Shown here: positions 1 through 64,000 of the stretch, piece by piece
Layout of the letters: every line of letters starts with the position of its first letter
Numbering within the stretch: position 1 is the stretch's first letter
NCBI RefSeq assembly: GCF_024723255.1
Contig: NZ_JANIAC010000001.1
Coordinates: 1,007,548-1,071,547, forward strand
Direction of reading: 5' to 3'
DNA length: 64,000 nucleotides
From: Aestuariibaculum sp. M13
Lineage (GTDB): Bacteria > Bacteroidota > Bacteroidia > Flavobacteriales > Flavobacteriaceae
Translations under genes and position numbers: made by a program
The notes under the pieces: generated by a model
Told to the model about the DNA's origin: nothing
Seen by the model: only the letters and a program-made list of their open reading frames with translations
Database searches by the model: none

Positions 1-359
1 TTGCGGTATATCACAACGAATCTTCAGAACATTACATTCTACCACAAGCTGAAGCCTTAAGCAGCAAACTTCAGGTTATTGTTTCAGGTCAAAACTGGTT
101 AGACATTTCACATATTGAAGCCAACAAAGCCTACGCTTTAAAAATTCTTCAACAACAATTAGGTATTACAGAAGAGGAAACCATGGTTTTTGGCGATTAC
201 AATAATGATTTACAAATGTTAGGGCTTGCCTACTTTAGCTATGCTATGCAAAATGCACACAACGATGTTAAAAAAATAGCGCGTTTTCAAACTAAAAGTA
301 ATTCTGAAGAAGGTGTAGAAGCTATTATTGATGAGTTACTAAATAGCAAGCAAATTTAA
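1..359 (+). CDS. HAD-superfamily (Cof-type) hydrolase, 3' part
   Basis: The gene enters from the left edge, so its start and the nucleophile-aspartate motif lie outside the window. The frame from base 3 gives about 118 residues ending IDELLNSKQI with a TAA stop. Residues around GDYNNDLQML match haloacid-dehalogenase motif IV (GDxxNDxxML) of Cof-type phosphatases, which binds the catalytic Mg ion. The preceding DISHIEANKAYAL segment matches the conserved motif III lysine region of the same family (usually H-x-K-G-x-A-L). Such enzymes are cytosolic sugar-phosphate or nucleotide phosphatases; the substrate cannot be read here. It converges on the minus-strand small RNA at 380-486. Confidence 0.8.
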   Translation, partial: AVYHNESSEHYILPQAEALSSKLQVIVSGQNWLDISHIEANKAYALKILQQQLGITEEETMVFGDYNNDLQMLGLAYFSYAMQNAHNDVKKIARFQTKSNSEEGVEAIIDELLNSKQI

Positions 360-379
360 GGTTACGATTAAAAAAGAAT

Positions 380-486
380 AAAGGTTACTCGGACTGAGCA
401 ACCTTTATTAACCATTAAACTAACCAAAAAAATATTAAATATGAAAAACTGTAATTAGAACTGTTGTAGTGCTTTGCTCTAATTAC
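380..486 (-). ncRNA. Predicted small RNA, diverged copy 0 of a five-copy family
   Basis: Read on the minus strand from about 486, the RNA starts with a 9-bp hairpin (451-459 pairs with 478-486). A mostly unpaired stretch shares TTTTTCAT and GGTTAGTTTAA with the other copies. It ends in an 11-bp terminator hairpin (380-390 with 396-406) followed by a U-rich tail (about 366-379). One terminator pair is A-C on the plus strand but G-U on the minus strand, which supports minus transcription. The 5' hairpin differs in sequence from the other copies but sits in the same place. No reading frame is conserved. Function is unknown; this is a structural prediction. Confidence 0.7.
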
Positions 487-490
487 ATAA

Positions 491-535
491 CAAAGATACG
501 CTCACTTTACAGATTACTTCACGACATTGCATGTC
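491..535 (-). promoter_or_regulatory. Palindrome-N24-TAnnTTTG promoter of sRNA copy 0
   Basis: The minus strand has a TATCTTTG -7 box (491-498). A perfect palindrome GACAT-TGC-ATGTC (523-535) lies exactly 24 bp upstream. No TTTG -33 box is visible at the usual spacing. The palindrome centre falls near -42, a usual position for an activator that replaces the -33 contact. Confidence 0.72.
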
Positions 536-559
536 CGGTTAAAATCAAATATGTATTAA

Positions 560-590
560 AAAGAAAAGAGCAGCACTTTCGTACTGCTCC
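560..590 (-). terminator. Terminator of the 80-residue gene
   Basis: The stem GAGCAG/CTGCTC (568-573 with 584-589, extended by inner pairs) is followed on the minus strand by a T-rich run. It ends the transcript of the small gene at 621-863 and makes it a stand-alone unit of about 320 nt. Confidence 0.75.
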
Positions 591-620
591 TTCAAAGAAT
601 CAATCTAAACTTGCTATTAA

Positions 621-863
621 TCAATCCCCGTAAAACATGATATGTTTTACTACAAGTTTTTGTCGACCTGTGAGTTCTCTACCATTAACATCTTCTAAAA
701 CTTCAACCACTTTTTCAAAAGAAAATTCCGGTAGAATTTCATTTTTATAATCAATTTTCAAAAACAGCATTTTTAAAGCACTTACAGCTTTCTTCATTTT
801 TTCATCTGGTCGTAATTGCTTTTCAAAAGCACACTCTAATTCTTTCAACTTAAAAAGTAACAT
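621..863 (-). CDS. Small protein of unknown function, divergent from the HTH regulator
   Basis: This 80-residue protein has no signal peptide or membrane segment. It is rich in Lys and Glu (for example KLKELECAFEKQL and KVVEVLEDVN) and looks mainly helical; one Cys is present near residue 11. I do not recognise a family. It is a real gene rather than a shadow: it has a -7 box TAATTTTG (890-897) with a predicted 22-nt leader and its own terminator (560-590). The box lies 24 bp from the same palindrome that precedes all five sRNA copies, so it should be co-regulated with them. The palindrome is shared with the divergent regulator at 983. It could be an effector, a modulator of the regulator, or an RNA-binding protein; nothing decides this. 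Confidence 0.65.
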   Translation of the reverse strand: MLLFKLKELECAFEKQLRPDEKMKKAVSALKMLFLKIDYKNEILPEFSFEKVVEVLEDVNGRELTGRQKLVVKHIMFYGD

Positions 864-889
864 GTTTTGTTATATCCTGTTTTCTTAAG

Positions 890-934
890 CAAAATTAATA
901 AGGGTATACGTTTTAGAATACGACACAAGATGTC
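890..934 (-). promoter_or_regulatory. Palindrome-N24-TAnnTTTG promoter of the 80-residue gene; also overlaps the regulator promoter
   Basis: The minus strand has TAATTTTG (890-897), a 24-bp spacer and the palindrome GACAC-AAG-ATGTC (922-934, one mismatch in the arms). On the plus strand the same palindrome lies 19 bp upstream of a TATATTTA box (954-961) in front of the regulator gene. A protein bound here would touch both promoters, as expected for an autoregulated divergent pair. Confidence 0.7.
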
Positions 935-982
935 AGCAACCAATCATTTTAATTATATTTACCTTATAACTAACTCATAAGC

Positions 983-1861
983 ATGAAAAAATATAATTCC
1001 ATAGGTGAACTTTTTACAGATTACAGGGAGTTTTACAATTTATCGCAATCTGATTTTGCATCTGAATTAAATGTCGATTTAAGAACGGTTCAGCGCTGGG
1101 AAAAAGACTTAACATTAATCAAGTCTGAAAAAGAAGAAGACATCGTATTAAACACGCTTATGCCCTATCAGCTTATTCATAATTTAAATGCTGCTGTACC
1201 CATTCCGACATTTTACGACTTTAAAACCCGAAAATATTCACTTTCAGCTCAAACCAACGACTTACCTAAATTAGAATGGTATCTCGATCAAATTAATGTC
1301 GTTTCGAACAACTTAAGAACCATAGATTTTGATTTCGACATTAAATACTTAGAACACTTTATTGACTCACAGAAAAAAGATGACACCTTCCTAAATCATG
1401 AATTAATAAAAGAGGCTATAAGGTTACTACCAGAACTTAATTTTGTTTTTACAGGAAAAAGTGGCTACTACGCCGGACACAGCATAGTACTCCCCTTAAA
1501 AAAAGAGACATATTTAAAACTTAAAAACAAGGAGATTAACGTAAAGCAATTAAGAGCAAACGATTTAACAAATTATAAAAATTTAGAACAACCCATTTTC
1601 TTTAGATATGACATAACGGGTGACTGTAACGACTCTCTTTTTTATGTTATGGCCCAGTTTTTTAGGTTTTTTAAAAATATTGAAAATAAAAACTATATTA
1701 TGTCATCGTACACAGAACGTGACGATACCTACGATTTAAATTTACAAATAGGGTTTAACATTTTATGGGAAGATAAAGAATTACAAAACCAATTAAATTT
1801 AGATCATCCTCCTCGATTTATGGAAGGTAGCTTTGAAGAATTCTTTTCTAAACTGGAATAA
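983..1861 (+). CDS. HTH regulator with a large C-terminal (possibly GNAT-like) domain
   Basis: Residues 1-45 hold a helix-turn-helix (LSQSDFASELNVDLRTVQRWEK, residues about 19-40, of the XRE/lambda-repressor type). The remaining 240 residues form a second domain. The run IVLPLKKETYLKLKNKEI, then FFRYDIT, a long helix, and a final GFNILWEDK segment recalls the GNAT acetyltransferase fold, but I see no clear acetyl-CoA P-loop, so this is tentative. It is predicted to be cytosolic. It is divergent from 621-863 across a 119-bp gap containing the family palindrome. That makes it the obvious candidate to bind GACAT-N3-ATGTC sites and control the sRNA family; this is inference from position. The ATG at 983 follows a TATATTTA box by about 22 bp. 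Confidence 0.75.
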   Translation: MKKYNSIGELFTDYREFYNLSQSDFASELNVDLRTVQRWEKDLTLIKSEKEEDIVLNTLMPYQLIHNLNAAVPIPTFYDFKTRKYSLSAQTNDLPKLEWYLDQINVVSNNLRTIDFDFDIKYLEHFIDSQKKDDTFLNHELIKEAIRLLPELNFVFTGKSGYYAGHSIVLPLKKETYLKLKNKEINVKQLRANDLTNYKNLEQPIFFRYDITGDCNDSLFYVMAQFFRFFKNIENKNYIMSSYTERDDTYDLNLQIGFNILWEDKELQNQLNLDHPPRFMEGSFEEFFSKLE

Positions 1862-1879
1862 TTTATCGCAAAACGAAGA

Positions 1880-1964
1880 AAGGCCACAGTAGCACCCTTC
1901 AATACCAAACTGCAGCCTTAAACTAACCAAACCAACTATGAAAAAACTTTTACTACGTTTTTAC
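1880..1964 (-). ncRNA. Predicted small RNA, copy 1
   Basis: The minus-strand transcript is predicted to start near 1964. It has a 5' hairpin (AAAAAC paired with GTTTTT), the conserved core TTTTTCATAGTTGGTTTGG followed by TTAGTTTAA, and a terminator stem (1880-1890 with 1909-1919) followed by a T-rich tail. Two stem positions are C-A and A-C mismatches on the plus strand but U-G and G-U pairs on the minus strand. It converges on the regulator gene, which ends at 1861. Confidence 0.72.
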
Positions 1965-1968
1965 ACTA

Positions 1969-2013
1969 CAAATTTACGTTAGAAATCCATGGTAATTTAC
2001 GACATAAGATGTC
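1969..2013 (-). promoter_or_regulatory. Palindrome-N24-TAnnTTTG promoter of sRNA copy 1
   Basis: TAAATTTG on the minus strand (1969-1976), a 24-bp spacer, then the perfect palindrome GACAT-AAG-ATGTC (2001-2013). Upstream of it, 2014-2154 contains no gene or other feature I can support. Confidence 0.75.
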
Positions 2014-2154
2014 ATCATCCTTTTAGTCCCCATTCCCTTTATTATATCCATAAAAAAAGCCATTAAAAAAGTGTAGTTGTGTTTATATGGGAAAACATTA
2101 TTTCAAGAAATTGGTTTAAATAGACACGTGCGACAAAACGCTTTAAAATGAAGA

Positions 2155-2239
2155 AAGGCCACAGTAGCACCCTAATACGCTTACTGTAGCCTTAAACTAA
2201 CCAAACCAACTTATGAAAAACTTTTTACTACGTTTTTAC
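2155..2239 (-). ncRNA. Predicted small RNA, copy 2
   Basis: Nearly the same as copy 1: a 5' AAAAAC/GTTTTT hairpin, core CATAAGTTGGTTTGGTTAG, and terminator stem 2155-2165 with 2183-2193 plus a T-rich tail on the minus strand. One stem position is C-A on the plus strand and U-G on the minus. No gene follows before copy 1, so this copy cannot be a leader of a protein gene. Confidence 0.72.
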
Positions 2240-2243
2240 ATTA

Positions 2244-2288
2244 CAAATTTACGTTAGAAATCCATGATGGTTTACGACATAAGATGTC
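2244..2288 (-). promoter_or_regulatory. Palindrome-N24-TAnnTTTG promoter of sRNA copy 2
   Basis: TAAATTTG on the minus strand (2244-2251), a 24-bp spacer, and the perfect palindrome GACAT-AAG-ATGTC (2276-2288). Confidence 0.75.
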
Positions 2289-2327
2289 ATCATCTTTTTA
2301 ATAATTATTCACTTAATTCTATTGCAC

Positions 2328-2353
2328 AAAAAAAGCTCCTATTTCTAAGAGCT
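2328..2353 (-). terminator. Terminator of the haem-binding lipoprotein gene
   Basis: The stem AGCTCCTA (2334-2341) pairs with TAAGAGCT (2346-2353). The one imperfect pair is a G-U pair on the minus strand. A run of seven T follows on the minus strand, downstream of the gene that ends at 2384. Confidence 0.7.
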
Positions 2354-2383
2354 CTATATTCTATAATTTATTTCCATTATTAA

Positions 2384-2755
2384 CTATTCTGAAAAACCGC
2401 TAGCAACCCATTTTTTTAACATGGTAATTTCTTCAGCAGTTAAAGCCGGCTTTTTACTTTTAAAAGGCATATACTTTTTTTCTGTAACAGGTAACTCCAC
2501 ACGAGTTATTATATCCTCAATATTATTCTTTACAGCACCATAAGTATCTAAATACTTCTTTTTACCGTTTTCCGGAAAATGGCAAGGTGTACAGCTGCGC
2601 TCCATAACAGGAGCAATATGCTTAGCGTAACTCACAGCAGGCTCTTCCTGTTTTACTGTTGTTTCTTTTGAAGATTTACAATATTGTAATGTTGAAACTG
2701 TTAAGGTTAAAAGAGCTAAAGGAATTAATTTATTGGTTAATAGCTTAAATTTCAT
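2384..2755 (-). CDS. Haem-binding (cytochrome c-like) lipoprotein
   Basis: This 123-residue protein has an N-terminal export signal (hydrophobic LIPLALLTLTVSTL) followed by a cysteine at about residue 26 (LQYC), a probable lipobox. A single CTPCH motif at about residues 55-59 is a CxxCH c-type haem site. A short mono-haem domain follows with MPF as a possible axial-Met region and a typical final helix (LTAEEITMLKKWVASG). It is probably periplasmic, lipid-anchored and redox-related. The gene starts about 60 bp downstream of the terminator of sRNA copy 3, so the sRNA might act as a conditional leader; read-through is not shown. Confidence 0.75.
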   Translation of the reverse strand: MKFKLLTNKLIPLALLTLTVSTLQYCKSSKETTVKQEEPAVSYAKHIAPVMERSCTPCHFPENGKKKYLDTYGAVKNNIEDIITRVELPVTEKKYMPFKSKKPALTAEEITMLKKWVASGFSE

Positions 2756-2817
2756 AAAAAAGGTTGATTTGAATGTTTACACAGCAATATATGAAATAAA
2801 AAAATTACTATAATAAA

Positions 2818-2905
2818 AAAGCTACAGTAAAGCACCCTAATACGCTTACCTGTAGCTTTAAACTAACCAAACCAACTTATGAAAAACTTTTTACTACGTT
2901 TTTAC
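2818..2905 (-). ncRNA. Predicted small RNA, copy 3
   Basis: Minus-strand RNA with a 5' AAAAAC/GTTTTT hairpin, the conserved core, and a perfect 10-bp terminator stem (2818-2827 with 2850-2859) followed by a run of T. The stem sequence (AGCTACAG/CTGTAGCT) differs from copies 1 and 2 by paired changes. It lies just upstream of the lipoprotein gene in the same orientation. Confidence 0.72.
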
Positions 2906-2909
2906 ATTA

Positions 2910-2954
2910 CAAATTTACGGTAGAAATCCATGTTGGTTTACGACATTAAATGTC
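2910..2954 (-). promoter_or_regulatory. Palindrome-N24-TAnnTTTG promoter of sRNA copy 3
   Basis: TAAATTTG (2910-2917), a 24-bp spacer, and the perfect palindrome GACAT-TAA-ATGTC (2942-2954) on the minus strand. The central triplet differs from copies 1 and 2 while the arms are unchanged. Confidence 0.75.
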
Positions 2955-3010
2955 ATAACTAATCTGTTAGAGAGTTATACATTTAACGTATTAATATGAT
3001 ATAACTAAGA

Positions 3011-4567
3011 TTAAAATTCTTCTCTTGACCAATCCGCCTTTTTAACTAAATCTGGATGACCAGGGACATAGTCAAGTCCTTTAGAAAATATATGATAAGA
3101 CTTTGGATAATTATTCTTAAAATAATAATAGTTTCCTGCCTTTAAATATAATTCAGATATTAAATATTTGTTTACATCATTTAATATATCGTTTCCATCC
3201 ATTACCTCTTCAAATTTACTTAAATACTCTGCAGCCAATGAAATCTCCTTATTCTTATAATTCATTAGTGACATATTACCATAAAAATGAGCCAGACTTA
3301 TAAAATACCTCTTATTCGATTTTAAAAACTCATATTTATCAGTCATTACAAGAAAATTTTCAAGAGATCTCAAATCATACATAGAAAGCATTACTTTTTT
3401 AAAGCAAGCATATTCAATTATTTCCTTTGATATTTTACTATTCTTATTAATATTTAATATGTTATCACAATAACGCAACGCATTATCAAGTTCCTCATCT
3501 GTAGCAGCCTGTCTTGCTAAATATTCATATAAATATTCAACAGCTTCATTTCTCACCTTATCATTAGAAACAGCATTAAACTTAACAATCACTTCTTCAA
3601 TAAAATTTACATCATTTTCATCATATTGAGTAATTTTAAATAAACTTGATTTTAATTGGTGCAAGGAATAATCTTCAGGGTATTTGGAAATTTTTATTAA
3701 TTCAATTAAATAGTCTACATCTTCTTGAGTTTTAAATTCAAGATCGTTAACTTTTGTATACATTATTGTTTTAAGAATAGGCTTAATTAAAGGTGACGAA
3801 TAAAAAACCTTCGCTTTTATAAGATTATTAGAAGCTTCATCATATTTCAACTCGTTTAAATGAGTCAATCCCTTATTATAATATTGCATCCCTATCAATA
3901 CACTTTTTTCAAGAAATTCTTTTCCATAATAATATTCTTCATAAAAACTCATATATCCTTTTTCTGAAACCTCTTCCTGAGTCACTAACTTATAAGCAAT
4001 AAGCTCATCTACGATTGTTTTTACTTCAGTTTCTTTTGGCACACTATAACCATAAGCCCCAGGAGCTGTAGTCTCTAAATATATTTTATATGAATCGGGA
4101 TACGCTATTAAAAACACATGGGAGGGTGTTTCTTTAACATGATAAGGTATATTTAAATTATCGAAAACAAATACATATAGCGCAGTAGCGGTAACACAAT
4201 TGTAAGTACCATCTTTAAAAATATTATGAAAATAAGAATCCAGATTATACTTTTTTAAAAATTTATCATGTATTACATCATAAATAACCTTAACACGCTT
4301 AATTTCTTTTTTATCTTTATCTTCTTTTTGAGGAAGATTTTTTATTACAGCAAGTAGTTCTTCTCTATAGGCGATTACCTTTTCCTTATTCATTACAGAA
4401 TCTATAGCAAAAAGACTTTCTAAAAAATTATAGTTAATGGAATCTGCTTTAAACTCTTTGAATATTGACTCTTCAAAATCAGAAATATAAGTTTGACTAT
4501 ATAAATTACTAAAGCCAAATAAAAAAACAAAAAACCTAAATACGTGCAAACCTTTCACTTTAAACAT
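3011..4567 (-). CDS. Exported transglutaminase-like protein with helical repeat C-terminus
   Basis: This 518-residue protein has a signal peptide (FRFFVFLFGFSNLYSQ). Residues about 120-175 contain NCVTATALYVF, then ETPSHVFL, then an acidic position before TTAPG. This Cys-His-acid order and spacing resembles the transglutaminase-like/papain-type core. From about residue 225 the sequence is made of helix pairs that look like TPR-type repeats (for example YYFKNNYPKSYHIFSKGLDYVPGHPDL). It is probably periplasmic or surface-exposed; no substrate can be named. Codon use is markedly more AT-rich than in the housekeeping genes to the right, consistent with recent acquisition. It starts about 110 bp downstream of sRNA copy 4. 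Confidence 0.6.
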   Translation of the reverse strand: MFKVKGLHVFRFFVFLFGFSNLYSQTYISDFEESIFKEFKADSINYNFLESLFAIDSVMNKEKVIAYREELLAVIKNLPQKEDKDKKEIKRVKVIYDVIHDKFLKKYNLDSYFHNIFKDGTYNCVTATALYVFVFDNLNIPYHVKETPSHVFLIAYPDSYKIYLETTAPGAYGYSVPKETEVKTIVDELIAYKLVTQEEVSEKGYMSFYEEYYYGKEFLEKSVLIGMQYYNKGLTHLNELKYDEASNNLIKAKVFYSSPLIKPILKTIMYTKVNDLEFKTQEDVDYLIELIKISKYPEDYSLHQLKSSLFKITQYDENDVNFIEEVIVKFNAVSNDKVRNEAVEYLYEYLARQAATDEELDNALRYCDNILNINKNSKISKEIIEYACFKKVMLSMYDLRSLENFLVMTDKYEFLKSNKRYFISLAHFYGNMSLMNYKNKEISLAAEYLSKFEEVMDGNDILNDVNKYLISELYLKAGNYYYFKNNYPKSYHIFSKGLDYVPGHPDLVKKADWSREEF

Positions 4568-4678
4568 AATAAACTTAAATTAGCAAATTAACTAAATGTA
4601 AGCAAAACAACACATTTTAATAAAAAATATCACCGAAATATTTCTAAAAAGATTAAAGCTTTAGTTGATAAAAATACA

Positions 4679-4766
4679 AAAGCTACAGTGAAGCACCCTA
4701 ATACGCTTAACTGTAGCTTTAAACTAACCAAACCAACTTATGAAAAAACTTTTACTACGTTTTTAC
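4679..4766 (-). ncRNA. Predicted small RNA, copy 4
   Basis: Minus-strand RNA with a 5' hairpin (4744-4749 with 4759-4764), the core CATAAGTTGGTTTGGTTAG, and a perfect 11-bp terminator stem (4679-4689 with 4710-4720) followed by T-rich sequence. The terminator loop (about 20 nt, including GTATTAGGGTG) is shared by copies 2-4. The interval 4568-4678 between it and the next gene holds no other feature. Confidence 0.72.
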
Positions 4767-4770
4767 ATTA

Positions 4771-4815
4771 CAAATTTACGTTAGAAATCCATGTTGGTAT
4801 ACGACAGTGCATGTC
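4771..4815 (-). promoter_or_regulatory. Palindrome-N24-TAnnTTTG promoter of sRNA copy 4
   Basis: TAAATTTG (4771-4778), a 24-bp spacer, and the palindrome GACAG-TGC-ATGTC (4803-4815, one arm mismatch) on the minus strand. Confidence 0.72.
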
Positions 4816-4856
4816 ATAAGATAATTTACCAAAACTTTTGTTCACTTTAGAGCATA

Positions 4857-4884
4857 AAAAAAGCCCTTATTTCTAAGGGCTTTT
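4857..4884 (-). terminator. Terminator after the first tRNA-Asp
   Basis: The stem AAGCCCTTA/TAAGGGCTT (4861-4882) is followed by a T run on the minus strand, about 10 bp past the tRNA 3' end. Confidence 0.75.
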
Positions 4885-4893
4885 GCAATTTTG

Positions 4894-4967
4894 CGGTCTG
4901 GACGGGACTCGAACCCGCGACCTTCGCCGTGACAGGGCGACATTCTAACCAACTGAACTACCAGACC
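4894..4967 (-). tRNA. tRNA-Asp (GTC)
   Basis: A 74-nt cloverleaf on the minus strand. The acceptor stem is GGTCTGG/CCAGACC with a G discriminator, the anticodon loop is CTGTCAC giving GTC, and the T loop is GGTTCGAGTCC. The 3' CCA is not encoded. A TATATTTG promoter box lies at 4985-4992. The copy at 5248 is identical. Confidence 0.95.
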
Positions 4968-5247
4968 GTTGCGTATTGCGGGTGCAAATATACAATACTT
5001 TTTAATATATAATAATATTTTTTACTTTTTTTTGAAAAACTTTAAAACAAGCTATAAATCCAACCAAAAGGAATAGTCCTAAAACAAAAAAGCATCCCGA
5101 TTTTCTGTTAAGAAAAAAGGAAAGCCTTTCATTGGAACACCAAAAAACTTTGGTAATCACTACTACTCCCAATTTACATTGGGACAACACAACTTCTTTA
5201 TAGTGCCAAAAAAAGCCCTAATCACTTAGAGCTTCTCTGCAATTTTG

Positions 5248-5321
5248 CGGTCTGGACGGGACTCGAACCCGCGACCTTCGCCGTGACAGGGCGACATTCT
5301 AACCAACTGAACTACCAGACC
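5248..5321 (-). tRNA. tRNA-Asp (GTC), second identical copy
   Basis: Identical 74-nt tRNA to 4894-4967, on the same strand 280 bp away. The flanks are also alike (TGCAATTTTGCGG on the 3' side; CGTTGC, TATTGCGG and TGCAAATATA on the 5' side), so the whole unit including its TATATTTG box (5340-5347) was duplicated. The interval 4968-5247 holds no gene I can support. Confidence 0.95.
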
Positions 5322-5400
5322 GTTGCTGTATTGCGGTTGCAAATATACACCCCTTTTTGTTTACCGCAAACATTTTTTTAAGTTTTTTTCTGTTTTTTAT

Positions 5401-6330
5401 CTAAGCGAACTTTTTCCGTTCAACCATATAAGTTAAAAGTATATTATTGAAATCACTATTCACATCAACCTCAACATATTTAATATTGTATTTCAAACAA
5501 TTATATTGAACATCTTTAAAAAATGCACTTACAGCTTCATTATAATTGTGCTTAATAGTATCGGCATATAAATTTATAAACTCACCGGTTTCAACATCTA
5601 CGAAGCGTTTGGGCTTATTATCGAAATCGAATAACAACTCTTTTTCTTTATCAAAAACATGAAACAAAACAACTTCATGTTTATTGTATTTTAAATGGCG
5701 AAGCGCTTCAAACAACTTATTCGGGTCTTCCATAGCCTGAAACATATCGGTAAATAGAAATATTAACGAACGTCGGTGTATTTTTTCAGCGATTTGATGC
5801 AAATAAGTATAGGTATCTGTCTGTCTGTTTACAGGCTTTTGAGTAACCATATTAGACAACTGACTTAATAACATTTGATGATGACGCTCGCTACCCTTTT
5901 CTGGAGCATAATAGTCGTAAGCATCGCTATAAATACTTAAACCTACAGCATCACGCTGCTTTTTTAAGATTCCCATTAAAGAAGCCGAAGCTAAAGCTGA
6001 AAAGGCTATTTTATTTAAATGATGAATAGAAAAATTATTCATACTTGGGTAGTGCATCGAACTACTGTTATCGATAATAATATGACACCTTAAATTGGTT
6101 TCATCGTCGTAACGTTTAGTATATAACTTATCTGTTTTCGCAAAGAGTTTCCAATCGATATGACGTGTACTTTCGCCTTGATTATATATTTTATGTTCGG
6201 CAAACTCGGCCGAAAATCCATGAAACGGACTTTTATGCATTCCGGCAATAAATCCTTCAACCACTTGCTTTGCCAGCAATTCTAAGTTTTTAAAACCTTC
6301 AGCTTTATTAAGTTCGTTTTGTAAATTCAT
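5401..6330 (-). CDS. DUF58 / vWA-like protein
   Basis: This 309-residue soluble protein is of the DUF58 family. The N-terminal part has FHGFSAEFAEHKIYNQGES and then the family signature with R-x-I-D-W-K (residues about 57-62). A von Willebrand A-like fold follows, with a MIDAS-type metal motif IIIDNSSSMHYP (DxSxS, residues about 85-96) and a later FLFTDMF segment. Family members usually sit beside a MoxR AAA+ ATPase and act in envelope or metal-related chaperoning; no MoxR gene is adjacent here. The T/D residues of the MIDAS look intact. The specific role is unknown. Confidence 0.85.
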   Translation of the reverse strand: MNLQNELNKAEGFKNLELLAKQVVEGFIAGMHKSPFHGFSAEFAEHKIYNQGESTRHIDWKLFAKTDKLYTKRYDDETNLRCHIIIDNSSSMHYPSMNNFSIHHLNKIAFSALASASLMGILKKQRDAVGLSIYSDAYDYYAPEKGSERHHQMLLSQLSNMVTQKPVNRQTDTYTYLHQIAEKIHRRSLIFLFTDMFQAMEDPNKLFEALRHLKYNKHEVVLFHVFDKEKELLFDFDNKPKRFVDVETGEFINLYADTIKHNYNEAVSAFFKDVQYNCLKYNIKYVEVDVNSDFNNILLTYMVERKKFA

Positions 6331-6369
6331 GTTTAACTCTTATTCTATTTAAAAGATGTATCTAAAATA

Positions 6370-6401
6370 AAAAAGGTTTACTATTACTAGCAAACCTTTT
6401 T
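6370..6401 (-). terminator. Terminator of trxA
   Basis: Stem AAAAGGTTTA/TA-CAAACCTTTT around 6371-6400, with T-rich sequence on the minus strand after trxA. Confidence 0.7.
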
Positions 6402-6424
6402 ACATAATCTTTATGTTTTACAGA

Positions 6425-6742
6425 CTATAAAAGCGAATCGATCGCATCTGTATAAGCGTTTTTAGGCGCTACACCTACTTGTCTTCCTACTACTTCTCCG
6501 TTTTGGAATACTAATACTGTTGGAATATTACGAACACCGTATTTAGCAGCAAATTCTTGGTTAGCATCAACATCAACTTTTCCTACTACCGCTTTACCTT
6601 CGTACTCTTCGCTAATTTGCTCGATGATTGGTCCTACCATTCTACATGGTCCACACCAAGCAGCCCAAAAATCAACCATAACTGGTTTATCACTTTTTAA
6701 TACCGTTTCTTCAAACGTTGCATCTGTTATTTCTAATGCCAT
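6425..6742 (-). CDS. trxA: Thioredoxin
   Basis: A 105-residue cytosolic thioredoxin. The active site WCGPC is at residues 29-33, the cis-proline context is NIPT (about residue 74), and the fold-typical FWAAWC and GVRNIPTVLVF segments are present. The length is normal for the family. It reduces protein disulfides using thioredoxin reductase, which is not in this window. It is a single-gene unit with its own promoter (TAATTTTG at 6781-6788) and terminator. Confidence 0.97.
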   Translation of the reverse strand: MALEITDATFEETVLKSDKPVMVDFWAAWCGPCRMVGPIIEQISEEYEGKAVVGKVDVDANQEFAAKYGVRNIPTVLVFQNGEVVGRQVGVAPKNAYTDAIDSLL

Positions 6743-6780
6743 AATATTTATGTTTTAATTGTAATACTATTTTAATGTTA

Positions 6781-6788
6781 CAAAATTA
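6781..6788 (-). promoter_or_regulatory. -7 box of trxA
   Basis: TAATTTTG on the minus strand, about 39 bp upstream of the trxA ATG, fits the Bacteroidota TAnnTTTG consensus. A TTTG lies 23 bp further upstream. No GACAT palindrome is present. Confidence 0.5.
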
Positions 6789-6914
6789 GTCAAAAAAACT
6801 CCTAAAGCTTACAAAGTAACAATTTGTTTTATTTATAACTCGATTGTTTAAGCTTATTTTAAGATTTTTTTACGTTTTAGACTCATAACAACCTTCTTAC
6901 TTTTTTACAGGCAA

Positions 6915-6947
6915 CAAAAAAAGCTTCCGCATTTTGCGAAAGCTTTT
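6915..6947 (-). terminator. Terminator of the lipoprotein gene
   Basis: Stem AAAGCTT-CCGCA / TGCG-AAGCTTT (6919-6946) with a T run on the minus strand. Confidence 0.75.
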
Positions 6948-6971
6948 ATCTATTTTAATCTTTAAATAAAA

Positions 6972-7826
6972 TTAATGATGTCTTTTTCTTCCTAAGGTAA
7001 TTTCAGTAACATTACCTTCCACATCTGTTTTTGTTGCTACATCATCACAAGTACCATCACCATAATCTACAGTAATTGTTCCTTCTGCAGTTGTATAGGT
7101 CTTAACACCTGAAGCAATAAAGCGGCAATCTGCAGGTTTAACAAGAGGTGTTGTAATTTCTACAGTAAATATTGCTCCTGAAGCATCAGTGAATGTTGAA
7201 GATCCGGTAATAGTTTTTTCATCATCGAAACAAGAATATGTATCGCCTCCTGCTGTAATTTCAACAGTTTTTGTTCCCACTTTAGAAATGGTGCCTTCAT
7301 CGGTTACAATACTAATATCAGTGGTACTGGTGAACTCTGGATTTCCGTTAGCGTTTGCTATTACATAGCTATAGGTTTGTGTACCGTTAACTAAATAACC
7401 ATTAATTGATAAATCCTGAAAAGTGATTGTTCTTTCCTTACCTGCATCAGAAATAGATCTTACTTTAGTAATGGTTCCGGTAATAACGTTACCATCGTGG
7501 TCTTCGCACTCACCATTAAATACAATTGTTGTTGTAAGTGTTTCATCTACTAATTCTACGGTCACATCTACACAATCGTTAAAGTATTGAGATTCACCGC
7601 GGTGATCACCTTTACCAAACGTTGATGTTTTAGATACTGACGAAACACCAAAAGAAGCATCTGAATAGATAGAAATATTATCTAAAACAGATTCTACATC
7701 TTCAATAACAATTTCTGAATTTACGCTTTCTGAAGTCGCTAAGTTGTCGTTGGTAGTTTCGCTGTCGTTGTTACAGGCCACAAAGCCTAAACTTACTAAT
7801 GCTAATAAAATTTTTACTTTTTTCAT
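6972..7826 (-). CDS. Beta-rich lipoprotein of unknown function
   Basis: I chose the ATG at 7826 because MKKVKILLALVSLGFVAC is a clean lipoprotein signal with the lipobox Cys at residue 18; the frame stays open nine codons further upstream. The mature part (about 265 residues) begins with an acidic linker and is then dominated by Thr-rich beta strands (TITVEI, TGTITKV, GTITVDYGDGTCDD). Several Cys residues (for example NDCVDV, GECEDHD, YSCFDD, ADCRF, GTCDD) could form disulfides. It ends KRHH. It is probably outer-membrane or surface anchored. I do not recognise a family with confidence. Confidence 0.7.
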   Translation of the reverse strand: MKKVKILLALVSLGFVACNNDSETTNDNLATSESVNSEIVIEDVESVLDNISIYSDASFGVSSVSKTSTFGKGDHRGESQYFNDCVDVTVELVDETLTTTIVFNGECEDHDGNVITGTITKVRSISDAGKERTITFQDLSINGYLVNGTQTYSYVIANANGNPEFTSTTDISIVTDEGTISKVGTKTVEITAGGDTYSCFDDEKTITGSSTFTDASGAIFTVEITTPLVKPADCRFIASGVKTYTTAEGTITVDYGDGTCDDVATKTDVEGNVTEITLGRKRHH

Positions 7827-7924
7827 AATAGGTATTTTTGTTATGTATAACACGAAATGGTGATATATAGTATAACAGGAACCGATTAAAAATTCCTACC
7901 CTATTATTTGAAAAAAATCACAAA

Positions 7925-10900
7925 TTAATTCAATTTAAATTTAACATGCTCAGTTTCAAGCTCGCTGATTAATTCCTGACACACTTTTACTTTCTGGCGT
8001 CGGCTTGGCATATGTAATTTTATTTGCTCTTTATTATCGTAAACCACAAAATTCAAGCTTTGGTTTCCAGGATGCATATCAATTAATTCCTTCAATCTAA
8101 AAATAGTACTTTCCTTTAAATCGCCAATCTCAAGTTGAATCGACAACTTTTTAGCATAACTCTCCATCACATCATGCAGCAGTTGAAAGTTATTGAATTG
8201 TAAACGTGGTTCACTTTTCTTTCCGGTATCTTTATTTACCCAGCCTTCTCTGACAAAAGTTTTAACAAACACAAAATTGTTATGCATCAGGAAATGCCTG
8301 AATTTTAAATATTCTTCGCCAAAGATTCTGAATTCATAACTATCGGTATAATCTTCAACAGTAAACATCGCCCAGCCTTTCCCCTGCTTGCTTACGCGGT
8401 GTTGCACATCGGTAACCACACCACCAAACACGAGTTCACGATTCACATAAGGCTCTAATGTATTAAAGAAACTTAAATTGGCATTACAAAAGGTTTTCAT
8501 CTCTATTCTAAAATCATCCAGCGGGTGTCCCGAAATGTAGATACCAACCACTTCACGTTCTTTGGCCAGCTTCTCCATGGTTCCCCACTCTTCGCATGGT
8601 GGCACTTGCGGCTCTTCTATCTGCACTTCACTGGCTTCCCCAAACAAACTTACCTGCGCCGAGTTTTCATTCTCCTGGTGTTTACTTCCGTATTTAATGG
8701 CTTTTTCTAAAAAGGTAATCCCATCTCCTTCATCGTGAAAATACTGCGCTCTGTGTGTTTTCCCAAAACAATCGAAACCGCCTGCTAAGGCAAGGTTTTC
8801 AAAGGCCTTTTTATTCGCCGCACGTAAATCAATGCGTTTAGCAAAATCGAAAATAGATTTATAATGTCCGTCTTTCTTTCTGTTTTCAACGATAGTCATT
8901 ACCGCACCATGACCAACACCTTTAATAGCTCCCATCCCGAAACGCACCGCATTATCTTTATTTACCGAAAACTTGTAAAACGATTCGTTTACATCCGGTC
9001 CCAATACATCTAGTTTCATACGTTTACATTCTTCCATAAAGAAGGTTACCTGCTTAATATCATTCATATTGTTGGACAGTACGGCCGCCATGTATTCAGC
9101 AGGATAATGCGCCTTTAAATATGCGGTTTGATAAGCAATCCAGGCATAACACGTCGAGTGCGATTTATTGAAGGCATAACTCGCAAAGGCTTCCCAGTCT
9201 TTCCACACTTTTTCAAGTACTTTGGCATCATGACCATTAGCACTCGCCTGATCGATAAACTTAGGTTTCATTTTATCCAGTACGGCGATCTGCTTTTTAC
9301 CCATCGCCTTACGAAGCATATCGGCTTCACCTTTTGTGAAGTCCGCTAACTTTTGAGATAGCAGCATTACCTGCTCCTGATACACGGTAATACCATAAGT
9401 TTCCTTCAAGTATTCTTCCATTGCCGGTAAATCGTACTCAATTTCCTCATCACCATGTTTTCTTCTCACGAAAGAAGGAATGTACTCCATTGGTCCCGGA
9501 CGATACAAGGCATTCATCGCAATTAAATCTTCGAATACCGTTGGCTTTAAATCGCGAAGGTGTTTTTGCATCCCAGGGGATTCGTATTGGAAGACCCCAA
9601 CGGTTTCTCCTCTCTGGAATAACGCATAGGTTTCTTCATCATCTAACGGAAAATTTTCCGGATCTAAAACAATACCGTGCTTCGCCTTTACAATCTTAAC
9701 CGTATCCTTAATCAGGGTTAATGTTTTTAACCCCAGGAAATCCATTTTTAACAGTCCGGCCTCCTCTACAACCGAGTTATCAAACTGGGTAACATATAAA
9801 TCGGAGTCTTTTGCCACCGAAACCGGAACGAACTTGGTAATATCGTCGGGTGTGATAATTACCCCACAGGCGTGAATACCTGTATTACGCACCGAACCTT
9901 CCAATACTTTTGCCAGATTTACGGTTTCGGAATCTAAACCTTCACCATCGGCAATATTTAAAAGTTCGTTTACTTTTTCTAATTCTTCAGCCCTGAATTT
10001 GTCGGCGAGTCCTTTTTCATCTAAAGCAAAAATTTTATTCAGCTTAGACATATTCGGAATTAACTTCGCAATCCTATCGGCATCAAATAACGGTAAATCC
10101 AATACACGCGCCGTATCACGAATGGAAGACTTCGCCGCCATGGTACCGTAGGTAATAATTTGCGCTACCTGATTGGCGCCGTATTTTTTGATTACATAAT
10201 CCATAACACGACTTCGACCTTCATCATCGAAGTCGATATCGATATCGGGCATGCTAATACGATCTGGATTTAAGAAACGCTCAAAAAGGAGATCGTACTT
10301 CATCGGGTCGATGTTGGTAATCCACAAACAGTAGGCCACTACCGAACCTGCTGCCGAACCACGCCCCGGCCCCACCGACACATCCATATTTCGGGCTTCC
10401 CGGATAAAATCTTCAACAATCAAGAAATATCCCGGATACCCAGTATTTTCAATTACCGATAATTCGAAGTCCAGACGCTCGGTAACTTCTTCCGATAACG
10501 GCTCACCATAACGTTTTTTAGCACCTTCATAAGTTAAATGACGTAAATAAGCATTTTCTCCTCGCTTACCACCATCAACTAAATCTTCATCATGCTTAAA
10601 TTCATCAGGAATTCCGAAGGCAGGAAGTAAGACATCACGAGCCAACTCGAAAGGTTCAACCTTATCAATCACTTCCTGAATATTACTAATCGCATCAGGT
10701 ATATCCTTAAAAATAGTCTTCATTTCTTCCGAAGACTTAAAATAATACTCCTGATTTGGCATACCATAACGATACCCTCGACCACGCCCAATTGGTGTCG
10801 ACTGCTTTTCACCATCTTTTACACACAACAAAATATCGTGTGCATTGGCATCATCCTTTTCACAATAATAGGTGTTATTGGTCGCAATTAATTTGACATC

Positions 10901-12313
10901 ATGCTTTCTAGCAAAATCAACAAGAACCGTATTGACACGGTTTTCATCTTCCTGATTATGGCGCATCAATTCGATATACAAATCGTCGCCAAACTGCTCT
11001 TTCCACCAAAGCAAAGCTTCCTCGGCCTGATTTTCACCAACATTCAAGACTTTACTTGGCACCTCACCATAAAGGTTTCCGGTAAGTACCATGATATCAT
11101 CCTTGTACTGCTCAATCAGTTTTTTATCAATACGCGGCACATAATAAAATCCGTCAACAAAGGCATGCGACGACAACTTGGCCATATTATGATAGCCATT
11201 TTTATTTTTAGCCAGTAAAACCACCTGATACCCATTGTCTTTTCTGGTTTTATCTTTATGATCTTCACAAACAAAAAACTCACAACCAATAATCGGTTTT
11301 ATCTCTTTTACGTTTGTGGTTTCTCCTTTTTCCTGCGCTTCGGCAATTTTAGCCTGCGCAGATTTGTTATGTGCACTTACCGCCTTAACAAAGTGAAAGG
11401 CTCCCATCATATTTCCGTGATCGGTAAGCGCAACGGCAGGCATATTATGCTTTGCTGCTTCGGCCACCAATGCCGGAATACTTATGGTAGATTGTAAAAT
11501 AGAAAATTGTGAGTGGTTATGTAAATGAGCAAACTCAACATCCTTTAAATCGGAAATATTTTGTTTAATTTTTTCAGAAGAAATCTGAGTCCCTTCAGCC
11601 TTTTTTATGCGCCCACGAATTTTAGCACTTTCCTGTTTCAGGTTAATGTGCTTTAATCCGATAAGTTCAATCTCCTTCGGATTGGCCTCTTTAAAGTTTT
11701 GGAAGTAATCGTCCTCGACATCTAATTCTTCCTTTGTAAATTCCTCTAAACGAATTAACTCCAAAAAACAACGCGTGGTTGCCTCAACATCGGCTGTTGC
11801 GTTATGTGCTTCGGCGAAGGGTTGTTTGAATAAAAACTCGTGTAACTCGGTAAGCGTAGGCAACTTAAATTTACCACCTCGTCCTCCGGTAATCTGACAT
11901 AATTCTGCTGTATGCTCGGTACAGGTATCTAAAACAGGAAGTTCCTGCAATATGTTTGCCATATCGCCACGAACAAACTCGGCACCCATAATATTCAAGT
12001 CGAACTTTACATTTTGTCCGACAATGAATTTGGTTTTCCCCAACACCTCGTTAAACTTTTCAAGTACTTCAACCAAAGGCACTCCTTGTTCCTGAGCCAA
12101 CTCGGTTGAAATACCGTGTACTTTTTCGGCATCATAAGGAATGTTGAAGCCTTCCGGTTGCACCAGATAATCCTGATGATCGATACAATTCCCCATACTG
12201 TCATGTAACTGCCATGCAATTTGTATACAACGTGGCCAGTTATCGGTATCGGTAATGGGTGCGTCCCATCGTTTTGGCAAACCTGTGGTTTCTGTATCGA
12301 AAATTAAGTACAT
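7925..12313 (-). CDS. dnaE: DNA polymerase III alpha subunit with fused N-terminal exonuclease domain
   Basis: A 1462-residue replicative polymerase. Residues 1-190 are a DnaQ-like DEDD 3'-5' exonuclease (DTETTG at 6-11; HNATADVEAT about 170-179). A PHP domain starts at about 260 (HLHNHS 263-268; LTDHGN). The polymerase core contains GPGRGSAAGS and the catalytic PDIDIDFDDEGR. A C-terminal OB domain (VFGGVVTDVQHRVSKQGK) follows. The exonuclease fusion makes it longer than the E. coli protein (about 1160) and is usual in flavobacteria. It synthesises DNA at the replication fork with the clamp and clamp loader, which are elsewhere. Several reading frames on the opposite strand are shadows. Confidence 0.97.
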   Translation of the reverse strand: MYLIFDTETTGLPKRWDAPITDTDNWPRCIQIAWQLHDSMGNCIDHQDYLVQPEGFNIPYDAEKVHGISTELAQEQGVPLVEVLEKFNEVLGKTKFIVGQNVKFDLNIMGAEFVRGDMANILQELPVLDTCTEHTAELCQITGGRGGKFKLPTLTELHEFLFKQPFAEAHNATADVEATTRCFLELIRLEEFTKEELDVEDDYFQNFKEANPKEIELIGLKHINLKQESAKIRGRIKKAEGTQISSEKIKQNISDLKDVEFAHLHNHSQFSILQSTISIPALVAEAAKHNMPAVALTDHGNMMGAFHFVKAVSAHNKSAQAKIAEAQEKGETTNVKEIKPIIGCEFFVCEDHKDKTRKDNGYQVVLLAKNKNGYHNMAKLSSHAFVDGFYYVPRIDKKLIEQYKDDIMVLTGNLYGEVPSKVLNVGENQAEEALLWWKEQFGDDLYIELMRHNQEDENRVNTVLVDFARKHDVKLIATNNTYYCEKDDANAHDILLCVKDGEKQSTPIGRGRGYRYGMPNQEYYFKSSEEMKTIFKDIPDAISNIQEVIDKVEPFELARDVLLPAFGIPDEFKHDEDLVDGGKRGENAYLRHLTYEGAKKRYGEPLSEEVTERLDFELSVIENTGYPGYFLIVEDFIREARNMDVSVGPGRGSAAGSVVAYCLWITNIDPMKYDLLFERFLNPDRISMPDIDIDFDDEGRSRVMDYVIKKYGANQVAQIITYGTMAAKSSIRDTARVLDLPLFDADRIAKLIPNMSKLNKIFALDEKGLADKFRAEELEKVNELLNIADGEGLDSETVNLAKVLEGSVRNTGIHACGVIITPDDITKFVPVSVAKDSDLYVTQFDNSVVEEAGLLKMDFLGLKTLTLIKDTVKIVKAKHGIVLDPENFPLDDEETYALFQRGETVGVFQYESPGMQKHLRDLKPTVFEDLIAMNALYRPGPMEYIPSFVRRKHGDEEIEYDLPAMEEYLKETYGITVYQEQVMLLSQKLADFTKGEADMLRKAMGKKQIAVLDKMKPKFIDQASANGHDAKVLEKVWKDWEAFASYAFNKSHSTCYAWIAYQTAYLKAHYPAEYMAAVLSNNMNDIKQVTFFMEECKRMKLDVLGPDVNESFYKFSVNKDNAVRFGMGAIKGVGHGAVMTIVENRKKDGHYKSIFDFAKRIDLRAANKKAFENLALAGGFDCFGKTHRAQYFHDEGDGITFLEKAIKYGSKHQENENSAQVSLFGEASEVQIEEPQVPPCEEWGTMEKLAKEREVVGIYISGHPLDDFRIEMKTFCNANLSFFNTLEPYVNRELVFGGVVTDVQHRVSKQGKGWAMFTVEDYTDSYEFRIFGEEYLKFRHFLMHNNFVFVKTFVREGWVNKDTGKKSEPRLQFNNFQLLHDVMESYAKKLSIQLEIGDLKESTIFRLKELIDMHPGNQSLNFVVYDNKEQIKLHMPSRRQKVKVCQELISELETEHVKFKLN

Positions 12314-12510
12314 TCTTAAAGTTTAATTTATTGTGATTAAGCCGGTTACAAAAACCGATCTTAGTGGATAAAAATACACAGAAATTCATCCAAATTAAAA
12401 CGAAATTATCACGAGTTGTAAACAACAAAATCAAGAATCGTGTATCTTATTTATTTTCATTTGAATAACGTTGATTTAAACCCTATTTTTGAAATTAAAA
12501 AACCCTAACC

Positions 12511-13578
12511 ATGAAACTTAACTTTACACTATTTATTATTATTTTTTCCGCATTATCTGGCTATTCGCAAAACATTGACATGTATCTTGGCACCTTTACA
12601 GATGGCGACAGCGAAGGCATTTACAAACTGCAATTCGATACTATTCAAGGTGTTTTAAGCAATACAAAACTAATCGCTCAAGCCGAAAGCCCATCATTTT
12701 TAGCCTTTTCTCCCGACAGAAACTATTTGTACGCCACCTGCCGGGAAAACGACGGTATCATTTCAGCTTTTAAGATCAATAACAACGAGGATTTAGAACT
12801 TATAAACAGTGTTGACAGCCACGGTGGCAGCCCCTGTCATGTTGCCGTGAATAACGAAGGCACAAAACTTGTTGTTTCCAACTATGGCGGGGGTACCATG
12901 GCTTTGTTTAACATAAATTCAGACGGAAGTCTCACTGAAGCCTTACAGGTTTTCAAGCAAAGTACAGACGAAGAGGTATCGCATGCGCATTCTGCACAAT
13001 TTATTGACCACTATTTATTTGTTGCCGACTTGGGCAGAAACTCCGTTTTTAAATATCAAAAAAGCGATGTTGGTGACGGCTACAAACTAAAGACCGTATC
13101 TATTGTAAACATGCAACCTAAAGCCGGACCACGACATTTCACAGTAACCAAAGACCATAAGTACTTCTATATTATTAACGAATTAAACAGTACCGTAACG
13201 GTAGCCAAAAACACCAATAATGGTTTCAAATTAATTGAACACATATCAACTTTGGACGATGACTTTAAAGGAGAAAGCTACTGTGCCGATATTCACTTAA
13301 GTCCGGACGAACAATTTTTATACGGCTCAAATAGAGGAGAAAATTCCATAGTCGTTTTTAAAAGACACCATGTAACCGGCAAATTAAAAAAGATCCAAAA
13401 CATTTCAACAGAGGGCGACTGGCCAAGAAATTTCACTATAGACCCAACAGGTAATTTCCTATTAGTAGGCAATAGAAGAACCAACAATATCAGCATCTTT
13501 TCAATAAATAAGAAGACCGGAAAACTTAAATTTTCAAATTCGTTTGATGCACCAAGCCCTGTTTGCTTTTTATTCTAA
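12511..13578 (+). CDS. Exported lactonase-family beta-propeller protein
   Basis: This 355-residue protein has a Sec signal peptide (LFIIIFSALSGYSQ, cleavage near residue 20). It consists of propeller-blade repeats typical of the 6-phosphogluconolactonase / YbhE (Lactonase, 7-bladed) family: YLGTFTDGDSEGIY, FSPDRNYLYATCRENDG, GGSPCHVAVNNEGTKLVVSNYGGG, PRHFTVT, and DIHLSPDEQFLYGSNRG. Conserved His, Glu and Arg positions of the presumed active channel are present. Family members hydrolyse sugar lactones, but the exported flavobacterial forms are not well characterised. It is a single gene between dnaE and rpsP. Confidence 0.85.
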   Translation: MKLNFTLFIIIFSALSGYSQNIDMYLGTFTDGDSEGIYKLQFDTIQGVLSNTKLIAQAESPSFLAFSPDRNYLYATCRENDGIISAFKINNNEDLELINSVDSHGGSPCHVAVNNEGTKLVVSNYGGGTMALFNINSDGSLTEALQVFKQSTDEEVSHAHSAQFIDHYLFVADLGRNSVFKYQKSDVGDGYKLKTVSIVNMQPKAGPRHFTVTKDHKYFYIINELNSTVTVAKNTNNGFKLIEHISTLDDDFKGESYCADIHLSPDEQFLYGSNRGENSIVVFKRHHVTGKLKKIQNISTEGDWPRNFTIDPTGNFLLVGNRRTNNISIFSINKKTGKLKFSNSFDAPSPVCFLF

Positions 13579-13620
13579 AAACACACTGAAAAACAACCGT
13601 TTAAAAAAACAAATAAAGTG

Positions 13621-13649
13621 TTGCTTTTTCAAAAAATGTAGTATCTTTG
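13621..13649 (+). promoter_or_regulatory. Promoter of rpsP
   Basis: TTG (13621-13623), an 18-bp spacer, then TATCTTTG (13642-13649) is a near-consensus Bacteroidota housekeeping promoter. The predicted leader before the rpsP ATG (13697) is about 40 nt. Confidence 0.7.
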
Positions 13650-13696
13650 CACCCTCATTAATAACCGAGGTCGAGAACCTCAAATAATTAATTATT

Positions 13697-14197
13697 ATGC
13701 CAGTAAAAATTAGATTACAAAGACACGGTAAAAAGGGGAAACCTTTTTATTGGATCGTAGCCGCTGATTCGCGTGCAAAAAGAGATGGTAAATACTTAGA
13801 AAAATTAGGTACTTACAATCCAAACACTAACCCTGCAACTATCGATTTAAATGTTGACGGTGCTGTAACTTGGTTACAAAATGGTGCACAACCAACCGAT
13901 ACTGCTAAAGCTATCTTATCTTACAAAGGAGCTTTATTAAAAAATCACTTAGCTGGTGGTGTTAGAAAAGGCGCTTTAACTGAAGAGCAAGCAGAAGCTA
14001 AATTCCAAGCATGGGTTGAAGCTAAAACTGCTAAAGTTGGTGCTAAAACTGAAGGTTTAGCTCAAGCTGACGCTGAAGCTAAAGCTAAAGCATTAGAAGC
14101 TGAGAAAGCTGCAAACGAAGCTCGTATTGCTGCTAAAGCTCCTGTTGCTGAAGAAGCTCCAGCTGAAGAAGTAGAAGCTTCAAACGAAGAAGAATAA
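13697..14197 (+). CDS. rpsP: 30S ribosomal protein S16
   Basis: Residues 1-80 are the S16 core ([20 protein letters not shown], then [13 protein letters not shown]). S16 helps assemble the 30S body. The remaining 85 residues are a low-complexity Ala/Glu/Lys extension with repeats of the A-E-A-K type, ending [10 protein letters not shown]. The extension is longer than in E. coli S16 (82 residues) but common in Bacteroidota. It is upstream of rimM as in many bacteria, with a terminator in between. Confidence 0.97.
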
Positions 14198-14220
14198 AAA
14201 ACTATTTTTTTATACTTTTA

Positions 14221-14250
14221 AACTCCGATAGCTTCTATCGGAGTTTTTTA
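14221..14250 (+). terminator. Terminator after rpsP
   Basis: Stem AACTCCGATAG/CTATCGGAGTT followed by a T run, 23 bp after the rpsP stop. Confidence 0.85.
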
Positions 14251-14300
14251 TTTCCATGAAAATGGAAATCTTGAAAATACACATCTGTTTAAAATTATAA

Positions 14301-14325
14301 GATCCTGAAACAAGTTCAGGATGAC
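14301..14325. repeat. REP-like palindrome
   Basis: ATCCTGAAACAAGTTCAGGAT is an imperfect inverted repeat (TCCTGAA / TTCAGGA arms) followed by GACA, placed between rpsP and rimM. Short palindromes of this form are found scattered in intergenic regions of many bacterial genomes. It is the only copy I saw in this window. Confidence 0.5.
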
Positions 14326-14337
14326 AAAATAATTGTC

Positions 14338-14865
14338 ATGAAAAAAGAAGACTGCTTTTATTTAGGTAAAATTGTAAAAAAGTACAGTTTTAAAGGTGAA
14401 TTATTAATAAAATTAGACACCGATCAACCGGAGCTTTACGAGAACTTAGATGCTATGTTCCTCGACATAAACCACAATTTAATTCCGTTTTTTATTGAAC
14501 ACTCACAGCTTCACAAATCCGATTTATTACGAGTACAGTTTGAAGATGTAGAAACAGAAGCAGATGCCGATGCTTTAATTAAAACCGAAGTGTATTTACC
14601 CCTTGATTTATTACCTAAACTGGATGGTAATAAATTCTATTTTCATGAAATTATAGGATACACTATGGAGGACAAAAATTACGGAACCGTAGGAACAGTA
14701 GTTGCAGTAAATGACACAACGGCTCAAGCTTTGTTTGAAGTAGAAAACAACGGTAAAGAAATTCTAATCCCTATGAACGACGAGTTTATTGTAAAAGTAG
14801 ACCGCGACAATAAAATCATTCTTGTCGATACACCTGAAGGATTAATTGATTTATACTTAGAATAA
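14338..14865 (+). CDS. rimM: Ribosome maturation factor RimM
   Basis: A 175-residue two-domain protein. The N-terminal RimM beta-barrel contains the family-typical FYLGKIVKKYSFKGELLIK. The C-terminal PRC-barrel contains the FYFHEIIGYTM and PMNDEFIVKVD signatures. It binds S19 and supports 30S head maturation. The length is normal. The ATG at 14338 directly follows the REP-like element. It forms a pair with rpsP. Confidence 0.95.
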   Translation: MKKEDCFYLGKIVKKYSFKGELLIKLDTDQPELYENLDAMFLDINHNLIPFFIEHSQLHKSDLLRVQFEDVETEADADALIKTEVYLPLDLLPKLDGNKFYFHEIIGYTMEDKNYGTVGTVVAVNDTTAQALFEVENNGKEILIPMNDEFIVKVDRDNKIILVDTPEGLIDLYLE

Positions 14866-14880
14866 ACATATTGAAAACAT

Positions 14881-14920
14881 AAAAAAGCGCGACCAAATTA
14901 AATTTGATCGCGCTTTTTTA
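14881..14920. terminator. Bidirectional terminator between rimM and the DUF2383-like gene
   Basis: Stem AAAAAAGCGCGA-CAAAT / ATTTG-TCGCGCTTTTTT with A and T runs on both sides serves both convergent genes. Confidence 0.85.
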
Positions 14921-14946
14921 TTTAAAGTTACTTTACTTAACTACAA

Positions 14947-15423
14947 TTAGTAAACTAAAGTAAGATCACGTTTCATTGTGTTCATTGCTGCTTGAATGCT
15001 GTCGCGTTGTTTTCCTAATAGCTTACAAACCGACAATGGTAAGTTCGGTTCCATAAGTAATTGGTTATACATTTCAACACTTACTTCCTTTAAACGGTAC
15101 ACTTCATTTAGCAGTCCGCTTTCATTATCCATTAAAATTAAATTTCTGAAATTTCTCCAAATCTCATAGAAATTAGTACTAAGTCCTGCTGGCTGTGACG
15201 ACTTATCTTCAATGTTTTCCATCTCAGTTTTTAAATCCTTCGAAAACTGATTTCTTTCAAAAGCTCGTTCATTAAAAAAAGCTTTTAACTCTTCATTTTC
15301 AACCGAATCATAAGCCTCTAAATATACTTTTTCAACGCCACTATTAAACACCAACAACTCATTAACCTTATAAAAAACTCTTCCTGAATTCATAACAATC
15401 TTTTTCTTTTTCATTATAAACAC
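14947..15423 (-). CDS. Four-helix-bundle (PA2169/DUF2383-like) protein
   Basis: Up to 158 residues; in-frame ATGs at residues 4 and 11 are equally possible starts. It is all-helical, with a heptad-like pattern and the ferritin-like arrangement VNELLVFNSGVEKVYLEAYDSVENEELKAFF of DUF2383 proteins, a C-terminal SVEMYNQLL helix and a KRDLTLVY end. It has no signal peptide. The function of the family is not established; metal-binding residues are not obvious. Confidence 0.65.
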   Translation of the reverse strand: MFIMKKKKIVMNSGRVFYKVNELLVFNSGVEKVYLEAYDSVENEELKAFFNERAFERNQFSKDLKTEMENIEDKSSQPAGLSTNFYEIWRNFRNLILMDNESGLLNEVYRLKEVSVEMYNQLLMEPNLPLSVCKLLGKQRDSIQAAMNTMKRDLTLVY

Positions 15424-15573
15424 CCCAAAAAAACAAGAGTGTCTACTCTACACTTAACAAGCAAAATTACTACTTAAATAAAAATTAACTTATTATTTTA
15501 ACACAGTTTAGTATTTTTGGCTGCATTTTATCCGATTTCAATCGCTTACTTCTTAATTTTTTAACATTTCACC

Positions 15574-16299
15574 ATGTCTAATAAGCCATTCAAATTCAAA
15601 GAGTTTACTATTAATCAAGACCAATGCGCCATGAAGGTTGGCACCGACGGTGTCCTTTTAGGTGCCTGGGCCTCAATAGAAAACATTCCGTTTTCGGTTT
15701 TAGACATTGGTGCAGGTACGGGTATTATTTCTCTAATGTTAGCGCAACGTAGTTATGCTGAAGTTATTGATGCCTTAGAAATTGATGATCTTGCTTATGA
15801 ACAATGTGTTGATAATTTTGAACAATCGCCCTGGGGAGACCGCCTATTTTGCTACCACGCTTCATTGGAAGAATTTGCAGATGAAATTGAAGATAAATAC
15901 GATTTGATTTTATCGAATCCGCCTTTTTATTCTGAAGATTATAAATCTGAAAATGAACAGCGTGATTTAGCGCGATTCAGTGATGCTATGCCTTTCGAGC
16001 ATTTAATTGAAAGTGCGTCTAAATTACTTTCTGAAAACGGTGAATTTTGCGTCATCATTCCTTTTAAAGAAGAAGAACAATTTACAGCACTAGCTTCAAA
16101 TTACAATTTATATCCAAATAAAATTCTGAATGTAAAAGGCAACCCTAATTCTGATTTTAAACGTAGCCTTTTAAACTTTTCATTTGGCAATGACAATGCT
16201 AAAACCGTAGAAAAATCGGTTTTAACTATTGAAACACAGCGCCACCAATACACTGAAGATTATATTAATCTGACAAAAGATTTCTACTTAAAAATGTAG
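15574..16299 (+). CDS. trmN6: tRNA1(Val) (adenine37-N6)-methyltransferase family protein
   Basis: A 241-residue class I SAM-dependent methyltransferase. Motif I is DIGAGTG (44-50), the acidic end of strand 2 is LEID (68-71), and the N6-adenine methyltransferase motif IV is NPPFY (115-119). FTINQDQCAMKVGTDGVLLGAW (9-32) is the N-terminal signature of the YfiC/TrmN6 group. It methylates A37 of tRNA1(Val) in E. coli; the same activity is inferred here. It is a single gene with an ATG start. Confidence 0.88.
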   Translation: MSNKPFKFKEFTINQDQCAMKVGTDGVLLGAWASIENIPFSVLDIGAGTGIISLMLAQRSYAEVIDALEIDDLAYEQCVDNFEQSPWGDRLFCYHASLEEFADEIEDKYDLILSNPPFYSEDYKSENEQRDLARFSDAMPFEHLIESASKLLSENGEFCVIIPFKEEEQFTALASNYNLYPNKILNVKGNPNSDFKRSLLNFSFGNDNAKTVEKSVLTIETQRHQYTEDYINLTKDFYLKM

Positions 16300-16409
16300 T
16301 TATCTAAATTAGATTTATTTAAATTTGAGAGCATAAAATGATAAATTCTTAAAAAAAGAAGGGTATCATTAAAAATTTTCTTTTGAAAATCTTTTAAAAC
16401 TCAAATTTA

Positions 16410-17588
16410 ATGAAGCCAGATTTATTTGAAGCTCCCGATTATTACAACTTAGACGAGCTATTAACCGATGAGCATAAATTAGTTCGCGATGCTGCCAGAG
16501 CCTGGGTAAAACGAGAAGTCTCTCCCATAATTGAAGAATACGCTCAAAAGGCAGAATTCCCAAAACAAATTATAAATGGTCTCGCCGAAATAGGTGCCTT
16601 CGGTCCTTACATACCCGTTGAATATGGCGGCGCTGGTTTAGATCAGATTTCATATGGTTTAATTATGCAGGAAATAGAACGCGGTGATTCTGGTGTGCGC
16701 AGTACGGCTTCAGTTCAATCGAGTTTAGTGATGTATCCCATCTGGAAATATGGAAACGAAACACAACGTGAAAAATACCTACCTAAACTGGCCAGTGGTG
16801 AATGGATAGGTTGCTTTGGTCTTACCGAGCCGGATCATGGAAGCAATCCGGGAGGCATGGTTACCAACTTTAAAGATATGGGAGACCATTATTTACTAAA
16901 TGGCGCCAAAATGTGGATAAGCAACGCTCCTTTTGCACAAATTGCAGTCGTTTGGGCAAAAGATGAAAGCGGACGTATACATGGTTTAATTGTTGAGCGC
17001 GGTATGGCAGGTTTTACTACTCCGGAAACTCATAATAAATGGTCGCTTCGGGCCAGTGCTACCGGAGAGCTTATTTTTGATAATGTTAAAGTTCCTAAAG
17101 AAAATTTACTTCCTAACAAATCCGGATTAGGCGCGCCACTTGGCTGTCTGGATTCGGCAAGATACGGTATTGCATGGGGTGCTATTGGCGCGGCTATGGA
17201 TTGCTATGACACTGCTTTGCGTTACAGTAAAGAACGCATGCAATTTGGCAAACCTATTGGTCAGTTTCAATTACAACAAAAGAAATTAGCCGAGATGATT
17301 ACAGAAATAACAAAAGCACAATTACTCACCTGGCGATTAGGTGTTCTGCGTAATGAAGGAAAAGCTACGTCGGCACAAATATCTATGGCCAAGCGTAACA
17401 ATGTGGAAATGGCTATTACCATTGCACGCGAAGCCCGACAAATGTTAGGTGGTATGGGTATAACCGGTGAATATTCAATCATGAGGCACTCTATGAATTT
17501 AGAAAGTGTTATTACTTATGAAGGAACGCACGACATTCACCTTCTTATAACCGGATTGGATATTACAGGGCTAAATGCATTTAAATAA
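16410..17588 (+). CDS. gcdH: Glutaryl-CoA dehydrogenase-like acyl-CoA dehydrogenase
   Basis: A 392-residue flavoenzyme with the three acyl-CoA dehydrogenase domains: N-terminal helices, a beta domain (GCFGLTEPDHGSNPGGM) and C-terminal helices. The catalytic Glu (about E371) lies in TYEGTHDIH, and ARYGIAWGAIGAA and RMQFGKPIGQFQL are characteristic of the glutaryl-CoA dehydrogenase branch. It would oxidise and decarboxylate glutaryl-CoA to crotonyl-CoA in Lys/Trp breakdown and needs ETF. The saccharopine dehydrogenase and Lrp genes at 44680-46576 fit the same pathway. Confidence 0.88.
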   Translation: MKPDLFEAPDYYNLDELLTDEHKLVRDAARAWVKREVSPIIEEYAQKAEFPKQIINGLAEIGAFGPYIPVEYGGAGLDQISYGLIMQEIERGDSGVRSTASVQSSLVMYPIWKYGNETQREKYLPKLASGEWIGCFGLTEPDHGSNPGGMVTNFKDMGDHYLLNGAKMWISNAPFAQIAVVWAKDESGRIHGLIVERGMAGFTTPETHNKWSLRASATGELIFDNVKVPKENLLPNKSGLGAPLGCLDSARYGIAWGAIGAAMDCYDTALRYSKERMQFGKPIGQFQLQQKKLAEMITEITKAQLLTWRLGVLRNEGKATSAQISMAKRNNVEMAITIAREARQMLGGMGITGEYSIMRHSMNLESVITYEGTHDIHLLITGLDITGLNAFK

Positions 17589-17713
17589 AACAATCATGCT
17601 TTAAGTATCTAAAACGCTTAAAGCATGACAAATATCATATTACCCCCAAATATAACTTAGTAAGTTTGACTGAATTTCTATCACAGTACGTGCAATTGAT
17701 TACTTAAGTTATA

Positions 17714-20700
17714 ATGAAAACCAATAAAACCAACTCTTCAAACCAATTTCAGAGTAGAAAAGACACTGTTCAATACATCAACTTACAACTGGCCGCTTTA
17801 GGGCAACCTTTATTTAAAGATAAGGAAGGGGCTTCACAAAAGTTTTGCAACCCTAAACTTCAGGCTCTAACCAAAGCTTTTACTCAAGGTTTTAAAGAAA
17901 AATCAAGACTCTTATCCAACCACCTTGCTCCTGTAGACCAAAGAATACAGGACTTTATAAACGACTATTTAAAAGACATTCCTTTTATAAAAACAATTTC
18001 AATTCCAAACGACACTTTGGTCTTGAATCAAAAAGGACACGCCAGAGAAATTAGTTTACCTCCCGACGAAAATTCATTTTCAAGTGAAAATGTAAAGTCG
18101 TATCGCATAAAACAAGGTATTCTTAACAATCCGTTACATGATAAACGAACTACCAAAGGTACCTTTCATATTGTAGAAAGTAATTTACCAGTTCCGTTAG
18201 ACAAAAAGGAAGTTTCTAAACTTACGTTTGCTCATTTTTTAAAAGCTGCATTTTCCCCTTCTGATGCCCTGAATACATTACCGCTTACTGCAAGTCAGGA
18301 AGATAAAGCCAAGGTTATGGTTTCTTTGCTTTTACGACCTACAGTTTGTCCGGAAGTTAAAGGCGTTATTGCTCAAAAAAGCATGGAAGTTAGATTCTTT
18401 GCTCCCGGTAGCTTAGTGAGCAATCTGGACTTTGTAGAGTCCATTTTTGGTAATGCCGGAGATCCTAACCTAGCGCATAATGATGCCGCACTTGACACCG
18501 AACACTGGACAGGACACACAGGATGTATTATTCTGGCACCGCAGCTTAAAACTTTAAAGAAAAAAGACGTTGGCTTGCCACATTGGGATCATGCTACCGA
18601 ACGCCAAAGAAGCGAAGGCATGTGCTGGAAAAACGAAAATGAAATCTATAATGACGGTGGTGCTTTTAAAGTAACTTGTCGTGACGATCGTGGCGTTGTA
18701 GTAACAATTATCGCCGACAACTATTATGGATATTCAAAAAAAGAAATTAAAACGCAAATTAGTTATTCAGCCAATTTATATGGCTTAGTTGAAGAAGAAC
18801 ACTCAGGTGGAGCCATTGCTTTCCCTAGAGGTGTAATGGGCGATATTGTAGATGGCACCGCATTTTCTAACAAAGCAGATAATAAGTTTTCATTTAAAGA
18901 CACAAAAAAACTATTAGGGGATCGTATTGATGTAAAACCAGAAAATTATGCCATTGATAAAAATTATCCGAACTTAATATACATCCCTGAAGATGCCTAT
19001 ATAAATACGAATACCAATAGCATAACCTGGAATTATAAAGGTGCAGAACAAAAACTGGTTTTATCGCCATATAAAACCTACATTCATCCAACGGGAAATA
19101 AATTTAAGTTAGAAAAACATAAAGCTGTCTCTCTGTGGCGTATTGTTAACACAGCGCCTGAAGGCATTTTTTGTCATAAACCTTGTACTGTTTCCGGAGG
19201 TGGGAAATCTGAAATTTCAAAATCAATGTTAAATGCCATAACATATAGCACTTTTAACATTGTTGATATTGACGAAGATTTTAAAAAAGCTGATGAAATT
19301 ATTGAATACGACTATTCAAAACGCTGGAAAGATTACGACCCAACCTTACCGCCTTCTGAGCCCTTTTTAAGCTCAAAACGAACATTAGGATCGGCCGTTA
19401 GGTTACTTACACCGCTTCCGGTGTTTAAAGACGAATACAACGAATTTGTATCTAACATTCCACCACATATTCGATCTTTGGTTCTGTTTGTAAAAAGGCT
19501 TTACCGTCAGGATCATGGTGATTTGAATTGGAAAGATTGTATATCTGTAGATATTATTAACGGTAAAAATGGTACAGGATTAAAATACCATAACACACCG
19601 GTTATTGGTAGTTATGTTAGAATTGGGTTCAATCAAAACGGACAATGGCTATTAAACAAACTACGATCTGATTTTTCTGCCTGCCATAAAATTCAGCTGG
19701 AAGACGACATCTCAGCTACTATAACTTTACCAAAAGAACAGTTTAAAAACCTAAACCCGGAATTCACAAATAAAAGCTTAAAAGTTGTTGCAAACTGTGA
19801 AAGTCATTTGTTTCAAAGACCGGATGAAGCGGTTGTAAGAGGGTATGATGAAAACGCCGAACGCGATATTGTTTCACCAAATACCTTCCTCACAAACTAC
19901 GAACTTTTAACAAAAAAGGATGCTATTGAAATATATGAAGATACCATAAATTTCGACAAGTATACACAACCTGTAAAAGACCTGGTTTTAAGTATTGTGA
20001 ACAGCGAGAATAATGAAGAATACTTCGTGCTACCTTCACATACAAGAATAGTTGATGGTGAGCCCACTAAAAATCCGCGTTATCTAGAATATAACAAATT
20101 TATTAATGAAACCGAGGAAAGCTATTTAGGTGAAATTGGGGTTCGTCTATACCGTAAAATTAAATCTGAAGATCCGGTTATTAATGTTGTTAATGCCGTT
20201 TTACCTGGCAGACGAAACAATCCTGTCGATAAAAAAGCGGGCATACGTCCTTTGGCAGTATACAACCCGATTCACTATCAGGAAACTCCTGAATTGTTTA
20301 TGGATTTCATTTGCAGTCTTACTGGAAAATCGCCTTCTACAACAGGAGCAGGTTCTGAGGGCGCCTTAACAAAAGGACCTTTTAACATGCTTACGCCTAC
20401 CTCAGATTTAAACAATGCTCTGCTTTCGCATATTTTAACAGAATCTAATGCCTTTAGTACAGCAGCAGGTTATGTAGGTGCCGAGAATAAAGTCGACCAC
20501 GACATCAGTATTTTAATTCCTGAAATCTGGGCCAGACTAGAACCTCAGGATCGCGATCCTAATTTCTTAATTAATGATGGCGCTCTTGAGAAAATTGATG
20601 ATTTTGAATATAACGGACAAAAAGTGTTAGCCAGCCGATTAGGTTATCGAATTACCAAACAATTCTCATTAAGATGTTTAAACCGATTGTTTGACGAACC

Positions 20701-21190
20701 TAATATTGTATTTGATGAAAGAATGCTGAAACCAGAATTACAAGGCATGGAAGATTATGTAGATGGTATTAATAATATTGTTGAAGCTCAGAAAAAAGTA
20801 GCGCTTCGCTATTTTGAAGACGGTAGTATTGAAGCTGCCATACCGCCATTAAAAATATTACTACATATCATGGCTTATGGCACCTACGAAGGAAAAGAAA
20901 TCAGCAATCCTGAACTTAGAAAATATTTCGAAAGAGATTATGTTATAAAAAGCGATTGGTATTTGGAACGTTTGAAATTAAAACAAAAGAAAGACATCGC
21001 CTTTTACCAAAAACAACAAACATATCTCACAAATTTTGCCTCTATTGACCATAATATAGTACTGGTTAAAGAGCTAAACATTTTAGAAAAACTGCAACAA
21101 ATAAAGGATAAACTTTACCATGCAAGTAACGATTCTTATTTAAACAGTTTAATGGGAACCATAGGAGCAGATCCTCTGTTCAGAAAATAA
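17714..21190 (+). CDS. Large PEP-carboxykinase-like protein, probable PPi-type PEPCK
   Basis: A 1158-residue soluble protein. Its length, the segment EHWTGHTGCIILAPQ (about 263-277), LPHWDHATER, a glycine-rich phosphate-binding-like SGGGKSEISKS (GGGK at 495-498) and EGALTKGPFNML recall my memory of the pyrophosphate-dependent PEP carboxykinases (about 1100-1200 residues, known from Propionibacterium and Entamoeba). These make PEP and PPi from oxaloacetate and phosphate. I could not align it, so the assignment is tentative; otherwise it is a conserved protein of unknown function. A normal ATP-PEPCK is also in the window at 42525-44141. It is a single gene with its own terminator. Confidence 0.55.
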   Translation: MKTNKTNSSNQFQSRKDTVQYINLQLAALGQPLFKDKEGASQKFCNPKLQALTKAFTQGFKEKSRLLSNHLAPVDQRIQDFINDYLKDIPFIKTISIPNDTLVLNQKGHAREISLPPDENSFSSENVKSYRIKQGILNNPLHDKRTTKGTFHIVESNLPVPLDKKEVSKLTFAHFLKAAFSPSDALNTLPLTASQEDKAKVMVSLLLRPTVCPEVKGVIAQKSMEVRFFAPGSLVSNLDFVESIFGNAGDPNLAHNDAALDTEHWTGHTGCIILAPQLKTLKKKDVGLPHWDHATERQRSEGMCWKNENEIYNDGGAFKVTCRDDRGVVVTIIADNYYGYSKKEIKTQISYSANLYGLVEEEHSGGAIAFPRGVMGDIVDGTAFSNKADNKFSFKDTKKLLGDRIDVKPENYAIDKNYPNLIYIPEDAYINTNTNSITWNYKGAEQKLVLSPYKTYIHPTGNKFKLEKHKAVSLWRIVNTAPEGIFCHKPCTVSGGGKSEISKSMLNAITYSTFNIVDIDEDFKKADEIIEYDYSKRWKDYDPTLPPSEPFLSSKRTLGSAVRLLTPLPVFKDEYNEFVSNIPPHIRSLVLFVKRLYRQDHGDLNWKDCISVDIINGKNGTGLKYHNTPVIGSYVRIGFNQNGQWLLNKLRSDFSACHKIQLEDDISATITLPKEQFKNLNPEFTNKSLKVVANCESHLFQRPDEAVVRGYDENAERDIVSPNTFLTNYELLTKKDAIEIYEDTINFDKYTQPVKDLVLSIVNSENNEEYFVLPSHTRIVDGEPTKNPRYLEYNKFINETEESYLGEIGVRLYRKIKSEDPVINVVNAVLPGRRNNPVDKKAGIRPLAVYNPIHYQETPELFMDFICSLTGKSPSTTGAGSEGALTKGPFNMLTPTSDLNNALLSHILTESNAFSTAAGYVGAENKVDHDISILIPEIWARLEPQDRDPNFLINDGALEKIDDFEYNGQKVLASRLGYRITKQFSLRCLNRLFDEPNIVFDERMLKPELQGMEDYVDGINNIVEAQKKVALRYFEDGSIEAAIPPLKILLHIMAYGTYEGKEISNPELRKYFERDYVIKSDWYLERLKLKQKKDIAFYQKQQTYLTNFASIDHNIVLVKELNILEKLQQIKDKLYHASNDSYLNSLMGTIGADPLFRK

Positions 21191-21215
21191 CAAACCAACT
21201 AATTATTAATTAACT

Positions 21216-21252
21216 TGAAAAAGTGTTTCAATACATATTGAAACACTTTTTT
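21216..21252 (+). terminator. Terminator of the PEPCK-like gene
   Basis: Stem AAAAAGTGTTTCAATA / TGAAACACTTTTT with a T run, 28 bp after the stop codon. Confidence 0.85.
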
Positions 21253-21268
21253 ATTTACATTTACTGTA

Positions 21269-22168
21269 ATGTTTTCAAGTAAAAAAAGATTAGACAATGC
21301 CTATAACAAAGCTAAAATCATCAACTTCGATGATGATAGTAAGTTTATTCTTTTTAGTGACTGCCATCGAGGCGACAATAGCTTTGCCGACGACTTCGCA
21401 AATAACCGCAACATATACTTCCATGCTTTAAAACATTATTTTGCTCAAGGTTTTCAGTATTGCGAACTAGGCGACGGCGACGAACTCTGGGAAAACCTGT
21501 CTTTCGAACCTATTTTTGAAGCCCATAAAAATGTATATATGTTGATGAAGCAATTTCATGAACAACAACGTCTGCATATGATATGGGGTAACCACGATAT
21601 GGTTTACAGGAACCCGAATTATGTTAAAAAACATTTAGAGACGTATTTTGATGCCGAAGCAGGAGATGACAAACCCCTGCTTAACGATTTAACATACCAC
21701 GAAGGTATTATCCTAAAACATATTAAAACCGGGCAGGAATTATTTTTAACTCACGGCCATCAAGCCGACCCTTGGAATTACAGTTTTTGGAAATGGAGTC
21801 GTTTTTTAGTTCGCATCCTATGGAAACCACTTAACGTTATAGGTATTTCAGATCCCACCCGTCCCGCAAAAAATCACAAAGAGCTCATTAAAGTTGAACG
21901 TCGAACAAAAAAGTGGATTACAGAAAATAATAATCGTATTACTATAGCAGGACATACCCACAGACCACGATTTCCGGAACCAGGAGACATTCCATTCTTC
22001 AACGATGGCAGCTGTGTACATCCAAGATGCATTACTGGTATTGAAATTGAAAACGGTAACATCACCCTAATAAAATGGCTTGTCGACACCAATGACGATG
22101 GTGTTCTTCAAATTGTTCGTGTTGTTCTTGAAGGGCCAAGAAAACTAACAGACTACTCTTACAAATAA
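21269..22168 (+). CDS. Metallophosphoesterase
   Basis: A 299-residue calcineurin-like phosphoesterase with all five family blocks: D-x-H in SDCHRGDN (31-33), GDGDE, WGNHDM, LTHGHQAD and AGHTHRPRF. These bind two metal ions. It has no signal peptide; the Trp-rich stretch SFWKWSRFLVRILWKPL could lie against a membrane. Related proteins include UDP-diacylglucosamine hydrolases and predicted phosphatases; the substrate is not evident. Confidence 0.88.
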   Translation: MFSSKKRLDNAYNKAKIINFDDDSKFILFSDCHRGDNSFADDFANNRNIYFHALKHYFAQGFQYCELGDGDELWENLSFEPIFEAHKNVYMLMKQFHEQQRLHMIWGNHDMVYRNPNYVKKHLETYFDAEAGDDKPLLNDLTYHEGIILKHIKTGQELFLTHGHQADPWNYSFWKWSRFLVRILWKPLNVIGISDPTRPAKNHKELIKVERRTKKWITENNNRITIAGHTHRPRFPEPGDIPFFNDGSCVHPRCITGIEIENGNITLIKWLVDTNDDGVLQIVRVVLEGPRKLTDYSYK

Positions 22169-22268
22169 CTGACAATCTAAATTTCCCACTCAACTTATTG
22201 ATTTATCATTGTTTAATACATTAGTAATTTCACTAACTTTACTATAATCACCAACCAACTTTTAAACT

Positions 22269-22850
22269 ATGAAATCAAAAATTTTACTATTCGCCGTAGT
22301 GAGCATGCTCGCTTACTCCTGTAATTCTCGTACTGATAAAAAAACGACAGAAATGGAAGTTGAAACCATAGAGCAAGAACCTATTAATCTTGTTGAACGT
22401 GGCGAATACCTTGTCGATTTAGGAGGATGCCACCATTGTCACTCACCAAAGGTTATGACAGATCATGGCCCTGTTCCAGATTCTAATCGTTTACTATCAG
22501 GTCACCCGTCCGATGAAGTCTTGCCTCCATATGATAAGGAAACCGCTAAAGGTTACGCACTCTTCTCTATGGGATTAACATCTACAACCGGTCCTTGGGG
22601 CACATCTTTTGCGGCTAATTTAACACCTGATGCAAGTGGTATTGGTACATGGAGTGAAGCGCAATTTTTCAAAGCTATACGTGAAGGTAAATCAAAAGGT
22701 CTGGATGGTGGCAGAATGCTGTTACCACCAATGCCATGGCAGGATTTTGCAAAACTTAACGATGAAGACATCAGGGCGATTTTCACGTACTTAAAAAGTC
22801 TACCAGCAGTTGAAAATGTGGTTCCTGCGCCAATTCCTCCCGGTATGTAA
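22269..22850 (+). CDS. Mono-haem cytochrome c lipoprotein
   Basis: This 193-residue protein has a lipoprotein signal (LLFAVVSMLAYSC, lipid Cys at 18) and an acidic linker. One c-type domain begins at ERGEYLVDLGGCHHCHSPK (CxxCH). It contains FAANLTPDASGIGTWSEAQF and PPMPWQDFAKLNDEDIRAIFTYLKSLP, the pattern of cytochromes associated with dehydrogenases. The Met in PPMPW is the likely sixth haem ligand. It is lipid-anchored and exported. Its redox partner is not adjacent. Confidence 0.88.
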   Translation: MKSKILLFAVVSMLAYSCNSRTDKKTTEMEVETIEQEPINLVERGEYLVDLGGCHHCHSPKVMTDHGPVPDSNRLLSGHPSDEVLPPYDKETAKGYALFSMGLTSTTGPWGTSFAANLTPDASGIGTWSEAQFFKAIREGKSKGLDGGRMLLPPMPWQDFAKLNDEDIRAIFTYLKSLPAVENVVPAPIPPGM

Positions 22851-22861
22851 GTCATAAACAT

Positions 22862-22900
22862 AAAAAAAAACGCTTCTTTTTAAAGAAGCGTTTTTTTTTA
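22862..22900. terminator. Bidirectional terminator between cytochrome and ferritin genes
   Basis: Stem CGCTTCTTT/AAAGAAGCG flanked by nine A and nine T, serving both convergent genes. Confidence 0.88.
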
Positions 22901-22920
22901 TGTTTTAGAATTGTAAAGGA

Positions 22921-23427
22921 CTATTCCGTTGGAATTCTTTCGTCTATCATTTTTAATGGCATCCCTTCCATTAGTCCAAAAATATCTAAGATACTTCTAA
23001 ACGTATCTTCCTCTTCGGCTTGTTCAGAAATAAACCATTGTAAAAATACTTCAGTTATAAAATCATCAGCATTTCTCGCAGCTTTAAATATTTTAAAAAT
23101 AGATTGTGTTACGCTTATTTCTTGTTCTAATGCCGTTTCGTAAATAGAGATAAGACTTTCAAAATCATTATTTACATTGGTAACATTAGGCGAAATAGCA
23201 GCACCTCCATTATCATTTATAAATTCGAAAATCTTCATAGCATGTTCTCTTTCTTCTTCGGCTTGCTTGTAAAAAAGAGCTTTACTATTTAACAATTCGC
23301 GTTGATCGCACCAAGATGCCATAGCCAGATATGAAGCAGAAGCTTTCATTTCCATCGCTATTTGATTATTTAATAAGTCCATCACGTCCGGGTGGATAGA
23401 CATTTGTTTTCTAACTATTGTGTTCAT
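22921..23427 (-). CDS. Ferritin
   Basis: About 168 residues from the ATG at 23427; an upstream in-frame ATG at 23445 would add six residues. It is a four-helix bundle with ferroxidase residues: Glu in NNQIAMEMKAS, Tyr in SASYLAMASW, the E-x-x-H pair in EEEREHAMKI, Glu in ALEQEISV, and Q in ISEQAEEED. This matches non-haem bacterial ferritin, which oxidises Fe(II) and stores iron as a 24-mer. Its neighbours include [2Fe-2S] ferredoxin and Fe-S assembly genes on the same strand. Confidence 0.9.
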   Translation of the reverse strand: MNTIVRKQMSIHPDVMDLLNNQIAMEMKASASYLAMASWCDQRELLNSKALFYKQAEEEREHAMKIFEFINDNGGAAISPNVTNVNNDFESLISIYETALEQEISVTQSIFKIFKAARNADDFITEVFLQWFISEQAEEEDTFRSILDIFGLMEGMPLKMIDERIPTE

Positions 23428-23515
23428 AATTGCGCTTTTACACAAAGTTACAATAAAATGAAAACGTTAAAACGAATGCATAAAATTTAAAAAAAGTCTA
23501 AATAAGCTTAAAATT

Positions 23516-23818
23516 TTATACTAAAACGAAGGAAGGTGTGTGAAAAAGTAAGTCTAATTCCTCCTTTAATTCTAATAATTGAGGAATTTCTAAAAAGATT
23601 AAATGTTCTTTACCGGCTACAAAAAGTAATACAAAATTCTCGTTATTAACAATTCTAGTCAGCGAACTATAAGTTGTTAATTCGTTTATTTTACGGCGTA
23701 ATTCCAAAACTTGCGGAAAACTTAAGCTAATGGTTTTGTTAGGAGTAATTAACTCATACTTACAAAACGTAAGGTGCTTAATCTGGTAGCCTGTATTTAT
23801 ATCTATCTCTAAATTCAC
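23516..23818 (-). CDS. Small protein of unknown function with an internal repeat
   Basis: A 100-residue protein without a signal or membrane segment. Two halves look related: ISLSFPQVLELRRKINEL in the first and LIFLEIPQLLELKEELDLL in the second, each followed by a similar beta/alpha pattern, which suggests internal duplication. I recognise no family. It lies between ferritin and ferredoxin on the same strand with short gaps, so a role linked to iron is possible by context only. Confidence 0.6.
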   Translation of the reverse strand: MNLEIDINTGYQIKHLTFCKYELITPNKTISLSFPQVLELRRKINELTTYSSLTRIVNNENFVLLFVAGKEHLIFLEIPQLLELKEELDLLFHTPSFVLV

Positions 23819-23855
23819 GAGGGCAAATATAGAATTTATTTAGAATAAATAAAAA

Positions 23856-24185
23856 TTAACTTTCAGGAGCTAATTCCACTTCAAGACCATCCATTTCCGG
23901 GGTCATTTGAATCTGGCAACCTAAGCGGCTATTATCTTTAACATCGAAAGCTTCAGACAACATAGCTTCCTCATCATCGCTCATTTCAGGCAATTCTGTA
24001 TCGCTAAGTACATAACATTGACAAGAGGCACACATAGCCATACCACCACAAATTCCAATAGTCCCTTCCGGAGCTAATTCGTAGCTGCGTACAACTTCCA
24101 TTAAATTCATGGCCATATCTGTTGGTGCTACTACATCATGTGTTACACCATCTCTGTCTGTTATTTTTATATTAATGTCGCTCAT
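23856..24185 (-). CDS. Adrenodoxin-type [2Fe-2S] ferredoxin
   Basis: A 109-residue acidic protein. The cluster ligands are C46-x5-C52-x2-C55 and C90 (CGGMAMCASC and GCQIQM), the adrenodoxin/ISC-ferredoxin pattern; an extra Cys at 57 is present. It is probably an electron donor for Fe-S assembly or a hydroxylase. It sits close to the nifU-like/mrp pair, which favours a part in Fe-S metabolism. Confidence 0.9.
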   Translation of the reverse strand: MSDINIKITDRDGVTHDVVAPTDMAMNLMEVVRSYELAPEGTIGICGGMAMCASCQCYVLSDTELPEMSDDEEAMLSEAFDVKDNSRLGCQIQMTPEMDGLEVELAPES

Positions 24186-24377
24186 CTTCTTTCTCTAATA
24201 AAAACCGAAAAATTATTTTTGCAAATGTAATGCTTAAAATTAATTTGCAAATCTTTTTCCTATTAATTTGATAGGAAAAACAAAAAAAATAAAGAATTAC
24301 TAAAATTCTTTATTTTTTTCTGTTCCTTTATTATATAAATGGAGCTATAATTGAACGTTTTCTATGAAACTCTTCAA

Positions 24378-24623
24378 TTAAACCGCAATATTGACTACTT
24401 TTTCAATCTGCGGAACGTGCTTTTTAATAGTCATTTCCACACCCGATTTTAAAGTCATTTGATTTACACTACAGCCCACACAAGCACCTTGCAACTGAAC
24501 TTTTACCAGTGTATCGTTATCTTCAATAGATAACAAAGAAATATCGCCACCATCACTTTGTAAAAATGGACGAATCTCTTCTAACGCTTTCTCGACATTA
24601 AGTCTAACTTCTTCTGATGTCAT
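24378..24623 (-). CDS. NifU C-terminal-domain (Nfu-like) Fe-S scaffold
   Basis: An 81-residue stand-alone Nfu domain with the cluster-binding CVGC motif in QGACVGCSVNQMTLKSGVE, preceded by EIRPFLQSDGGDI. It transfers Fe-S clusters to target proteins. Its ATG lies immediately after the stop of mrp (zero intergenic bases), so the two are translated from one message. The 192-bp gap before the ferredoxin gene contains only AT-rich sequence. Confidence 0.93.
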   Translation of the reverse strand: MTSEEVRLNVEKALEEIRPFLQSDGGDISLLSIEDNDTLVKVQLQGACVGCSVNQMTLKSGVEMTIKKHVPQIEKVVNIAV

Positions 24624-25763
24624 TTATTTAGTTTTAACTGCTGAACATCCAGCCATCGTTGTTATTTTAATAGCTTCTGTAGGTGGCAAATCTTCATTAC
24701 GCTTTACTACTTCCTGAACCACATTTTGTGTGATTTTTTCAAAAGCTTTTTCTAAAGGTGTTGCCGTTTGTAACGCTGCCGGACGACCAACATCACCAGC
24801 TTCACGAATACTTTGTACCAATGGCAATTCTCCTAAAAACGGTACCTCTAAATCTTCAGCTAAATTTTTAGCACCTTCCTGACCAAAGATATAATATTTA
24901 TTATTTGGTAACTCTTCAGGTGTAAAATAAGCCATATTCTCAATAATTCCTAATACAGGTACGCTAATGCTATCTTGTTGGAACATTGCCACACCTTTTT
25001 TAGCATCGGCTAAAGCCACATTTTGAGGCGTACTTACCACAACCGCACCAGTAATTGGAAGCGATTGCATGATACTTAAATGAATATCTCCTGTTCCTGG
25101 AGGTAAGTCTAATAATAAGAAATCTAATTCTCCCCAATGTGCATCAAAAATCATCTGATTTAACGCTTTTGCTGCCATTGGTCCTCGCCAAACTACTGCC
25201 TGGTTAGGTTGGGTAAAGAATCCGATGGATAATACTTTTACGCCGTAATTTTCAATAGGCTTCATTTTCGATTTTCCATCAACATTTACCGCTAAAGGTC
25301 TACCTGCTTCAACATCGAACATAATTGGAATAGACGGTCCGTAAATATCGGCATCTAAAACTCCAACTTTGAAGCCCATTTTAGCCAATGTTACTGCTAA
25401 ATTTGCTGTTACTGTAGATTTCCCTACTCCTCCTTTTCCAGAAGCTACAGCTACAATGTTCTGAATTCCTGGAATAGGGTTTCCTTTTATTACATTTGCT
25501 TTAGGCTTTTCTGGTGCATCAACCTTTACATTCACTTTAATTTTAGCTTTTTCGTAAACCTGTTCGTGAATGGTTTTTAAAATATCAACCTCGGTACGCT
25601 TTTTAGCTTGTAAACTCGGATTTTTTATCGTGATATCTACAACAACCTCATCGCCAAAAACAACAACATTGGTTACAGCTCCGCTTTCAACCATATTTTG
25701 TCCTTCGCCAGGTACTGTTATAGATTCTAATGCTTTAAGTATGTCTTTTTTATTAAGCTTCAT
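24624..25763 (-). CDS. Mrp/ApbC family Fe-S carrier P-loop ATPase
   Basis: A 379-residue protein: an N-terminal MIP18/DUF59 domain (1-80), then an Mrp/NBP35 ATPase with deviant Walker A GKGGVGKS (109-116), DADIYGPSIP, and DLPPGTGD. The Cys motif that bridges a cluster between subunits in many homologues (CxxC) is not evident; single cysteines occur only near the C-terminus (GCSAVKTK). It binds and delivers Fe-S clusters. It forms an operon with the Nfu-like gene. Confidence 0.93.
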   Translation of the reverse strand: MKLNKKDILKALESITVPGEGQNMVESGAVTNVVVFGDEVVVDITIKNPSLQAKKRTEVDILKTIHEQVYEKAKIKVNVKVDAPEKPKANVIKGNPIPGIQNIVAVASGKGGVGKSTVTANLAVTLAKMGFKVGVLDADIYGPSIPIMFDVEAGRPLAVNVDGKSKMKPIENYGVKVLSIGFFTQPNQAVVWRGPMAAKALNQMIFDAHWGELDFLLLDLPPGTGDIHLSIMQSLPITGAVVVSTPQNVALADAKKGVAMFQQDSISVPVLGIIENMAYFTPEELPNNKYYIFGQEGAKNLAEDLEVPFLGELPLVQSIREAGDVGRPAALQTATPLEKAFEKITQNVVQEVVKRNEDLPPTEAIKITTMAGCSAVKTK

Positions 25764-25928
25764 GCTCTATTTAGATTTATTCTAAGGCTACAAATATACT
25801 GTGAATTGTTCAGAATATAAAGCCTAAGGTATTGAAATGATTTATGGATGAATTTTATTTAATGATTATACGATGAATTCTGAATAAAACCTCATTTTAT
25901 CTGTTAAACAAGTGGTTATATTGAAGAA

Positions 25929-26258
25929 TTACAACTCTTCTGAAGGATTCCAAAATACCTCTTCAAAATCCTGAATTTGATTATCAATCACTTTTATGCC
26001 TTCGCTTTCCAAAAGTTGTTGCATTAAATTGGTGCCATCAAAATGTTGTTTCCCTGTTAACAGTCCCTTTCTATTCACTACCCGATGAGCCGGGATATCT
26101 TTCCCTGCAGAACCATTCATGGCATACCCAACCATTCTTGCACTTCTTGCTGCACCAAGATAATTGGCTATTGCTCCATAACTTGTTACCCTTCCGTAAG
26201 GTATTTGCCTGGCAACCTCGTAAACTTTATCGAAAAAATTCAGGGTTTCAGGCATCAT
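25929..26258 (-). CDS. Alkyltransferase-like (ATL) protein lacking the acceptor cysteine
   Basis: A 109-residue protein with the MGMT/Ada C-terminal fold: PYGRVTSYGAIA, the arginine-finger region RSARMVGYAM, and the active-site strand. The motif that reads PCHRV in true methyltransferases reads P56-A57-H58-R59-V60 here (codon GCT), so alkyl transfer is impossible. This matches alkyltransferase-like proteins, which bind O6-alkylguanine and hand it to nucleotide excision repair. Its ATG lies 1 bp after the lysE-like stop. It is the third gene of the trmB-lysE-ATL operon. Confidence 0.88.
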   Translation of the reverse strand: MMPETLNFFDKVYEVARQIPYGRVTSYGAIANYLGAARSARMVGYAMNGSAGKDIPAHRVVNRKGLLTGKQHFDGTNLMQQLLESEGIKVIDNQIQDFEEVFWNPSEEL

Positions 26259-26259
26259 A

Positions 26260-26889
26260 TTACAACTCTTTAATAATGTTGATTAGTGTTACTATGGAAA
26301 TAATTCCGGTAATGCCGCCAATCAAATAGTTCATACTTTTTTGAGAGGTAATAGGTTTATCCTTTATTTTATCGAAGAAAAACATGTAGATATACAGCAT
26401 CACAAAAGTCCCCATCCCCGTTCCAATGACATAAGTCAGAATATCAATCTGATCGAAAGTTAACCAACCTACAGAAGCCAGAGTAATAGTCATGTACGCC
26501 TGATAAGGAATTGGAAATACATTGATTACCGACATAAACATACCCTGAAAAAAGCGACTGCGTTTGCTTCGCATTTCAATCTCTGCCACTTCCTTTGGAT
26601 CTTTTTTCGCGACAAACAAAAAGTAAATGGTTATTAACACGAAAATTACAAAAGCCACACGCTGAAGAATATCAACCACATCGGTATGCTTACTTAAATA
26701 TTGAGCAAACACCGAAGCAATATAGGTTTGTACCAAAACAATGACACAAACCCCTACCGAAAACATAATACCTCGTGTATGTCCTTCCTTAAGGCTAATT
26801 TTAGCAGCTGTCATATTAAGCAAACCTGGCGGAATCACGCCCACCAACGAAATAATTAAGCCTAAAAAAAAGATAACCGTAATATTCAC
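26260..26889 (-). CDS. LysE-family exporter
   Basis: A 209-residue membrane protein with about six transmembrane helices. The N-terminal IISLVGVIPPGLLNMTAAKISL matches the LysE/RhtB pattern (P-G-P-L/N region). The central loop KKDPKEVAEIEMRSKRSRFFQG is cytoplasmic. It probably exports amino acids or related small metabolites across the inner membrane. It starts 2 bp after the trmB stop. Confidence 0.82.
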   Translation of the reverse strand: MNITVIFFLGLIISLVGVIPPGLLNMTAAKISLKEGHTRGIMFSVGVCVIVLVQTYIASVFAQYLSKHTDVVDILQRVAFVIFVLITIYFLFVAKKDPKEVAEIEMRSKRSRFFQGMFMSVINVFPIPYQAYMTITLASVGWLTFDQIDILTYVIGTGMGTFVMLYIYMFFFDKIKDKPITSQKSMNYLIGGITGIISIVTLINIIKEL

Positions 26890-26891
26890 AA

Positions 26892-27566
26892 CTACTTAAT
26901 TTTAAATCGAATATAGGTAATTGCTTTATTTTGCTCTAAATATTGTGATTCGTAAAACGTTTGAATACTGGTTACTTCCTCAGGACTTCCTTCCTGTTTG
27001 TAAACATTATGGTTGGCATATAATACTTCGTGACCTGCACCATGTAACAAACCAAGTGTGTAACCGTGCATAAATTCACTATCGGTTTTTAAATTTACTA
27101 CACCTTCTTCCTTTAATATCTTCTTATAACGTGCTAAAAACTCAGCATTCGTCATACGGTGTTTGGTACGCTTGTATTTTATTTGCGGATCCGGGAAAGT
27201 AATCCAGATTTCATCGACTTCATTTTCACCAAAAGCATACTCTATAAGTTCTATTTGTGTACGTAAAAAAGCAACATTAGGAATATTTTCCTCCACAGCA
27301 GTTTTAGCACCACGCCAAAAGCGCGCGCCTTTAATATCGATTCCTATAAAATTTTTATCAGGATAACGTTGTGCTAACGCTACAGAGTATTCTCCTTTTC
27401 CACAACCTAACTCTAATACCAATGGGTTATCATTTTTAAAAACTTTTTGATTCCAGTTCCCCTTTAATTCATACTCCTCATTTACCAATTCGTCACGTGT
27501 TGGTTGATACACGTTTGAAAAAGTTTCGTTCTCTCTAAAACGTCTCAGTTTGTTCTTGCTTCCCAC
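26892..27566 (-). CDS. trmB: tRNA (guanine-N7)-methyltransferase
   Basis: A 224-residue SAM-dependent enzyme with LELGCGKGEYSVALA (motif I, about 51-65), FIGIDIKGARFWRGAKTA, and the TrmB signature DEIWITFPDPQIKYKRTKHRMT. It makes m7G46 in the variable loop of tRNAs. It is the first gene of the trmB-lysE-ATL operon. Confidence 0.95.
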   Translation of the reverse strand: MGSKNKLRRFRENETFSNVYQPTRDELVNEEYELKGNWNQKVFKNDNPLVLELGCGKGEYSVALAQRYPDKNFIGIDIKGARFWRGAKTAVEENIPNVAFLRTQIELIEYAFGENEVDEIWITFPDPQIKYKRTKHRMTNAEFLARYKKILKEEGVVNLKTDSEFMHGYTLGLLHGAGHEVLYANHNVYKQEGSPEEVTSIQTFYESQYLEQNKAITYIRFKIK

Positions 27567-27677
27567 AGATAATTACTATTTTTAGTGTTATTAATACCCT
27601 TCAATTAAGAAGAAAATAAATATTTGGTAAAATTAAGGAAATATACGAGAGCGTTTATATACATACCTTTGATTTTA

Positions 27678-28724
27678 ATGAAAAAACGAATTTTAGTTGC
27701 ACCCTTAAACTGGGGTTTGGGTCATGCCACAAGATGCATCCCTATTATAAAGGCTTTGTCTGCTAATGGTTTTGAACCCATTATTGCGAGTGATGGTGTT
27801 GCCCTTTCGCTGTTAAAAAAAGAATTCCCGAAGCTTACACACATTGAATTACCATCTTACAATGTGACTTATGCTAAAAACGGAAAATTCTTTAAATTAA
27901 AACTTCTGAAAGATTCACCACGATTATTACAGGCCATTTACAATGAGAAAAAAGCGACTGAAACCATTGTAAAAAACCATAACATTTCTGGAATTATTTC
28001 AGATAACCGTTTAGGTGTTTACAATAAGGCTGTACCTTCGGTTTTCATTACACATCAATTAAAAGTATTAAGCGGATCTACAACATGGCTTAGCACAAAA
28101 ATGCATGAAAAATTCATTAAAAAGTTCAATGTATGCTGGGTACCAGACACAAGTGACAAAGTTAATTTAAGTGGGAAGCTGGGCCACGTAGACGCTTTTG
28201 AAATACCAACAGAATATATTGGTCCGTTAAGCCGATTTGAAAAAAAGGATATTCCTTTTAAAAATGATTTAATGGTTTTACTGTCGGGTCCGGAACCTCA
28301 ACGCACTATTCTTGAAGACAAACTACTTTACGAGCTAAAAAACTACCAAGGGAAAGTGGTTTTCATAAAAGGACTCATGCAACCTAAACAAACCAAGAAA
28401 CAATTCGACAACATCACGGTGTATAACTTTATGACTTCGGAATTATTAGAAAAAACCATAAACGAAAGTGCTTTGGTAATTTCCCGATCAGGTTATACAA
28501 CGGTTATGGATTTGGCAAAGCTGAACAAAAAAGCCTTTTTTATTCCGACACCCGGTCAATTTGAACAGGAATATTTAGCCACGCGTTTAACCGAAGAAGG
28601 CCTGGTACCGAGTTGCATGCAGGAAAAATTTACACTTGAGAAATTAGAAACTATAGCCGAATTCAAAGGCTTAACAGCCTTCAACTTTGAAGCCGACTTT
28701 AAGCGTTTATTTAACCTTTTCTAA
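27678..28724 (+). CDS. GT28/MurG-like glycosyltransferase
   Basis: About 348 residues from the ATG at 27678; the frame is open from a TTG at 27624 but conservation starts at MKKRILVAPLNWGLGHATR. The GxGH-like NWGLGHATR is the donor/acceptor loop of GT-B enzymes. The C-terminal SRSGYTTVMDLAKLNKKAFFIPTPGQFEQEYLATRL matches the nucleotide-sugar binding half of the MurG/UGT group. The acceptor is unknown. The 3' end overlaps the histidine kinase stop by 18 bp on the opposite strand. Confidence 0.82.
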   Translation: MKKRILVAPLNWGLGHATRCIPIIKALSANGFEPIIASDGVALSLLKKEFPKLTHIELPSYNVTYAKNGKFFKLKLLKDSPRLLQAIYNEKKATETIVKNHNISGIISDNRLGVYNKAVPSVFITHQLKVLSGSTTWLSTKMHEKFIKKFNVCWVPDTSDKVNLSGKLGHVDAFEIPTEYIGPLSRFEKKDIPFKNDLMVLLSGPEPQRTILEDKLLYELKNYQGKVVFIKGLMQPKQTKKQFDNITVYNFMTSELLEKTINESALVISRSGYTTVMDLAKLNKKAFFIPTPGQFEQEYLATRLTEEGLVPSCMQEKFTLEKLETIAEFKGLTAFNFEADFKRLFNLF

Positions 28725-29750
28725 AGTGAATGAAAACTCACTTCCTACGCCAAATTCACTTTCTACGTATATTTTTTCGTCGTGGGCCTCTATAATATGT
28801 TTTACAATAGATAATCCTAAACCAGAACCACCTTCTTTACGCGAGCCACTTTTATCAACTCGATAGAAACGTTCGAATAAACGAGGTAAGTGCATTTTAG
28901 CAATACCTTCGCCGTTATCGGTAACGCGAACAATTACTTTATTTTTTATCAGGTTTTCAATACTAATTTCGGTTGTTCCTTTTTCATTTCCGTATTTAAT
29001 GGAATTTACCACTAAATTAGCTACCACCTGTTGAATGCGTTCCTTATCAGCCTTAACGAAAATAGGTTCTTTATAAACCCGGTCGAAGGTTAAAGTAATT
29101 TTCTTTTTAGAGGCTTTCATCTCTAACATATCAAAAACACTTTTTACCAACTCTACAATATCAAAAACCTCGATATTTAAACTTAAATCACCAACCTCAA
29201 GTTTGGTAATCATATCTAAGTCCTTAATAATATAGCCTAAACGCTCGACACCTTTACTCGCTCTTTCAAGATATTTTTCACGAAGGTTTTTGTCTTCCAT
29301 CGCACCATCTAATAAGGTTAAAATATATCCCTGAACAGTAAACAACGGCGTCTTTAATTCGTGTGAAACATTTCCTAAAAACTCTTTTCTGTAATTTTCA
29401 CGCACCTTAAGCGATTCAATTTCTATTTTCTTATCACGTGCAAACTTATCGATTTCCTCGGTTAATGTCTGCATATCGGTAGTGATGGTACGCTTGGTTA
29501 AACTGGTAGATTCTAAAAGCGTTAGATCGTCGTAAATTTTCTTTACACGTTTATAGATTAAACGTTCTATCCTTGACTGAATCATTAGAAACGAAAAAGC
29601 ATAAGTACATAAGGCTAAAAGCAATATATACCCAAAACTGAAGGTGTTATTAATATATAAAAAAACACTCGTAAAGAGCGTTATAAAACCTGTTATATAT
29701 AGCGATGTAATTACCGCGAATCTATATGATTTTTTAAATTTTGGTTGCAT
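28707..29750 (-). CDS. Sensor histidine kinase (PhoR-like)
   Basis: A 347-residue protein with two transmembrane helices near the N-terminus (about 13-33 and 38-57) and almost no periplasmic part. A coiled linker leads to the DHp domain with His130 in FLGNVSHELKTP. The catalytic domain has N box NLVVNSIKYG, G1 DNGEGIA, F box RFYRVDKS and G2 GGSGLGLSIV. The short sensor suggests detection of a membrane-borne signal or a partner. The start codon overlaps the response regulator stop (TAATG), so the pair is co-translated. Confidence 0.93.
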   Translation of the reverse strand: MQPKFKKSYRFAVITSLYITGFITLFTSVFLYINNTFSFGYILLLALCTYAFSFLMIQSRIERLIYKRVKKIYDDLTLLESTSLTKRTITTDMQTLTEEIDKFARDKKIEIESLKVRENYRKEFLGNVSHELKTPLFTVQGYILTLLDGAMEDKNLREKYLERASKGVERLGYIIKDLDMITKLEVGDLSLNIEVFDIVELVKSVFDMLEMKASKKKITLTFDRVYKEPIFVKADKERIQQVVANLVVNSIKYGNEKGTTEISIENLIKNKVIVRVTDNGEGIAKMHLPRLFERFYRVDKSGSRKEGGSGLGLSIVKHIIEAHDEKIYVESEFGVGSEFSFTLEKVK

Positions 29751-30430
29751 TAATCTACAAACTTATAGCCTACTCCTTTAATGGTTTTAAAACTATCATC
29801 ACCAATTTTTTCACGTAATTTACGAATATGAACATCAATAGTTCGTCCGCCAACTACTACTTCATTACCCCAAACCGTATCTAAAATTTCATCACGTTTA
29901 AACACCTTTCCAGGCTTTGATGCTAATAAAGATAATAATTCAAATTCTTTTCTAGGCAAAATAATCTCTTTTCCTTTTGAAGTAATTTTATATTCATCTC
30001 TGTTAATTACCAAACTACCTAATTTAACCGTATCGGTAGCTTCTTCATCTTTAAATCGACGTAAAAGTGCTTTAACTTTACTTACTAGAACCTTTGGTTT
30101 AATTGGTTTGGTAATATAGTCATCGGCACCGGCATCAAAACCTGCTACCTGAGAGTAATCTTCGCCTCTGGCTGTTAAAAATACCACCAGTGTATTCTGT
30201 AAATCCGGATGCTTTCTAATAAGCTCACAAGCCTCGATTCCATCCATTTCCGGCATCATAACATCTAAAATGATTAACTGAGGTAATTCTTTTTTAGCTT
30301 TTTTTACCCCCTCCTGACCATTCTCAGCAGTAATTACTTGATAACCTTCACTTGATAAGTTGTAACCAACAATTTCTAAAATATCTGGTTCATCATCTAC
30401 AAGTAGAATTTTGATGTCTTTTTTGTTCAT
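29750..30430 (-). CDS. OmpR/PhoB-family response regulator
   Basis: 226 residues from the ATG at 30430; an upstream in-frame start would add 15 residues that do not fit the family. The receiver domain has VDDEPD (11-16), phospho-acceptor D56 in LIILDVMMP, and K in DYITKPIKP. The winged-helix domain has LGSLVINRDEYK and GRTIDVHIRKLREKIG. It is the first gene of the pair with the kinase. The order regulator-kinase and sequence fit the PhoB/PhoR-like systems of flavobacteria; the signal is not known. Confidence 0.93.
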   Translation of the reverse strand: MNKKDIKILLVDDEPDILEIVGYNLSSEGYQVITAENGQEGVKKAKKELPQLIILDVMMPEMDGIEACELIRKHPDLQNTLVVFLTARGEDYSQVAGFDAGADDYITKPIKPKVLVSKVKALLRRFKDEEATDTVKLGSLVINRDEYKITSKGKEIILPRKEFELLSLLASKPGKVFKRDEILDTVWGNEVVVGGRTIDVHIRKLREKIGDDSFKTIKGVGYKFVD

Positions 30431-30642
30431 ATTATTTAGTATGTAGAATACTGTTTTTTTTGATTTCTGCATCAAAGATATAACTTAAACCAAAACTGTT
30501 AACTCTACGTATATTTAATAACACTAAGATAACAAATAGATTACACAATCTTAAAATTTTCGACCAAAAGCGAGTTTCTTTAACGGTTTTTTGGCATCAC
30601 TTTTGCAATAATTTCTTAAATTTACAATATCGAATAGCACCT

Positions 30643-30984
30643 ATGAAAAAAAACTACGTTTTAATTCTACTTCTTTCTTTAGCATTGTCTACCAGCCAAT
30701 TAAACTGGGGACAAAATAGTGCTAACGGAAATGCTATTCAACAAACTATCGAAAATCTTTCTATTTATCCTAATCCGGTTAGTAGCGGCAGAACTTTCAT
30801 TTACATTACCACAAAACAAAACTTAACAAAGAAAATTGAGTTTTTTGATGTTTTAGGAAAGCGCATATTTACTACAACGCTTACCGGCAAAGAATTAAAT
30901 ATCTCAGAATTCAGTAAAGGAGTTTACATCCTAAAAATTACCGAAAATGGCATTAGTGAAACCCGCAAATTAGTGATTAAGTAA
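30643..30984 (+). CDS. Miniprotein: signal peptide plus T9SS type A sorting domain
   Basis: This 113-residue protein has a signal peptide (LILLLSLALSTSQLNWGQ) and about 15 linker residues, then directly a type IX secretion C-terminal domain: NLSIYPNPVSSGRTFIY, FFDVLGKRIF, GVYILKITENGISETRKLVIK. There is no cargo domain in between. Sorting domains normally target large proteins to the surface via PorU. The gene may be a remnant or a real minimal surface protein. It is upstream of the two lamin-tail proteins but not part of their duplication. Confidence 0.85.
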   Translation: MKKNYVLILLLSLALSTSQLNWGQNSANGNAIQQTIENLSIYPNPVSSGRTFIYITTKQNLTKKIEFFDVLGKRIFTTTLTGKELNISEFSKGVYILKITENGISETRKLVIK

Positions 30985-31096
30985 ACTTATTGTTATATCA
31001 AAGTTAAAAATCAACTTTAACATTCTTACTTACAGGTTTTTACATAAATAATACGTATTTTTAGTACATCTTAATGTATAATTAATCTTACGTAAC

Positions 31097-32893
31097 ATGA
31101 AAAAACTTTACTTTTTATTTATTACACTTTTAATTACTTCACTTTCTTTTGGGCAAATTGAAATTTTCAATGTCGCTGGTGGTGGAACTTTACCAACTGG
31201 CTGGACTTCATCTAACCCTATAACTACAAATGACATTGATAGAAGCTCTTATTATTTAGTAGAAACAGACGGAACTGATTATGATATAATTACCACGAAT
31301 GTAATTGATTTATCAGCATATGCATCAGCTATTTTAAATTTAGACGTTGCTACTTTTGGTTCAGGCACAAATAATCCTGCCAAAATTGAAATTTCTTATG
31401 ATGGCGGAACTACATTTACTCAAACGGAAGTAACAAACACCCCTTCTTCCTCTACATATATAGAAGGAGGACCTATAAACCTTAGCAGTGTTTCAAATCA
31501 AGTGCAAATAAGAATCTCTAACAACGGAATTGCCAACAAAGGGGTTAGACTAAGAAATCTTGTTTTAACGGCATATTCTTCATCACCATATATAGAAGTT
31601 ACTTCACCTACAAATAACTCCACCTTTGCTTCCGGAACAGCTACTGTCGACGTTAATTTTAACACAGGAAACACTTCTGCAGGCGACCAGGTTAATATCA
31701 CCATAAATGGTGGTACAACGAATACAAATGTAACTAGTCCTTACTCTATAAATACTACAGATGGCGAATCTTACTCGGTTGTTGTTGAATTAGTAGATTC
31801 AAGCGCAAACATTCTTGATTCTCAAACAATAAATTTTGAAGTATTATTTCCTTGTAATTTAGAAGTCGGCGCAATAGAAACTACCTGTGATACCTCTACT
31901 TCTGGAACCGATACTTACACCACAACAATAGCTTACACTAGTGGAGCAACTTCTCAATATACTATAGACACAGGTGGTATTGGGGTTGTAGGAGGAGACG
32001 ATCCGACAAGTGTAGCTTCAGGAACAATAACAATCACAGGAGTAGATGAAGGAACTGATTTCACAGTTACATTTACCGGTAACCCTACTGATAGTAGTTG
32101 TGATTTTATTAGAAACATCTCATCACCTACGTGTGTTTCTGTCACTTGTGCAAATGCTGGTGATATTATTTTCACAGAAGTTATGCCTAACCCTAATGCA
32201 GTTATTGATCCAGCTGGAGAATATTTCGAACTATACAACACAACTTCTTCCGCTATAGACATACAAGGATGGATTATCAAAGACGATGCTTCTTCATCTG
32301 AAACACACACAATATCTTCATCTTTAGTAGTACCGGCTAATGGATACATCATTATAGGAAATGGCGCAACTCCAAACGGAGGAATAACCATGGATTACAC
32401 TTATGGAAATGACATTTCTTTAGGTAATAGCAGTACTGACGGTTTAATTTTAGAATGTTCTACTACAGTTATAGACGAATTAATTTGGGATGGTAGTTTC
32501 CCTTTTTCCGCAGGTATTGCAATGGAATTATCCACAACAGCAATGAACAGTACAGATAATGACAGTAACTCTAATTGGGGTTTGGCTACTTCAACTTTTG
32601 GTTCTGGTGATTTAGGAACCCCTGGAGCAGTAAACGATTTTACACTATCAAACAAAAAATTCGAAATTGCTGGTTTCAACATGTTCCCTAACCCAACCTC
32701 ATTTGGTTATGTAAATGTTACTGCTAAAAGCACTTCTTTAATGGAAATCGCAGTTTTCGACTTATTAGGAAAACAAGTGATTAAGCAATCTGTTTCAAAC
32801 AAACTTGATGTTTCAAGTTTAAAATCTGGTGTTTATTTCATGAAAATTACTCAGGATGATGCTGTTTCAACAAAAAAATTGGTGATTAAATAA
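31097..32893 (+). CDS. Secreted protein with lamin-tail domain and T9SS sorting domain (paralogue 1)
   Basis: A 598-residue protein. A signal peptide ends in SLSFGQ. A beta-sandwich region (about 20-160) is followed by an Ig-like segment EVTSPTNNSTFASGTATVDV, a Cys-containing beta segment, and a lamin-tail (LTD) domain beginning GDIIFTEVMPNPN and containing EYFELYNTTSSAIDIQGW. The end is a type A sorting domain (FNMFPNPTS to KLVIK). It is secreted through the type IX system and surface-attached; adhesion or matrix roles are guesses. It has its own terminator. Confidence 0.88.
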   Translation: MKKLYFLFITLLITSLSFGQIEIFNVAGGGTLPTGWTSSNPITTNDIDRSSYYLVETDGTDYDIITTNVIDLSAYASAILNLDVATFGSGTNNPAKIEISYDGGTTFTQTEVTNTPSSSTYIEGGPINLSSVSNQVQIRISNNGIANKGVRLRNLVLTAYSSSPYIEVTSPTNNSTFASGTATVDVNFNTGNTSAGDQVNITINGGTTNTNVTSPYSINTTDGESYSVVVELVDSSANILDSQTINFEVLFPCNLEVGAIETTCDTSTSGTDTYTTTIAYTSGATSQYTIDTGGIGVVGGDDPTSVASGTITITGVDEGTDFTVTFTGNPTDSSCDFIRNISSPTCVSVTCANAGDIIFTEVMPNPNAVIDPAGEYFELYNTTSSAIDIQGWIIKDDASSSETHTISSSLVVPANGYIIIGNGATPNGGITMDYTYGNDISLGNSSTDGLILECSTTVIDELIWDGSFPFSAGIAMELSTTAMNSTDNDSNSNWGLATSTFGSGDLGTPGAVNDFTLSNKKFEIAGFNMFPNPTSFGYVNVTAKSTSLMEIAVFDLLGKQVIKQSVSNKLDVSSLKSGVYFMKITQDDAVSTKKLVIK

Positions 32894-32915
32894 TTTTTAT
32901 TTTTATAAATTTAGG

Positions 32916-32943
32916 AGCGCTACCATTTGGTAGCGCTTTTTTA
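32916..32943 (+). terminator. Terminator of paralogue 1
   Basis: Stem AGCGCTACC/GGTAGCGCT with a T run. The equivalent at 34796 has GCTGCC/GGTGGC, where A-U pairs have become G-U pairs. Confidence 0.88.
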
Positions 32944-33005
32944 TGTCATCTACTTTTGCTAAGGTAAGTAAAACACCATAGATACAACAGTAATTTCTAT
33001 CACGG
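32941..33005 (+). pseudogene. Remnant of the 5' end of the LuxE-like gene
   Basis: This stretch aligns with 34821-34885, which is the leader and first codons of the LuxE-like gene. TCTACTTTTGCTAAGGTAA and ATAGATACAACAG are shared. The ATG has become ACC and the coding part stops after about ten codons at the duplication junction, where TAAAAA is common to both parents. It is not expected to be translated. Confidence 0.8.
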
Positions 33006-33096
33006 TAAAAACCCAACTTTAACATACTTATTTACAGGTTTTTATGCGGAATTTCGTAATTTTAATACACTTATTACTTAATTAATCTTACATAAC

Positions 33097-34773
33097 ATGA
33101 AAAAACTTTACTTTTTATTTGTTACACTCTTAATTGCTTCACTTTCTTTTGGGCAAAAGATGGTTATTACTGGTGTATTTGAAGGTCCCTTACCTGGCGG
33201 AAGCCCAAAAGTAATAGAACTTTACGTTAATGAAATCATTACTGATTTAGCTCCTTATGGAATTGGTTCTGCAAACGATGGTGGAGGTACCGACGGAGAA
33301 GAATTAGGTTTTCTTGGAACACAGTCTGCAGGAAATTATATGTATATTGCATACGAAGTAACACCTGGTGATTTCAACACTTACTTTGGATTAAACGCCA
33401 ATTACATAGATGATGTTGCCAACATAGATGGAGGTGATGCTATAGAACTATTTTATAACGGCAACGTTATTGACACTTTTGGAGACATAAACACAGACGG
33501 AAGTGGTCAACCTTGGGCCTATGAAGGCGGTTGGGCATATAGGACAAGTGGTACCGGACCTGAAGGAACAACATTTTCAGTAACTAATTGGACATATAGT
33601 GGAATTAACGCAACCAACGGGTGTGCAACCAATGGTTCCTGTAGTTCTATGTTTCCAGTTGGCACCTACACCACAGTTGCCACTACCGACCCAGTAATTG
33701 AAACAATTGGAACTTCTGGAGACTTATTTTACTATGAGGGCAATGGTCCTTCTGGCGAAGAAAGCTTTTTTGTATACGGTTCTAATTTAACTACCGACAT
33801 TGTTTTAACTGCACCTACAAATTTTGAAATTTCTTTAACCAGTGGAAGCAATTTTATCAATTCAATTAATATTTCTCCAAGTTCAGGAACTGTAGACCTC
33901 ACAACTATTTATGTTCAAATGGTATCGGGGTTGGCTGCAAATAATTACAGTGATGATATAACATTATCGTCTACTGGAGTCACAGATAAAACTGTAAGCG
34001 TATCTGGAAATGTTTATTCTGCTTCAGTTTGCGCCAATATAGGTGATATTATAATAACAGAAATCATGCAAAACCCAAGTGCTACAGATGATAACGGTGA
34101 ATATTTTGAAATTTATAATACATCTTTAGGTTCTATCAATCTGAAAGGCTATACCATTTCTGATGCCGGGACAGATTCCCATACCATTAATACGGATTTA
34201 ATAATAGCTTCAATGGAATATGCTATTCTGGGAAATAACGGAGATTCTGGTACTAACGGAGGAATTACATTAGATTATACTTATTCCGGTTTCATTCTTG
34301 ACGACATTTCTGATGAAATCATAATATCATGCTCTTCAACTGTAATTGACGAAGTACACTATGATGGTGGAGCAACTTTTCCTTCCCCTACAAATGCGAG
34401 TATGGAGTTATCAACTACCGCAATGAATAGTACGGATAATGATGACGGTGCTAATTGGGGAGTTGCTACCTCAACATTTGGCTCAGGTGATTTAGGGACC
34501 CCAAGAGCAGCAAATGATTTTACCTTGTCAAACAAAACATTCGATATTGCTGGTTTCAATATATCCCCTAACCCGACATCTTTAGGCTATGTAAATGTTA
34601 CTGCAAAAAGTACTTCTTTAATGGATATTGCTGTATTTGATTTATTAGGCAAACAAGTGATTAAGCAATTTGTTTCAAATAAACTTGATGTTTCAAGTTT
34701 AAAATCTGGTGTTTACATCATGAAAATTACTCAGGATGGCGCTGTATCAACACGAAAATTAGTAATTAAATAA
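33097..34773 (+). CDS. Secreted protein with lamin-tail domain and T9SS sorting domain (paralogue 2)
   Basis: A 558-residue protein. The signal peptide is nearly identical to paralogue 1. The N-terminal half is different: MVITGVFEGPLPGGSPKVIELYV followed by DLAPYGIGSANDGGG and DAIELFYNGNVIDTFGD, which itself resembles a lamin-tail-like domain. A beta segment follows, then an LTD domain (GDIIITEIMQNPSATDDNGEYFEIYN) and a type A sorting domain ending KLVIK. It is a paralogue by tandem duplication with the central part replaced or fast-diverged. Confidence 0.88.
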   Translation: MKKLYFLFVTLLIASLSFGQKMVITGVFEGPLPGGSPKVIELYVNEIITDLAPYGIGSANDGGGTDGEELGFLGTQSAGNYMYIAYEVTPGDFNTYFGLNANYIDDVANIDGGDAIELFYNGNVIDTFGDINTDGSGQPWAYEGGWAYRTSGTGPEGTTFSVTNWTYSGINATNGCATNGSCSSMFPVGTYTTVATTDPVIETIGTSGDLFYYEGNGPSGEESFFVYGSNLTTDIVLTAPTNFEISLTSGSNFINSINISPSSGTVDLTTIYVQMVSGLAANNYSDDITLSSTGVTDKTVSVSGNVYSASVCANIGDIIITEIMQNPSATDDNGEYFEIYNTSLGSINLKGYTISDAGTDSHTINTDLIIASMEYAILGNNGDSGTNGGITLDYTYSGFILDDISDEIIISCSSTVIDEVHYDGGATFPSPTNASMELSTTAMNSTDNDDGANWGVATSTFGSGDLGTPRAANDFTLSNKTFDIAGFNISPNPTSLGYVNVTAKSTSLMDIAVFDLLGKQVIKQFVSNKLDVSSLKSGVYIMKITQDGAVSTRKLVIK

Positions 34774-34795
34774 ATTATCTTTTTATAAATTTAAG

Positions 34796-34823
34796 AGCGC
34801 TGCCATTTGGTGGCGCTTTTTTA
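34796..34823 (+). terminator. Terminator of paralogue 2
   Basis: Stem AGCGCTGCC/GGTGGCGCT plus a T run. It lies only about 30 bp before the next start codon. Confidence 0.85.
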
Positions 34824-34854
34824 TTTTATCTACTTTTGCTAAGGTAATTTAGAT

Positions 34855-35835
34855 ATGATAGATACAACAGCCATTTTCAAGATAAAAACCGATCAGGAAT
34901 TTGAAAACTTAGCTTTAGAGGTTTTCAAATTTCAGTTTAATAACAATCGGGTATATCGATCGTTTTGCGACTTACTTTACATTCATCCCGGTGATGTAAA
35001 ATCTATAAACGACATTCCCTTTCTACCTATTCATTTTTTTAAATCCCATGAGATTTTAAGCTCTGAAGACGAAATAAAAACCATATTTACCAGTTCGGGG
35101 ACAACAGGAAGTTTAACCAGTAAACATTTGGTTACCGATTTAAGTATTTATGAAGACAGTTTCTTTAAAGGTTTTGAATCGTTTTACGGCAAGGTTGCAG
35201 ATTATGTGGTTTTAGCGTTATTACCGTCTTATCTGGAACGCGAAGGCTCTTCGCTAATTTACATGGTTGATGCCATGATTAAAGAATCTAAACACCCTGA
35301 AAGCGGCTTTTATTTGAACCACTTATCGGAATTAAAAGACACCCTAATTAACTTAGATGCTTCCGGGAAAAAGATTTTACTTATCGGAGTTTCATTTGCA
35401 CTTCTCGATTTAGTTGAAGCACATCAGTTTCACCTAAAAAATACAATTGTCATGGAAACCGGAGGTATGAAAGGACGCCGAAAAGAATTAATTCGTGCCG
35501 AACTTCATCATATTTTGAAACAAGGGTTTGGTATCGATGCTATCCACAGTGAATACGGTATGACCGAACTATTAAGTCAGGGATATTCAAAGGGACATGG
35601 CATTTTTAATTGTCCTACGTGGATGCGTATTTTAACACGTGACACCGAAGATGCCTTAACCATTTTACCAAAAGGAAAAGCCGGTGGCATTAACGTCATT
35701 GACCTGGCAAATATTAATTCCTGTTCGTTTATTGCCACACAGGATTTAGGTAAAGTTTACGAGGATAATTCTTTTGAAGTGATTGGTCGTTTTGACAATT
35801 CTGATATTCGAGGGTGCAATCTGATGGTTTTATAA
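34855..35835 (+). CDS. LuxE/PaaK-like acyltransferase
   Basis: A 326-residue cytosolic protein of the acyl-protein synthetase group. It has the adenylate-forming phosphate loop FTSSGTTGSLTSKH (about 80-93), LLPSYLEREGSSLIYMVD, the conserved ETGGMKGRRKEL, HSEYGMTELLSQGYS and a C-terminal DLGKVYEDNSFEVIGRFDNSDIRGCN. It is shorter than full acyl-CoA ligases, as usual for LuxE. In flavobacteria such genes are often near lipid or exopolysaccharide genes; the substrate is unknown. A broken copy of its 5' end remains at 32941-33005. Confidence 0.85.
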   Translation: MIDTTAIFKIKTDQEFENLALEVFKFQFNNNRVYRSFCDLLYIHPGDVKSINDIPFLPIHFFKSHEILSSEDEIKTIFTSSGTTGSLTSKHLVTDLSIYEDSFFKGFESFYGKVADYVVLALLPSYLEREGSSLIYMVDAMIKESKHPESGFYLNHLSELKDTLINLDASGKKILLIGVSFALLDLVEAHQFHLKNTIVMETGGMKGRRKELIRAELHHILKQGFGIDAIHSEYGMTELLSQGYSKGHGIFNCPTWMRILTRDTEDALTILPKGKAGGINVIDLANINSCSFIATQDLGKVYEDNSFEVIGRFDNSDIRGCNLMVL

Positions 35836-35924
35836 AATAACTGTAAGTTTTAATTAAAATATACGACCAAAGTCTTGCTGAGAAAGCAAAACTAAAAGAT
35901 TAATTATTTTTAGGTTGGTTAATT

Positions 35925-35956
35925 AAAAAGCCTGATGTAAACATCAGGCTTTTTTC
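35925..35956. terminator. Bidirectional terminator between LuxE-like gene and tyrS
   Basis: Stem AAAAAGCCTGATGT/ACATCAGGCTTTTT with A and T runs. Confidence 0.85.
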
Positions 35957-35958
35957 CT

Positions 35959-37254
35959 TTATACGATACTTAATACAAAGTAATTCTTTTTACCACGTTG
36001 CAGCAGCACAAACTTATCATTTATTAAGTCATCTGCAGTAATACTGTAGTCTTCTTTCACCTTTTCTTTATTAACTGAAATAGAGTTTTCTTTTAAAGCA
36101 CGTCTGGCTTCACTATTCGATTTTAAGAACCCTCCTTTTTCAGCTAAAGCTCCGATAATATCTAATCCGTTTTCAATGTCATCTCTTGAAATTTCTGTTA
36201 ACGGTACACCTTCAAAAACTTCTAAAAAGGTTTTAGCACTTAAGCCTTTTAAATCATCTCCTGTTGATTGTCCGAAAAGAATTTCACTTGCTTTAATAGC
36301 ATTATCTAATTCTTCTTTTGAATGCACCATTATGGTGATTTCCTCGGCTAAACGTCTTTGTAAAGCACGTAAATGCGGTGCTTGCTTGTGCTCTTCAATT
36401 AAACCTTCAATCTCTTCACGTGACAAGAAAGTGAAAATCTTAATGTATTTTTCAGCATCAACATCACTGGTGTTTAACCAGTACTGATAAAATTTGTACG
36501 GTGATGTTCTTTCGGCATCTAACCAAATGTTTCCGCCTTCAGTCTTACCAAACTTCGTTCCATCGGCTTTTGTAATTAACGGCCAGGTTAATGCATACCC
36601 TTTACCAGAATCTACACGACGAATTAATTCCGTTCCGGTAGTAATGTTACCCCACTGGTCACTTCCTCCCATTTGTAAGGTACAGTTCTTTTCACGGAAT
36701 AAGTGTAAAAAGTCATACCCCTGAACTAACTGATACGTAAACTCTGTAAAACTCATCCCTACTGAAGACTCTGAAGACAAACGTTTTTTAACTGAATCTT
36801 TAGCCATCATATAGTTAACCGTAATATGCTTACCAACGTCGCGAATAAATTCTAAGAATGAGAACTCTTTCATCCAATCGTAGTTATTCACAATAACAGC
36901 AGCATTTTCGGCATCGCTATCAAAATCTAAAAAGCGAGACAATTGCTCCTTAATCGCATTTTGGTTGTGTCTTAAGGTTTCTTCATTTAATAAATTACGT
37001 TCTGCAGACTTACCAGATGGATCTCCAATCATTCCTGTTGCTCCTCCTACAAGTGCCACTGGTTTATGTCCTGATAATTGAAAATGTTTCAGTCCCATAA
37101 CACCTACTAAATGCCCAATATGAAGCGAATCGGCCGTTGGGTCTATACCAACATATGCTAAACGCATAGCTTCCATTAAGTGTTCTTCGGTACCTGGCAT
37201 ACTATCCTGGATCATTCCACGCCAAGTTAATTCTTCAACAAAATTCTTTATCAT
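35959..37254 (-). CDS. tyrS: Tyrosyl-tRNA synthetase
   Basis: A 431-residue class I aminoacyl-tRNA synthetase. HIGH is at residues 45-48 ([10 protein letters not shown]), the KMSKS equivalent is KFGKT (about 230), YDFLHLF and GGSDQWGNI are typical of TyrRS, and a C-terminal S4-like domain ends [12 protein letters not shown]. It attaches Tyr to tRNA-Tyr. A TATCTTTG box lies at 37283-37290, with a short leader. Confidence 0.97.
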
Positions 37255-37282
37255 TACGTATTCATTTTTTATAAAAGTATGG

Positions 37283-37290
37283 CAAAGATA
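37283..37290 (-). promoter_or_regulatory. -7 box of tyrS
   Basis: TATCTTTG on the minus strand 28 bp upstream of the ATG matches TAnnTTTG; no clear -33 box. Confidence 0.5.
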
Positions 37291-37343
37291 AAAATCAATG
37301 TAGAATTACTTTAGTATAATGAATAATTCTTTACATTAGTTGC

Positions 37344-38351
37344 ATGATTTTAGTAACAGGAGGTACTGGTTTAGTTGGCTCACACTTACTTTATAAGCTT
37401 GTAAGTAACAACGAAAAAGTAAGAGCGATTTACAGAACTGAAGCTAAATTGGCTCAGGTAAAGGACGTGTTTTCTACTTACACCGAATCTTACGACAACC
37501 TGTTTAACTCCATAGATTGGGTACAAGCCGACCTTTTGGACATTCCTGCCTTAGAAGAAGCATTTATAGACATTGACTATGTTTACCATTGTGCTGCTTT
37601 TGTATCGTTCGAACCCGATAAATATCAGCTTCTCCGAAAAACCAATATTGAAGGCACAGCCAACCTTGTTAATATATGCCTGTCTAAAAACATAAAAAAG
37701 CTGTGTTATGTAAGCTCTATTGCTACCTTGGGCAAACCCATTAATAATGCTGTTATTAATGAAGAAACGGTTTGGAATCCTGAAGATGACAATAATGTTT
37801 ACGCCATTACAAAATATGGAGCCGAAATGGAAGTCTGGCGTGGCACTCAGGAAGGCTTAAATGCCGTTATTGTGAATCCCGGTGTTATTCTGGGAGCTGG
37901 CATCTGGAAATACGGCACAGGACATTTATTTAAAAGAGCACTAAATGGTCTTAAATATTATACCTCCGGAACTATTGGATTAGTCGATGTAAAAGATGTT
38001 ATTGAGATTATGACACAGCTTATGAAAAGTGACATCTCAAACGAACGTTTTGTTTTGGTTGCTGAAACCTGGAGCTACAAAAACTTCCTACAAGCTTTAG
38101 CAACTTCAGTAGACGGCAAAATACCAGAAAAATTAGCCTCTAAAAGCCTGTTAAGCATGGCATGGCGATTAGACTGGTTAAAACATGTGTTGACAGGAAA
38201 ACGCAGACAATTAACAAAGCATCTAACAACAACATTATCATCTAACAAGGAATACAGCAGTTCTAAAATAAAAACAGCTCTAAATTTTAAATTTAAAGCT
38301 GTTAATACTACAATTACTGAGGTAGGGTATCTTTTTCTAAAAGAGGTTTAG
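37344..38351 (+). CDS. NAD-dependent epimerase/dehydratase family protein
   Basis: A 335-residue extended short-chain dehydrogenase. The N-terminal Rossmann motif is VTGGTGLVGSHLL (GxxGxxG at 7-13). The active-site triad is Ser in YVSSIATLG with YAITKYGAE (YxxxK). The pattern resembles dihydroflavonol-4-reductase/3-beta-HSD-like SDRs. The substrate is unknown. The last 38 bp overlap the convergent DUF4296 gene. Confidence 0.88.
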   Translation: MILVTGGTGLVGSHLLYKLVSNNEKVRAIYRTEAKLAQVKDVFSTYTESYDNLFNSIDWVQADLLDIPALEEAFIDIDYVYHCAAFVSFEPDKYQLLRKTNIEGTANLVNICLSKNIKKLCYVSSIATLGKPINNAVINEETVWNPEDDNNVYAITKYGAEMEVWRGTQEGLNAVIVNPGVILGAGIWKYGTGHLFKRALNGLKYYTSGTIGLVDVKDVIEIMTQLMKSDISNERFVLVAETWSYKNFLQALATSVDGKIPEKLASKSLLSMAWRLDWLKHVLTGKRRQLTKHLTTTLSSNKEYSSSKIKTALNFKFKAVNTTITEVGYLFLKEV

Positions 38352-38829
38352 CTAAAACACCTTCAGCTTTTATCTCCTCTTTATCTATTTTCTTTTTTTC
38401 AGAATTAATTAAAGAGTCTTTTACTTTCTCTAATTTCCTAATAGAGTCCAACTCTTTACGTCTTCGTATTTTTTGTTCTTCGTCCTGTTTCTTTTCCAGA
38501 ACTTCTTTTAAACGATCAAGACTATCAATGGCTTTATCGAAAATATCCTGATACTGTTTTATGTGATAAGTATAATAGTCGTTACTTTCGGCAAACTGCA
38601 AACTATCAATACCATGCTTTTCAAAAACATAATTTTTCAGATCATATCCTCTATCTTCTAAAAACCGTTTATTAGTTCCATTTACAGAACCTACCAAACG
38701 AGCGTCAATTAGAATATTAATCATCTTATCCTTCGGAATTAAATTCTCAGGTTTTTTAGGTCCGCTTAAATTACCGCAAGAAGTCGCAATAAGAATGACA
38801 CCCAAATATGTTATGAATTGCTTCAACAT
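38314..38829 (-). CDS. DUF4296 lipoprotein
   Basis: This 171-residue protein has a lipoprotein signal (YLGVILIATSC, Cys 18). The DUF4296 domain (about 28-110) starts PENLIPKDKMINILIDARL, and a strongly charged coiled-coil tail (LEKKQDEEQKIRRRKELDSIRKLEK) follows. It is common in Bacteroidota next to pyrC; the function is unknown. The ATG shares one base with the pyrC stop, so it is in an operon with it. Confidence 0.88.
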   Translation of the reverse strand: MLKQFITYLGVILIATSCGNLSGPKKPENLIPKDKMINILIDARLVGSVNGTNKRFLEDRGYDLKNYVFEKHGIDSLQFAESNDYYTYHIKQYQDIFDKAIDSLDRLKEVLEKKQDEEQKIRRRKELDSIRKLEKVKDSLINSEKKKIDKEEIKAEGVLAKPLLEKDTLPQ

Positions 38830-40175
38830 TATCTATTAAAAGTTAAACGCTTAGCCGCTTTTTCTTTACTGAATTTAGCATTTTGATACACTAAACTACC
38901 ATTTACAAATGTATGCGTAATTCTGGACTTAAACGTTGTTCCTTCAAATGGAGACCATCCACATTTATATAAAATATTTTCTTTCTTAACCGTCCACGGA
39001 TTATTCAAATCTACTAATACTAAATCGGCAAAATAACCTTCTTTAACGTAACCACGTTTTTCAATTTCAAATAAAATTGCCGGGTTGTGACACATTTTTT
39101 CAACCACTTTTTCTATTGAAATTTTACCACGGTGATACATTTCTAACATGGCCGGTAAAGCATGTTGCACTAATGGTCCACCTGAAGGCGCACTTGTATA
39201 AACGTTCTTTTTCTCATCTATAGTATGTGGTGCATGGTCTGTTGCAATAACATCAATACGGTCATCTAATAAAGCTTCCCACAACTGCTCTCGATCTTCC
39301 TTGGTTTTCACCGCAGGATTCCACTTGATTAATGTTCCTTTTTTCTCGTAATCTTCATCAGAAAACCACAAGTGATGCACACAAACTTCTGCGGTTATCT
39401 TTTTATCCTTTAAAGGAATCTTGTTACTGAATAGCTTAGTTTCTTTTCCTGTTGATAAATGAAACACATGTAAACGTGCTCCAGTTTTCTTTGCTAATTC
39501 TATCGCTTTCGATGAAGAAATGTAACACGCATCTTCACTTCTAATGATTGGATGACAGCTTACAGGAATATCCTCTCCATATTTATCTAAATGCTCCTGG
39601 AAGTTTTTCTTAATGGTTGCTTCATCTTCACAGTGCACAGAAATAACCATATTCGTGCTTTTGAAGATTTTTTCTAACACCTCAGGATTATCAACCAGCA
39701 TATTTCCTGTTGAAGACCCTAAAAACAATTTTAATCCGGCAACACTTTTTGGATCTACCTTTAAAATTTCGTCTAAGTTATCGTTAGTACCACCAAACAT
39801 GAACGAATAGTTGGCCGACGATGTTTCTGCTGCAATAGCAAATTTTTCTTCTAACTTTTCAACTGTTGTGGTTTGCGGATTGGTATTTGGCATTTCAACA
39901 AACGATGTGATACCTCCTGCAATGGCAGCTTTAGATTCGGTTTCAATATTTGCCTTATGCGTTAACCCAGGCTCTCTAAAATGCACCTGATCATCAATAG
40001 CTCCGGGCAACAAGTATTTACCTTCGGCATCAATAACATGTACATCGGATGATTTTGCACTTATAGAGTCACTTATTTCCTTAATATATTCGCCCTCTAT
40101 CAATATATCCCCATTAAAAATGGTTCCTTCGTTTACAATGTGAGCGTTTTTTATTAACGTTTGTTTCTTTTTCAT
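38829..40175 (-). CDS. pyrC: Dihydroorotase
   Basis: A 448-residue amidohydrolase. The metal-binding motif is DDQVHFREPG (family DxHxH variant, with Q in the middle), ISVHCED follows, the catalytic Asp is in ATDHAPH, and GLKLFLGSSTG sits at the carboxylated-Lys position. It cyclises carbamoyl-aspartate in pyrimidine synthesis. The GT2 gene at 40183 lies 7 bp upstream on the same strand, giving an operon GT2-pyrC-DUF4296. Confidence 0.9.
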   Translation of the reverse strand: MKKKQTLIKNAHIVNEGTIFNGDILIEGEYIKEISDSISAKSSDVHVIDAEGKYLLPGAIDDQVHFREPGLTHKANIETESKAAIAGGITSFVEMPNTNPQTTTVEKLEEKFAIAAETSSANYSFMFGGTNDNLDEILKVDPKSVAGLKLFLGSSTGNMLVDNPEVLEKIFKSTNMVISVHCEDEATIKKNFQEHLDKYGEDIPVSCHPIIRSEDACYISSSKAIELAKKTGARLHVFHLSTGKETKLFSNKIPLKDKKITAEVCVHHLWFSDEDYEKKGTLIKWNPAVKTKEDREQLWEALLDDRIDVIATDHAPHTIDEKKNVYTSAPSGGPLVQHALPAMLEMYHRGKISIEKVVEKMCHNPAILFEIEKRGYVKEGYFADLVLVDLNNPWTVKKENILYKCGWSPFEGTTFKSRITHTFVNGSLVYQNAKFSKEKAAKRLTFNR

Positions 40176-40182
40176 TATTTAT

Positions 40183-40905
40183 CTACTTCTTAAATAAGCT
40201 TTTCAATTTCATTGAGATGACTCCAAAGATAGCTTCAGAAATTATGCCAGAACTTAATTTCGAATCGCCTCGGGTTCTATCGGTAAAAATGACAGGCACT
40301 TCAGCTATTTTAAAATCTTTTAAATAGGCTTTAAACTTCATTTCTATTTGAAATGCATAGCCTATAAATTTAATATTATTTAAATCTATGGTTTCTAAAA
40401 CCTTCCTTTTATAACATACAAAACCTGCCGTGGTGTCGTGAATTTTCATACCGGTTATAAAACGTACATATTTTGATGCAAAATACGACATCAATACACG
40501 ACTCATAGGCCAGTTAACCACATTTACACCGGTAACATAACGTGAACCGATAGCCAAATCGGCACCTTCATCATGACAAGCTGCATACAATCTCACCAAA
40601 TCATCAGGATTATGTGAAAAGTCGGCATCCATTTCAAAAATATACTCGTATGTTCTTTCTAAACACCATTTAAAACCATGAATATAAGCAGTACCAAGTC
40701 CGGATTTTTCCTTACGCTGCTCTAAAAACAAACGATTAGGAAATTCCGATTGCAGTGCTTTCACCTTTAAGGCGGTTAGGTCAGGGGAATTATCATCAAC
40801 TATAAGAACATGAACACCATTAGATTGAGAAAACACCGCTTTAATAATGGCTTCGATATTTTCAATTTCGTTGTAAGTAGGAATGATTACAATAGCGTTT
40901 GTCAT
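40183..40905 (-). CDS. Polyprenol-phosphate mannosyltransferase-like GT2
   Basis: A 240-residue GT-A enzyme with VIIPTYNEIENIE, VDDNSPD (nucleotide-sugar contacts) and EMDADFSHNPDDL (DxD metal site). The pattern SRYVTGVNVVNWPMSRVLMSYFASKY matches dolichol/polyprenol-phosphate mannose synthases. It lacks a C-terminal membrane domain. It probably makes a lipid-linked sugar for envelope glycans. It is the first gene of the operon with pyrC. Confidence 0.88.
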   Translation of the reverse strand: MTNAIVIIPTYNEIENIEAIIKAVFSQSNGVHVLIVDDNSPDLTALKVKALQSEFPNRLFLEQRKEKSGLGTAYIHGFKWCLERTYEYIFEMDADFSHNPDDLVRLYAACHDEGADLAIGSRYVTGVNVVNWPMSRVLMSYFASKYVRFITGMKIHDTTAGFVCYKRKVLETIDLNNIKFIGYAFQIEMKFKAYLKDFKIAEVPVIFTDRTRGDSKLSSGIISEAIFGVISMKLKSLFKK

Positions 40906-41028
40906 TCTTTGGTGTTAATGAGACTTTAAAATTAATTTCAGCAAATGTACACTATTACGCGTTTATTTATTTTAAATATTCCTTAATAATTACCTTTTCT
41001 TATGAAATTTTTATAATAATTTTACAAC

Positions 41029-41676
41029 ATGCTTAGGGAAACGCTATCAAACGATTTATTCACTATTTTTATTATTATTGGCCTAATTACCGTAGCCATC
41101 ACAAAACTTATTGCCCCTAAACGTTTTAATGATTTCACCTACGTTATTGGAAATTCGAAATACCTGAAAATTTACGCTCGAGAGCAAAAATTTTTAGACA
41201 AGTTTGAGGCCTTACTATTTTTCAATCTAATCCTTTCAGTTTCGGTTTTTGTTTACATCATTTACCTTAAAACGACTCACATTACAACCATTTACCTTGA
41301 TGCCATTATTAAACTAGCAACGGGAATTGCTGTATTCTTTTTAATAAAAGTGCTTATTGAACGTTTGGTTGCCAGTATTTTTGAAATTGAAAAATTAACC
41401 GACCTCTATCTGTTTCAAAAGATTACCTACAAAAACTATTTAGGCCTGTTATTATTACCCATAAATGCCATTTTACTTTATAGTTTTACACCAAGTTTAA
41501 ATTTCATTTATTTTATAATTATCTTTTTATTAATTATCAATGTAGTGGGACTAATTACTTCGTTTAAAGCCCATCAAAGTTTAATAAAACCTAACTTGTT
41601 TTATTTTATTTTGTATCTTTGCGCACTTGAAATCGCACCTTATATTATATTGTTCAAGGTGTTTATTTTTAAATGA
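41029..41676 (+). CDS. DUF4271 membrane protein
   Basis: A 215-residue inner-membrane protein with about six hydrophobic helices. FNDFTYVIGNSKYLKIYAREQK (about 33-55) and the helix-rich remainder match DUF4271, which in Bacteroidota almost always precedes the uroporphyrinogen-III synthase gene, as here (20-bp gap). The function is unknown. Confidence 0.85.
   Translation: MLRETLSNDLFTIFIIIGLITVAITKLIAPKRFNDFTYVIGNSKYLKIYAREQKFLDKFEALLFFNLILSVSVFVYIIYLKTTHITTIYLDAIIKLATGIAVFFLIKVLIERLVASIFEIEKLTDLYLFQKITYKNYLGLLLLPINAILLYSFTPSLNFIYFIIIFLLIINVVGLITSFKAHQSLIKPNLFYFILYLCALEIAPYIILFKVFIFK
41614..41621 (+). promoter_or_regulatory. Possible internal promoter for hemD
   Basis: TATCTTTG inside the end of the DUF4271 gene, with TTG 15 bp upstream, would start transcription about 70 bp before hemD. 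The bases are also coding, so this may be chance. Confidence 0.35.
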
Positions 41677-41696
41677 CAATCTAACAACTTGCGCCC

Positions 41697-42446
41697 ATGA
41701 AAGTGAAAACCATTTTAGTATCTCAACCAGAACCTAAAATAGAAAACTCGCCTTACTTCGATTTAATTGAGAAACAAAAAGTAAAAATAGACTTTCGCCC
41801 TTTTATACATGTTGAAGGAGTTCCTGCTAAGGAAGTTAGACAACAAAAAGTTGATTTAAGCAAATACACTGCTATTATTTTAACCAGTAGAAACGCTGTA
41901 GACCATTTCTTTAGAGTAGCTGATGAAATGCGTTTTAAAGTGCCAGATACTATGAAATATTTTTGTCAGTCTGAAGCTGTTGCTTTTTATCTTCAAAAAT
42001 ATGTTGTTTACAGAAAGCGTAAAATCTATGTAGGTAAACGTACTTTCTCCGAACTTTCTCCTTTAATTAAAAAATATAAAGACGAGAAATTTTTATTACC
42101 TAACACCGATAAGGTGAAAGATGAAGTGCCAGACACTTTAAATGCTTTAGGAGTAGATTGGAAACAAGCTATTTTCTACAAGACTGTAATTAGTGATCTT
42201 TCCGATTTATCTGATGTTTTTTATGATATTTTAGTATTCTTTAGTCCATCAGGAATTGAATCATTATTCCACAATTTCCCGGACTTCAAACAAAACGATA
42301 CTAGAATTGCGGTCTTTGGAAATACGACCATTCAAGCTGTAGAAGAAAAAGGTTTACGTGTAGATATTGCTGCACCAACTCCTGAAACTCCTTCTATGAC
42401 TATGGCTTTAGAAAAATACATTGAAAAAGTAAACAAAGGGAAATAA
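41697..42446 (+). CDS. hemD: Uroporphyrinogen-III synthase
   Basis: A 249-residue protein with the two-domain HemD layout: ILVSQPEPK at the start, the hinge region AIILTSRNAVDHFFRVAD, KTVISDLSDL, FFSPSGIESLF, and AVFGNTTIQAVEEKG. It closes hydroxymethylbilane to uroporphyrinogen III in haem synthesis. Sequence conservation of this family is low, but the segments and the DUF4271 neighbour agree. Confidence 0.88.
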   Translation: MKVKTILVSQPEPKIENSPYFDLIEKQKVKIDFRPFIHVEGVPAKEVRQQKVDLSKYTAIILTSRNAVDHFFRVADEMRFKVPDTMKYFCQSEAVAFYLQKYVVYRKRKIYVGKRTFSELSPLIKKYKDEKFLLPNTDKVKDEVPDTLNALGVDWKQAIFYKTVISDLSDLSDVFYDILVFFSPSGIESLFHNFPDFKQNDTRIAVFGNTTIQAVEEKGLRVDIAAPTPETPSMTMALEKYIEKVNKGK

Positions 42447-42463
42447 TTCTTTTCATAAACAAA

Positions 42464-42497
42464 TAAAAAAGGGCTGATTTAAAAATCAGCCCTTTTC
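42464..42497. terminator. Bidirectional terminator between hemD and pckA
   Basis: Stem AAAAGGGCTGATTT/AAATCAGCCCTTTT. Confidence 0.85.
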
Positions 42498-42524
42498 TTT
42501 TGGTATTTAGTTTAGTTGATAAAG

Positions 42525-44141
42525 TTAAAACGCGTAGCGTTGTGGTCCTCCACGACGAATTTCTTCACTACAATGCATTTCAAACTTTTTAAAGTTTTCT
42601 CGAAACGCATTACTTAGTTTAAATGCCGTTGTATAATATTTTTCATCATCATTCCATGTTGCTCTAGGACTTAACACCGATGTTGGCACACCAGGACAAG
42701 ATCTTGGTTGCGCCACTCCGAATACTGAATGAATATGATAATCGTCGTAGTTATATAATCCTAAATCGCCATTTAATACAGCATTAATCATAGCACGTGT
42801 ATACTTTAATTTCATGCGTGTACCCACACCATAAGGACCACCTGTCCAACCTGTATTTACTAACCATACGTTGACTCCGGATTCTGTCATTTTAGCACTT
42901 AACATCTCTGCATATTTTGCAGGATGTAACGGCATAAATGGCGCACCAAAACAAGCTGAAAATGATGGCTGAGGCTCTACAACACCAGCTTCTGTTCCAG
43001 CTACTTTTGCGGTGTAACCCGAAATAAAATGGTAAGCGGCCTGAGCCGGTGTTAACTTAGAAATTGGAGGCAATACCCCAAAAGCATCAGCTGTTAAAAA
43101 GAATATATTTTTAGGGTTCTTCCCAATTGAAGGCTCCTGAATATTTTCAATATGATTTAACGGGTAACTTACCCTTGTATTTTGAGTGATAGAGGTATCT
43201 TCAAAAATGACATTCTTATCTGCATCAAGAATCACGTTTTCAAGAATGGCTCCTTTTTTAATGGCATCGTAAATTTCAGGTTCGTTCTCTCTCGACAGGT
43301 TAATGACCTTAGCATAACAACCACCTTCAAAATTAAACACTGTATTTTCAGCGGTCCAACCGTGCTCATCATCTCCAATTAAACTGCGGTTAGGATCTGT
43401 AGACAATGTGGTTTTACCTGTACCCGATAATCCAAAGAAAATAGCTGTATCTCCATCTCTTCCAACATTTGCGCTACAGTGCATTGGCAAAGTGTTTTTA
43501 TAAACCGGAAGGATAAAATTCAGAGCTGAGAAAATTCCCTTTTTAATTTCTCCCGTATACCCCGTACCTCCAATTAATGCAATTTTTCTCGTGAAATTTA
43601 AAATGGCAAAATTGTGTTGTCTTGTCCCATCTACTTCCGGATTTGCCATAAAACCTGGCGCATTAACAATCGTCCATTCCGGATCGAAACCAACTAATTC
43701 CTCTTCAGTAGGTCTTAAAAACATGTTATAAGCAAACTGGTTGCTCCATGGATACTCATTAATAACACGAATATTTAATTTATAATCTTCATCGGCACAA
43801 GCATAACTATCTCTAACAAACACCTCTTTGTTTGATAAATAATCTGTTACCTTATCGTATAAAGCATCAAACTTATCCTCTTCAAATGGAATGTTGATAT
43901 CACCCCACCAAACGCGATCGCGTGTCACATCGTCTTTAACTATAAATCTGTCCTTAGGTGAGCGTCCTGTAAACTCTCCGGTATTAACAGCCAAAGCTCC
44001 TGAAGACGCTTCAATAGCTTGACCTTTCTCAATAGCTATTTCATGCAACTCATCTGGCGTTAATTGATACCTTACATCGGCATTTTTAATTCCATATTTC
44101 TCCAACGAAATCGTTTTCGTAATTTGACTATAGTTTTCCAT
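42525..44141 (-). CDS. pckA: ATP-dependent phosphoenolpyruvate carboxykinase
   Basis: A 538-residue enzyme with NTGEFTGRSPKDRFIV (PEP/oxaloacetate binding), the kinase-1a P-loop FGLSGTGKTTLS (about 236-247), metal site LIGDDEHGW, and a C-terminal TGWTGGPYGVG. It converts oxaloacetate and ATP to PEP, the entry to gluconeogenesis. A TAGTTTTG box (44168-44175) lies 27 bp upstream. Confidence 0.97.
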   Translation of the reverse strand: MENYSQITKTISLEKYGIKNADVRYQLTPDELHEIAIEKGQAIEASSGALAVNTGEFTGRSPKDRFIVKDDVTRDRVWWGDINIPFEEDKFDALYDKVTDYLSNKEVFVRDSYACADEDYKLNIRVINEYPWSNQFAYNMFLRPTEEELVGFDPEWTIVNAPGFMANPEVDGTRQHNFAILNFTRKIALIGGTGYTGEIKKGIFSALNFILPVYKNTLPMHCSANVGRDGDTAIFFGLSGTGKTTLSTDPNRSLIGDDEHGWTAENTVFNFEGGCYAKVINLSRENEPEIYDAIKKGAILENVILDADKNVIFEDTSITQNTRVSYPLNHIENIQEPSIGKNPKNIFFLTADAFGVLPPISKLTPAQAAYHFISGYTAKVAGTEAGVVEPQPSFSACFGAPFMPLHPAKYAEMLSAKMTESGVNVWLVNTGWTGGPYGVGTRMKLKYTRAMINAVLNGDLGLYNYDDYHIHSVFGVAQPRSCPGVPTSVLSPRATWNDDEKYYTTAFKLSNAFRENFKKFEMHCSEEIRRGGPQRYAF

Positions 44142-44167
44142 AGTTTAGTTTAAAATTATTTACTTGA

Positions 44168-44175
44168 CAAAACTA
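44168..44175 (-). promoter_or_regulatory. -7 box of pckA
   Basis: TAGTTTTG on the minus strand, 27 bp before the ATG; no clear -33 box. Confidence 0.45.
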
Positions 44176-44213
44176 ATACAATATTTTTTAACTATTCTTG
44201 ATTTTAAGATCTT

Positions 44214-44600
44214 TTAATAATTATTTTTTACGAAATTAATAATCATATAAATCCAAGCACTTATTAAGAAAAGTCCTCCTATTGGCGTTACAAATCCAAT
44301 GGTTTTAAAGTCGAAAGCAGTTAAGGCATTTGTCGCTAAAGCATAAATAGAACCTGAAAATAAAATGACACCAATGAGCACTAAATAAAAGAGGATATTT
44401 TTGGCCTTTTCTTGCACTTTTGGAACAATACCTACAAATAGTAATAAAAATGCATGATACATCTGGTAACGTACACCTGTCTCAAAAGTATTTACGGCTT
44501 CAACAGAAACCAAAGATTTCAATCCATGAGCACCAAAAGCACCAAGAATAACACTCAACACTCCCAAAACCGCCCCAGTAATTAATATTCGTTTGTTCAT
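44214..44600 (-). CDS. DUF423 membrane protein
   Basis: A 128-residue inner-membrane protein with four helices. ITGAVLGVLSVILGAFGAHGLK is the DUF423 N-terminal signature, then YHAFLLLFVG, GSIYALA and TPIGGLFLISAW. The function is unknown. It is upstream of pckA on the same strand (72-bp gap). Confidence 0.9.
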   Translation of the reverse strand: MNKRILITGAVLGVLSVILGAFGAHGLKSLVSVEAVNTFETGVRYQMYHAFLLLFVGIVPKVQEKAKNILFYLVLIGVILFSGSIYALATNALTAFDFKTIGFVTPIGGLFLISAWIYMIINFVKNNY

Positions 44601-44679
44601 ATCAAAATTCTATTTTTTAAATAAATACGTTTTGTATTCACTAAATTAGTCCGTACAAAATTACTCAACTAAACTCATT

Positions 44680-46044
44680 ATGCGAAACATATTAATCATT
44701 GGTTTAGGTAAATCTACCTCCTATCTACTTAAATATTTATTAGACAAATCGGAAGTTGAAAACCTCCACATTACCATAGGCGATTTAAACACCGAACTTG
44801 CAAAAAACATAGTCGGTTCTCATAAAAATGTCGACATAATTGAGTTAGATATTTTCAATGAAGTAGCTCGCAAAGAAGCCATAGAAAATGCAGACATTGT
44901 TATTTCCATGCTTCCGGCACGTTTTCATATAGAGGTTGCCAAAGACTGCATTAAAATGAATAAAAATATGGTAACGGCCTCTTACATCAGCCCTGAAATG
45001 CAGGCTTTAGATAATGAAGTTAAGCAGAAAGGTCTGATTTTCATGAATGAAATTGGAGTAGATCCTGGTATTGACCATATGAGTGCCATGCAGGTCATTG
45101 ATCGTATTCGTGCTAAAGGTGGGAAAATGATTTTATTTGAATCCTTCACCGGCGGTTTAGTCGCTCCGGAAAGCGACAATAACCTTTGGAACTATAAGTT
45201 TACCTGGAACCCCAGAAATGTAGTAACTGCTGGTCAAGGTGGTGCTGCAAAATTTCTTCAGGAAGGCACCTATAAATATATTCCATATAATCGTTTATTC
45301 CGTCGCACCGAATTTATTGATATTGAGAATTTCGGCAGATTTGAAGTTTACGCCAACCGTGATTCCTTAAAATATCAAAGTGTTTATGGTTTAAATGACA
45401 TTAAAACCTTATACCGAGGCACCATTCGCCGGGTTGGTTTTAGTCGCGCCTGGAATATTTTTGTAGCCTTAGGAATGACCGATGACAGCTACACGATAGA
45501 CGACAGCGAACATATGAGCTATCGTGATTTTATAAACGCCTTTTTACCTTACAGCCCAACCGATTCGGTAGAATTAAAACTTCGTCATCAATTAAAAATT
45601 GATCAGGATGATATTATGTGGGATAAACTTGTTGAATTAGATATTTTCAGTAACACTAAAAAAGTAGAACTGAAAAAATCAACACCTGCCCAAATTCTCC
45701 AAAAAATATTAATGGACAGTTGGACCTTAGATCAAGACGACAAAGACATGATTGTCATGTACCACAAATTTGGCTATGAACTAGATGGTGAAAAACACCA
45801 GATAGATTCCAGCATGGTTGTTTTAGGTGAAAATCAAACCTATACGGCTATGGCTAAAACCGTTGGCTTACCAGTTGCCATTGCTACATTAGCCATATTG
45901 AATGGAAAAATTAAAACACCCGGAGTTCAAATACCTATTACTAAAGAAGTATACACTCCTATTTTAAAAGAACTGGAAGCCTATGGTATTCATTTTAATG
46001 AAGAAATCGTTCCTTATTTCGGCTATAACCCTTTAAACATATAA
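44680..46044 (+). CDS. Saccharopine dehydrogenase family protein
   Basis: A 454-residue protein with a Rossmann motif IIGLGKSTSYLLKYL (GxGxxx). The saccharopine dehydrogenase fold includes SMLPARFHIEVAKDCI, MNEIGVDPGIDHM and SFTGGLVAPESDNNLWNYKFTWNPRNVV, the signature of saccharopine dehydrogenase (glutamate-forming). It would split saccharopine into glutamate and aminoadipate semialdehyde. It is followed by an Lrp regulator 61 bp downstream. With gcdH at 16410 this suggests Lys breakdown. Confidence 0.88.
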   Translation: MRNILIIGLGKSTSYLLKYLLDKSEVENLHITIGDLNTELAKNIVGSHKNVDIIELDIFNEVARKEAIENADIVISMLPARFHIEVAKDCIKMNKNMVTASYISPEMQALDNEVKQKGLIFMNEIGVDPGIDHMSAMQVIDRIRAKGGKMILFESFTGGLVAPESDNNLWNYKFTWNPRNVVTAGQGGAAKFLQEGTYKYIPYNRLFRRTEFIDIENFGRFEVYANRDSLKYQSVYGLNDIKTLYRGTIRRVGFSRAWNIFVALGMTDDSYTIDDSEHMSYRDFINAFLPYSPTDSVELKLRHQLKIDQDDIMWDKLVELDIFSNTKKVELKKSTPAQILQKILMDSWTLDQDDKDMIVMYHKFGYELDGEKHQIDSSMVVLGENQTYTAMAKTVGLPVAIATLAILNGKIKTPGVQIPITKEVYTPILKELEAYGIHFNEEIVPYFGYNPLNI

Positions 46045-46105
46045 AACAGCTTTATTATTTCATTTTAAAACTAAATAATTACATTTATGTTCTAAACTAA
46101 AATGG

Positions 46106-46576
46106 ATGAAAGCAAAAAACAGAACCATTACTATTGACGGTATCGATAAAAAAATTTTAAGAGCTTTAACTACCGATGCCCGAACCCCCATTTTAGAAAT
46201 TGCACGAAATGTAGGCATTTCTGGAGCCGCTATTCATCAACGGTTACGAAAGTTAGAAAAAGCAAAACTTATTTCAGGTTCAAAGTTTATCCTTAACTCA
46301 AAAGTATTAGGATACAACACCATGGCGTTTGTTGGCATTTATTTAGATCACGCCATCAAAAACGAAGCGATTGTAAAAGCCTTAAAGCGCATTCCGGAAG
46401 TGCTCGAATGTCATTACACTACCGGTACCTACAACATATTTATAAAATTACTTTGTTTAGATAACGCCCACCTCATGCATTTATTAAACAATGATATACA
46501 AACTATTCCCGGAGTTTTGCAAACCGAATCCATGATTTCCCTTGATCAGCAAATCGACCGACAAATACAAATTTAA
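46106..46576 (+). CDS. Lrp/AsnC-family transcriptional regulator
   Basis: A 156-residue protein. The N-terminal HTH (residues 12-60) contains IDKKILRALTTDARTPILEI and GISGAAIHQRLRKLEKAKLI. The C-terminal RAM domain contains VKALKRIPEVLECHYTTGTYNIFIKL. The AsnC type senses amino acids. Its position after the saccharopine dehydrogenase gene suggests control of that gene by Lys or a related metabolite (inference). The 3' end overlaps the S37 peptidase gene by 4 bp. Confidence 0.92.
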   Translation: MKAKNRTITIDGIDKKILRALTTDARTPILEIARNVGISGAAIHQRLRKLEKAKLISGSKFILNSKVLGYNTMAFVGIYLDHAIKNEAIVKALKRIPEVLECHYTTGTYNIFIKLLCLDNAHLMHLLNNDIQTIPGVLQTESMISLDQQIDRQIQI

Positions 46577-47865
46577 TTTAGGCTTATACCTAACCAATCT
46601 TTAATTGTTTTATTAAAACGTTCTCTTTCCGATGTCGTAAAGTTTTTAATACGGGCATTTCCGTGGTGTTTCCCTTTTAAAACAAACCATTGTGAATCTA
46701 CAGCATCACTTTTAGGCACAGCTGTTGCCGACCAGGTATCATTTCCGCCGTAGATATAGATAAAATGATTGCCTTCAGTTTTTAACCATTCACCAATATC
46801 GGTTAACAATTCACCGCCTTTAAAATCAACTTTCATGTGATCTGGAGTAAAAGCCGCATGGGTGTTTTTATCTTTTGGTAAGGCTTTCAGCAACCCTTTA
46901 AAATCTTCAATTTCGTACCCGTAATACCCAAATTCTTCAGCAGATTGATAATAATGTGACGCGTATTTTTTCATGGTTTCATCTGAAAAGAACGTCACAT
47001 CGGCCACTTTTATTAAATGTTTCACCTTGTCTTCAATGGACGCATTTTTCGAGGGAATATCGTCACAATCAGAGCCCCATTGCCAGAATGAAAACGGGTA
47101 CTCTAAAACCGACAACTCAAAAGCCTGCTCATCATTAACGTAAGTATAATGTACATTTTGCCCTAAACTATAAAATTCAAGTAAAGGCAAAACTTCCTTT
47201 CTGTGCTTTAAAATATCTTTTTGAAAGTTCTCAATTTTATTTCGGCATTTGGCGGCACCAATGGTATCGAAAAATTTATAAATACGCTCGTCTTCAAAAC
47301 TGTTATTAATTGGCGCCACATAAGGCACACTAACAGTAACATCATTTGGATAAAAATAACGATAAAATATAGTGGTCGCGCCACCTTTACTAACACCTGT
47401 ACTCACCCATTTTCCTTTATAAATTTCTCCTAAAAGTTCTCTAATATGGTGTAAATCGGCCGTGGCTTGTTTTAAATTCAAATAGTCGTAATCTATACTT
47501 TCAGGTGAACTATCGCCGAAATAACGATGCTCGACATCAATTTGGTTGGCTTTTAAAATATCAGATAATTCGAAAACACTATTCTTGGCTTTGGTATATC
47601 CTTGAGTAATAATAACCGATGGCGCATCAAAACTTAAATGCGATAAATATACTTTTTGCTGAAAATACCCTTTTGATGCATCGGAGTGATCGATGGGCTG
47701 CTTCACTTTTAAAACATAAGCCGATTGGTAACCTTCGGGCGTATCAATTTTCTCAAAACTCACATCTGGAAGGTCGAAAAGTTGGGTTTCTAAATCGGCA
47801 TGTTGTGCCACGACCTGATTAAAAAAGGCTAAACAAAAGGCAAAAACTAAATTGTATATTTTCAT
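46573..47865 (-). CDS. Exported S37-family (PS-10-like) aminopeptidase
   Basis: This 430-residue protein has a signal peptide (LVFAFCLAFFNQVVAQ). The alpha/beta-hydrolase core contains VIITQGYTKAKN, EHRYFGDSSPE, and the nucleophile elbow GVSKGG with Ser159. A late acidic residue and His in KGKHHGNARIKNF could complete the triad. The segments match the PS-10 tripeptidyl aminopeptidase family (S37). It probably releases short peptides in the periplasm or outside the cell. Confidence 0.85.
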   Translation of the reverse strand: MKIYNLVFAFCLAFFNQVVAQHADLETQLFDLPDVSFEKIDTPEGYQSAYVLKVKQPIDHSDASKGYFQQKVYLSHLSFDAPSVIITQGYTKAKNSVFELSDILKANQIDVEHRYFGDSSPESIDYDYLNLKQATADLHHIRELLGEIYKGKWVSTGVSKGGATTIFYRYFYPNDVTVSVPYVAPINNSFEDERIYKFFDTIGAAKCRNKIENFQKDILKHRKEVLPLLEFYSLGQNVHYTYVNDEQAFELSVLEYPFSFWQWGSDCDDIPSKNASIEDKVKHLIKVADVTFFSDETMKKYASHYYQSAEEFGYYGYEIEDFKGLLKALPKDKNTHAAFTPDHMKVDFKGGELLTDIGEWLKTEGNHFIYIYGGNDTWSATAVPKSDAVDSQWFVLKGKHHGNARIKNFTTSERERFNKTIKDWLGISLN

Positions 47866-47952
47866 TATATAAATTGTTTTGATTGAAATGCTTGCTAAAA
47901 ATAACTAAAACTCTTGGGCTATCGGCTTACAAATTCATCTAATATGGGGTAC

Positions 47953-47986
47953 AAAAAAAGCCTGAGTAATTACTCAGGCTTTTTGT
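47953..47986 (-). terminator. Terminator of glyS
   Basis: Stem AAAAAGCCTGAGTAA/TTACTCAGGCTTTTT on the minus strand after glyS. Confidence 0.85.
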
Positions 47987-48012
47987 TTTATAAATTCTGA
48001 AGTATTTTCAGA

Positions 48013-49557
48013 TTATTTCATTTTTAATAACCAGTTACGAACATCAACTTCTTTCTTAATGATGTCGCGTAAATCTTCAATTTTAACACGCTCCTGCTCC
48101 ATAGAATCTCTATGACGAATAGTAACGGTGTTATCTTCTAAAGTATCGTGATCTACAGTGATACAGAATGGTGTTCCGTTAGCATCTTGTCTACGGTAAC
48201 GACGACCAACAGCATCTTTCTCATCGTAATCTACGTTGAAATCCCACTTTAAGTCGTCTACAATTTTACGAGCTACTTCAGGTAAACCATCCTTTTTAAC
48301 CAATGGTAAAATCGCTGCTTTTACTGGCGCTAATACACTTGGTAATTTAAGTACGGTTCTGGTTGTTCCGTTTTCTAATTCTTCTTCTTGTAATGAATTA
48401 GAGAAAACAGCTAAGAACATACGATCTAAACCAATTGAGGTTTCTAACACGTAAGGCACATAGCTTTTATTTTCTTCCGGGTCGAAATACTGTAATTTTT
48501 TACCAGAGAATTTTTCGTGCTGAGATAAATCGAAATCAGTTCTTGAATGAATTCCCTCTAATTCTTTAAATCCGAATGGGAATTTAAACTCGATATCGGC
48601 AGCAGCATCAGCATAATGCGCTAATTTCTCATGGTCATGGAAACGGTAGTTATCCTCACCCATTCCTAAACTTAAGTGCCACTTAAGTCTTGTTTCTTTC
48701 CAATGCTCGTACCACTCCTGTTGTGTTCCTGGTTTAATGAAAAATTGCATTTCCATTTGCTCGAACTCACGCATTCTAAAAATGAATTGTCTTGCGACAA
48801 TCTCGTTTCTGAATGCTTTACCAGTTTGAGCAATACCAAACGGTATTTTCATACGTCCGGTTTTTTGAACGTTTAAAAAGTTTACGAAAATACCCTGAGC
48901 TGTTTCCGGACGTAAATATAAGTCCATTGCGTTCTCTGCTGAAGCGCCTAACTTGGTTCCGAACATTAAGTTGAATTGCTTTACGTCTGTCCAGTTTTTA
49001 CTTCCTGTTAACGGATCAGCAATTTCTAACTCTTCTATTAACGCTTTCACATCGGCCAAATCTTCATTTTCTAAAGATTTTGCCATACGAGAAAGAATAG
49101 TAGTTATTTGCTCCTGGTATCCTAAAACACGAGCATTTGTAGAAACAAATTCTTCTTTATTGAAAGCATCGCCAAAACGTTTAGCCGCTTTAGCAACTTC
49201 TTTATCTATTTTAGCTTCAATTTTAGCACAGTAGTCTTCAATTAAAACATCGGCGCGGTAACGCTTTTTAGAATCTTTATTATCAATTAAGGGATCGTTA
49301 AAGGCATCAACGTGACCTGAAGCTTTCCATGTGGTTGGATGCATAAAAATAGCAGCATCAATACCTACTATATTTTCATTCATCTGCACCATAGCTTTCC
49401 ACCAGTAATCGCGAATGTTTTTCTTTAATTCTGCACCATTTTGTGCGTAGTCATAAACCGCACTTAATCCGTCGTAGATTTCACTACTCTGAAACACGTA
49501 ACCATACTCCTTTGCGTGAGAGATTACTTTTTTAAATTGATCATCTTGATTTGCCAT
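48013..49557 (-). CDS. glyS: Glycyl-tRNA synthetase (dimeric type)
   Basis: A 514-residue class II synthetase. It has MFGTKLGASAENAMDLYLRPETAQGIFVNF (motif 2 approach and anticodon-independent signature), RNEIVARQFIFRMREFEQMEMQFF (motif 2), ETSIGLDRMFLAV (motif 3) and a C-terminal anticodon-binding domain (VDYDEKDAVGRRYRRQDANGTPFC). It is the alpha2 type found in Bacteroidota. The N-terminus MANQDDQFKKVISHAKEYGY agrees with relatives, so the ATG at 49557 is right. A TATTTTTG box at 49562-49569 lies only 5 bp from it. Confidence 0.97.
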   Translation of the reverse strand: MANQDDQFKKVISHAKEYGYVFQSSEIYDGLSAVYDYAQNGAELKKNIRDYWWKAMVQMNENIVGIDAAIFMHPTTWKASGHVDAFNDPLIDNKDSKKRYRADVLIEDYCAKIEAKIDKEVAKAAKRFGDAFNKEEFVSTNARVLGYQEQITTILSRMAKSLENEDLADVKALIEELEIADPLTGSKNWTDVKQFNLMFGTKLGASAENAMDLYLRPETAQGIFVNFLNVQKTGRMKIPFGIAQTGKAFRNEIVARQFIFRMREFEQMEMQFFIKPGTQQEWYEHWKETRLKWHLSLGMGEDNYRFHDHEKLAHYADAAADIEFKFPFGFKELEGIHSRTDFDLSQHEKFSGKKLQYFDPEENKSYVPYVLETSIGLDRMFLAVFSNSLQEEELENGTTRTVLKLPSVLAPVKAAILPLVKKDGLPEVARKIVDDLKWDFNVDYDEKDAVGRRYRRQDANGTPFCITVDHDTLEDNTVTIRHRDSMEQERVKIEDLRDIIKKEVDVRNWLLKMK

Positions 49558-49561
49558 GCTG

Positions 49562-49569
49562 CAAAAATA
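49562..49569 (-). promoter_or_regulatory. -7 box very close to the glyS start
   Basis: TATTTTTG on the minus strand ends 5 bp before the ATG. The predicted start of transcription is at or next to the ATG, which would give a leaderless mRNA. No alternative box was noticed nearby. Confidence 0.4.
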
Positions 49570-49667
49570 AAAAACCGCTGCTAACTAAGAGAATTCTTCA
49601 TTAAAAATTAAGCGTGCAATACATTAATTTTTTGTTTAAGTTTATAGAACCCATTTTTTCGCAATCA

Positions 49668-50345
49668 ATGTTTCAATCTGTTATCAATTTATTATTCCCG
49701 AAAGTGTGCTATGCATGCCTGAACACTTTGAATGATAACGAGGAAACCATTTGTATAACCTGCAGACACGATTTACCTGTTACTAATTTTCATATCAATA
49801 ATGCCGATACGGTTAAAAAAGTCCTTTATGGAAGGGCAAATATTGAACACGCTACGGCCCTTTTCAGATTTGAAAAGAAAGGCCCTGTTCAGCATCTCAT
49901 TCACGGGTTAAAATACAAAGGTTACGAAACTATAGGAATTATTTTAGGTGATTGGCTAGGCGGAGAACTTAAAACACTAAAGCAATATGAAAATATTGAT
50001 GTCGTTATTCCAGTACCATTACACAAAAAGAAATTAAAAAAGCGCGGTTACAATCAGGTTGCAAAATTCGGACAACATATTGCTGAAGCGTTACATTGCG
50101 ATTATCATGACGATGTTTTAGTAAAAGTCACCAATACCTCATCTCAAGTCAATAAAATACGGTTTGCCCGATGGAATAACAATAATGAACTTTTTAAACT
50201 GAACGATCCCAAACGCATAGAAAACAAACATATTTTACTGGTGGACGACTTGATTACTACCGGTGCAACTTTAGAAGCCTGTATTAACGTCTTGAATCAG
50301 GCTAAGAATATAAAAATAAGCATTGCCACCATGGCAATAGCCTAA
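49668..50345 (+). CDS. ComF-family phosphoribosyltransferase-like protein
   Basis: 225 residues from the ATG at 49668; a GTG at 49614 would add 18 residues. The N-terminal zinc-ribbon has Cys pairs in KVCYAC and ICITCRHDL. ComF signatures are LIHGLKYKGYETIG and VIPVPLHKKKLKKRGYNQ. The PRPP-binding loop HILLVDDLITTGAT is near residues 190-205. Homologues act in DNA uptake or are stand-alone; no other com genes are nearby. Confidence 0.9.
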   Translation: MFQSVINLLFPKVCYACLNTLNDNEETICITCRHDLPVTNFHINNADTVKKVLYGRANIEHATALFRFEKKGPVQHLIHGLKYKGYETIGIILGDWLGGELKTLKQYENIDVVIPVPLHKKKLKKRGYNQVAKFGQHIAEALHCDYHDDVLVKVTNTSSQVNKIRFARWNNNNELFKLNDPKRIENKHILLVDDLITTGATLEACINVLNQAKNIKISIATMAIA

Positions 50346-50403
50346 ACAGTTAGTCGTTATATCTTTAAAATTATGTAGGTTTGCTAAAAATTTAAAACAG
50401 GTA

Positions 50404-52008
50404 ATGAACAAAACGTTTTCAAATGTTATTTTAATGGCCTTAATAGGCTTGGTGTTGGCTAACTGTGCGAATCGTGGAACTCCCGACGGAGGTCCAAAAG
50501 ACGAAACACCACCACAAATTATAAAATCTTCACCTGAAAACTATACTACCAATTTTAAAAGCAACGAAATCAAAATTTATTTTGACGAATACATCAAAAT
50601 AAAAGATTTACAGAAACAGCTTATTATTTCGCCTCCTATGGAATATCAACCAGAGGTAACCCCACAAGGTGGTGCAAGTAAATTCATTACCATAAAAATT
50701 AAAGACACTTTAAAAGCCAATACAACCTACGCCTTTAATTTCGGAAATAGTATTACCGATAATAATGAAGGTAACCCATACCCATACTATCGTTATGTAT
50801 TTTCAACCGGGAGTTATATCGATTCGCTTTCTGTAAAAGGAAATATTATTGATGCTTTGAAAAGTAAACCTGAAACTTTTATTAATGTCGGACTTTATGA
50901 AGTAGACTCGACGTTTAACGATTCCATAGTTTATAACAAAGTACCAACATATATCACCAACACTTTAGATAGCGTAACGACTTTCAACATTGAAAATATA
51001 AAAGCAGGGAAATATCTTTTAATGGCGCTTAAAGACAATAATGGAGATAATAAATTTCAGCAAAAAACAGATCAAATCGGGTTTTACGACCATATCATAA
51101 CCGTACCTTCAGATTCAAGTTATACCCTAAAACTATTTAAAGAAACTCTTGATTTTAAAGCGACACGACCATTTATTGCTGCACAGCAAAAAATTGCTTT
51201 TGGTTATGAAGGTAAAGTTGAAGGAATGAAAATAAATGTTGCTTCTGAAGTTCCTTCGTACTTTGAACACCGCATTACCAAAGAAGAAAAGACAGACACA
51301 CTTAACTATTGGTACAGACCTAAGGTTGAAGTTGATTCTATTATTTTTAAAGTGTCGAATACCGATTATTCAAAAGACTATACAGTTAAAATTCGTCCAC
51401 AGGATAAAGATTCTTTAATTATAAAAAGTATTCCGGCTAATAGCATTTCAGAGACTTTTAAAATTAAAGGAAACATTCCTTTTGTAAATTTTGACACCTC
51501 AAAAGTAAACTTGATTGATAAGGATTCTGCCAAAGTAGAGTTCTCTACAAAATTAGATAGCCTAAACAACACCTATGCTATCGATTTTAAGAAAACTGAA
51601 GATAACAACTATAAAATTCAGATTCTCCCTGAAGCTTTAACCGATTTCTTCGACAACAAAAACATAGACACCCTAAATTACACGGTGAAAACCAAGAAAT
51701 CATCAGAATTTGGGTACGTGCGTTTTAATCTTGTTAACGCCAAATTACCGGTTATTATTCAGTTAACCACCGAAAAAGGGGAAGTTAAATACGAACAGGC
51801 TATTGCGAAAGCTGGCGCGGTTGATTTTGAAAATTTACCAGCAGGCATCTTTTATATCAGAGTCATTCACGATAGCAATGGCAACGGAATTTTCGATACC
51901 GGAAACTATTTAAAGAAATTACAACCTGAAGAAGTAAGCTTCTTTAAAGAAATAGAAATTAGAGCCGATTGGGGATTAGAAGAAACGTTAAATTTTACTG
52001 GAGAGTAA
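50404..52008 (+). CDS. Lipoprotein with N-terminal Ig-like (SbsA-type) domain
   Basis: This 534-residue protein has a lipoprotein signal (LMALIGLVLANC, Cys 21). Next is RGTPDGGPKDETPP, a stretch typical of a flavobacterial lipoprotein family. An Ig-like domain (IIKSSPENYTTNFKSNEIKIYFDEYI to TTYAFNFGNSITDNNEGN) follows, then beta-rich repeats such as LMALKDNNGDNKFQQKTDQIGFYD and IRVIHDSNGNGIFDTGNYLKKLQPE. Probably outer-membrane anchored. The 3' end overlaps the amidase gene by 14 bp. Confidence 0.85.
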   Translation: MNKTFSNVILMALIGLVLANCANRGTPDGGPKDETPPQIIKSSPENYTTNFKSNEIKIYFDEYIKIKDLQKQLIISPPMEYQPEVTPQGGASKFITIKIKDTLKANTTYAFNFGNSITDNNEGNPYPYYRYVFSTGSYIDSLSVKGNIIDALKSKPETFINVGLYEVDSTFNDSIVYNKVPTYITNTLDSVTTFNIENIKAGKYLLMALKDNNGDNKFQQKTDQIGFYDHIITVPSDSSYTLKLFKETLDFKATRPFIAAQQKIAFGYEGKVEGMKINVASEVPSYFEHRITKEEKTDTLNYWYRPKVEVDSIIFKVSNTDYSKDYTVKIRPQDKDSLIIKSIPANSISETFKIKGNIPFVNFDTSKVNLIDKDSAKVEFSTKLDSLNNTYAIDFKKTEDNNYKIQILPEALTDFFDNKNIDTLNYTVKTKKSSEFGYVRFNLVNAKLPVIIQLTTEKGEVKYEQAIAKAGAVDFENLPAGIFYIRVIHDSNGNGIFDTGNYLKKLQPEEVSFFKEIEIRADWGLEETLNFTGE

Positions 52009-52774
52009 ACACGTCTTTATCTTCTAAAAACTTAAGCTTATTACGGTAGAAATTAATATGGTTTCGCTCCAGCGTTACCACATCTACCATATCTCTGTTT
52101 GGTTTTAATTTAGATATGGCATTCCCCAATACATCGTACACTTCGGAGTTTCCGCAATACTCATTTTGTGCATCATCCATCCCTACCCGATTTACCCCAA
52201 CGCAGTAACACATGTTCTCTATAGCTCGTGCTTTTAGCAAGGTATCCCAGGCAAAAATTCTCGGTTTTGGCCAGTTGGCAACATAAATTAACACATCGTA
52301 ATCTTCTACATTTCTTACCCAAACAGGAAAACGCAGATCGTAACACACTTGCGGACAAATTTTCCAGCCTTTATACTCAATAATCACTTTTTTATCGCCT
52401 TTAGAAAAGACCTTATCTTCTCCTGCTAACGTAAACGTATGGCGTTTATCATATGACACTACATCTCCAGAAGGTTCAACAAACAACAACCTATTATAGT
52501 AGGATTTATTATCTTCTATAATAATACTCCCCATCACCGCCGCATTGGTTTCCTGAGCCACTTTTTGCATCCAGGACACCGTTTTGCCATCCATAGTTTC
52601 AGCAACAGCATCAGCATTCATGGTGAAAGCTGTGGTAAACATTTCGGGAAGCACAATAAGATCAACTTCTCCTTTAATCGTTTCAATTTTTTCTCTGAAT
52701 TGCTTGCGGTTCGCTTTCGGATCTTCCCAAACCAAATCGGATTGAATAAGGGCTAGTTTCAATTGATCTTGCAT
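51995..52774 (-). CDS. Nitrilase-family amidase (YafV/omega-amidase type)
   Basis: A 259-residue carbon-nitrogen hydrolase with the triad E44 (LPEMF), K110 (YDKRHTF) and C144 (QVCYDLRFP). GNSEVYDVLGNAI and the length agree with the YafV/Nit2 group, which deaminate alpha-keto-glutaramate or similar amides. It is cytosolic and a single gene. Confidence 0.92.
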   Translation of the reverse strand: MQDQLKLALIQSDLVWEDPKANRKQFREKIETIKGEVDLIVLPEMFTTAFTMNADAVAETMDGKTVSWMQKVAQETNAAVMGSIIIEDNKSYYNRLLFVEPSGDVVSYDKRHTFTLAGEDKVFSKGDKKVIIEYKGWKICPQVCYDLRFPVWVRNVEDYDVLIYVANWPKPRIFAWDTLLKARAIENMCYCVGVNRVGMDDAQNEYCGNSEVYDVLGNAISKLKPNRDMVDVVTLERNHINFYRNKLKFLEDKDVFTLQ

Positions 52775-52884
52775 AATATAAGTGGTTGTTAGTTAAACTA
52801 AAGATAGTAACTATTTAATATAATTTTCTAATTAATTTAACGCAACCTTTTCTTACTTTCAACATCTAAAATAAAACTTATAAA

Positions 52885-53241
52885 ATGAAAAATCTATTAT
52901 TTCTTATCATCATATTTGTTATACAATCATGCTCAAATGATGATAAAACAAATTATACCATTACAGAACAAACAATTAGTATTAACAATTCTGAAAATTT
53001 CGAATACGATTTAGGTTATTTTGGCGATGAGGAAGGTGCTAATATTTATACACAAGCTGAGCATTTTGAAATAAGTGAATTAAACAGAAATGAATACCAA
53101 CAGATAATATACACCTACAAAACGCAAGATGGTTTTACAGGAGCTGATTTTGTTGAAATTAGGAAGTCTGGGTATAATATCAATACCGGTAAAACAATAA
53201 TTTATGAAGCTATTAAGTTAACTATTAATGTTTCAGAGTAA
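52885..53241 (+). CDS. Small lipoprotein of unknown function
   Basis: A 118-residue protein with a lipoprotein signal (FLIIIFVIQSC, Cys 16, then SNDDK). The mature part is a short beta-rich domain (FEYDLGYFGDEEGANIYTQ, TGADFVEIRKSGYNINTG, YEAIKLTINVSE). I do not recognise a family; the size and strand pattern suit a small exported beta-sandwich. It ends 4 bp before the convergent MutS-like gene. Confidence 0.7.
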   Translation: MKNLLFLIIIFVIQSCSNDDKTNYTITEQTISINNSENFEYDLGYFGDEEGANIYTQAEHFEISELNRNEYQQIIYTYKTQDGFTGADFVEIRKSGYNINTGKTIIYEAIKLTINVSE

Positions 53242-53244
53242 TTT

Positions 53245-55014
53245 CTAAACAATTTCCATTTTTTTCAATAAAAAAGAGGCGTTCATATTCTGGCAAACAC
53301 CGCTTTTTAATTTATAGTCGAAATACAGTTCGTCGTTTATAATTTCAGCATCAAAGTAATAGTTCTTGACTGCTTCTAATTCCTGTTCTATATCACACAA
53401 ACTTAAATCATGCGTTGCTATAATTCCGGTAGCATTGGAAGCCACCAGTTTTTCAACAAATTTTTTAGAACCAATCGCTTTATCGGTACTGTTAGTGCCT
53501 TTTAAAATTTCATCTAAAACAATAAAACAACGTTCATTTTTAATGGTATCGACAATATATTTTAAGCGTGTAAGTTCTGAAAAGAAATAGGAACTATCGT
53601 CGGTTAACGAATCGGTGGTTCGCATACTGGTAATGAGCTTTATTGGCGAATAGGTACTCGACTTAGCACACACCGGCAACCCCACATTAGCCATTACAAT
53701 ATGTAACGAAATGGTTCGTAAAAAGGTACTTTTACCTGCCATATTTGCACCAGTAACAATAAAAAACTGTTCATTATTAATGGTTACATCGCTATCAACG
53801 CGTTTTTCTTTATTCAAAAACGGATGTCCTAACTGTTCTGCCAAAATTGTTGGTCCATTTTCATGAATCTTCGGAAATACAAATTCAGGATGATTAAAAG
53901 CAAAATTTCCTAAGGAATTGTAAGCATCAAAAAATGCCACGACCTCAAACCAATCGGTTACTTTATGACCATACTTTTCTATCCATTTTTCAATGCGGTA
54001 ACTATTTTTTAAATCAGTCAAGAAATAGCCATTTCCGAAAATAGCACCAATTAAATTATTTCGATTATCTAATGCATCTAAAGATCTTGAAAATGCTTTA
54101 AAAATAGCTGATGCTTTTTCTTCTCCTAACTGAATTTGCTGCTGTTTTTCTTTTAATAATTCTGAAGTAAATGTTTCCTTTTCTATTAAATCCAATAATA
54201 AAGCATATTGACGAAACGTATCTTTTACCCTATCGGTGTTGGACGACAGCACATTAATTTTCTTTAAATAGCCACCACTTACACCTAATCCAACCAAAAG
54301 CCAGTATCCCAAATATGCCGCAAATGAAAATTCAAAAAAAGCACCTATACCCAAGCCCAAAGTTACAATTGTGAATACCAACGGTAACCATTTTATAAAT
54401 TTTGGCAAAAACGATTCATAGCCTTTAAGCCACGATATAATTTGCTTTGCCGGGGTTTCAACATGTACTAAACTTGAGGTTGCCGAATAATATTGACGCC
54501 ATTGTGGTTTTTCGTTAAGTTCCATTATGGCCTTCTGACGCACTTCAATATTTTCAATATTATTAGCCTTTAACAAATTCGCTAAGGTTTGAGTACCTTC
54601 ATTATTTGTTGTTCTATTCATAAACTGAAAGAATGAACCCCGACCAAATAAATCGATATCTAAACTGTAAAAATGCTTCGGATCTTGAAATTCTAAACCT
54701 TGATTGCGATGGTGGAAATCTCCTGATAAAATTTTAAGTTCTTCTTCATTGAGTTCCTCCAAAGCCTTATTAAAATTTCGTTTGGCTTTAACATCGTTAT
54801 ATTTTGTCAACAAAACAATAAATACAATAATTCCCAACAACCCAATTCCAAGTGCCAGCTGCCATTGCGCAAAGAATGTATAAATTCCACCTGCACTCAA
54901 CAGAAAAACCAGTAAGCGCAAACTGCTTAACCCTGTCATTTTTCGGTAATACCTCTGAGTTTCAGCAGTATAAATATCTAGGTGTTTTTTATAGTAAAAT
55001 TCTGGTGATTCCAT
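53245..55014 (-). CDS. Membrane-anchored MutS-family ATPase
   Basis: 589 residues from the ATG at 55014. The N-terminus carries two adjacent transmembrane helices (about 30-50 and 52-70) and a second pair follows (about 209-229 and 231-249). The C-terminal MutS ATPase has Walker A TGANMAGKST (421-430), the STxxD-like SMRTTDSLTDDSSYFFSEL, and Walker B CFIVLDEILKGTNS (497-502 core). The mismatch-recognition domain is absent. This arrangement occurs in Bacteroidota MutS-like proteins; a mismatch-repair role is unlikely, and the membrane function is unknown. Confidence 0.88.
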   Translation of the reverse strand: MESPEFYYKKHLDIYTAETQRYYRKMTGLSSLRLLVFLLSAGGIYTFFAQWQLALGIGLLGIIVFIVLLTKYNDVKAKRNFNKALEELNEEELKILSGDFHHRNQGLEFQDPKHFYSLDIDLFGRGSFFQFMNRTTNNEGTQTLANLLKANNIENIEVRQKAIMELNEKPQWRQYYSATSSLVHVETPAKQIISWLKGYESFLPKFIKWLPLVFTIVTLGLGIGAFFEFSFAAYLGYWLLVGLGVSGGYLKKINVLSSNTDRVKDTFRQYALLLDLIEKETFTSELLKEKQQQIQLGEEKASAIFKAFSRSLDALDNRNNLIGAIFGNGYFLTDLKNSYRIEKWIEKYGHKVTDWFEVVAFFDAYNSLGNFAFNHPEFVFPKIHENGPTILAEQLGHPFLNKEKRVDSDVTINNEQFFIVTGANMAGKSTFLRTISLHIVMANVGLPVCAKSSTYSPIKLITSMRTTDSLTDDSSYFFSELTRLKYIVDTIKNERCFIVLDEILKGTNSTDKAIGSKKFVEKLVASNATGIIATHDLSLCDIEQELEAVKNYYFDAEIINDELYFDYKLKSGVCQNMNASFLLKKMEIV

Positions 55015-55052
55015 GGTAATTATTGAAAGATATTTAATTTCAAAGTAAAGAA

Positions 55053-55085
55053 ACAAAAAAGCCCCGAATGACTTCAGGGCTTTAT
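55053..55085 (-). terminator. Terminator of the Bax inhibitor-1 gene
   Basis: Stem AAAGCCCCGAA/TTCAGGGCTTT with a T-rich tail on the minus strand. It lies about 40 bp upstream of the MutS-like start. Confidence 0.8.
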
Positions 55086-55103
55086 TATTATTTTATGTTT
55101 TTA

Positions 55104-55808
55104 TTAATCTCTAGACATAAAAATGCGCAGTATGTACCAAAACAATAGCATTAACGCAGCGAATAAACCTAAGGCTGCAGGTATATATTGATCGTCTGAA
55201 TATTTATTAACAAGATTTGATGTTTGATATAAAATAGAACCTGCTGCCAATACACACATAGCTACCGAAAACCAAAGTCCTAAATTAAAACCAAAAAGAC
55301 TTCCTGCAATAACTAAACCTATTGCAATAAAAAATCCGACCGTTAATCCGGCCTTTAAAAACGAGAAATCTTTTTTAGTTACGAATACAATAGCCGACAA
55401 CCCTGTAAACAGACACAATGTAACTATGGCCGCCTGATTTAATATTTCAGGACCAGACTCCATATAAAACGCAGCAATGTAAATAATAGGAACAAAAATC
55501 AAGGCTTCAGCTAATATATAAACCCCATAGGCTAAATACTGCATATTTTTATCGGCTGTTCTTAAAGTCATACTTTCAGCATAATTGGTTACTAACATAA
55601 ATCCGCCAAGCATAATTAACCAGCTCCAACCTTCTGTCATAGACAACATAAATTCTATTACAGTATCACTTTGAAGCAATAAATATTCAAATAAAACAAA
55701 AGCCAACACGCCTCCTGCTACATGAGAATACGTCTTTTTGTAAAATGCGACCTTATCTGCTTCAGATAAATCGGCGACCATTAATTTGTTTTGAATCATG
55801 TCTTCCAT
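55104..55808 (-). CDS. Bax inhibitor-1/YccA family membrane protein
   Basis: A 234-residue protein with seven predicted transmembrane helices from about residue 28 on. FYKKTYSHVAGGVLAFVLFEYLLL at the N-terminus and LNKYSDDQYIPAALGLFAALMLLFWYILRIF at the end match the BI-1 family; a single conserved Asp near the C-terminal end (YSDDQY) fits the Ca-leak/pH sensor of the family. The function in bacteria is unclear. Confidence 0.9.
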   Translation of the reverse strand: MEDMIQNKLMVADLSEADKVAFYKKTYSHVAGGVLAFVLFEYLLLQSDTVIEFMLSMTEGWSWLIMLGGFMLVTNYAESMTLRTADKNMQYLAYGVYILAEALIFVPIIYIAAFYMESGPEILNQAAIVTLCLFTGLSAIVFVTKKDFSFLKAGLTVGFFIAIGLVIAGSLFGFNLGLWFSVAMCVLAAGSILYQTSNLVNKYSDDQYIPAALGLFAALMLLFWYILRIFMSRD

Positions 55809-55852
55809 AAACTATTTTTTATTTAATGTTAGATGATAAATGTAATAAAAAA

Positions 55853-55891
55853 AGAAACCGAATTCTTACGTAATCGTAAAAATTCGGTTTC
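55853..55891 (-). terminator. Terminator of the zinc peptidase gene
   Basis: Stem AAACCGAATT/AATTCGGTTT with an inner AU stem; T run on the minus strand. Confidence 0.8.
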
Positions 55892-55911
55892 AGTACATTT
55901 TTCTGTATCAA

Positions 55912-56610
55912 CTAATCTCTTGAGCCTCCTAATACGCGTAAGCCCCAAAATAATAAGTTTGCTAACGCTCCAATTGCTGCTACAAGATAGGTTCTTGCCG
56001 CCCATTTAAGTGCATCTTCAGAACCGGCATACTCTTCCTGAGATACCATATTTTTATTCTTTAACCATGCTAAAGCGCGATTACTTGCATCGTATTCTAC
56101 AGGCAGTGTAATAAAGCTAAATAAAGTTGCCGCTGCCATAAAAACCAAACCAAGAATAGCTACATAAAAGCCCATGCCTGCACTTTCAGCTGCACCAAGA
56201 ACCAGACCTCCAATAACCAACCATTGCGACATTCCTGAAGTTACACTAACTATTGGCACTAAAGCCGAGCGCATTTGTAACCACTCATAAGCCTGAGCAT
56301 GTTGCACTGCATGACCACATTCGTGAGCAGCTACAGCTGCCGCTGCGGCATTACGCTGATGGTATACAGCTTCACTTAAATTCACGGTTTTATTTTTGGG
56401 GTTATAATGATCGGTTAAACGACCTGGTGTAGAAATAACCTCAACATCGGTAATACCATGATCGGCCAACATTTTCTCAGCTATCTGAGCACCAGTCATC
56501 CCATTTCTTAACTGAACCTTTGAGTATTGTTCAAATTTTCGTTTTAACTGATTACTCACTAACCAGCTTACCAGAGCAATACCTCCTATTAATATATAAT
56601 ATCCTATCAT
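55912..56610 (-). CDS. Neutral zinc metallopeptidase (YugP-like)
   Basis: 232 residues from the ATG at 56610; a further ATG upstream at 56685 gives no sensible N-terminus. An N-terminal membrane helix (YYILIGGIALVSWLVS) is followed by the zinc-peptidase motif HECGH (96-100) in AVAAHECGHAVQHA and three further hydrophobic helices (for example LFWGLRVLGGSRD at the end). The DUF2268/Zn_protease_2 group of membrane proteases fits. The substrate is unknown. Confidence 0.88.
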   Translation of the reverse strand: MIGYYILIGGIALVSWLVSNQLKRKFEQYSKVQLRNGMTGAQIAEKMLADHGITDVEVISTPGRLTDHYNPKNKTVNLSEAVYHQRNAAAAAVAAHECGHAVQHAQAYEWLQMRSALVPIVSVTSGMSQWLVIGGLVLGAAESAGMGFYVAILGLVFMAAATLFSFITLPVEYDASNRALAWLKNKNMVSQEEYAGSEDALKWAARTYLVAAIGALANLLFWGLRVLGGSRD

Positions 56611-56710
56611 TGTTTTTAATTTAAATTCACAATTAAATATAACAAAAATAGCGCCATTTTTTACGGCATGATATTCTGTCAGCACCCAAAATATTGTTAA
56701 AATAAGGACA

Positions 56711-56749
56711 TAAAAAAACGGGATATCTATTTCTAAATATCCCGTTTTA
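56711..56749 (-). terminator. Terminator of ald
   Basis: Stem AAACGGGATATC/AATATCCCGTTT on the minus strand, about 20 bp after the ald stop. Confidence 0.85.
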
Positions 56750-56769
56750 AGCTTTATTAAAATAATTTA

Positions 56770-57870
56770 TTAAGACGCTACAAACTCTAAATCGAAAGCT
56801 TCAGCGATTTCTTTATAAACGATATCTCCTTTAACAACATTTAATCCTTTTGCTAAAGACGCGTTGTTAGCACAAGCTTGCTCCCATCCTTCGTTAGCTA
56901 ATCTAATTACGTAAGGTAAAGTTACGTTAGTTAAAGCTACAGTAGAAGTGTAAGGTACAGCACCTGGCATGTTAGCCACACAGTAGTGTACTACATCATC
57001 AATGATGTAAGTAGGATCTTGGTGTGTAGTTGCGTGAGTTGTTTCAAAACATCCACCTTGGTCTACAGCAACGTCAACGATTACTGTTCCAGGACGCATA
57101 TCTTTAAGCATATCTTTAGTGATTAATTTAGGCGCTTTTGCTCCTTTAATTAATACACCACCGATAACTAAATCTGTTTCTGGTAAGTGTTTTCTAATGT
57201 TGTACTCACTAGAGAACTCAGTATTTACGTTAGCTGGCATGATATCAGAGATGTAACGTAATTGCTTCATGTTAATATCCATGATAGTTACGTTAGCTCC
57301 TAAACCTGCTGCCATTTTAGCTGCCTGGATACCTACGATACCACCACCTAAAACTAATACATTTGCAGGAGGAACACCCGGAACACCACCTAGTAAAATT
57401 CCACGTCCTTTAATTGGTTTCTCTAAATATTTAGCACCTTGTTGGATAGACATTCTACCAGCAACCTCAGACATTGGAACTAATAATGGTAAAGACCCGT
57501 CAGCATCTTCTACAGTTTCGTAAGCGATACAAACCGCTTTACTTTCGATCATTGCTTTAGTAAGGGTTTCACTTGATGCAAAATGAAAATAAGTAAATAC
57601 AACCTGATCTTTCTTAATTAAGCTGTACTCCTTCTCGATAGGTTCTTTCACCTTAACAATCATATCCGCTATCTCATAAACCTCTTCAATGGTTTCAAGA
57701 ATAGTTGCTCCAGCTTTAATATAATCTTGGTCAAGAAATCCACTACCAAAACCTGCATCTTTTTGCACGAATACTTCGTGGTTTCTTTTAGTAAGCTCGA
57801 ATACACCTGAAGGTGTCATACCTACTCTGTTCTCATTGTTTTTAATTTCTATAGGAACACCAATTTTCAT
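56770..57870 (-). CDS. ald: Alanine dehydrogenase
   Basis: A 366-residue NAD-dependent enzyme with MKIGVPIEIKNNENRVGMTP (substrate-binding N-terminus), the NAD-binding VLVLGGGIVGIQAAKMA (GxGxxG), VDVAVDQGGCFETT, and YCVANMPGAVPYTST. It interconverts L-alanine and pyruvate with ammonia. Codon use is less AT-rich than in neighbours and favours codons seen in rpsP, which fits high expression. Confidence 0.95.
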   Translation of the reverse strand: MKIGVPIEIKNNENRVGMTPSGVFELTKRNHEVFVQKDAGFGSGFLDQDYIKAGATILETIEEVYEIADMIVKVKEPIEKEYSLIKKDQVVFTYFHFASSETLTKAMIESKAVCIAYETVEDADGSLPLLVPMSEVAGRMSIQQGAKYLEKPIKGRGILLGGVPGVPPANVLVLGGGIVGIQAAKMAAGLGANVTIMDINMKQLRYISDIMPANVNTEFSSEYNIRKHLPETDLVIGGVLIKGAKAPKLITKDMLKDMRPGTVIVDVAVDQGGCFETTHATTHQDPTYIIDDVVHYCVANMPGAVPYTSTVALTNVTLPYVIRLANEGWEQACANNASLAKGLNVVKGDIVYKEIAEAFDLEFVAS

Positions 57871-58090
57871 TTTGAATTTATTTAAAATGTTAGTTATAAA
57901 TTATTTACACCAAATAAGTCCTTTTGGTAATTTTCAGCAAATTTCCGTTTTAAATACATTATTATTAATGGTTTTAACAATAAATTATGAATTAAATAAA
58001 TACTATCGATTTAGTAGGTTTATATTGAGGATTTTTCAATCAAAATACTCAAACCACTAACACGTAAACCGCTGATTTAAAGTTAGATAT

Positions 58091-58131
58091 AAAAAAAGCA
58101 TTGTGCAATATTAAAATGCACAATGCTTTAA
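58091..58131 (-). terminator. Terminator of leuS
   Basis: Stem AAAGCATTGTGCA/TGCACAATGCTTT on the minus strand. The rest of 57871-58160 holds only AT-rich sequence. Confidence 0.85.
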
Positions 58132-58160
58132 CTTTATAATCAATATTTTAGACTGAAGAT

Positions 58161-60974
58161 TTAGCCTACAATATTTACAATTTTGCCTGGTACAACAATC
58201 ACCTTTTTAGGGGCTCTTCCCTGTAATTGCTCCTGAGTTTTTTCGTGAGCTAATACGGTTTTCTCGATATCTTCCTTACTCATATCTAACGGTAATTCTA
58301 AAGTGAAACGCATTTTACCATTAAATGAAATTGGGTAATTCTTACTGCTTTCTACTAAATGACTCTCGTCGAATTTAGGGAAGGCTGCCGTTGAAATCGA
58401 TTCGTTATGTCCTAACTGACTCCATAATTCTTCTGCAATGTGAGGTGCGTACGGAGAAATTAAAACCAATAACTGCTCTAAAACAGCTTTCGACGAACAC
58501 TTTTCTGCTGTTAATTCGTTAACCGCAATCATAAAAGTTGACACCGATGTATTGAACGAGAAGTTCTCGATATCTTCCTGTACTTTCTTAATTGTTTTAT
58601 GAAGCGTTTTTAAGCTGTCTTTACTTGGCTCGCTATCGTCTATTCGTAATCCGTTATCGTCTACATACAGTTTCCAAAGTTTTTTAAGGAACCCGTGAAC
58701 ACCTGTAATACCAGCCGTATTCCAAGGTTTGTATTGCTCTAACGGCCCAAGGAACATTTCGTATAAACGTAAAGAATCGGCACCGTAATCGATACAAATC
58801 TGGTCTGGATTCACCACATTATACTTCGATTTCGACATTTTTTCAACTTCACGACCTACTTTGTAAACGCCATCTTCTAAAACAAATTCGGCATCCTTAA
58901 ATTCTTCTCGCCAGTTTTTAAAGGCTTCAATATCTAATTCATCTGATGCATTTACAAAAGATACATCTGCATGAATTGGCTGCACTTTTTGTCCTTCGAT
59001 TAATCCTTTCGATAAAAATTTATTTTCTCCTTCAACACGATAAACAAAAGCACTTGTTCCAAGAATCATCCCTTGGTTAATCAGTTTTTTAGCAAATTCT
59101 TCAACCGGCACAACGCCTTTATCGAATAAGAATTTTTGCCAGAAACGCGCATATAATAAATGCCCGGTAGCATGCTCGCTTCCACCGATGTATAAATCGA
59201 CATCTTTCCAGTAATTCAACGCCTCCTGACTTGCGAAAGCTTCAGTGTTGGTAGAATCCATATAACGGTTAAAATACCATGAACTTCCAGCCCAACCTGG
59301 CATGGTGTTTAACTCTAATGGGAAAATCGTGTTATTATCAATTAAATCGTTACTTACTACGCGGTTTTCAACCGTATCCCAGGCCCAAACCGTCGCGTTA
59401 CCTAATGGTGGCTCACCAGTTTCGGTTGGTAAATACTTTTCTACTTCAGGTAATTGAATTGGCAAATGCGCTGCATCAATCATTTGTGGCATACCATCTA
59501 CATAATAAACAGGGAATGGTTCTCCCCAGTAACGCTGACGGCTAAATACGGCGTCGCGTAAACGGTAGTTGGTTTTCCCTTCTCCACAACCTAACTTTTC
59601 TAACTCGGCAATAACCGTTTTGGTTGCTTCTTTATAATTTAAACCATTTAAAAAGTCGCTGTTAGCGATAATGGTTTTGTCTTTATCGGCAAAGGCTTCT
59701 TCCGAAATATCGGCACCTTCAAAAATATTTGGAATGGCAATGTTGAAATGCTTCGCGAAATCGTAATCGCGCTGGTCACCACATGGTACAGACATTACTG
59801 CTCCTGTTCCGTAACCTGCTAACACGTAATCGCCAATCCAAACCGGAATGGGTTCTTTAGTAAACGGATGCTCGGCATACGCTCCTGTGAATGCTCCGGT
59901 AATGGTTTTAACATCTGCCATACGCTCACGCTCACTACGTTTTGCAGTCGCTTCCATATAAGCTTCAACCTCAGCTTTTTGCTCAGGCGTTGTAATTTTA
60001 GACACCAAATCATGCTCAGGTGCCAAGGTCATAAAACTCACCCCGAAAATAGTATCAGGACGTGTGGTGAAGACTTCAATCACGGCATCATGATCTTTCA
60101 CATTGAACGTTACAGAAGCTCCAACCGATTTACCAATCCAGTTACGCTGACTTTCCTTTAAAGAATCGGTCCAGTCAATGGTATTTAAGCCTTGTAATAA
60201 ACGCTCGGCATACGCAGAAATACGCATACTCCACTGCGTCATTTTCTTTCTCACCACTAGATGACCACCACGCTCAGAAACCCCATTAACAATCTCGTCA
60301 TTAGCTAAAACAGTTCCTAAAGCCGGACACCAGTTTACTTCGGTTTCTGCTAAATAGGTTAATCTATATTGTAATAAAATTTCCTGTTGTTCTTTCGATG
60401 AAAGCGCGTTCCAGTCTTCTGCTGTGAATGACTCAACAGCATCATCACAAACGGCATTAACTTTAGCATTTCCTTCAGCTTCAAAAATTTTGATTAATTC
60501 TGAAATATCTTCAGCTTTCTCAGCGTCGTTGTTGTACCATGAGTTGAATAACTGAATGAAAATCCACTGTGTCCATTTGTAGTAACTTGGATCAGACGTA
60601 CGAACTTCACGAGACCAGTCGAAGGAAAAACCGATTTGATCTAACTGACGACGATAAGTCGCGATATTAGTTTCAGTTGTAATGGCAGGATGCTGACCTG
60701 TTTGAATGGCATACTGTTCTGCCGGTAAACCAAAGCTATCATACCCCTGCGGATGCAATACATTAAATCCTTGATGACGCTTGTAACGTGCATAAATATC
60801 AGAGGCAATATAACCCAGAGGATGCCCAACATGTAATCCGGCTCCACTTGGGTAAGGAAACATGTCTAATACATAATATTTAGGTTTGTCTGAATGATTT
60901 TCAGCCTTAAACGTTTGATTTTTGGCCCAATATTCTTGCCACTTTTTCTCGATTTGATTGAAATCGTATTTCAT
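58161..60974 (-). CDS. leuS: Leucyl-tRNA synthetase
   Basis: A 937-residue class I synthetase. The HIGH motif reads HVGH (48-51), the editing (CP1) domain has [12 protein letters not shown], the KMSKS motif is MSKSKYN, and a C-terminal anticodon-binding and LeuRS-specific tail ([17 protein letters not shown]) is present. An acidic insertion ([32 protein letters not shown]) between the Rossmann halves is long but seen in Bacteroidota LeuRS. It attaches Leu to tRNA-Leu. Confidence 0.97.
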
Positions 60975-61175
60975 CTACTTAATATATTATTCTTTCAACA
61001 GGCATTCATCCTATTGTCATTCTGCTTTTTAAAAGCGCAAATTTACGGTTTCTTCAGAAAACAGAAAGCCTTTATACACAATTAATAAAATTGAATTTTA
61101 AGCCCGCATTATAACAATCCTTTAAGCATTCGTTTTACAGAGTATTTGTAATTTCGCGACTTAAATAACCTGACC

Positions 61176-62090
61176 TTGATAAAAGATACTACCAAAGCAC
61201 ACTTAGCGTTATTAGGAGCCAACATTATTTACGGAGCCAATTATATTATTGCCAAAGGCGTGATGCCCAACAAAATTGGTCCGACAGCCTTTGTTTTTAT
61301 ACGATTAGCCTGTTGTGTTTTACTGTTCTGGATTATAAAATTGTTATTTGTTAAAGAAAAAGTTGAAAAGAAAGATTTTCTGCGTTTAGCACTTTGCGGC
61401 TTGTTTGGTGGGGCATTAAATCAATCCTTGTTTTTTCACGGTATAAACTTAACCTCACCTATTGATGCCTCTATTATTACCACAGCAACACCGGTAATTG
61501 TTTTAGTATTCAGCTATTTTATTCTGAAAGAACGCATCACTAAAAACAAAATTCTTGGCATTACTTTAGGCGCTATTGGTGCTGTTTTATTGATTCTATA
61601 TGGAAACAAAGCCGTTGGAACCAGTTCGTTTTTAGGAAACTTATTTATTCTATTGAATGCGTGCAGTTACGGACTGTATCTGGTACTAGCAAAAACGTTA
61701 ATGCACAAATACAATGCGATGACCGTAGTGAGCTGGATTTTCTTCTTCGGATTTTTATATGTCTTCCCGTTTGGCATTAACGCCTTTTTAGAAACTGATT
61801 TTGCTGGGTTTGATTTAGACACCTATTTAACTATTGGTTATGTGGTGATTTTTACCACCTTTCTAGCCTACTTTTTCAATATTTATGCACTTAATCATTT
61901 AGCGCCATCGGTAACCAGCAGCTATGTTTATTTACAACCTGCGGTAAGCTTCATTATGGTAAGTATCATGGCTTATGTTTTTATGAAAACCCAATATGCG
62001 CAAGACATTAATCTGGTAAAAATATTAAGTTGTGGACTTGTTGCTCTTGGAGTTTATCTAGTGAGTAAACCACAAAAAAATAAGGTCTAA
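61176..62090 (+). CDS. EamA/DMT-family transporter
   Basis: A 304-residue protein with ten transmembrane helices in two EamA repeats (HLALLGANIIYGANYIIAKG and LGNLFILLNACSYGLYLVLA). The start is a TTG at 61176; no in-frame ATG fits the N-terminal helix. It probably exports metabolites; the substrate is not evident. The final stop codon lies inside the terminator stem at 62080-62103. Confidence 0.88.
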   Translation: MIKDTTKAHLALLGANIIYGANYIIAKGVMPNKIGPTAFVFIRLACCVLLFWIIKLLFVKEKVEKKDFLRLALCGLFGGALNQSLFFHGINLTSPIDASIITTATPVIVLVFSYFILKERITKNKILGITLGAIGAVLLILYGNKAVGTSSFLGNLFILLNACSYGLYLVLAKTLMHKYNAMTVVSWIFFFGFLYVFPFGINAFLETDFAGFDLDTYLTIGYVVIFTTFLAYFFNIYALNHLAPSVTSSYVYLQPAVSFIMVSIMAYVFMKTQYAQDINLVKILSCGLVALGVYLVSKPQKNKV

Positions 62091-62103
62091 ATTTTAGACC
62101 TTA
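62080..62103. terminator. Terminator overlapping the DMT transporter stop
   Basis: Stem AAGGTCTAA/TTAGACCTT (62082-62102) includes the TAA stop; it is short and may serve both convergent genes. Confidence 0.6.
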
Positions 62104-62125
62104 TCCTCTTTATTTTTAATACTGC

Positions 62126-62731
62126 TTAAAATCTACGTCCGATAGAAAACTGAAATACACTGTTTTGCGCATCCGGATTATCAAAAGCATTAGTCACACC
62201 AATATTGTATCGCGCCTGAGCAAACCAATAACGATCCAAATTTAAACTTAAGCCAAAGTTAAAACCTAAATCAAAGGTATTGGCGCCAGCATCGTAATCG
62301 TAATAATCGTCACTGTAGTTAGCTCTGTCTTTCACCAAAAATCCTAATTGAGGTCCGAAATCTAAACTCAACTGATCACCTAAATAAAATTTAGCCATCA
62401 CCGGTACCGAAATATAATCTAAGTAATATCGCGCCTGAAGTCCGTCGGAATACATTTCTTCACCACCAACACGTGAAAACAAAAATTCAGGTTGAATAGC
62501 AAAATTTCTGCTGATTCTATTTTCAGCCGTTAAACCTATATGATATCCTAACAAACTATTGCGAGCTATACCATCATTCCCTCCTTGAAACGACGATACA
62601 TTCAGTCCGGCTTTTAAACCAAACACATAATTATTATTACTACTATACCTCTGATTATAACGTTGCGCCTGAGCTTGATTAAAAAATGCTGCGAATGTGA
62701 TTAAGGCTAAAATTAAAATGTTCTTCTTCAT
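62126..62731 (-). CDS. Outer-membrane beta-barrel (porin-family/PorT-like) protein
   Basis: A 201-residue protein with a signal peptide (ILALITFAAFFNQAQAQ), then eight amphipathic beta strands (VFGLKAGLNVSSF, LLGYHIGLTAENRI, IQPEFLFSRVG, LDYISVPVMAKFYL, DFGPQLGFLVKD, FDLGFNFGLSLNL, FAQARYNIGV, FQFSIGRRF). The C-terminal Phe is the usual BAM recognition signal. This is the OMP_b-brl_2 family of Bacteroidota. The function is unknown. Confidence 0.9.
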   Translation of the reverse strand: MKKNILILALITFAAFFNQAQAQRYNQRYSSNNNYVFGLKAGLNVSSFQGGNDGIARNSLLGYHIGLTAENRISRNFAIQPEFLFSRVGGEEMYSDGLQARYYLDYISVPVMAKFYLGDQLSLDFGPQLGFLVKDRANYSDDYYDYDAGANTFDLGFNFGLSLNLDRYWFAQARYNIGVTNAFDNPDAQNSVFQFSIGRRF

Positions 62732-62976
62732 AATGTTTGTTTTTCAATTTTATTTTCACATTTTCAACAACCATGCCAACAAAAACCAAAAACTATTACT
62801 CACTGTCTTGGTGTACATTTCAAAACAGCACTTTCAAAACCCTTAAAATTCGATTGAAAAGACAACAATTTCAGCTTTAAAAAGTTATACAATTAGTAAG
62901 GATTTGTATTGCAAATAATTTAATTATAGTATTCCTTTTTCTTTTAGTATTTTTACATCGTTAATCCCACATTTAT

Positions 62977-63855
62977 ATGAGTTCATCTTTCGAGAAACAC
63001 CAAAAACGCCGACTTATATCATCGTACTTTTCAGTAGTTTTAAGTATTGCTTTGGTTTTATTTTTATTAGGATTATTAGGCTTATTGGTTCTTAATGCTA
63101 AAAAGGTTTCCGATCACTTTAAAGAACAGGTTGTTGTTACCATTTATTTGAAAGATTCGGCGAAAGATGTGGAGACGAAACAGCTTGAAAAAAGCTTGGC
63201 TATGGCCGATTACGTAAAGTCTACCGAATATGTTTCGAAAGAACAGGCGGCAGAATTTATGAAGGCTGAAAACGGTGAAGACTTTATGGATTTTGTAGGC
63301 TACAACCCGTTACAAAACTCGATTGATGTACACCTAAAAGCCGATTACGTAACCTCGGAACATTTAGAAAAAATTTCGGAAGAAGCCTTATCTAAAAACT
63401 TTGTTGATGAAGTGACTTACGATAACGATTTGGTTAACTTAATGAACGAAAACGTTAAGAAAATCAGTTTTTGGGTATTGGTTTTAAGCAGCATTTTCAC
63501 ATTAATTGCGGTACTTTTAATTAACAGTTCCATAAGATTATCGGTTTACTCCAAACGATTTACCATTAAAACCATGCAAATGGTTGGTGCGACCAAGCAA
63601 TTTATTCGTCGTCCGTTTGTTTGGAAAAGTGTTCGTTTAGGTGTTATTGGTGCGGTAATAGCTTTAATAGGCATGGGCATTGTGCTGTATTACGTTAACA
63701 AAATGTTCCCGGAATTAGGCTTACTTAACACCCCGATTTTAGTGGTTTTACTATTTGCGTTTGTATTTGGATTAGGCATTGTAATTACCTGGATAAGCAC
63801 CCATTTTGCTACACAACGTTTCTTAAATTTAAAAACCGACGAACTTTATTATTAG
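62977..63855 (+). CDS. ftsX: Cell division protein FtsX
   Basis: A 292-residue permease-like protein: cytosolic N-terminus, transmembrane helix 1 (about 18-40), a periplasmic extracellular domain (KEQVVVTIYLKDSAKDVET and NSIDVHLKADYV), then three helices with the FtsX signature NSSIRLSVYSKRFTIKTMQMVGATKQFIRRPFV. It works with FtsE to couple ATP hydrolysis to peptidoglycan hydrolase control at the division site. ftsE is not adjacent, as usual in Bacteroidota. A DUF3098 gene follows 72 bp downstream. Confidence 0.95.
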   Translation: MSSSFEKHQKRRLISSYFSVVLSIALVLFLLGLLGLLVLNAKKVSDHFKEQVVVTIYLKDSAKDVETKQLEKSLAMADYVKSTEYVSKEQAAEFMKAENGEDFMDFVGYNPLQNSIDVHLKADYVTSEHLEKISEEALSKNFVDEVTYDNDLVNLMNENVKKISFWVLVLSSIFTLIAVLLINSSIRLSVYSKRFTIKTMQMVGATKQFIRRPFVWKSVRLGVIGAVIALIGMGIVLYYVNKMFPELGLLNTPILVVLLFAFVFGLGIVITWISTHFATQRFLNLKTDELYY

Positions 63856-63927
63856 ATAATTTATAAACCTGTTAACGTTTATTTTTTAAATAAATACGTT
63901 AATTTGCGTTACACTTTTAAACACATT

Positions 63928-64000
63928 ATGGGAGAAGAAAAACAAAAAGACGCTAATAAAAGCCAGTTTATTTTCGGAAAGAAGAACTACAAATTCATGT
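63928..64000 (+). CDS. DUF3098 family protein, 5' part
   Basis: The window ends after 24 codons, which read MGEEKQKDANKSQFIFGKKN and then YKFM. The QFIFGKKNYKFM segment is the typical start of DUF3098 proteins, small membrane proteins that follow ftsX in Bacteroidota and usually precede uppP and truB. The rest is outside the window. Confidence 0.75.
   Translation, partial: MGEEKQKDANKSQFIFGKKNYKFM

Follow-up and report, generated by a model that had tools for sequence, protein, structure and literature searches.

The closest described counterpart of the RNAs analyzed here is FopS (Rfam RF04319) of Bacteroides thetaiotaomicron, for which start-codon pairing on susC-type mRNAs has been demonstrated. 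According to PMC11697453, FopS comprises multicopy paralogous sRNAs in one genome, each with a 5′ seed containing GUUUUUCAU followed by a Rho-independent terminator, is transcribed from canonical sigma promoters, in which an unknown regulator may take part, and works with the RRM protein RbpB. The same paper describes GibS of B. thetaiotaomicron, which pairs with translation initiation regions and is induced via a promoter motif attributed to a factor not yet identified, and DonS of Bacteroides fragilis, which represses a polysaccharide-utilisation locus. PMC9723704 presents Rfp18 of Flavobacterium psychrophilum as an sRNA conserved in flavobacteria that is predicted to pair with mRNAs. Among the matches listed in the open-licence literature, none dealt with sRNAs that target SusC in Flavobacteria.

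The window, a 64,000-nucleotide stretch of the genome of the marine bacterium Aestuariibaculum sp. M13, contains five clustered predicted sRNA genes (copies 0 to 4), all on the minus strand. Like FopS, they are paralogues in one genome (four close copies and one divergent), their 5′ seed with UUUUUCAU is followed by a terminator hairpin, with single-strandedness of the seed partial (0.53–0.76), and complementarity to susC start regions, demonstrated for FopS, is predicted for them. However, the leader part of the FopS seed is unlike theirs, and each copy has an operator and lies close to a linked regulator. The FopS seed showed no preference for SusC starts in the Aestuariibaculum genome. Membership in FopS was rejected since its covariance model gave no match at E ≤ 1 in positions 380–4900, nor any within the window at E ≤ 10, with a positive control (Bacteroides phage) scoring 78.9 bits, and the cluster sRNAs match no Rfam family. 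No RRM_1 match (RbpB-type protein) was found in the genome at E ≤ 0.001, whereas the Bacteroides control genome matched, and a search for Hfq at E ≤ 0.001 gave none either (5 of 14 control genomes matched). As far as the cited sources go, GibS differs in its two seeds (R1, R2) and its targets (BT_0771, BT_3893), DonS in being divergently encoded relative to the locus it targets, whereas the Aestuariibaculum RNAs are trans-encoded, with complementarity to many targets, and Rfp18 in its strong secondary structure, its pairing via the third stem-loop, and its predicted targets, metalloproteases and an adhesin.

Layout of the sRNA units and their operator

Each unit resembles a complete sRNA gene, with, from 5′ to 3′, a GACA-N5-TGTC operator, 24 bp, a TAnnTTTG box, about 45 weakly structured nucleotides, and a terminator. 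Since the boxes and intrinsic terminators are oriented to the minus strand, this is the plausible sense strand. The predicted RNAs of copies 1 to 4 span 1875–1964 (about 90 nt), 2150–2239, 2814–2905, and 4676–4766, with the anti-start core in the 5′ part (1918–1945, 2192–2220, 2858–2886, and 4719–4747, respectively) and the terminator hairpin behind it. Copy 0 (370–486) has an extra 5′ hairpin and a longer weakly structured stretch, with TTTTTCAT...TTTGGTTAGTTTAA at 415–448 ahead of its terminator.

An earlier note on this DNA had described the core as unpaired and as antisense to a translation start. The antisense relation, to an idealised flavobacterial start (leader, AUG, AAAAA), was borne out in four units and partly in the fifth. 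The letters quoted for the core are exact in copies 2–4, where the plus strand reads TTAAACTAACCAAACCAACTTATGAAAAA, whereas copy 1 reads ...CCAACTATGAAAAA and is one base shorter; copy 0 does retain both core ends, TTTTTCAT and GGTTAGTTTAA, with the minus-strand spacer ATTTAATATTTTTTT between them. The core is only partly unpaired (mean unpaired probability 0.53–0.70 in copies 1–4, 0.76 in copy 0), since in the minimum-energy folds of copies 1–4 a weak helix joins the 5′ end to the core, next to the strong terminator hairpin. Two Tamlana RNAs that were folded also had partly paired 5′ regions. When 19 RNAs were aligned, the consensus was weak, with 6 pairs at −1.2 kcal/mol. Once the five Tamlana RNAs whose terminator is longer had been removed, 99.3% of the cells of the terminator stem were paired in the remaining 14 sequences and the covariation score was matched by 0 of 500 shuffles, while two of the five measures were unexceptional (97/500 and 129/500 shuffles). 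Neither alignment included copy 0 or the long copy of A. suncheonense.

The operator and linked regulator were absent from the earlier finding and were added by this follow-up. In the whole 4.16-Mb genome, the operator–promoter pattern occurs at six sites, all within the cluster, against none for the reversed control; five belong to the sRNAs and one to the gap adjoining the HTH regulator. On the minus strand, the operator with N24 and TATCTTTG lies at 491–535 (genome C1:1008038–1008082) as the copy 0 promoter, while the promoters of copies 1 to 4 carry TAAATTTG and lie at 1969–2013, 2244–2288, 2910–2954, and 4771–4815. Visual inspection of the sRNA promoters revealed no standard −33 box. A variant operator with four central bases was discarded for its wrong spacing (1 match, control 2), while five central bases fit. 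The sixth site, at 890–934 with TAATTTTG, lies between the candidate regulator (983–1861, plus strand, 292 aa), which has an N-terminal HTH and a C-terminal GNAT-like fold, and an open reading frame for an 80-aa protein (621–863, minus strand), which had no Pfam match at E ≤ 1. Judging from the pattern and the gene order, it is the putative promoter of the 80-aa gene, and its operator is possibly an autoregulation site of the regulator. Among 199 genomes of the family, the operator pattern was present in 12 of 12 that bear the regulator and in 4 of 187 that do not (Fisher 3e-16); the reversed control appeared once or twice in 13 of the 199, so that single operator sites carry little weight. 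The five sRNA genes are apparently under the control of one adjoining regulator.

Complementarity to SusC gene starts

A literal genome search for the core complement CTAACCAAACCAA showed no enrichment (300 matches at up to two mismatches vs. 383 for the reversed control). The four exact matches are the copies themselves, and one of the 14 one-mismatch matches is followed, within 30 bases downstream, by an ATG that opens a frame of 35 codons or more, 81 aa in length. The complementarity became significant once wobble pairs and bulges were allowed and the starts were grouped by gene family. The SusC-like TonB-linked transporters, which import sugars at the outer membrane, form a large family in this genome. 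The 40 that exceed the family cut-off were compared with 332 sampled genes, which include at least one of 16 proteins matching the SusC model only below the cut-off, and with the 107 of these that start with ATGAAA or ATGAAG (ATGAAR); gene starts were assigned mechanically as the first ATG. Duplex energies, computed without accessibility for a core predicted to be only 53–76% unpaired, averaged −16.98 kcal/mol on SusC starts (n = 40), as against −11.76 on the sampled genes (n = 332, p 1e-12) and −13.20 on the ATGAAR genes (n = 107, p 3e-7). Copy 0 discriminated SusC more weakly (p 6e-3). A start codon in register with the CAU of the sRNA, combined with a duplex at least as strong as −16 kcal/mol, was found for 23 of the 40 SusC genes, compared with 31 of the 332 sampled and 22 of the 107 ATGAAR genes. 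The suggestion that these sRNAs pair with a group of mRNAs at their start regions, such as those for TonB-dependent receptors, is therefore supported, and a translational block of SusC mRNAs would be the expected outcome. The loose match pointed out at a cytochrome gene (22269) is real as well, at −19.9 kcal/mol and rank 16 of 332 sampled genes. The regulator's own start was rejected as a special target (−16.0 kcal/mol, rank 85 of 332).

The RNAs might be real and operator-controlled, yet act as generic blockers of exported-protein genes with an A-rich leader and ATGAAAAA rather than being aimed at SusC. ATGAAR genes do pair more strongly than sampled genes on average (−13.2 vs. −11.8), several of the top non-SusC matches resemble other exported proteins, and the start-codon register alone is equally common in SusC (33/40) and ATGAAR genes (84/107). 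We nevertheless regard this account as unlikely, as the SusC energies go beyond those of the ATGAAR genes, the anti-leader part alone still discriminates SusC (equalled by 2 of 200 shuffles), and the 16 below-cut-off proteins show no excess (mean −13.2). The SusC contrast peaks at −25 to +10; farther upstream than −25 and within the gene it is slight or lacking. The predicted pairing spans about −21/−26 to +9/+19. Real SusC leaders reached −11.15 compared with −8.23 (sd 0.35) for their own shuffles. SusC leaders share descent in part. With the set thinned for kinship, the difference from ATGAAR genes had p 2e-3 for 23 representatives at 60% identity and p 0.06 for 10 at 50%. SusC genes with a long N-terminal part paired more strongly (−20.2, n = 18, L071 included; −20.9 for the 17 without it) than the other 22 (−16.8). 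The label "STN-type" was dropped in favor of "long-N-terminal" because STN was found at E ≤ 1e-3 in just 3 of 9 tested members of this group, one of the three lying under Pfam's own cut-off.

Operator-driven RNAs of Tamlana and the remaining alternatives

In one Tamlana genome, the same operator drives RNAs with a different leader seed and the same anti-AUG design; seven of its operator-driven RNAs carry TTTTTCAT with other leader seeds. Of the 83 operator-driven transcripts analyzed, 22 contain TTTTTCAT, and all of these come from Aestuariibaculum and one Tamlana genome. Of the 17 Tamlana SusC genes that exceed the cut-off, 15 were used; L207 (a match without the N-terminal part) and C25 were left out, and the longer stretch L208 stood in for L166. 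For these 15 genes, the three seeds tried preferred SusC starts over ATGAAR genes with p 1.4e-2 to 8e-4, and when two of them were shuffled, 0 of 100 reached the SusC energy and 5 and 2 of 100 reached the contrast. A swap test placed the Aestuariibaculum core on Tamlana SusC starts at −16.4, compared with −15.1 to −15.7 for Tamlana's own seeds, and the idea of genus-specific seed tuning was therefore abandoned. A second operator-driven Tamlana RNA of about 145 nt showed no preference for SusC (p 0.18, contrast reached by 10 of 60 shuffles).

That second RNA class, the absence of genus tuning, and the wide pairing of U/G-rich strands with A/C-rich leaders would fit RNAs that mainly sequester a protein or another RNA, their start complementarity being a by-product of composition. 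This is highly improbable, because dinucleotide-shuffled cores lose the effect (0 of 100 as good on SusC starts, in two runs) and the FopS seed, likewise U-rich and anti-AUG, lacks the preference in the Aestuariibaculum genome. Least credible of all is a functional plus strand, with leaders of tiny MKKLLLRFYITNLR-like ORFs or decayed starts that were copied out of TonB receptor genes, for although copies 1–4 show by eye an ATG and an open frame of about 14 codons, the operator, box, and terminator point to the minus strand at the listed loci, the Tamlana TTTTTCAT lies at equal promoter distance although the frame on the plus strand is different, and the stem covaries.

Proposed mechanism and significance

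The cluster probably constitutes a dedicated sRNA regulon, in which regulator-controlled sRNAs are predicted to block SusC translation. The HTH protein (983–1861) would bind GACA-N5-TGTC, centered near −43, and most likely activate the five sRNAs. In the 5′ part of each RNA, UUUUUCAU would pair over AUGAAAA and GUUGGUUUGGUUAG over the G-poor, TAACTAA...AAACTAA-like leader, where G–U wobble may let one seed accommodate many C/U leader variants. Pairing across the start would exclude ribosomes from many SusC mRNAs together; given the complementarity of the 5′ ends to SusC starts, many importers would probably be silenced at once. A bolder version, which we put forward tentatively and hold to be somewhat short of an even chance, is a switch with one regulator and one class of effector. 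The HTH/GNAT-like regulator would be probably ligand-sensing, its operator regulon limited in this genome to the sRNA battery and the 80-aa protein, and perhaps itself, and many SusC genes would be silenced together without an Hfq or RRM chaperone. The FopS strategy would then have arisen a second time, independently, with a constant operator and anti-AUG part and a leader seed that changes from genus to genus within wobble tolerance.

Flavobacteria are major degraders of marine polysaccharides. If the proposed regulon is real, the FopS strategy would extend beyond Bacteroides and could operate with a linked transcription factor and without known RNA chaperones, and one regulator with a few wobble-tolerant antisense RNAs could lower the whole importer repertoire of 40 SusC proteins together.

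Anatomy of the predicted sRNA units

Five units of one design, predicted to encode sRNAs, were located on the minus strand within positions 370-4815 of the window: copy 0 (370-486), copy 1 (1875-1964), copy 2 (2150-2239), copy 3 (2814-2905), and copy 4 (4676-4766). Computation established their anatomy: a palindrome, GACA-N5-TGTC, is separated by 24 bases from a TAnnTTTG box, which is followed by a 5′ part and then by a terminator made up of a hairpin and a T run. UUUUUCAU was present in the 5′ part of all five units, accompanied in copies 1-4 by GUUGGUUUGGUUAG, which was replaced by UUUGGUUAG in copy 0, where the 5′ part was longer and had its own hairpin. The box equals the sigma-A consensus described for Flavobacterium psychrophilum at -12 to -5 (PMC9723704). 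Consequently, +1 would lie five bases past the box and the palindrome centre near -43. The latter is a usual position for an activator. The units are probably transcribed.

The terminator stem covaried in an alignment of 14 sequences (four window copies and 10 relatives), where 99.3% of its cells were paired. Both the 12 cells with two-sided changes and the covariation score were matched by 0/500 shuffles, and two other measures were unexceptional (97/500 and 129/500). An initial alignment of all 19 RNAs had given a weak consensus, owing to a different terminator in five of the Tamlana RNAs. Two identical tRNA genes (4894-4967 and 5248-5321, minus strand) lie just past copy 4, and an S16-Flavobacteria ribosomal protein leader (RF03138) was located at 13657-13692 on the plus strand.

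The operator and its linked regulator

In this genome the operator, GACA-N5-TGTC, is confined to this cluster, and it co-occurs with a candidate 292-aa HTH regulator (983-1861, plus strand). The operator followed by N24 and the box occurred at six sites in the 4.16-Mb genome (control, 0), five of them at the sRNAs and the sixth in the gap that separates the regulator gene from an 80-aa gene. Among 199 family genomes, this operator-promoter pattern was present in 16 and the reversed control pattern in 13, while the regulator was found in 12 (E ≤ 1e-20), all 12 of which belonged to the 16. The 80-aa protein (621-863, minus strand) shares the operator and is divergent from the regulator; similar-looking proteins occupy its position in the relatives' loci L031-L034 and L039.

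In the regulator's structure model (pLDDT 87.7), the C-terminal part resembles GNAT acetyltransferases, with TM by target largely in the range 0.4-0.6 and a best Foldseek E of 3.7e-4, and the N-terminal HTH matched HTH_3 at E 0.002, below Pfam's cut-off. No acetyl-CoA loop motif was seen in the regulator alignment, judged by eye; therefore, the C-terminal part may act as a sensor. The regulator would bind the operator and activate the sRNAs, with a signal presumably acting on the regulon.

Predicted pairing of the core with SusC starts

The earlier note had proposed that the core of the sRNAs is antisense to a translation start, which was right in substance. The antisense string quoted for copies 1-4 was found in copies 2-4 and is shorter by one base in copy 1, while copy 0 retains both core ends, as described. 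The core, considered unpaired, was so only in part (predicted unpaired 0.53-0.76). The string search that the note proposed, run for CTAACCAAACCAA with ≤2 mismatches, failed: it gave 300 matches, whereas the reversed control gave 383, and each of its four exact matches was one of the sRNA copies. Taken alone, it would have refuted start pairing.

Duplex energies were compared from -40 to +20 for all 40 SusC genes (TonB-linked sugar importers) above the TIGR04056 cut-off and for 332 genes drawn from the window plus a 400-kb genome sample, 107 of which open with ATGAAA/ATGAAG (ATGAAR). The SusC mean was -16.98 versus -11.76 for the others (p 1.3e-12) and -13.20 for the ATGAAR genes (p 3.4e-7); 16 proteins matching TIGR04056 below cut-off averaged -13.2. 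The advantage was located at -25..+10, being absent at -60..-25 and no larger than about 1 kcal/mol inside the gene from 0..+35 on. Complementarity to SusC starts exceeds a composition effect: 0/100 dinucleotide-shuffled cores matched the SusC mean or contrast in two separate runs, shuffled SusC leaders lost their fit, and the anti-leader half of the core by itself still separated SusC from the comparison sets.

The start codon fell in register with the CAU of the sRNA for 33/40 SusC genes, 156/332 others, and 84/107 ATGAAR genes; register alone therefore does not separate SusC from ATGAAR. Register combined with -16 or better was reached by 23/40, 31/332, and 22/107, respectively. Kinship among the SusC genes weakens the preference over ATGAAR, with p values of 5e-5, 2e-3, and 0.06 after thinning at 70%, 60%, and 50% identity (31, 23, and 10 representatives). 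SusC genes with long N-terminal extensions fitted best (-20.2, n = 18, versus -16.8, n = 22), and some of their starts also pair with the first nucleotides of the sRNA. The sRNAs probably repress translation of SusC mRNAs.

Relatives and comparison with FopS

Transcripts from 83 distinct operator-promoter sites were examined, and those from 22 sites contained TTTTTCAT within 110 nt. Of these 22 sites, 15 belong to four Aestuariibaculum genomes, this one included, and seven to G084, which was assigned to Tamlana sp. 2_MG-2023 from three sites equal to those of locus L037. Genome G115 was placed in Aestuariibaculum by operator sites equal to those of A. suncheonense (L032), and this genome in the genus of G115. 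The box-to-TTTTTCAT distance was 21-24 nt in 19/22 and 42-43 nt in three copy-0 types, and a terminator was called in 21/22. A further A. suncheonense copy (L032 11790, minus strand) has the same seed behind a longer 5′ part of about 80-90 extra bases. The Tamlana seeds, TTTTTTCATAAAGTTAGTTTAGTTTGG or TTTTTCATAAGTTTAAGTTTGGTTAG, unlike those of Aestuariibaculum, likewise prefer SusC starts (15 genes); swapping cores between these genera gave no sign of genus-specific tuning, each also fitting the other genome's SusC starts. Genome G071 (L154) keeps GTTTGGTTTGGTTAGTTTGAAGCTACA without the anti-AUG.

The remaining sites precede small proteins or RNAs of another kind. A second class of operator-driven RNAs of ~145 nt, with terminators and without TTTTTCAT, is located a few hundred bases away from the regulator (L034 9637, L035 9290, L037 9323, L038 9330, L039 9636, L042 9305, and L047 9342); the one tried, from Tamlana (L037), had no SusC preference.

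The closest known system is FopS of Bacteroides (RF04319), described as 14 paralogous sRNAs with a single-stranded 5′ seed and a terminator that repress SusC translation by start-codon pairing (PMC11697453). The mechanism proposed for the window sRNAs would be identical. However, membership in FopS is not supported, since they gave no match to the FopS model (positive control, 78.9 bits), the seeds are not interchangeable, and no RRM protein was found in this genome; Hfq was not found there either. Two segments of the genome outside the window (C3:18093-18177 and C3:97043-97127) weakly resemble the FopS model, both at 31.7 bits against a gathering score of 56. We therefore class the window sRNAs as putative start-codon-blocking multicopy sRNAs, set apart by their linked regulator and operator.
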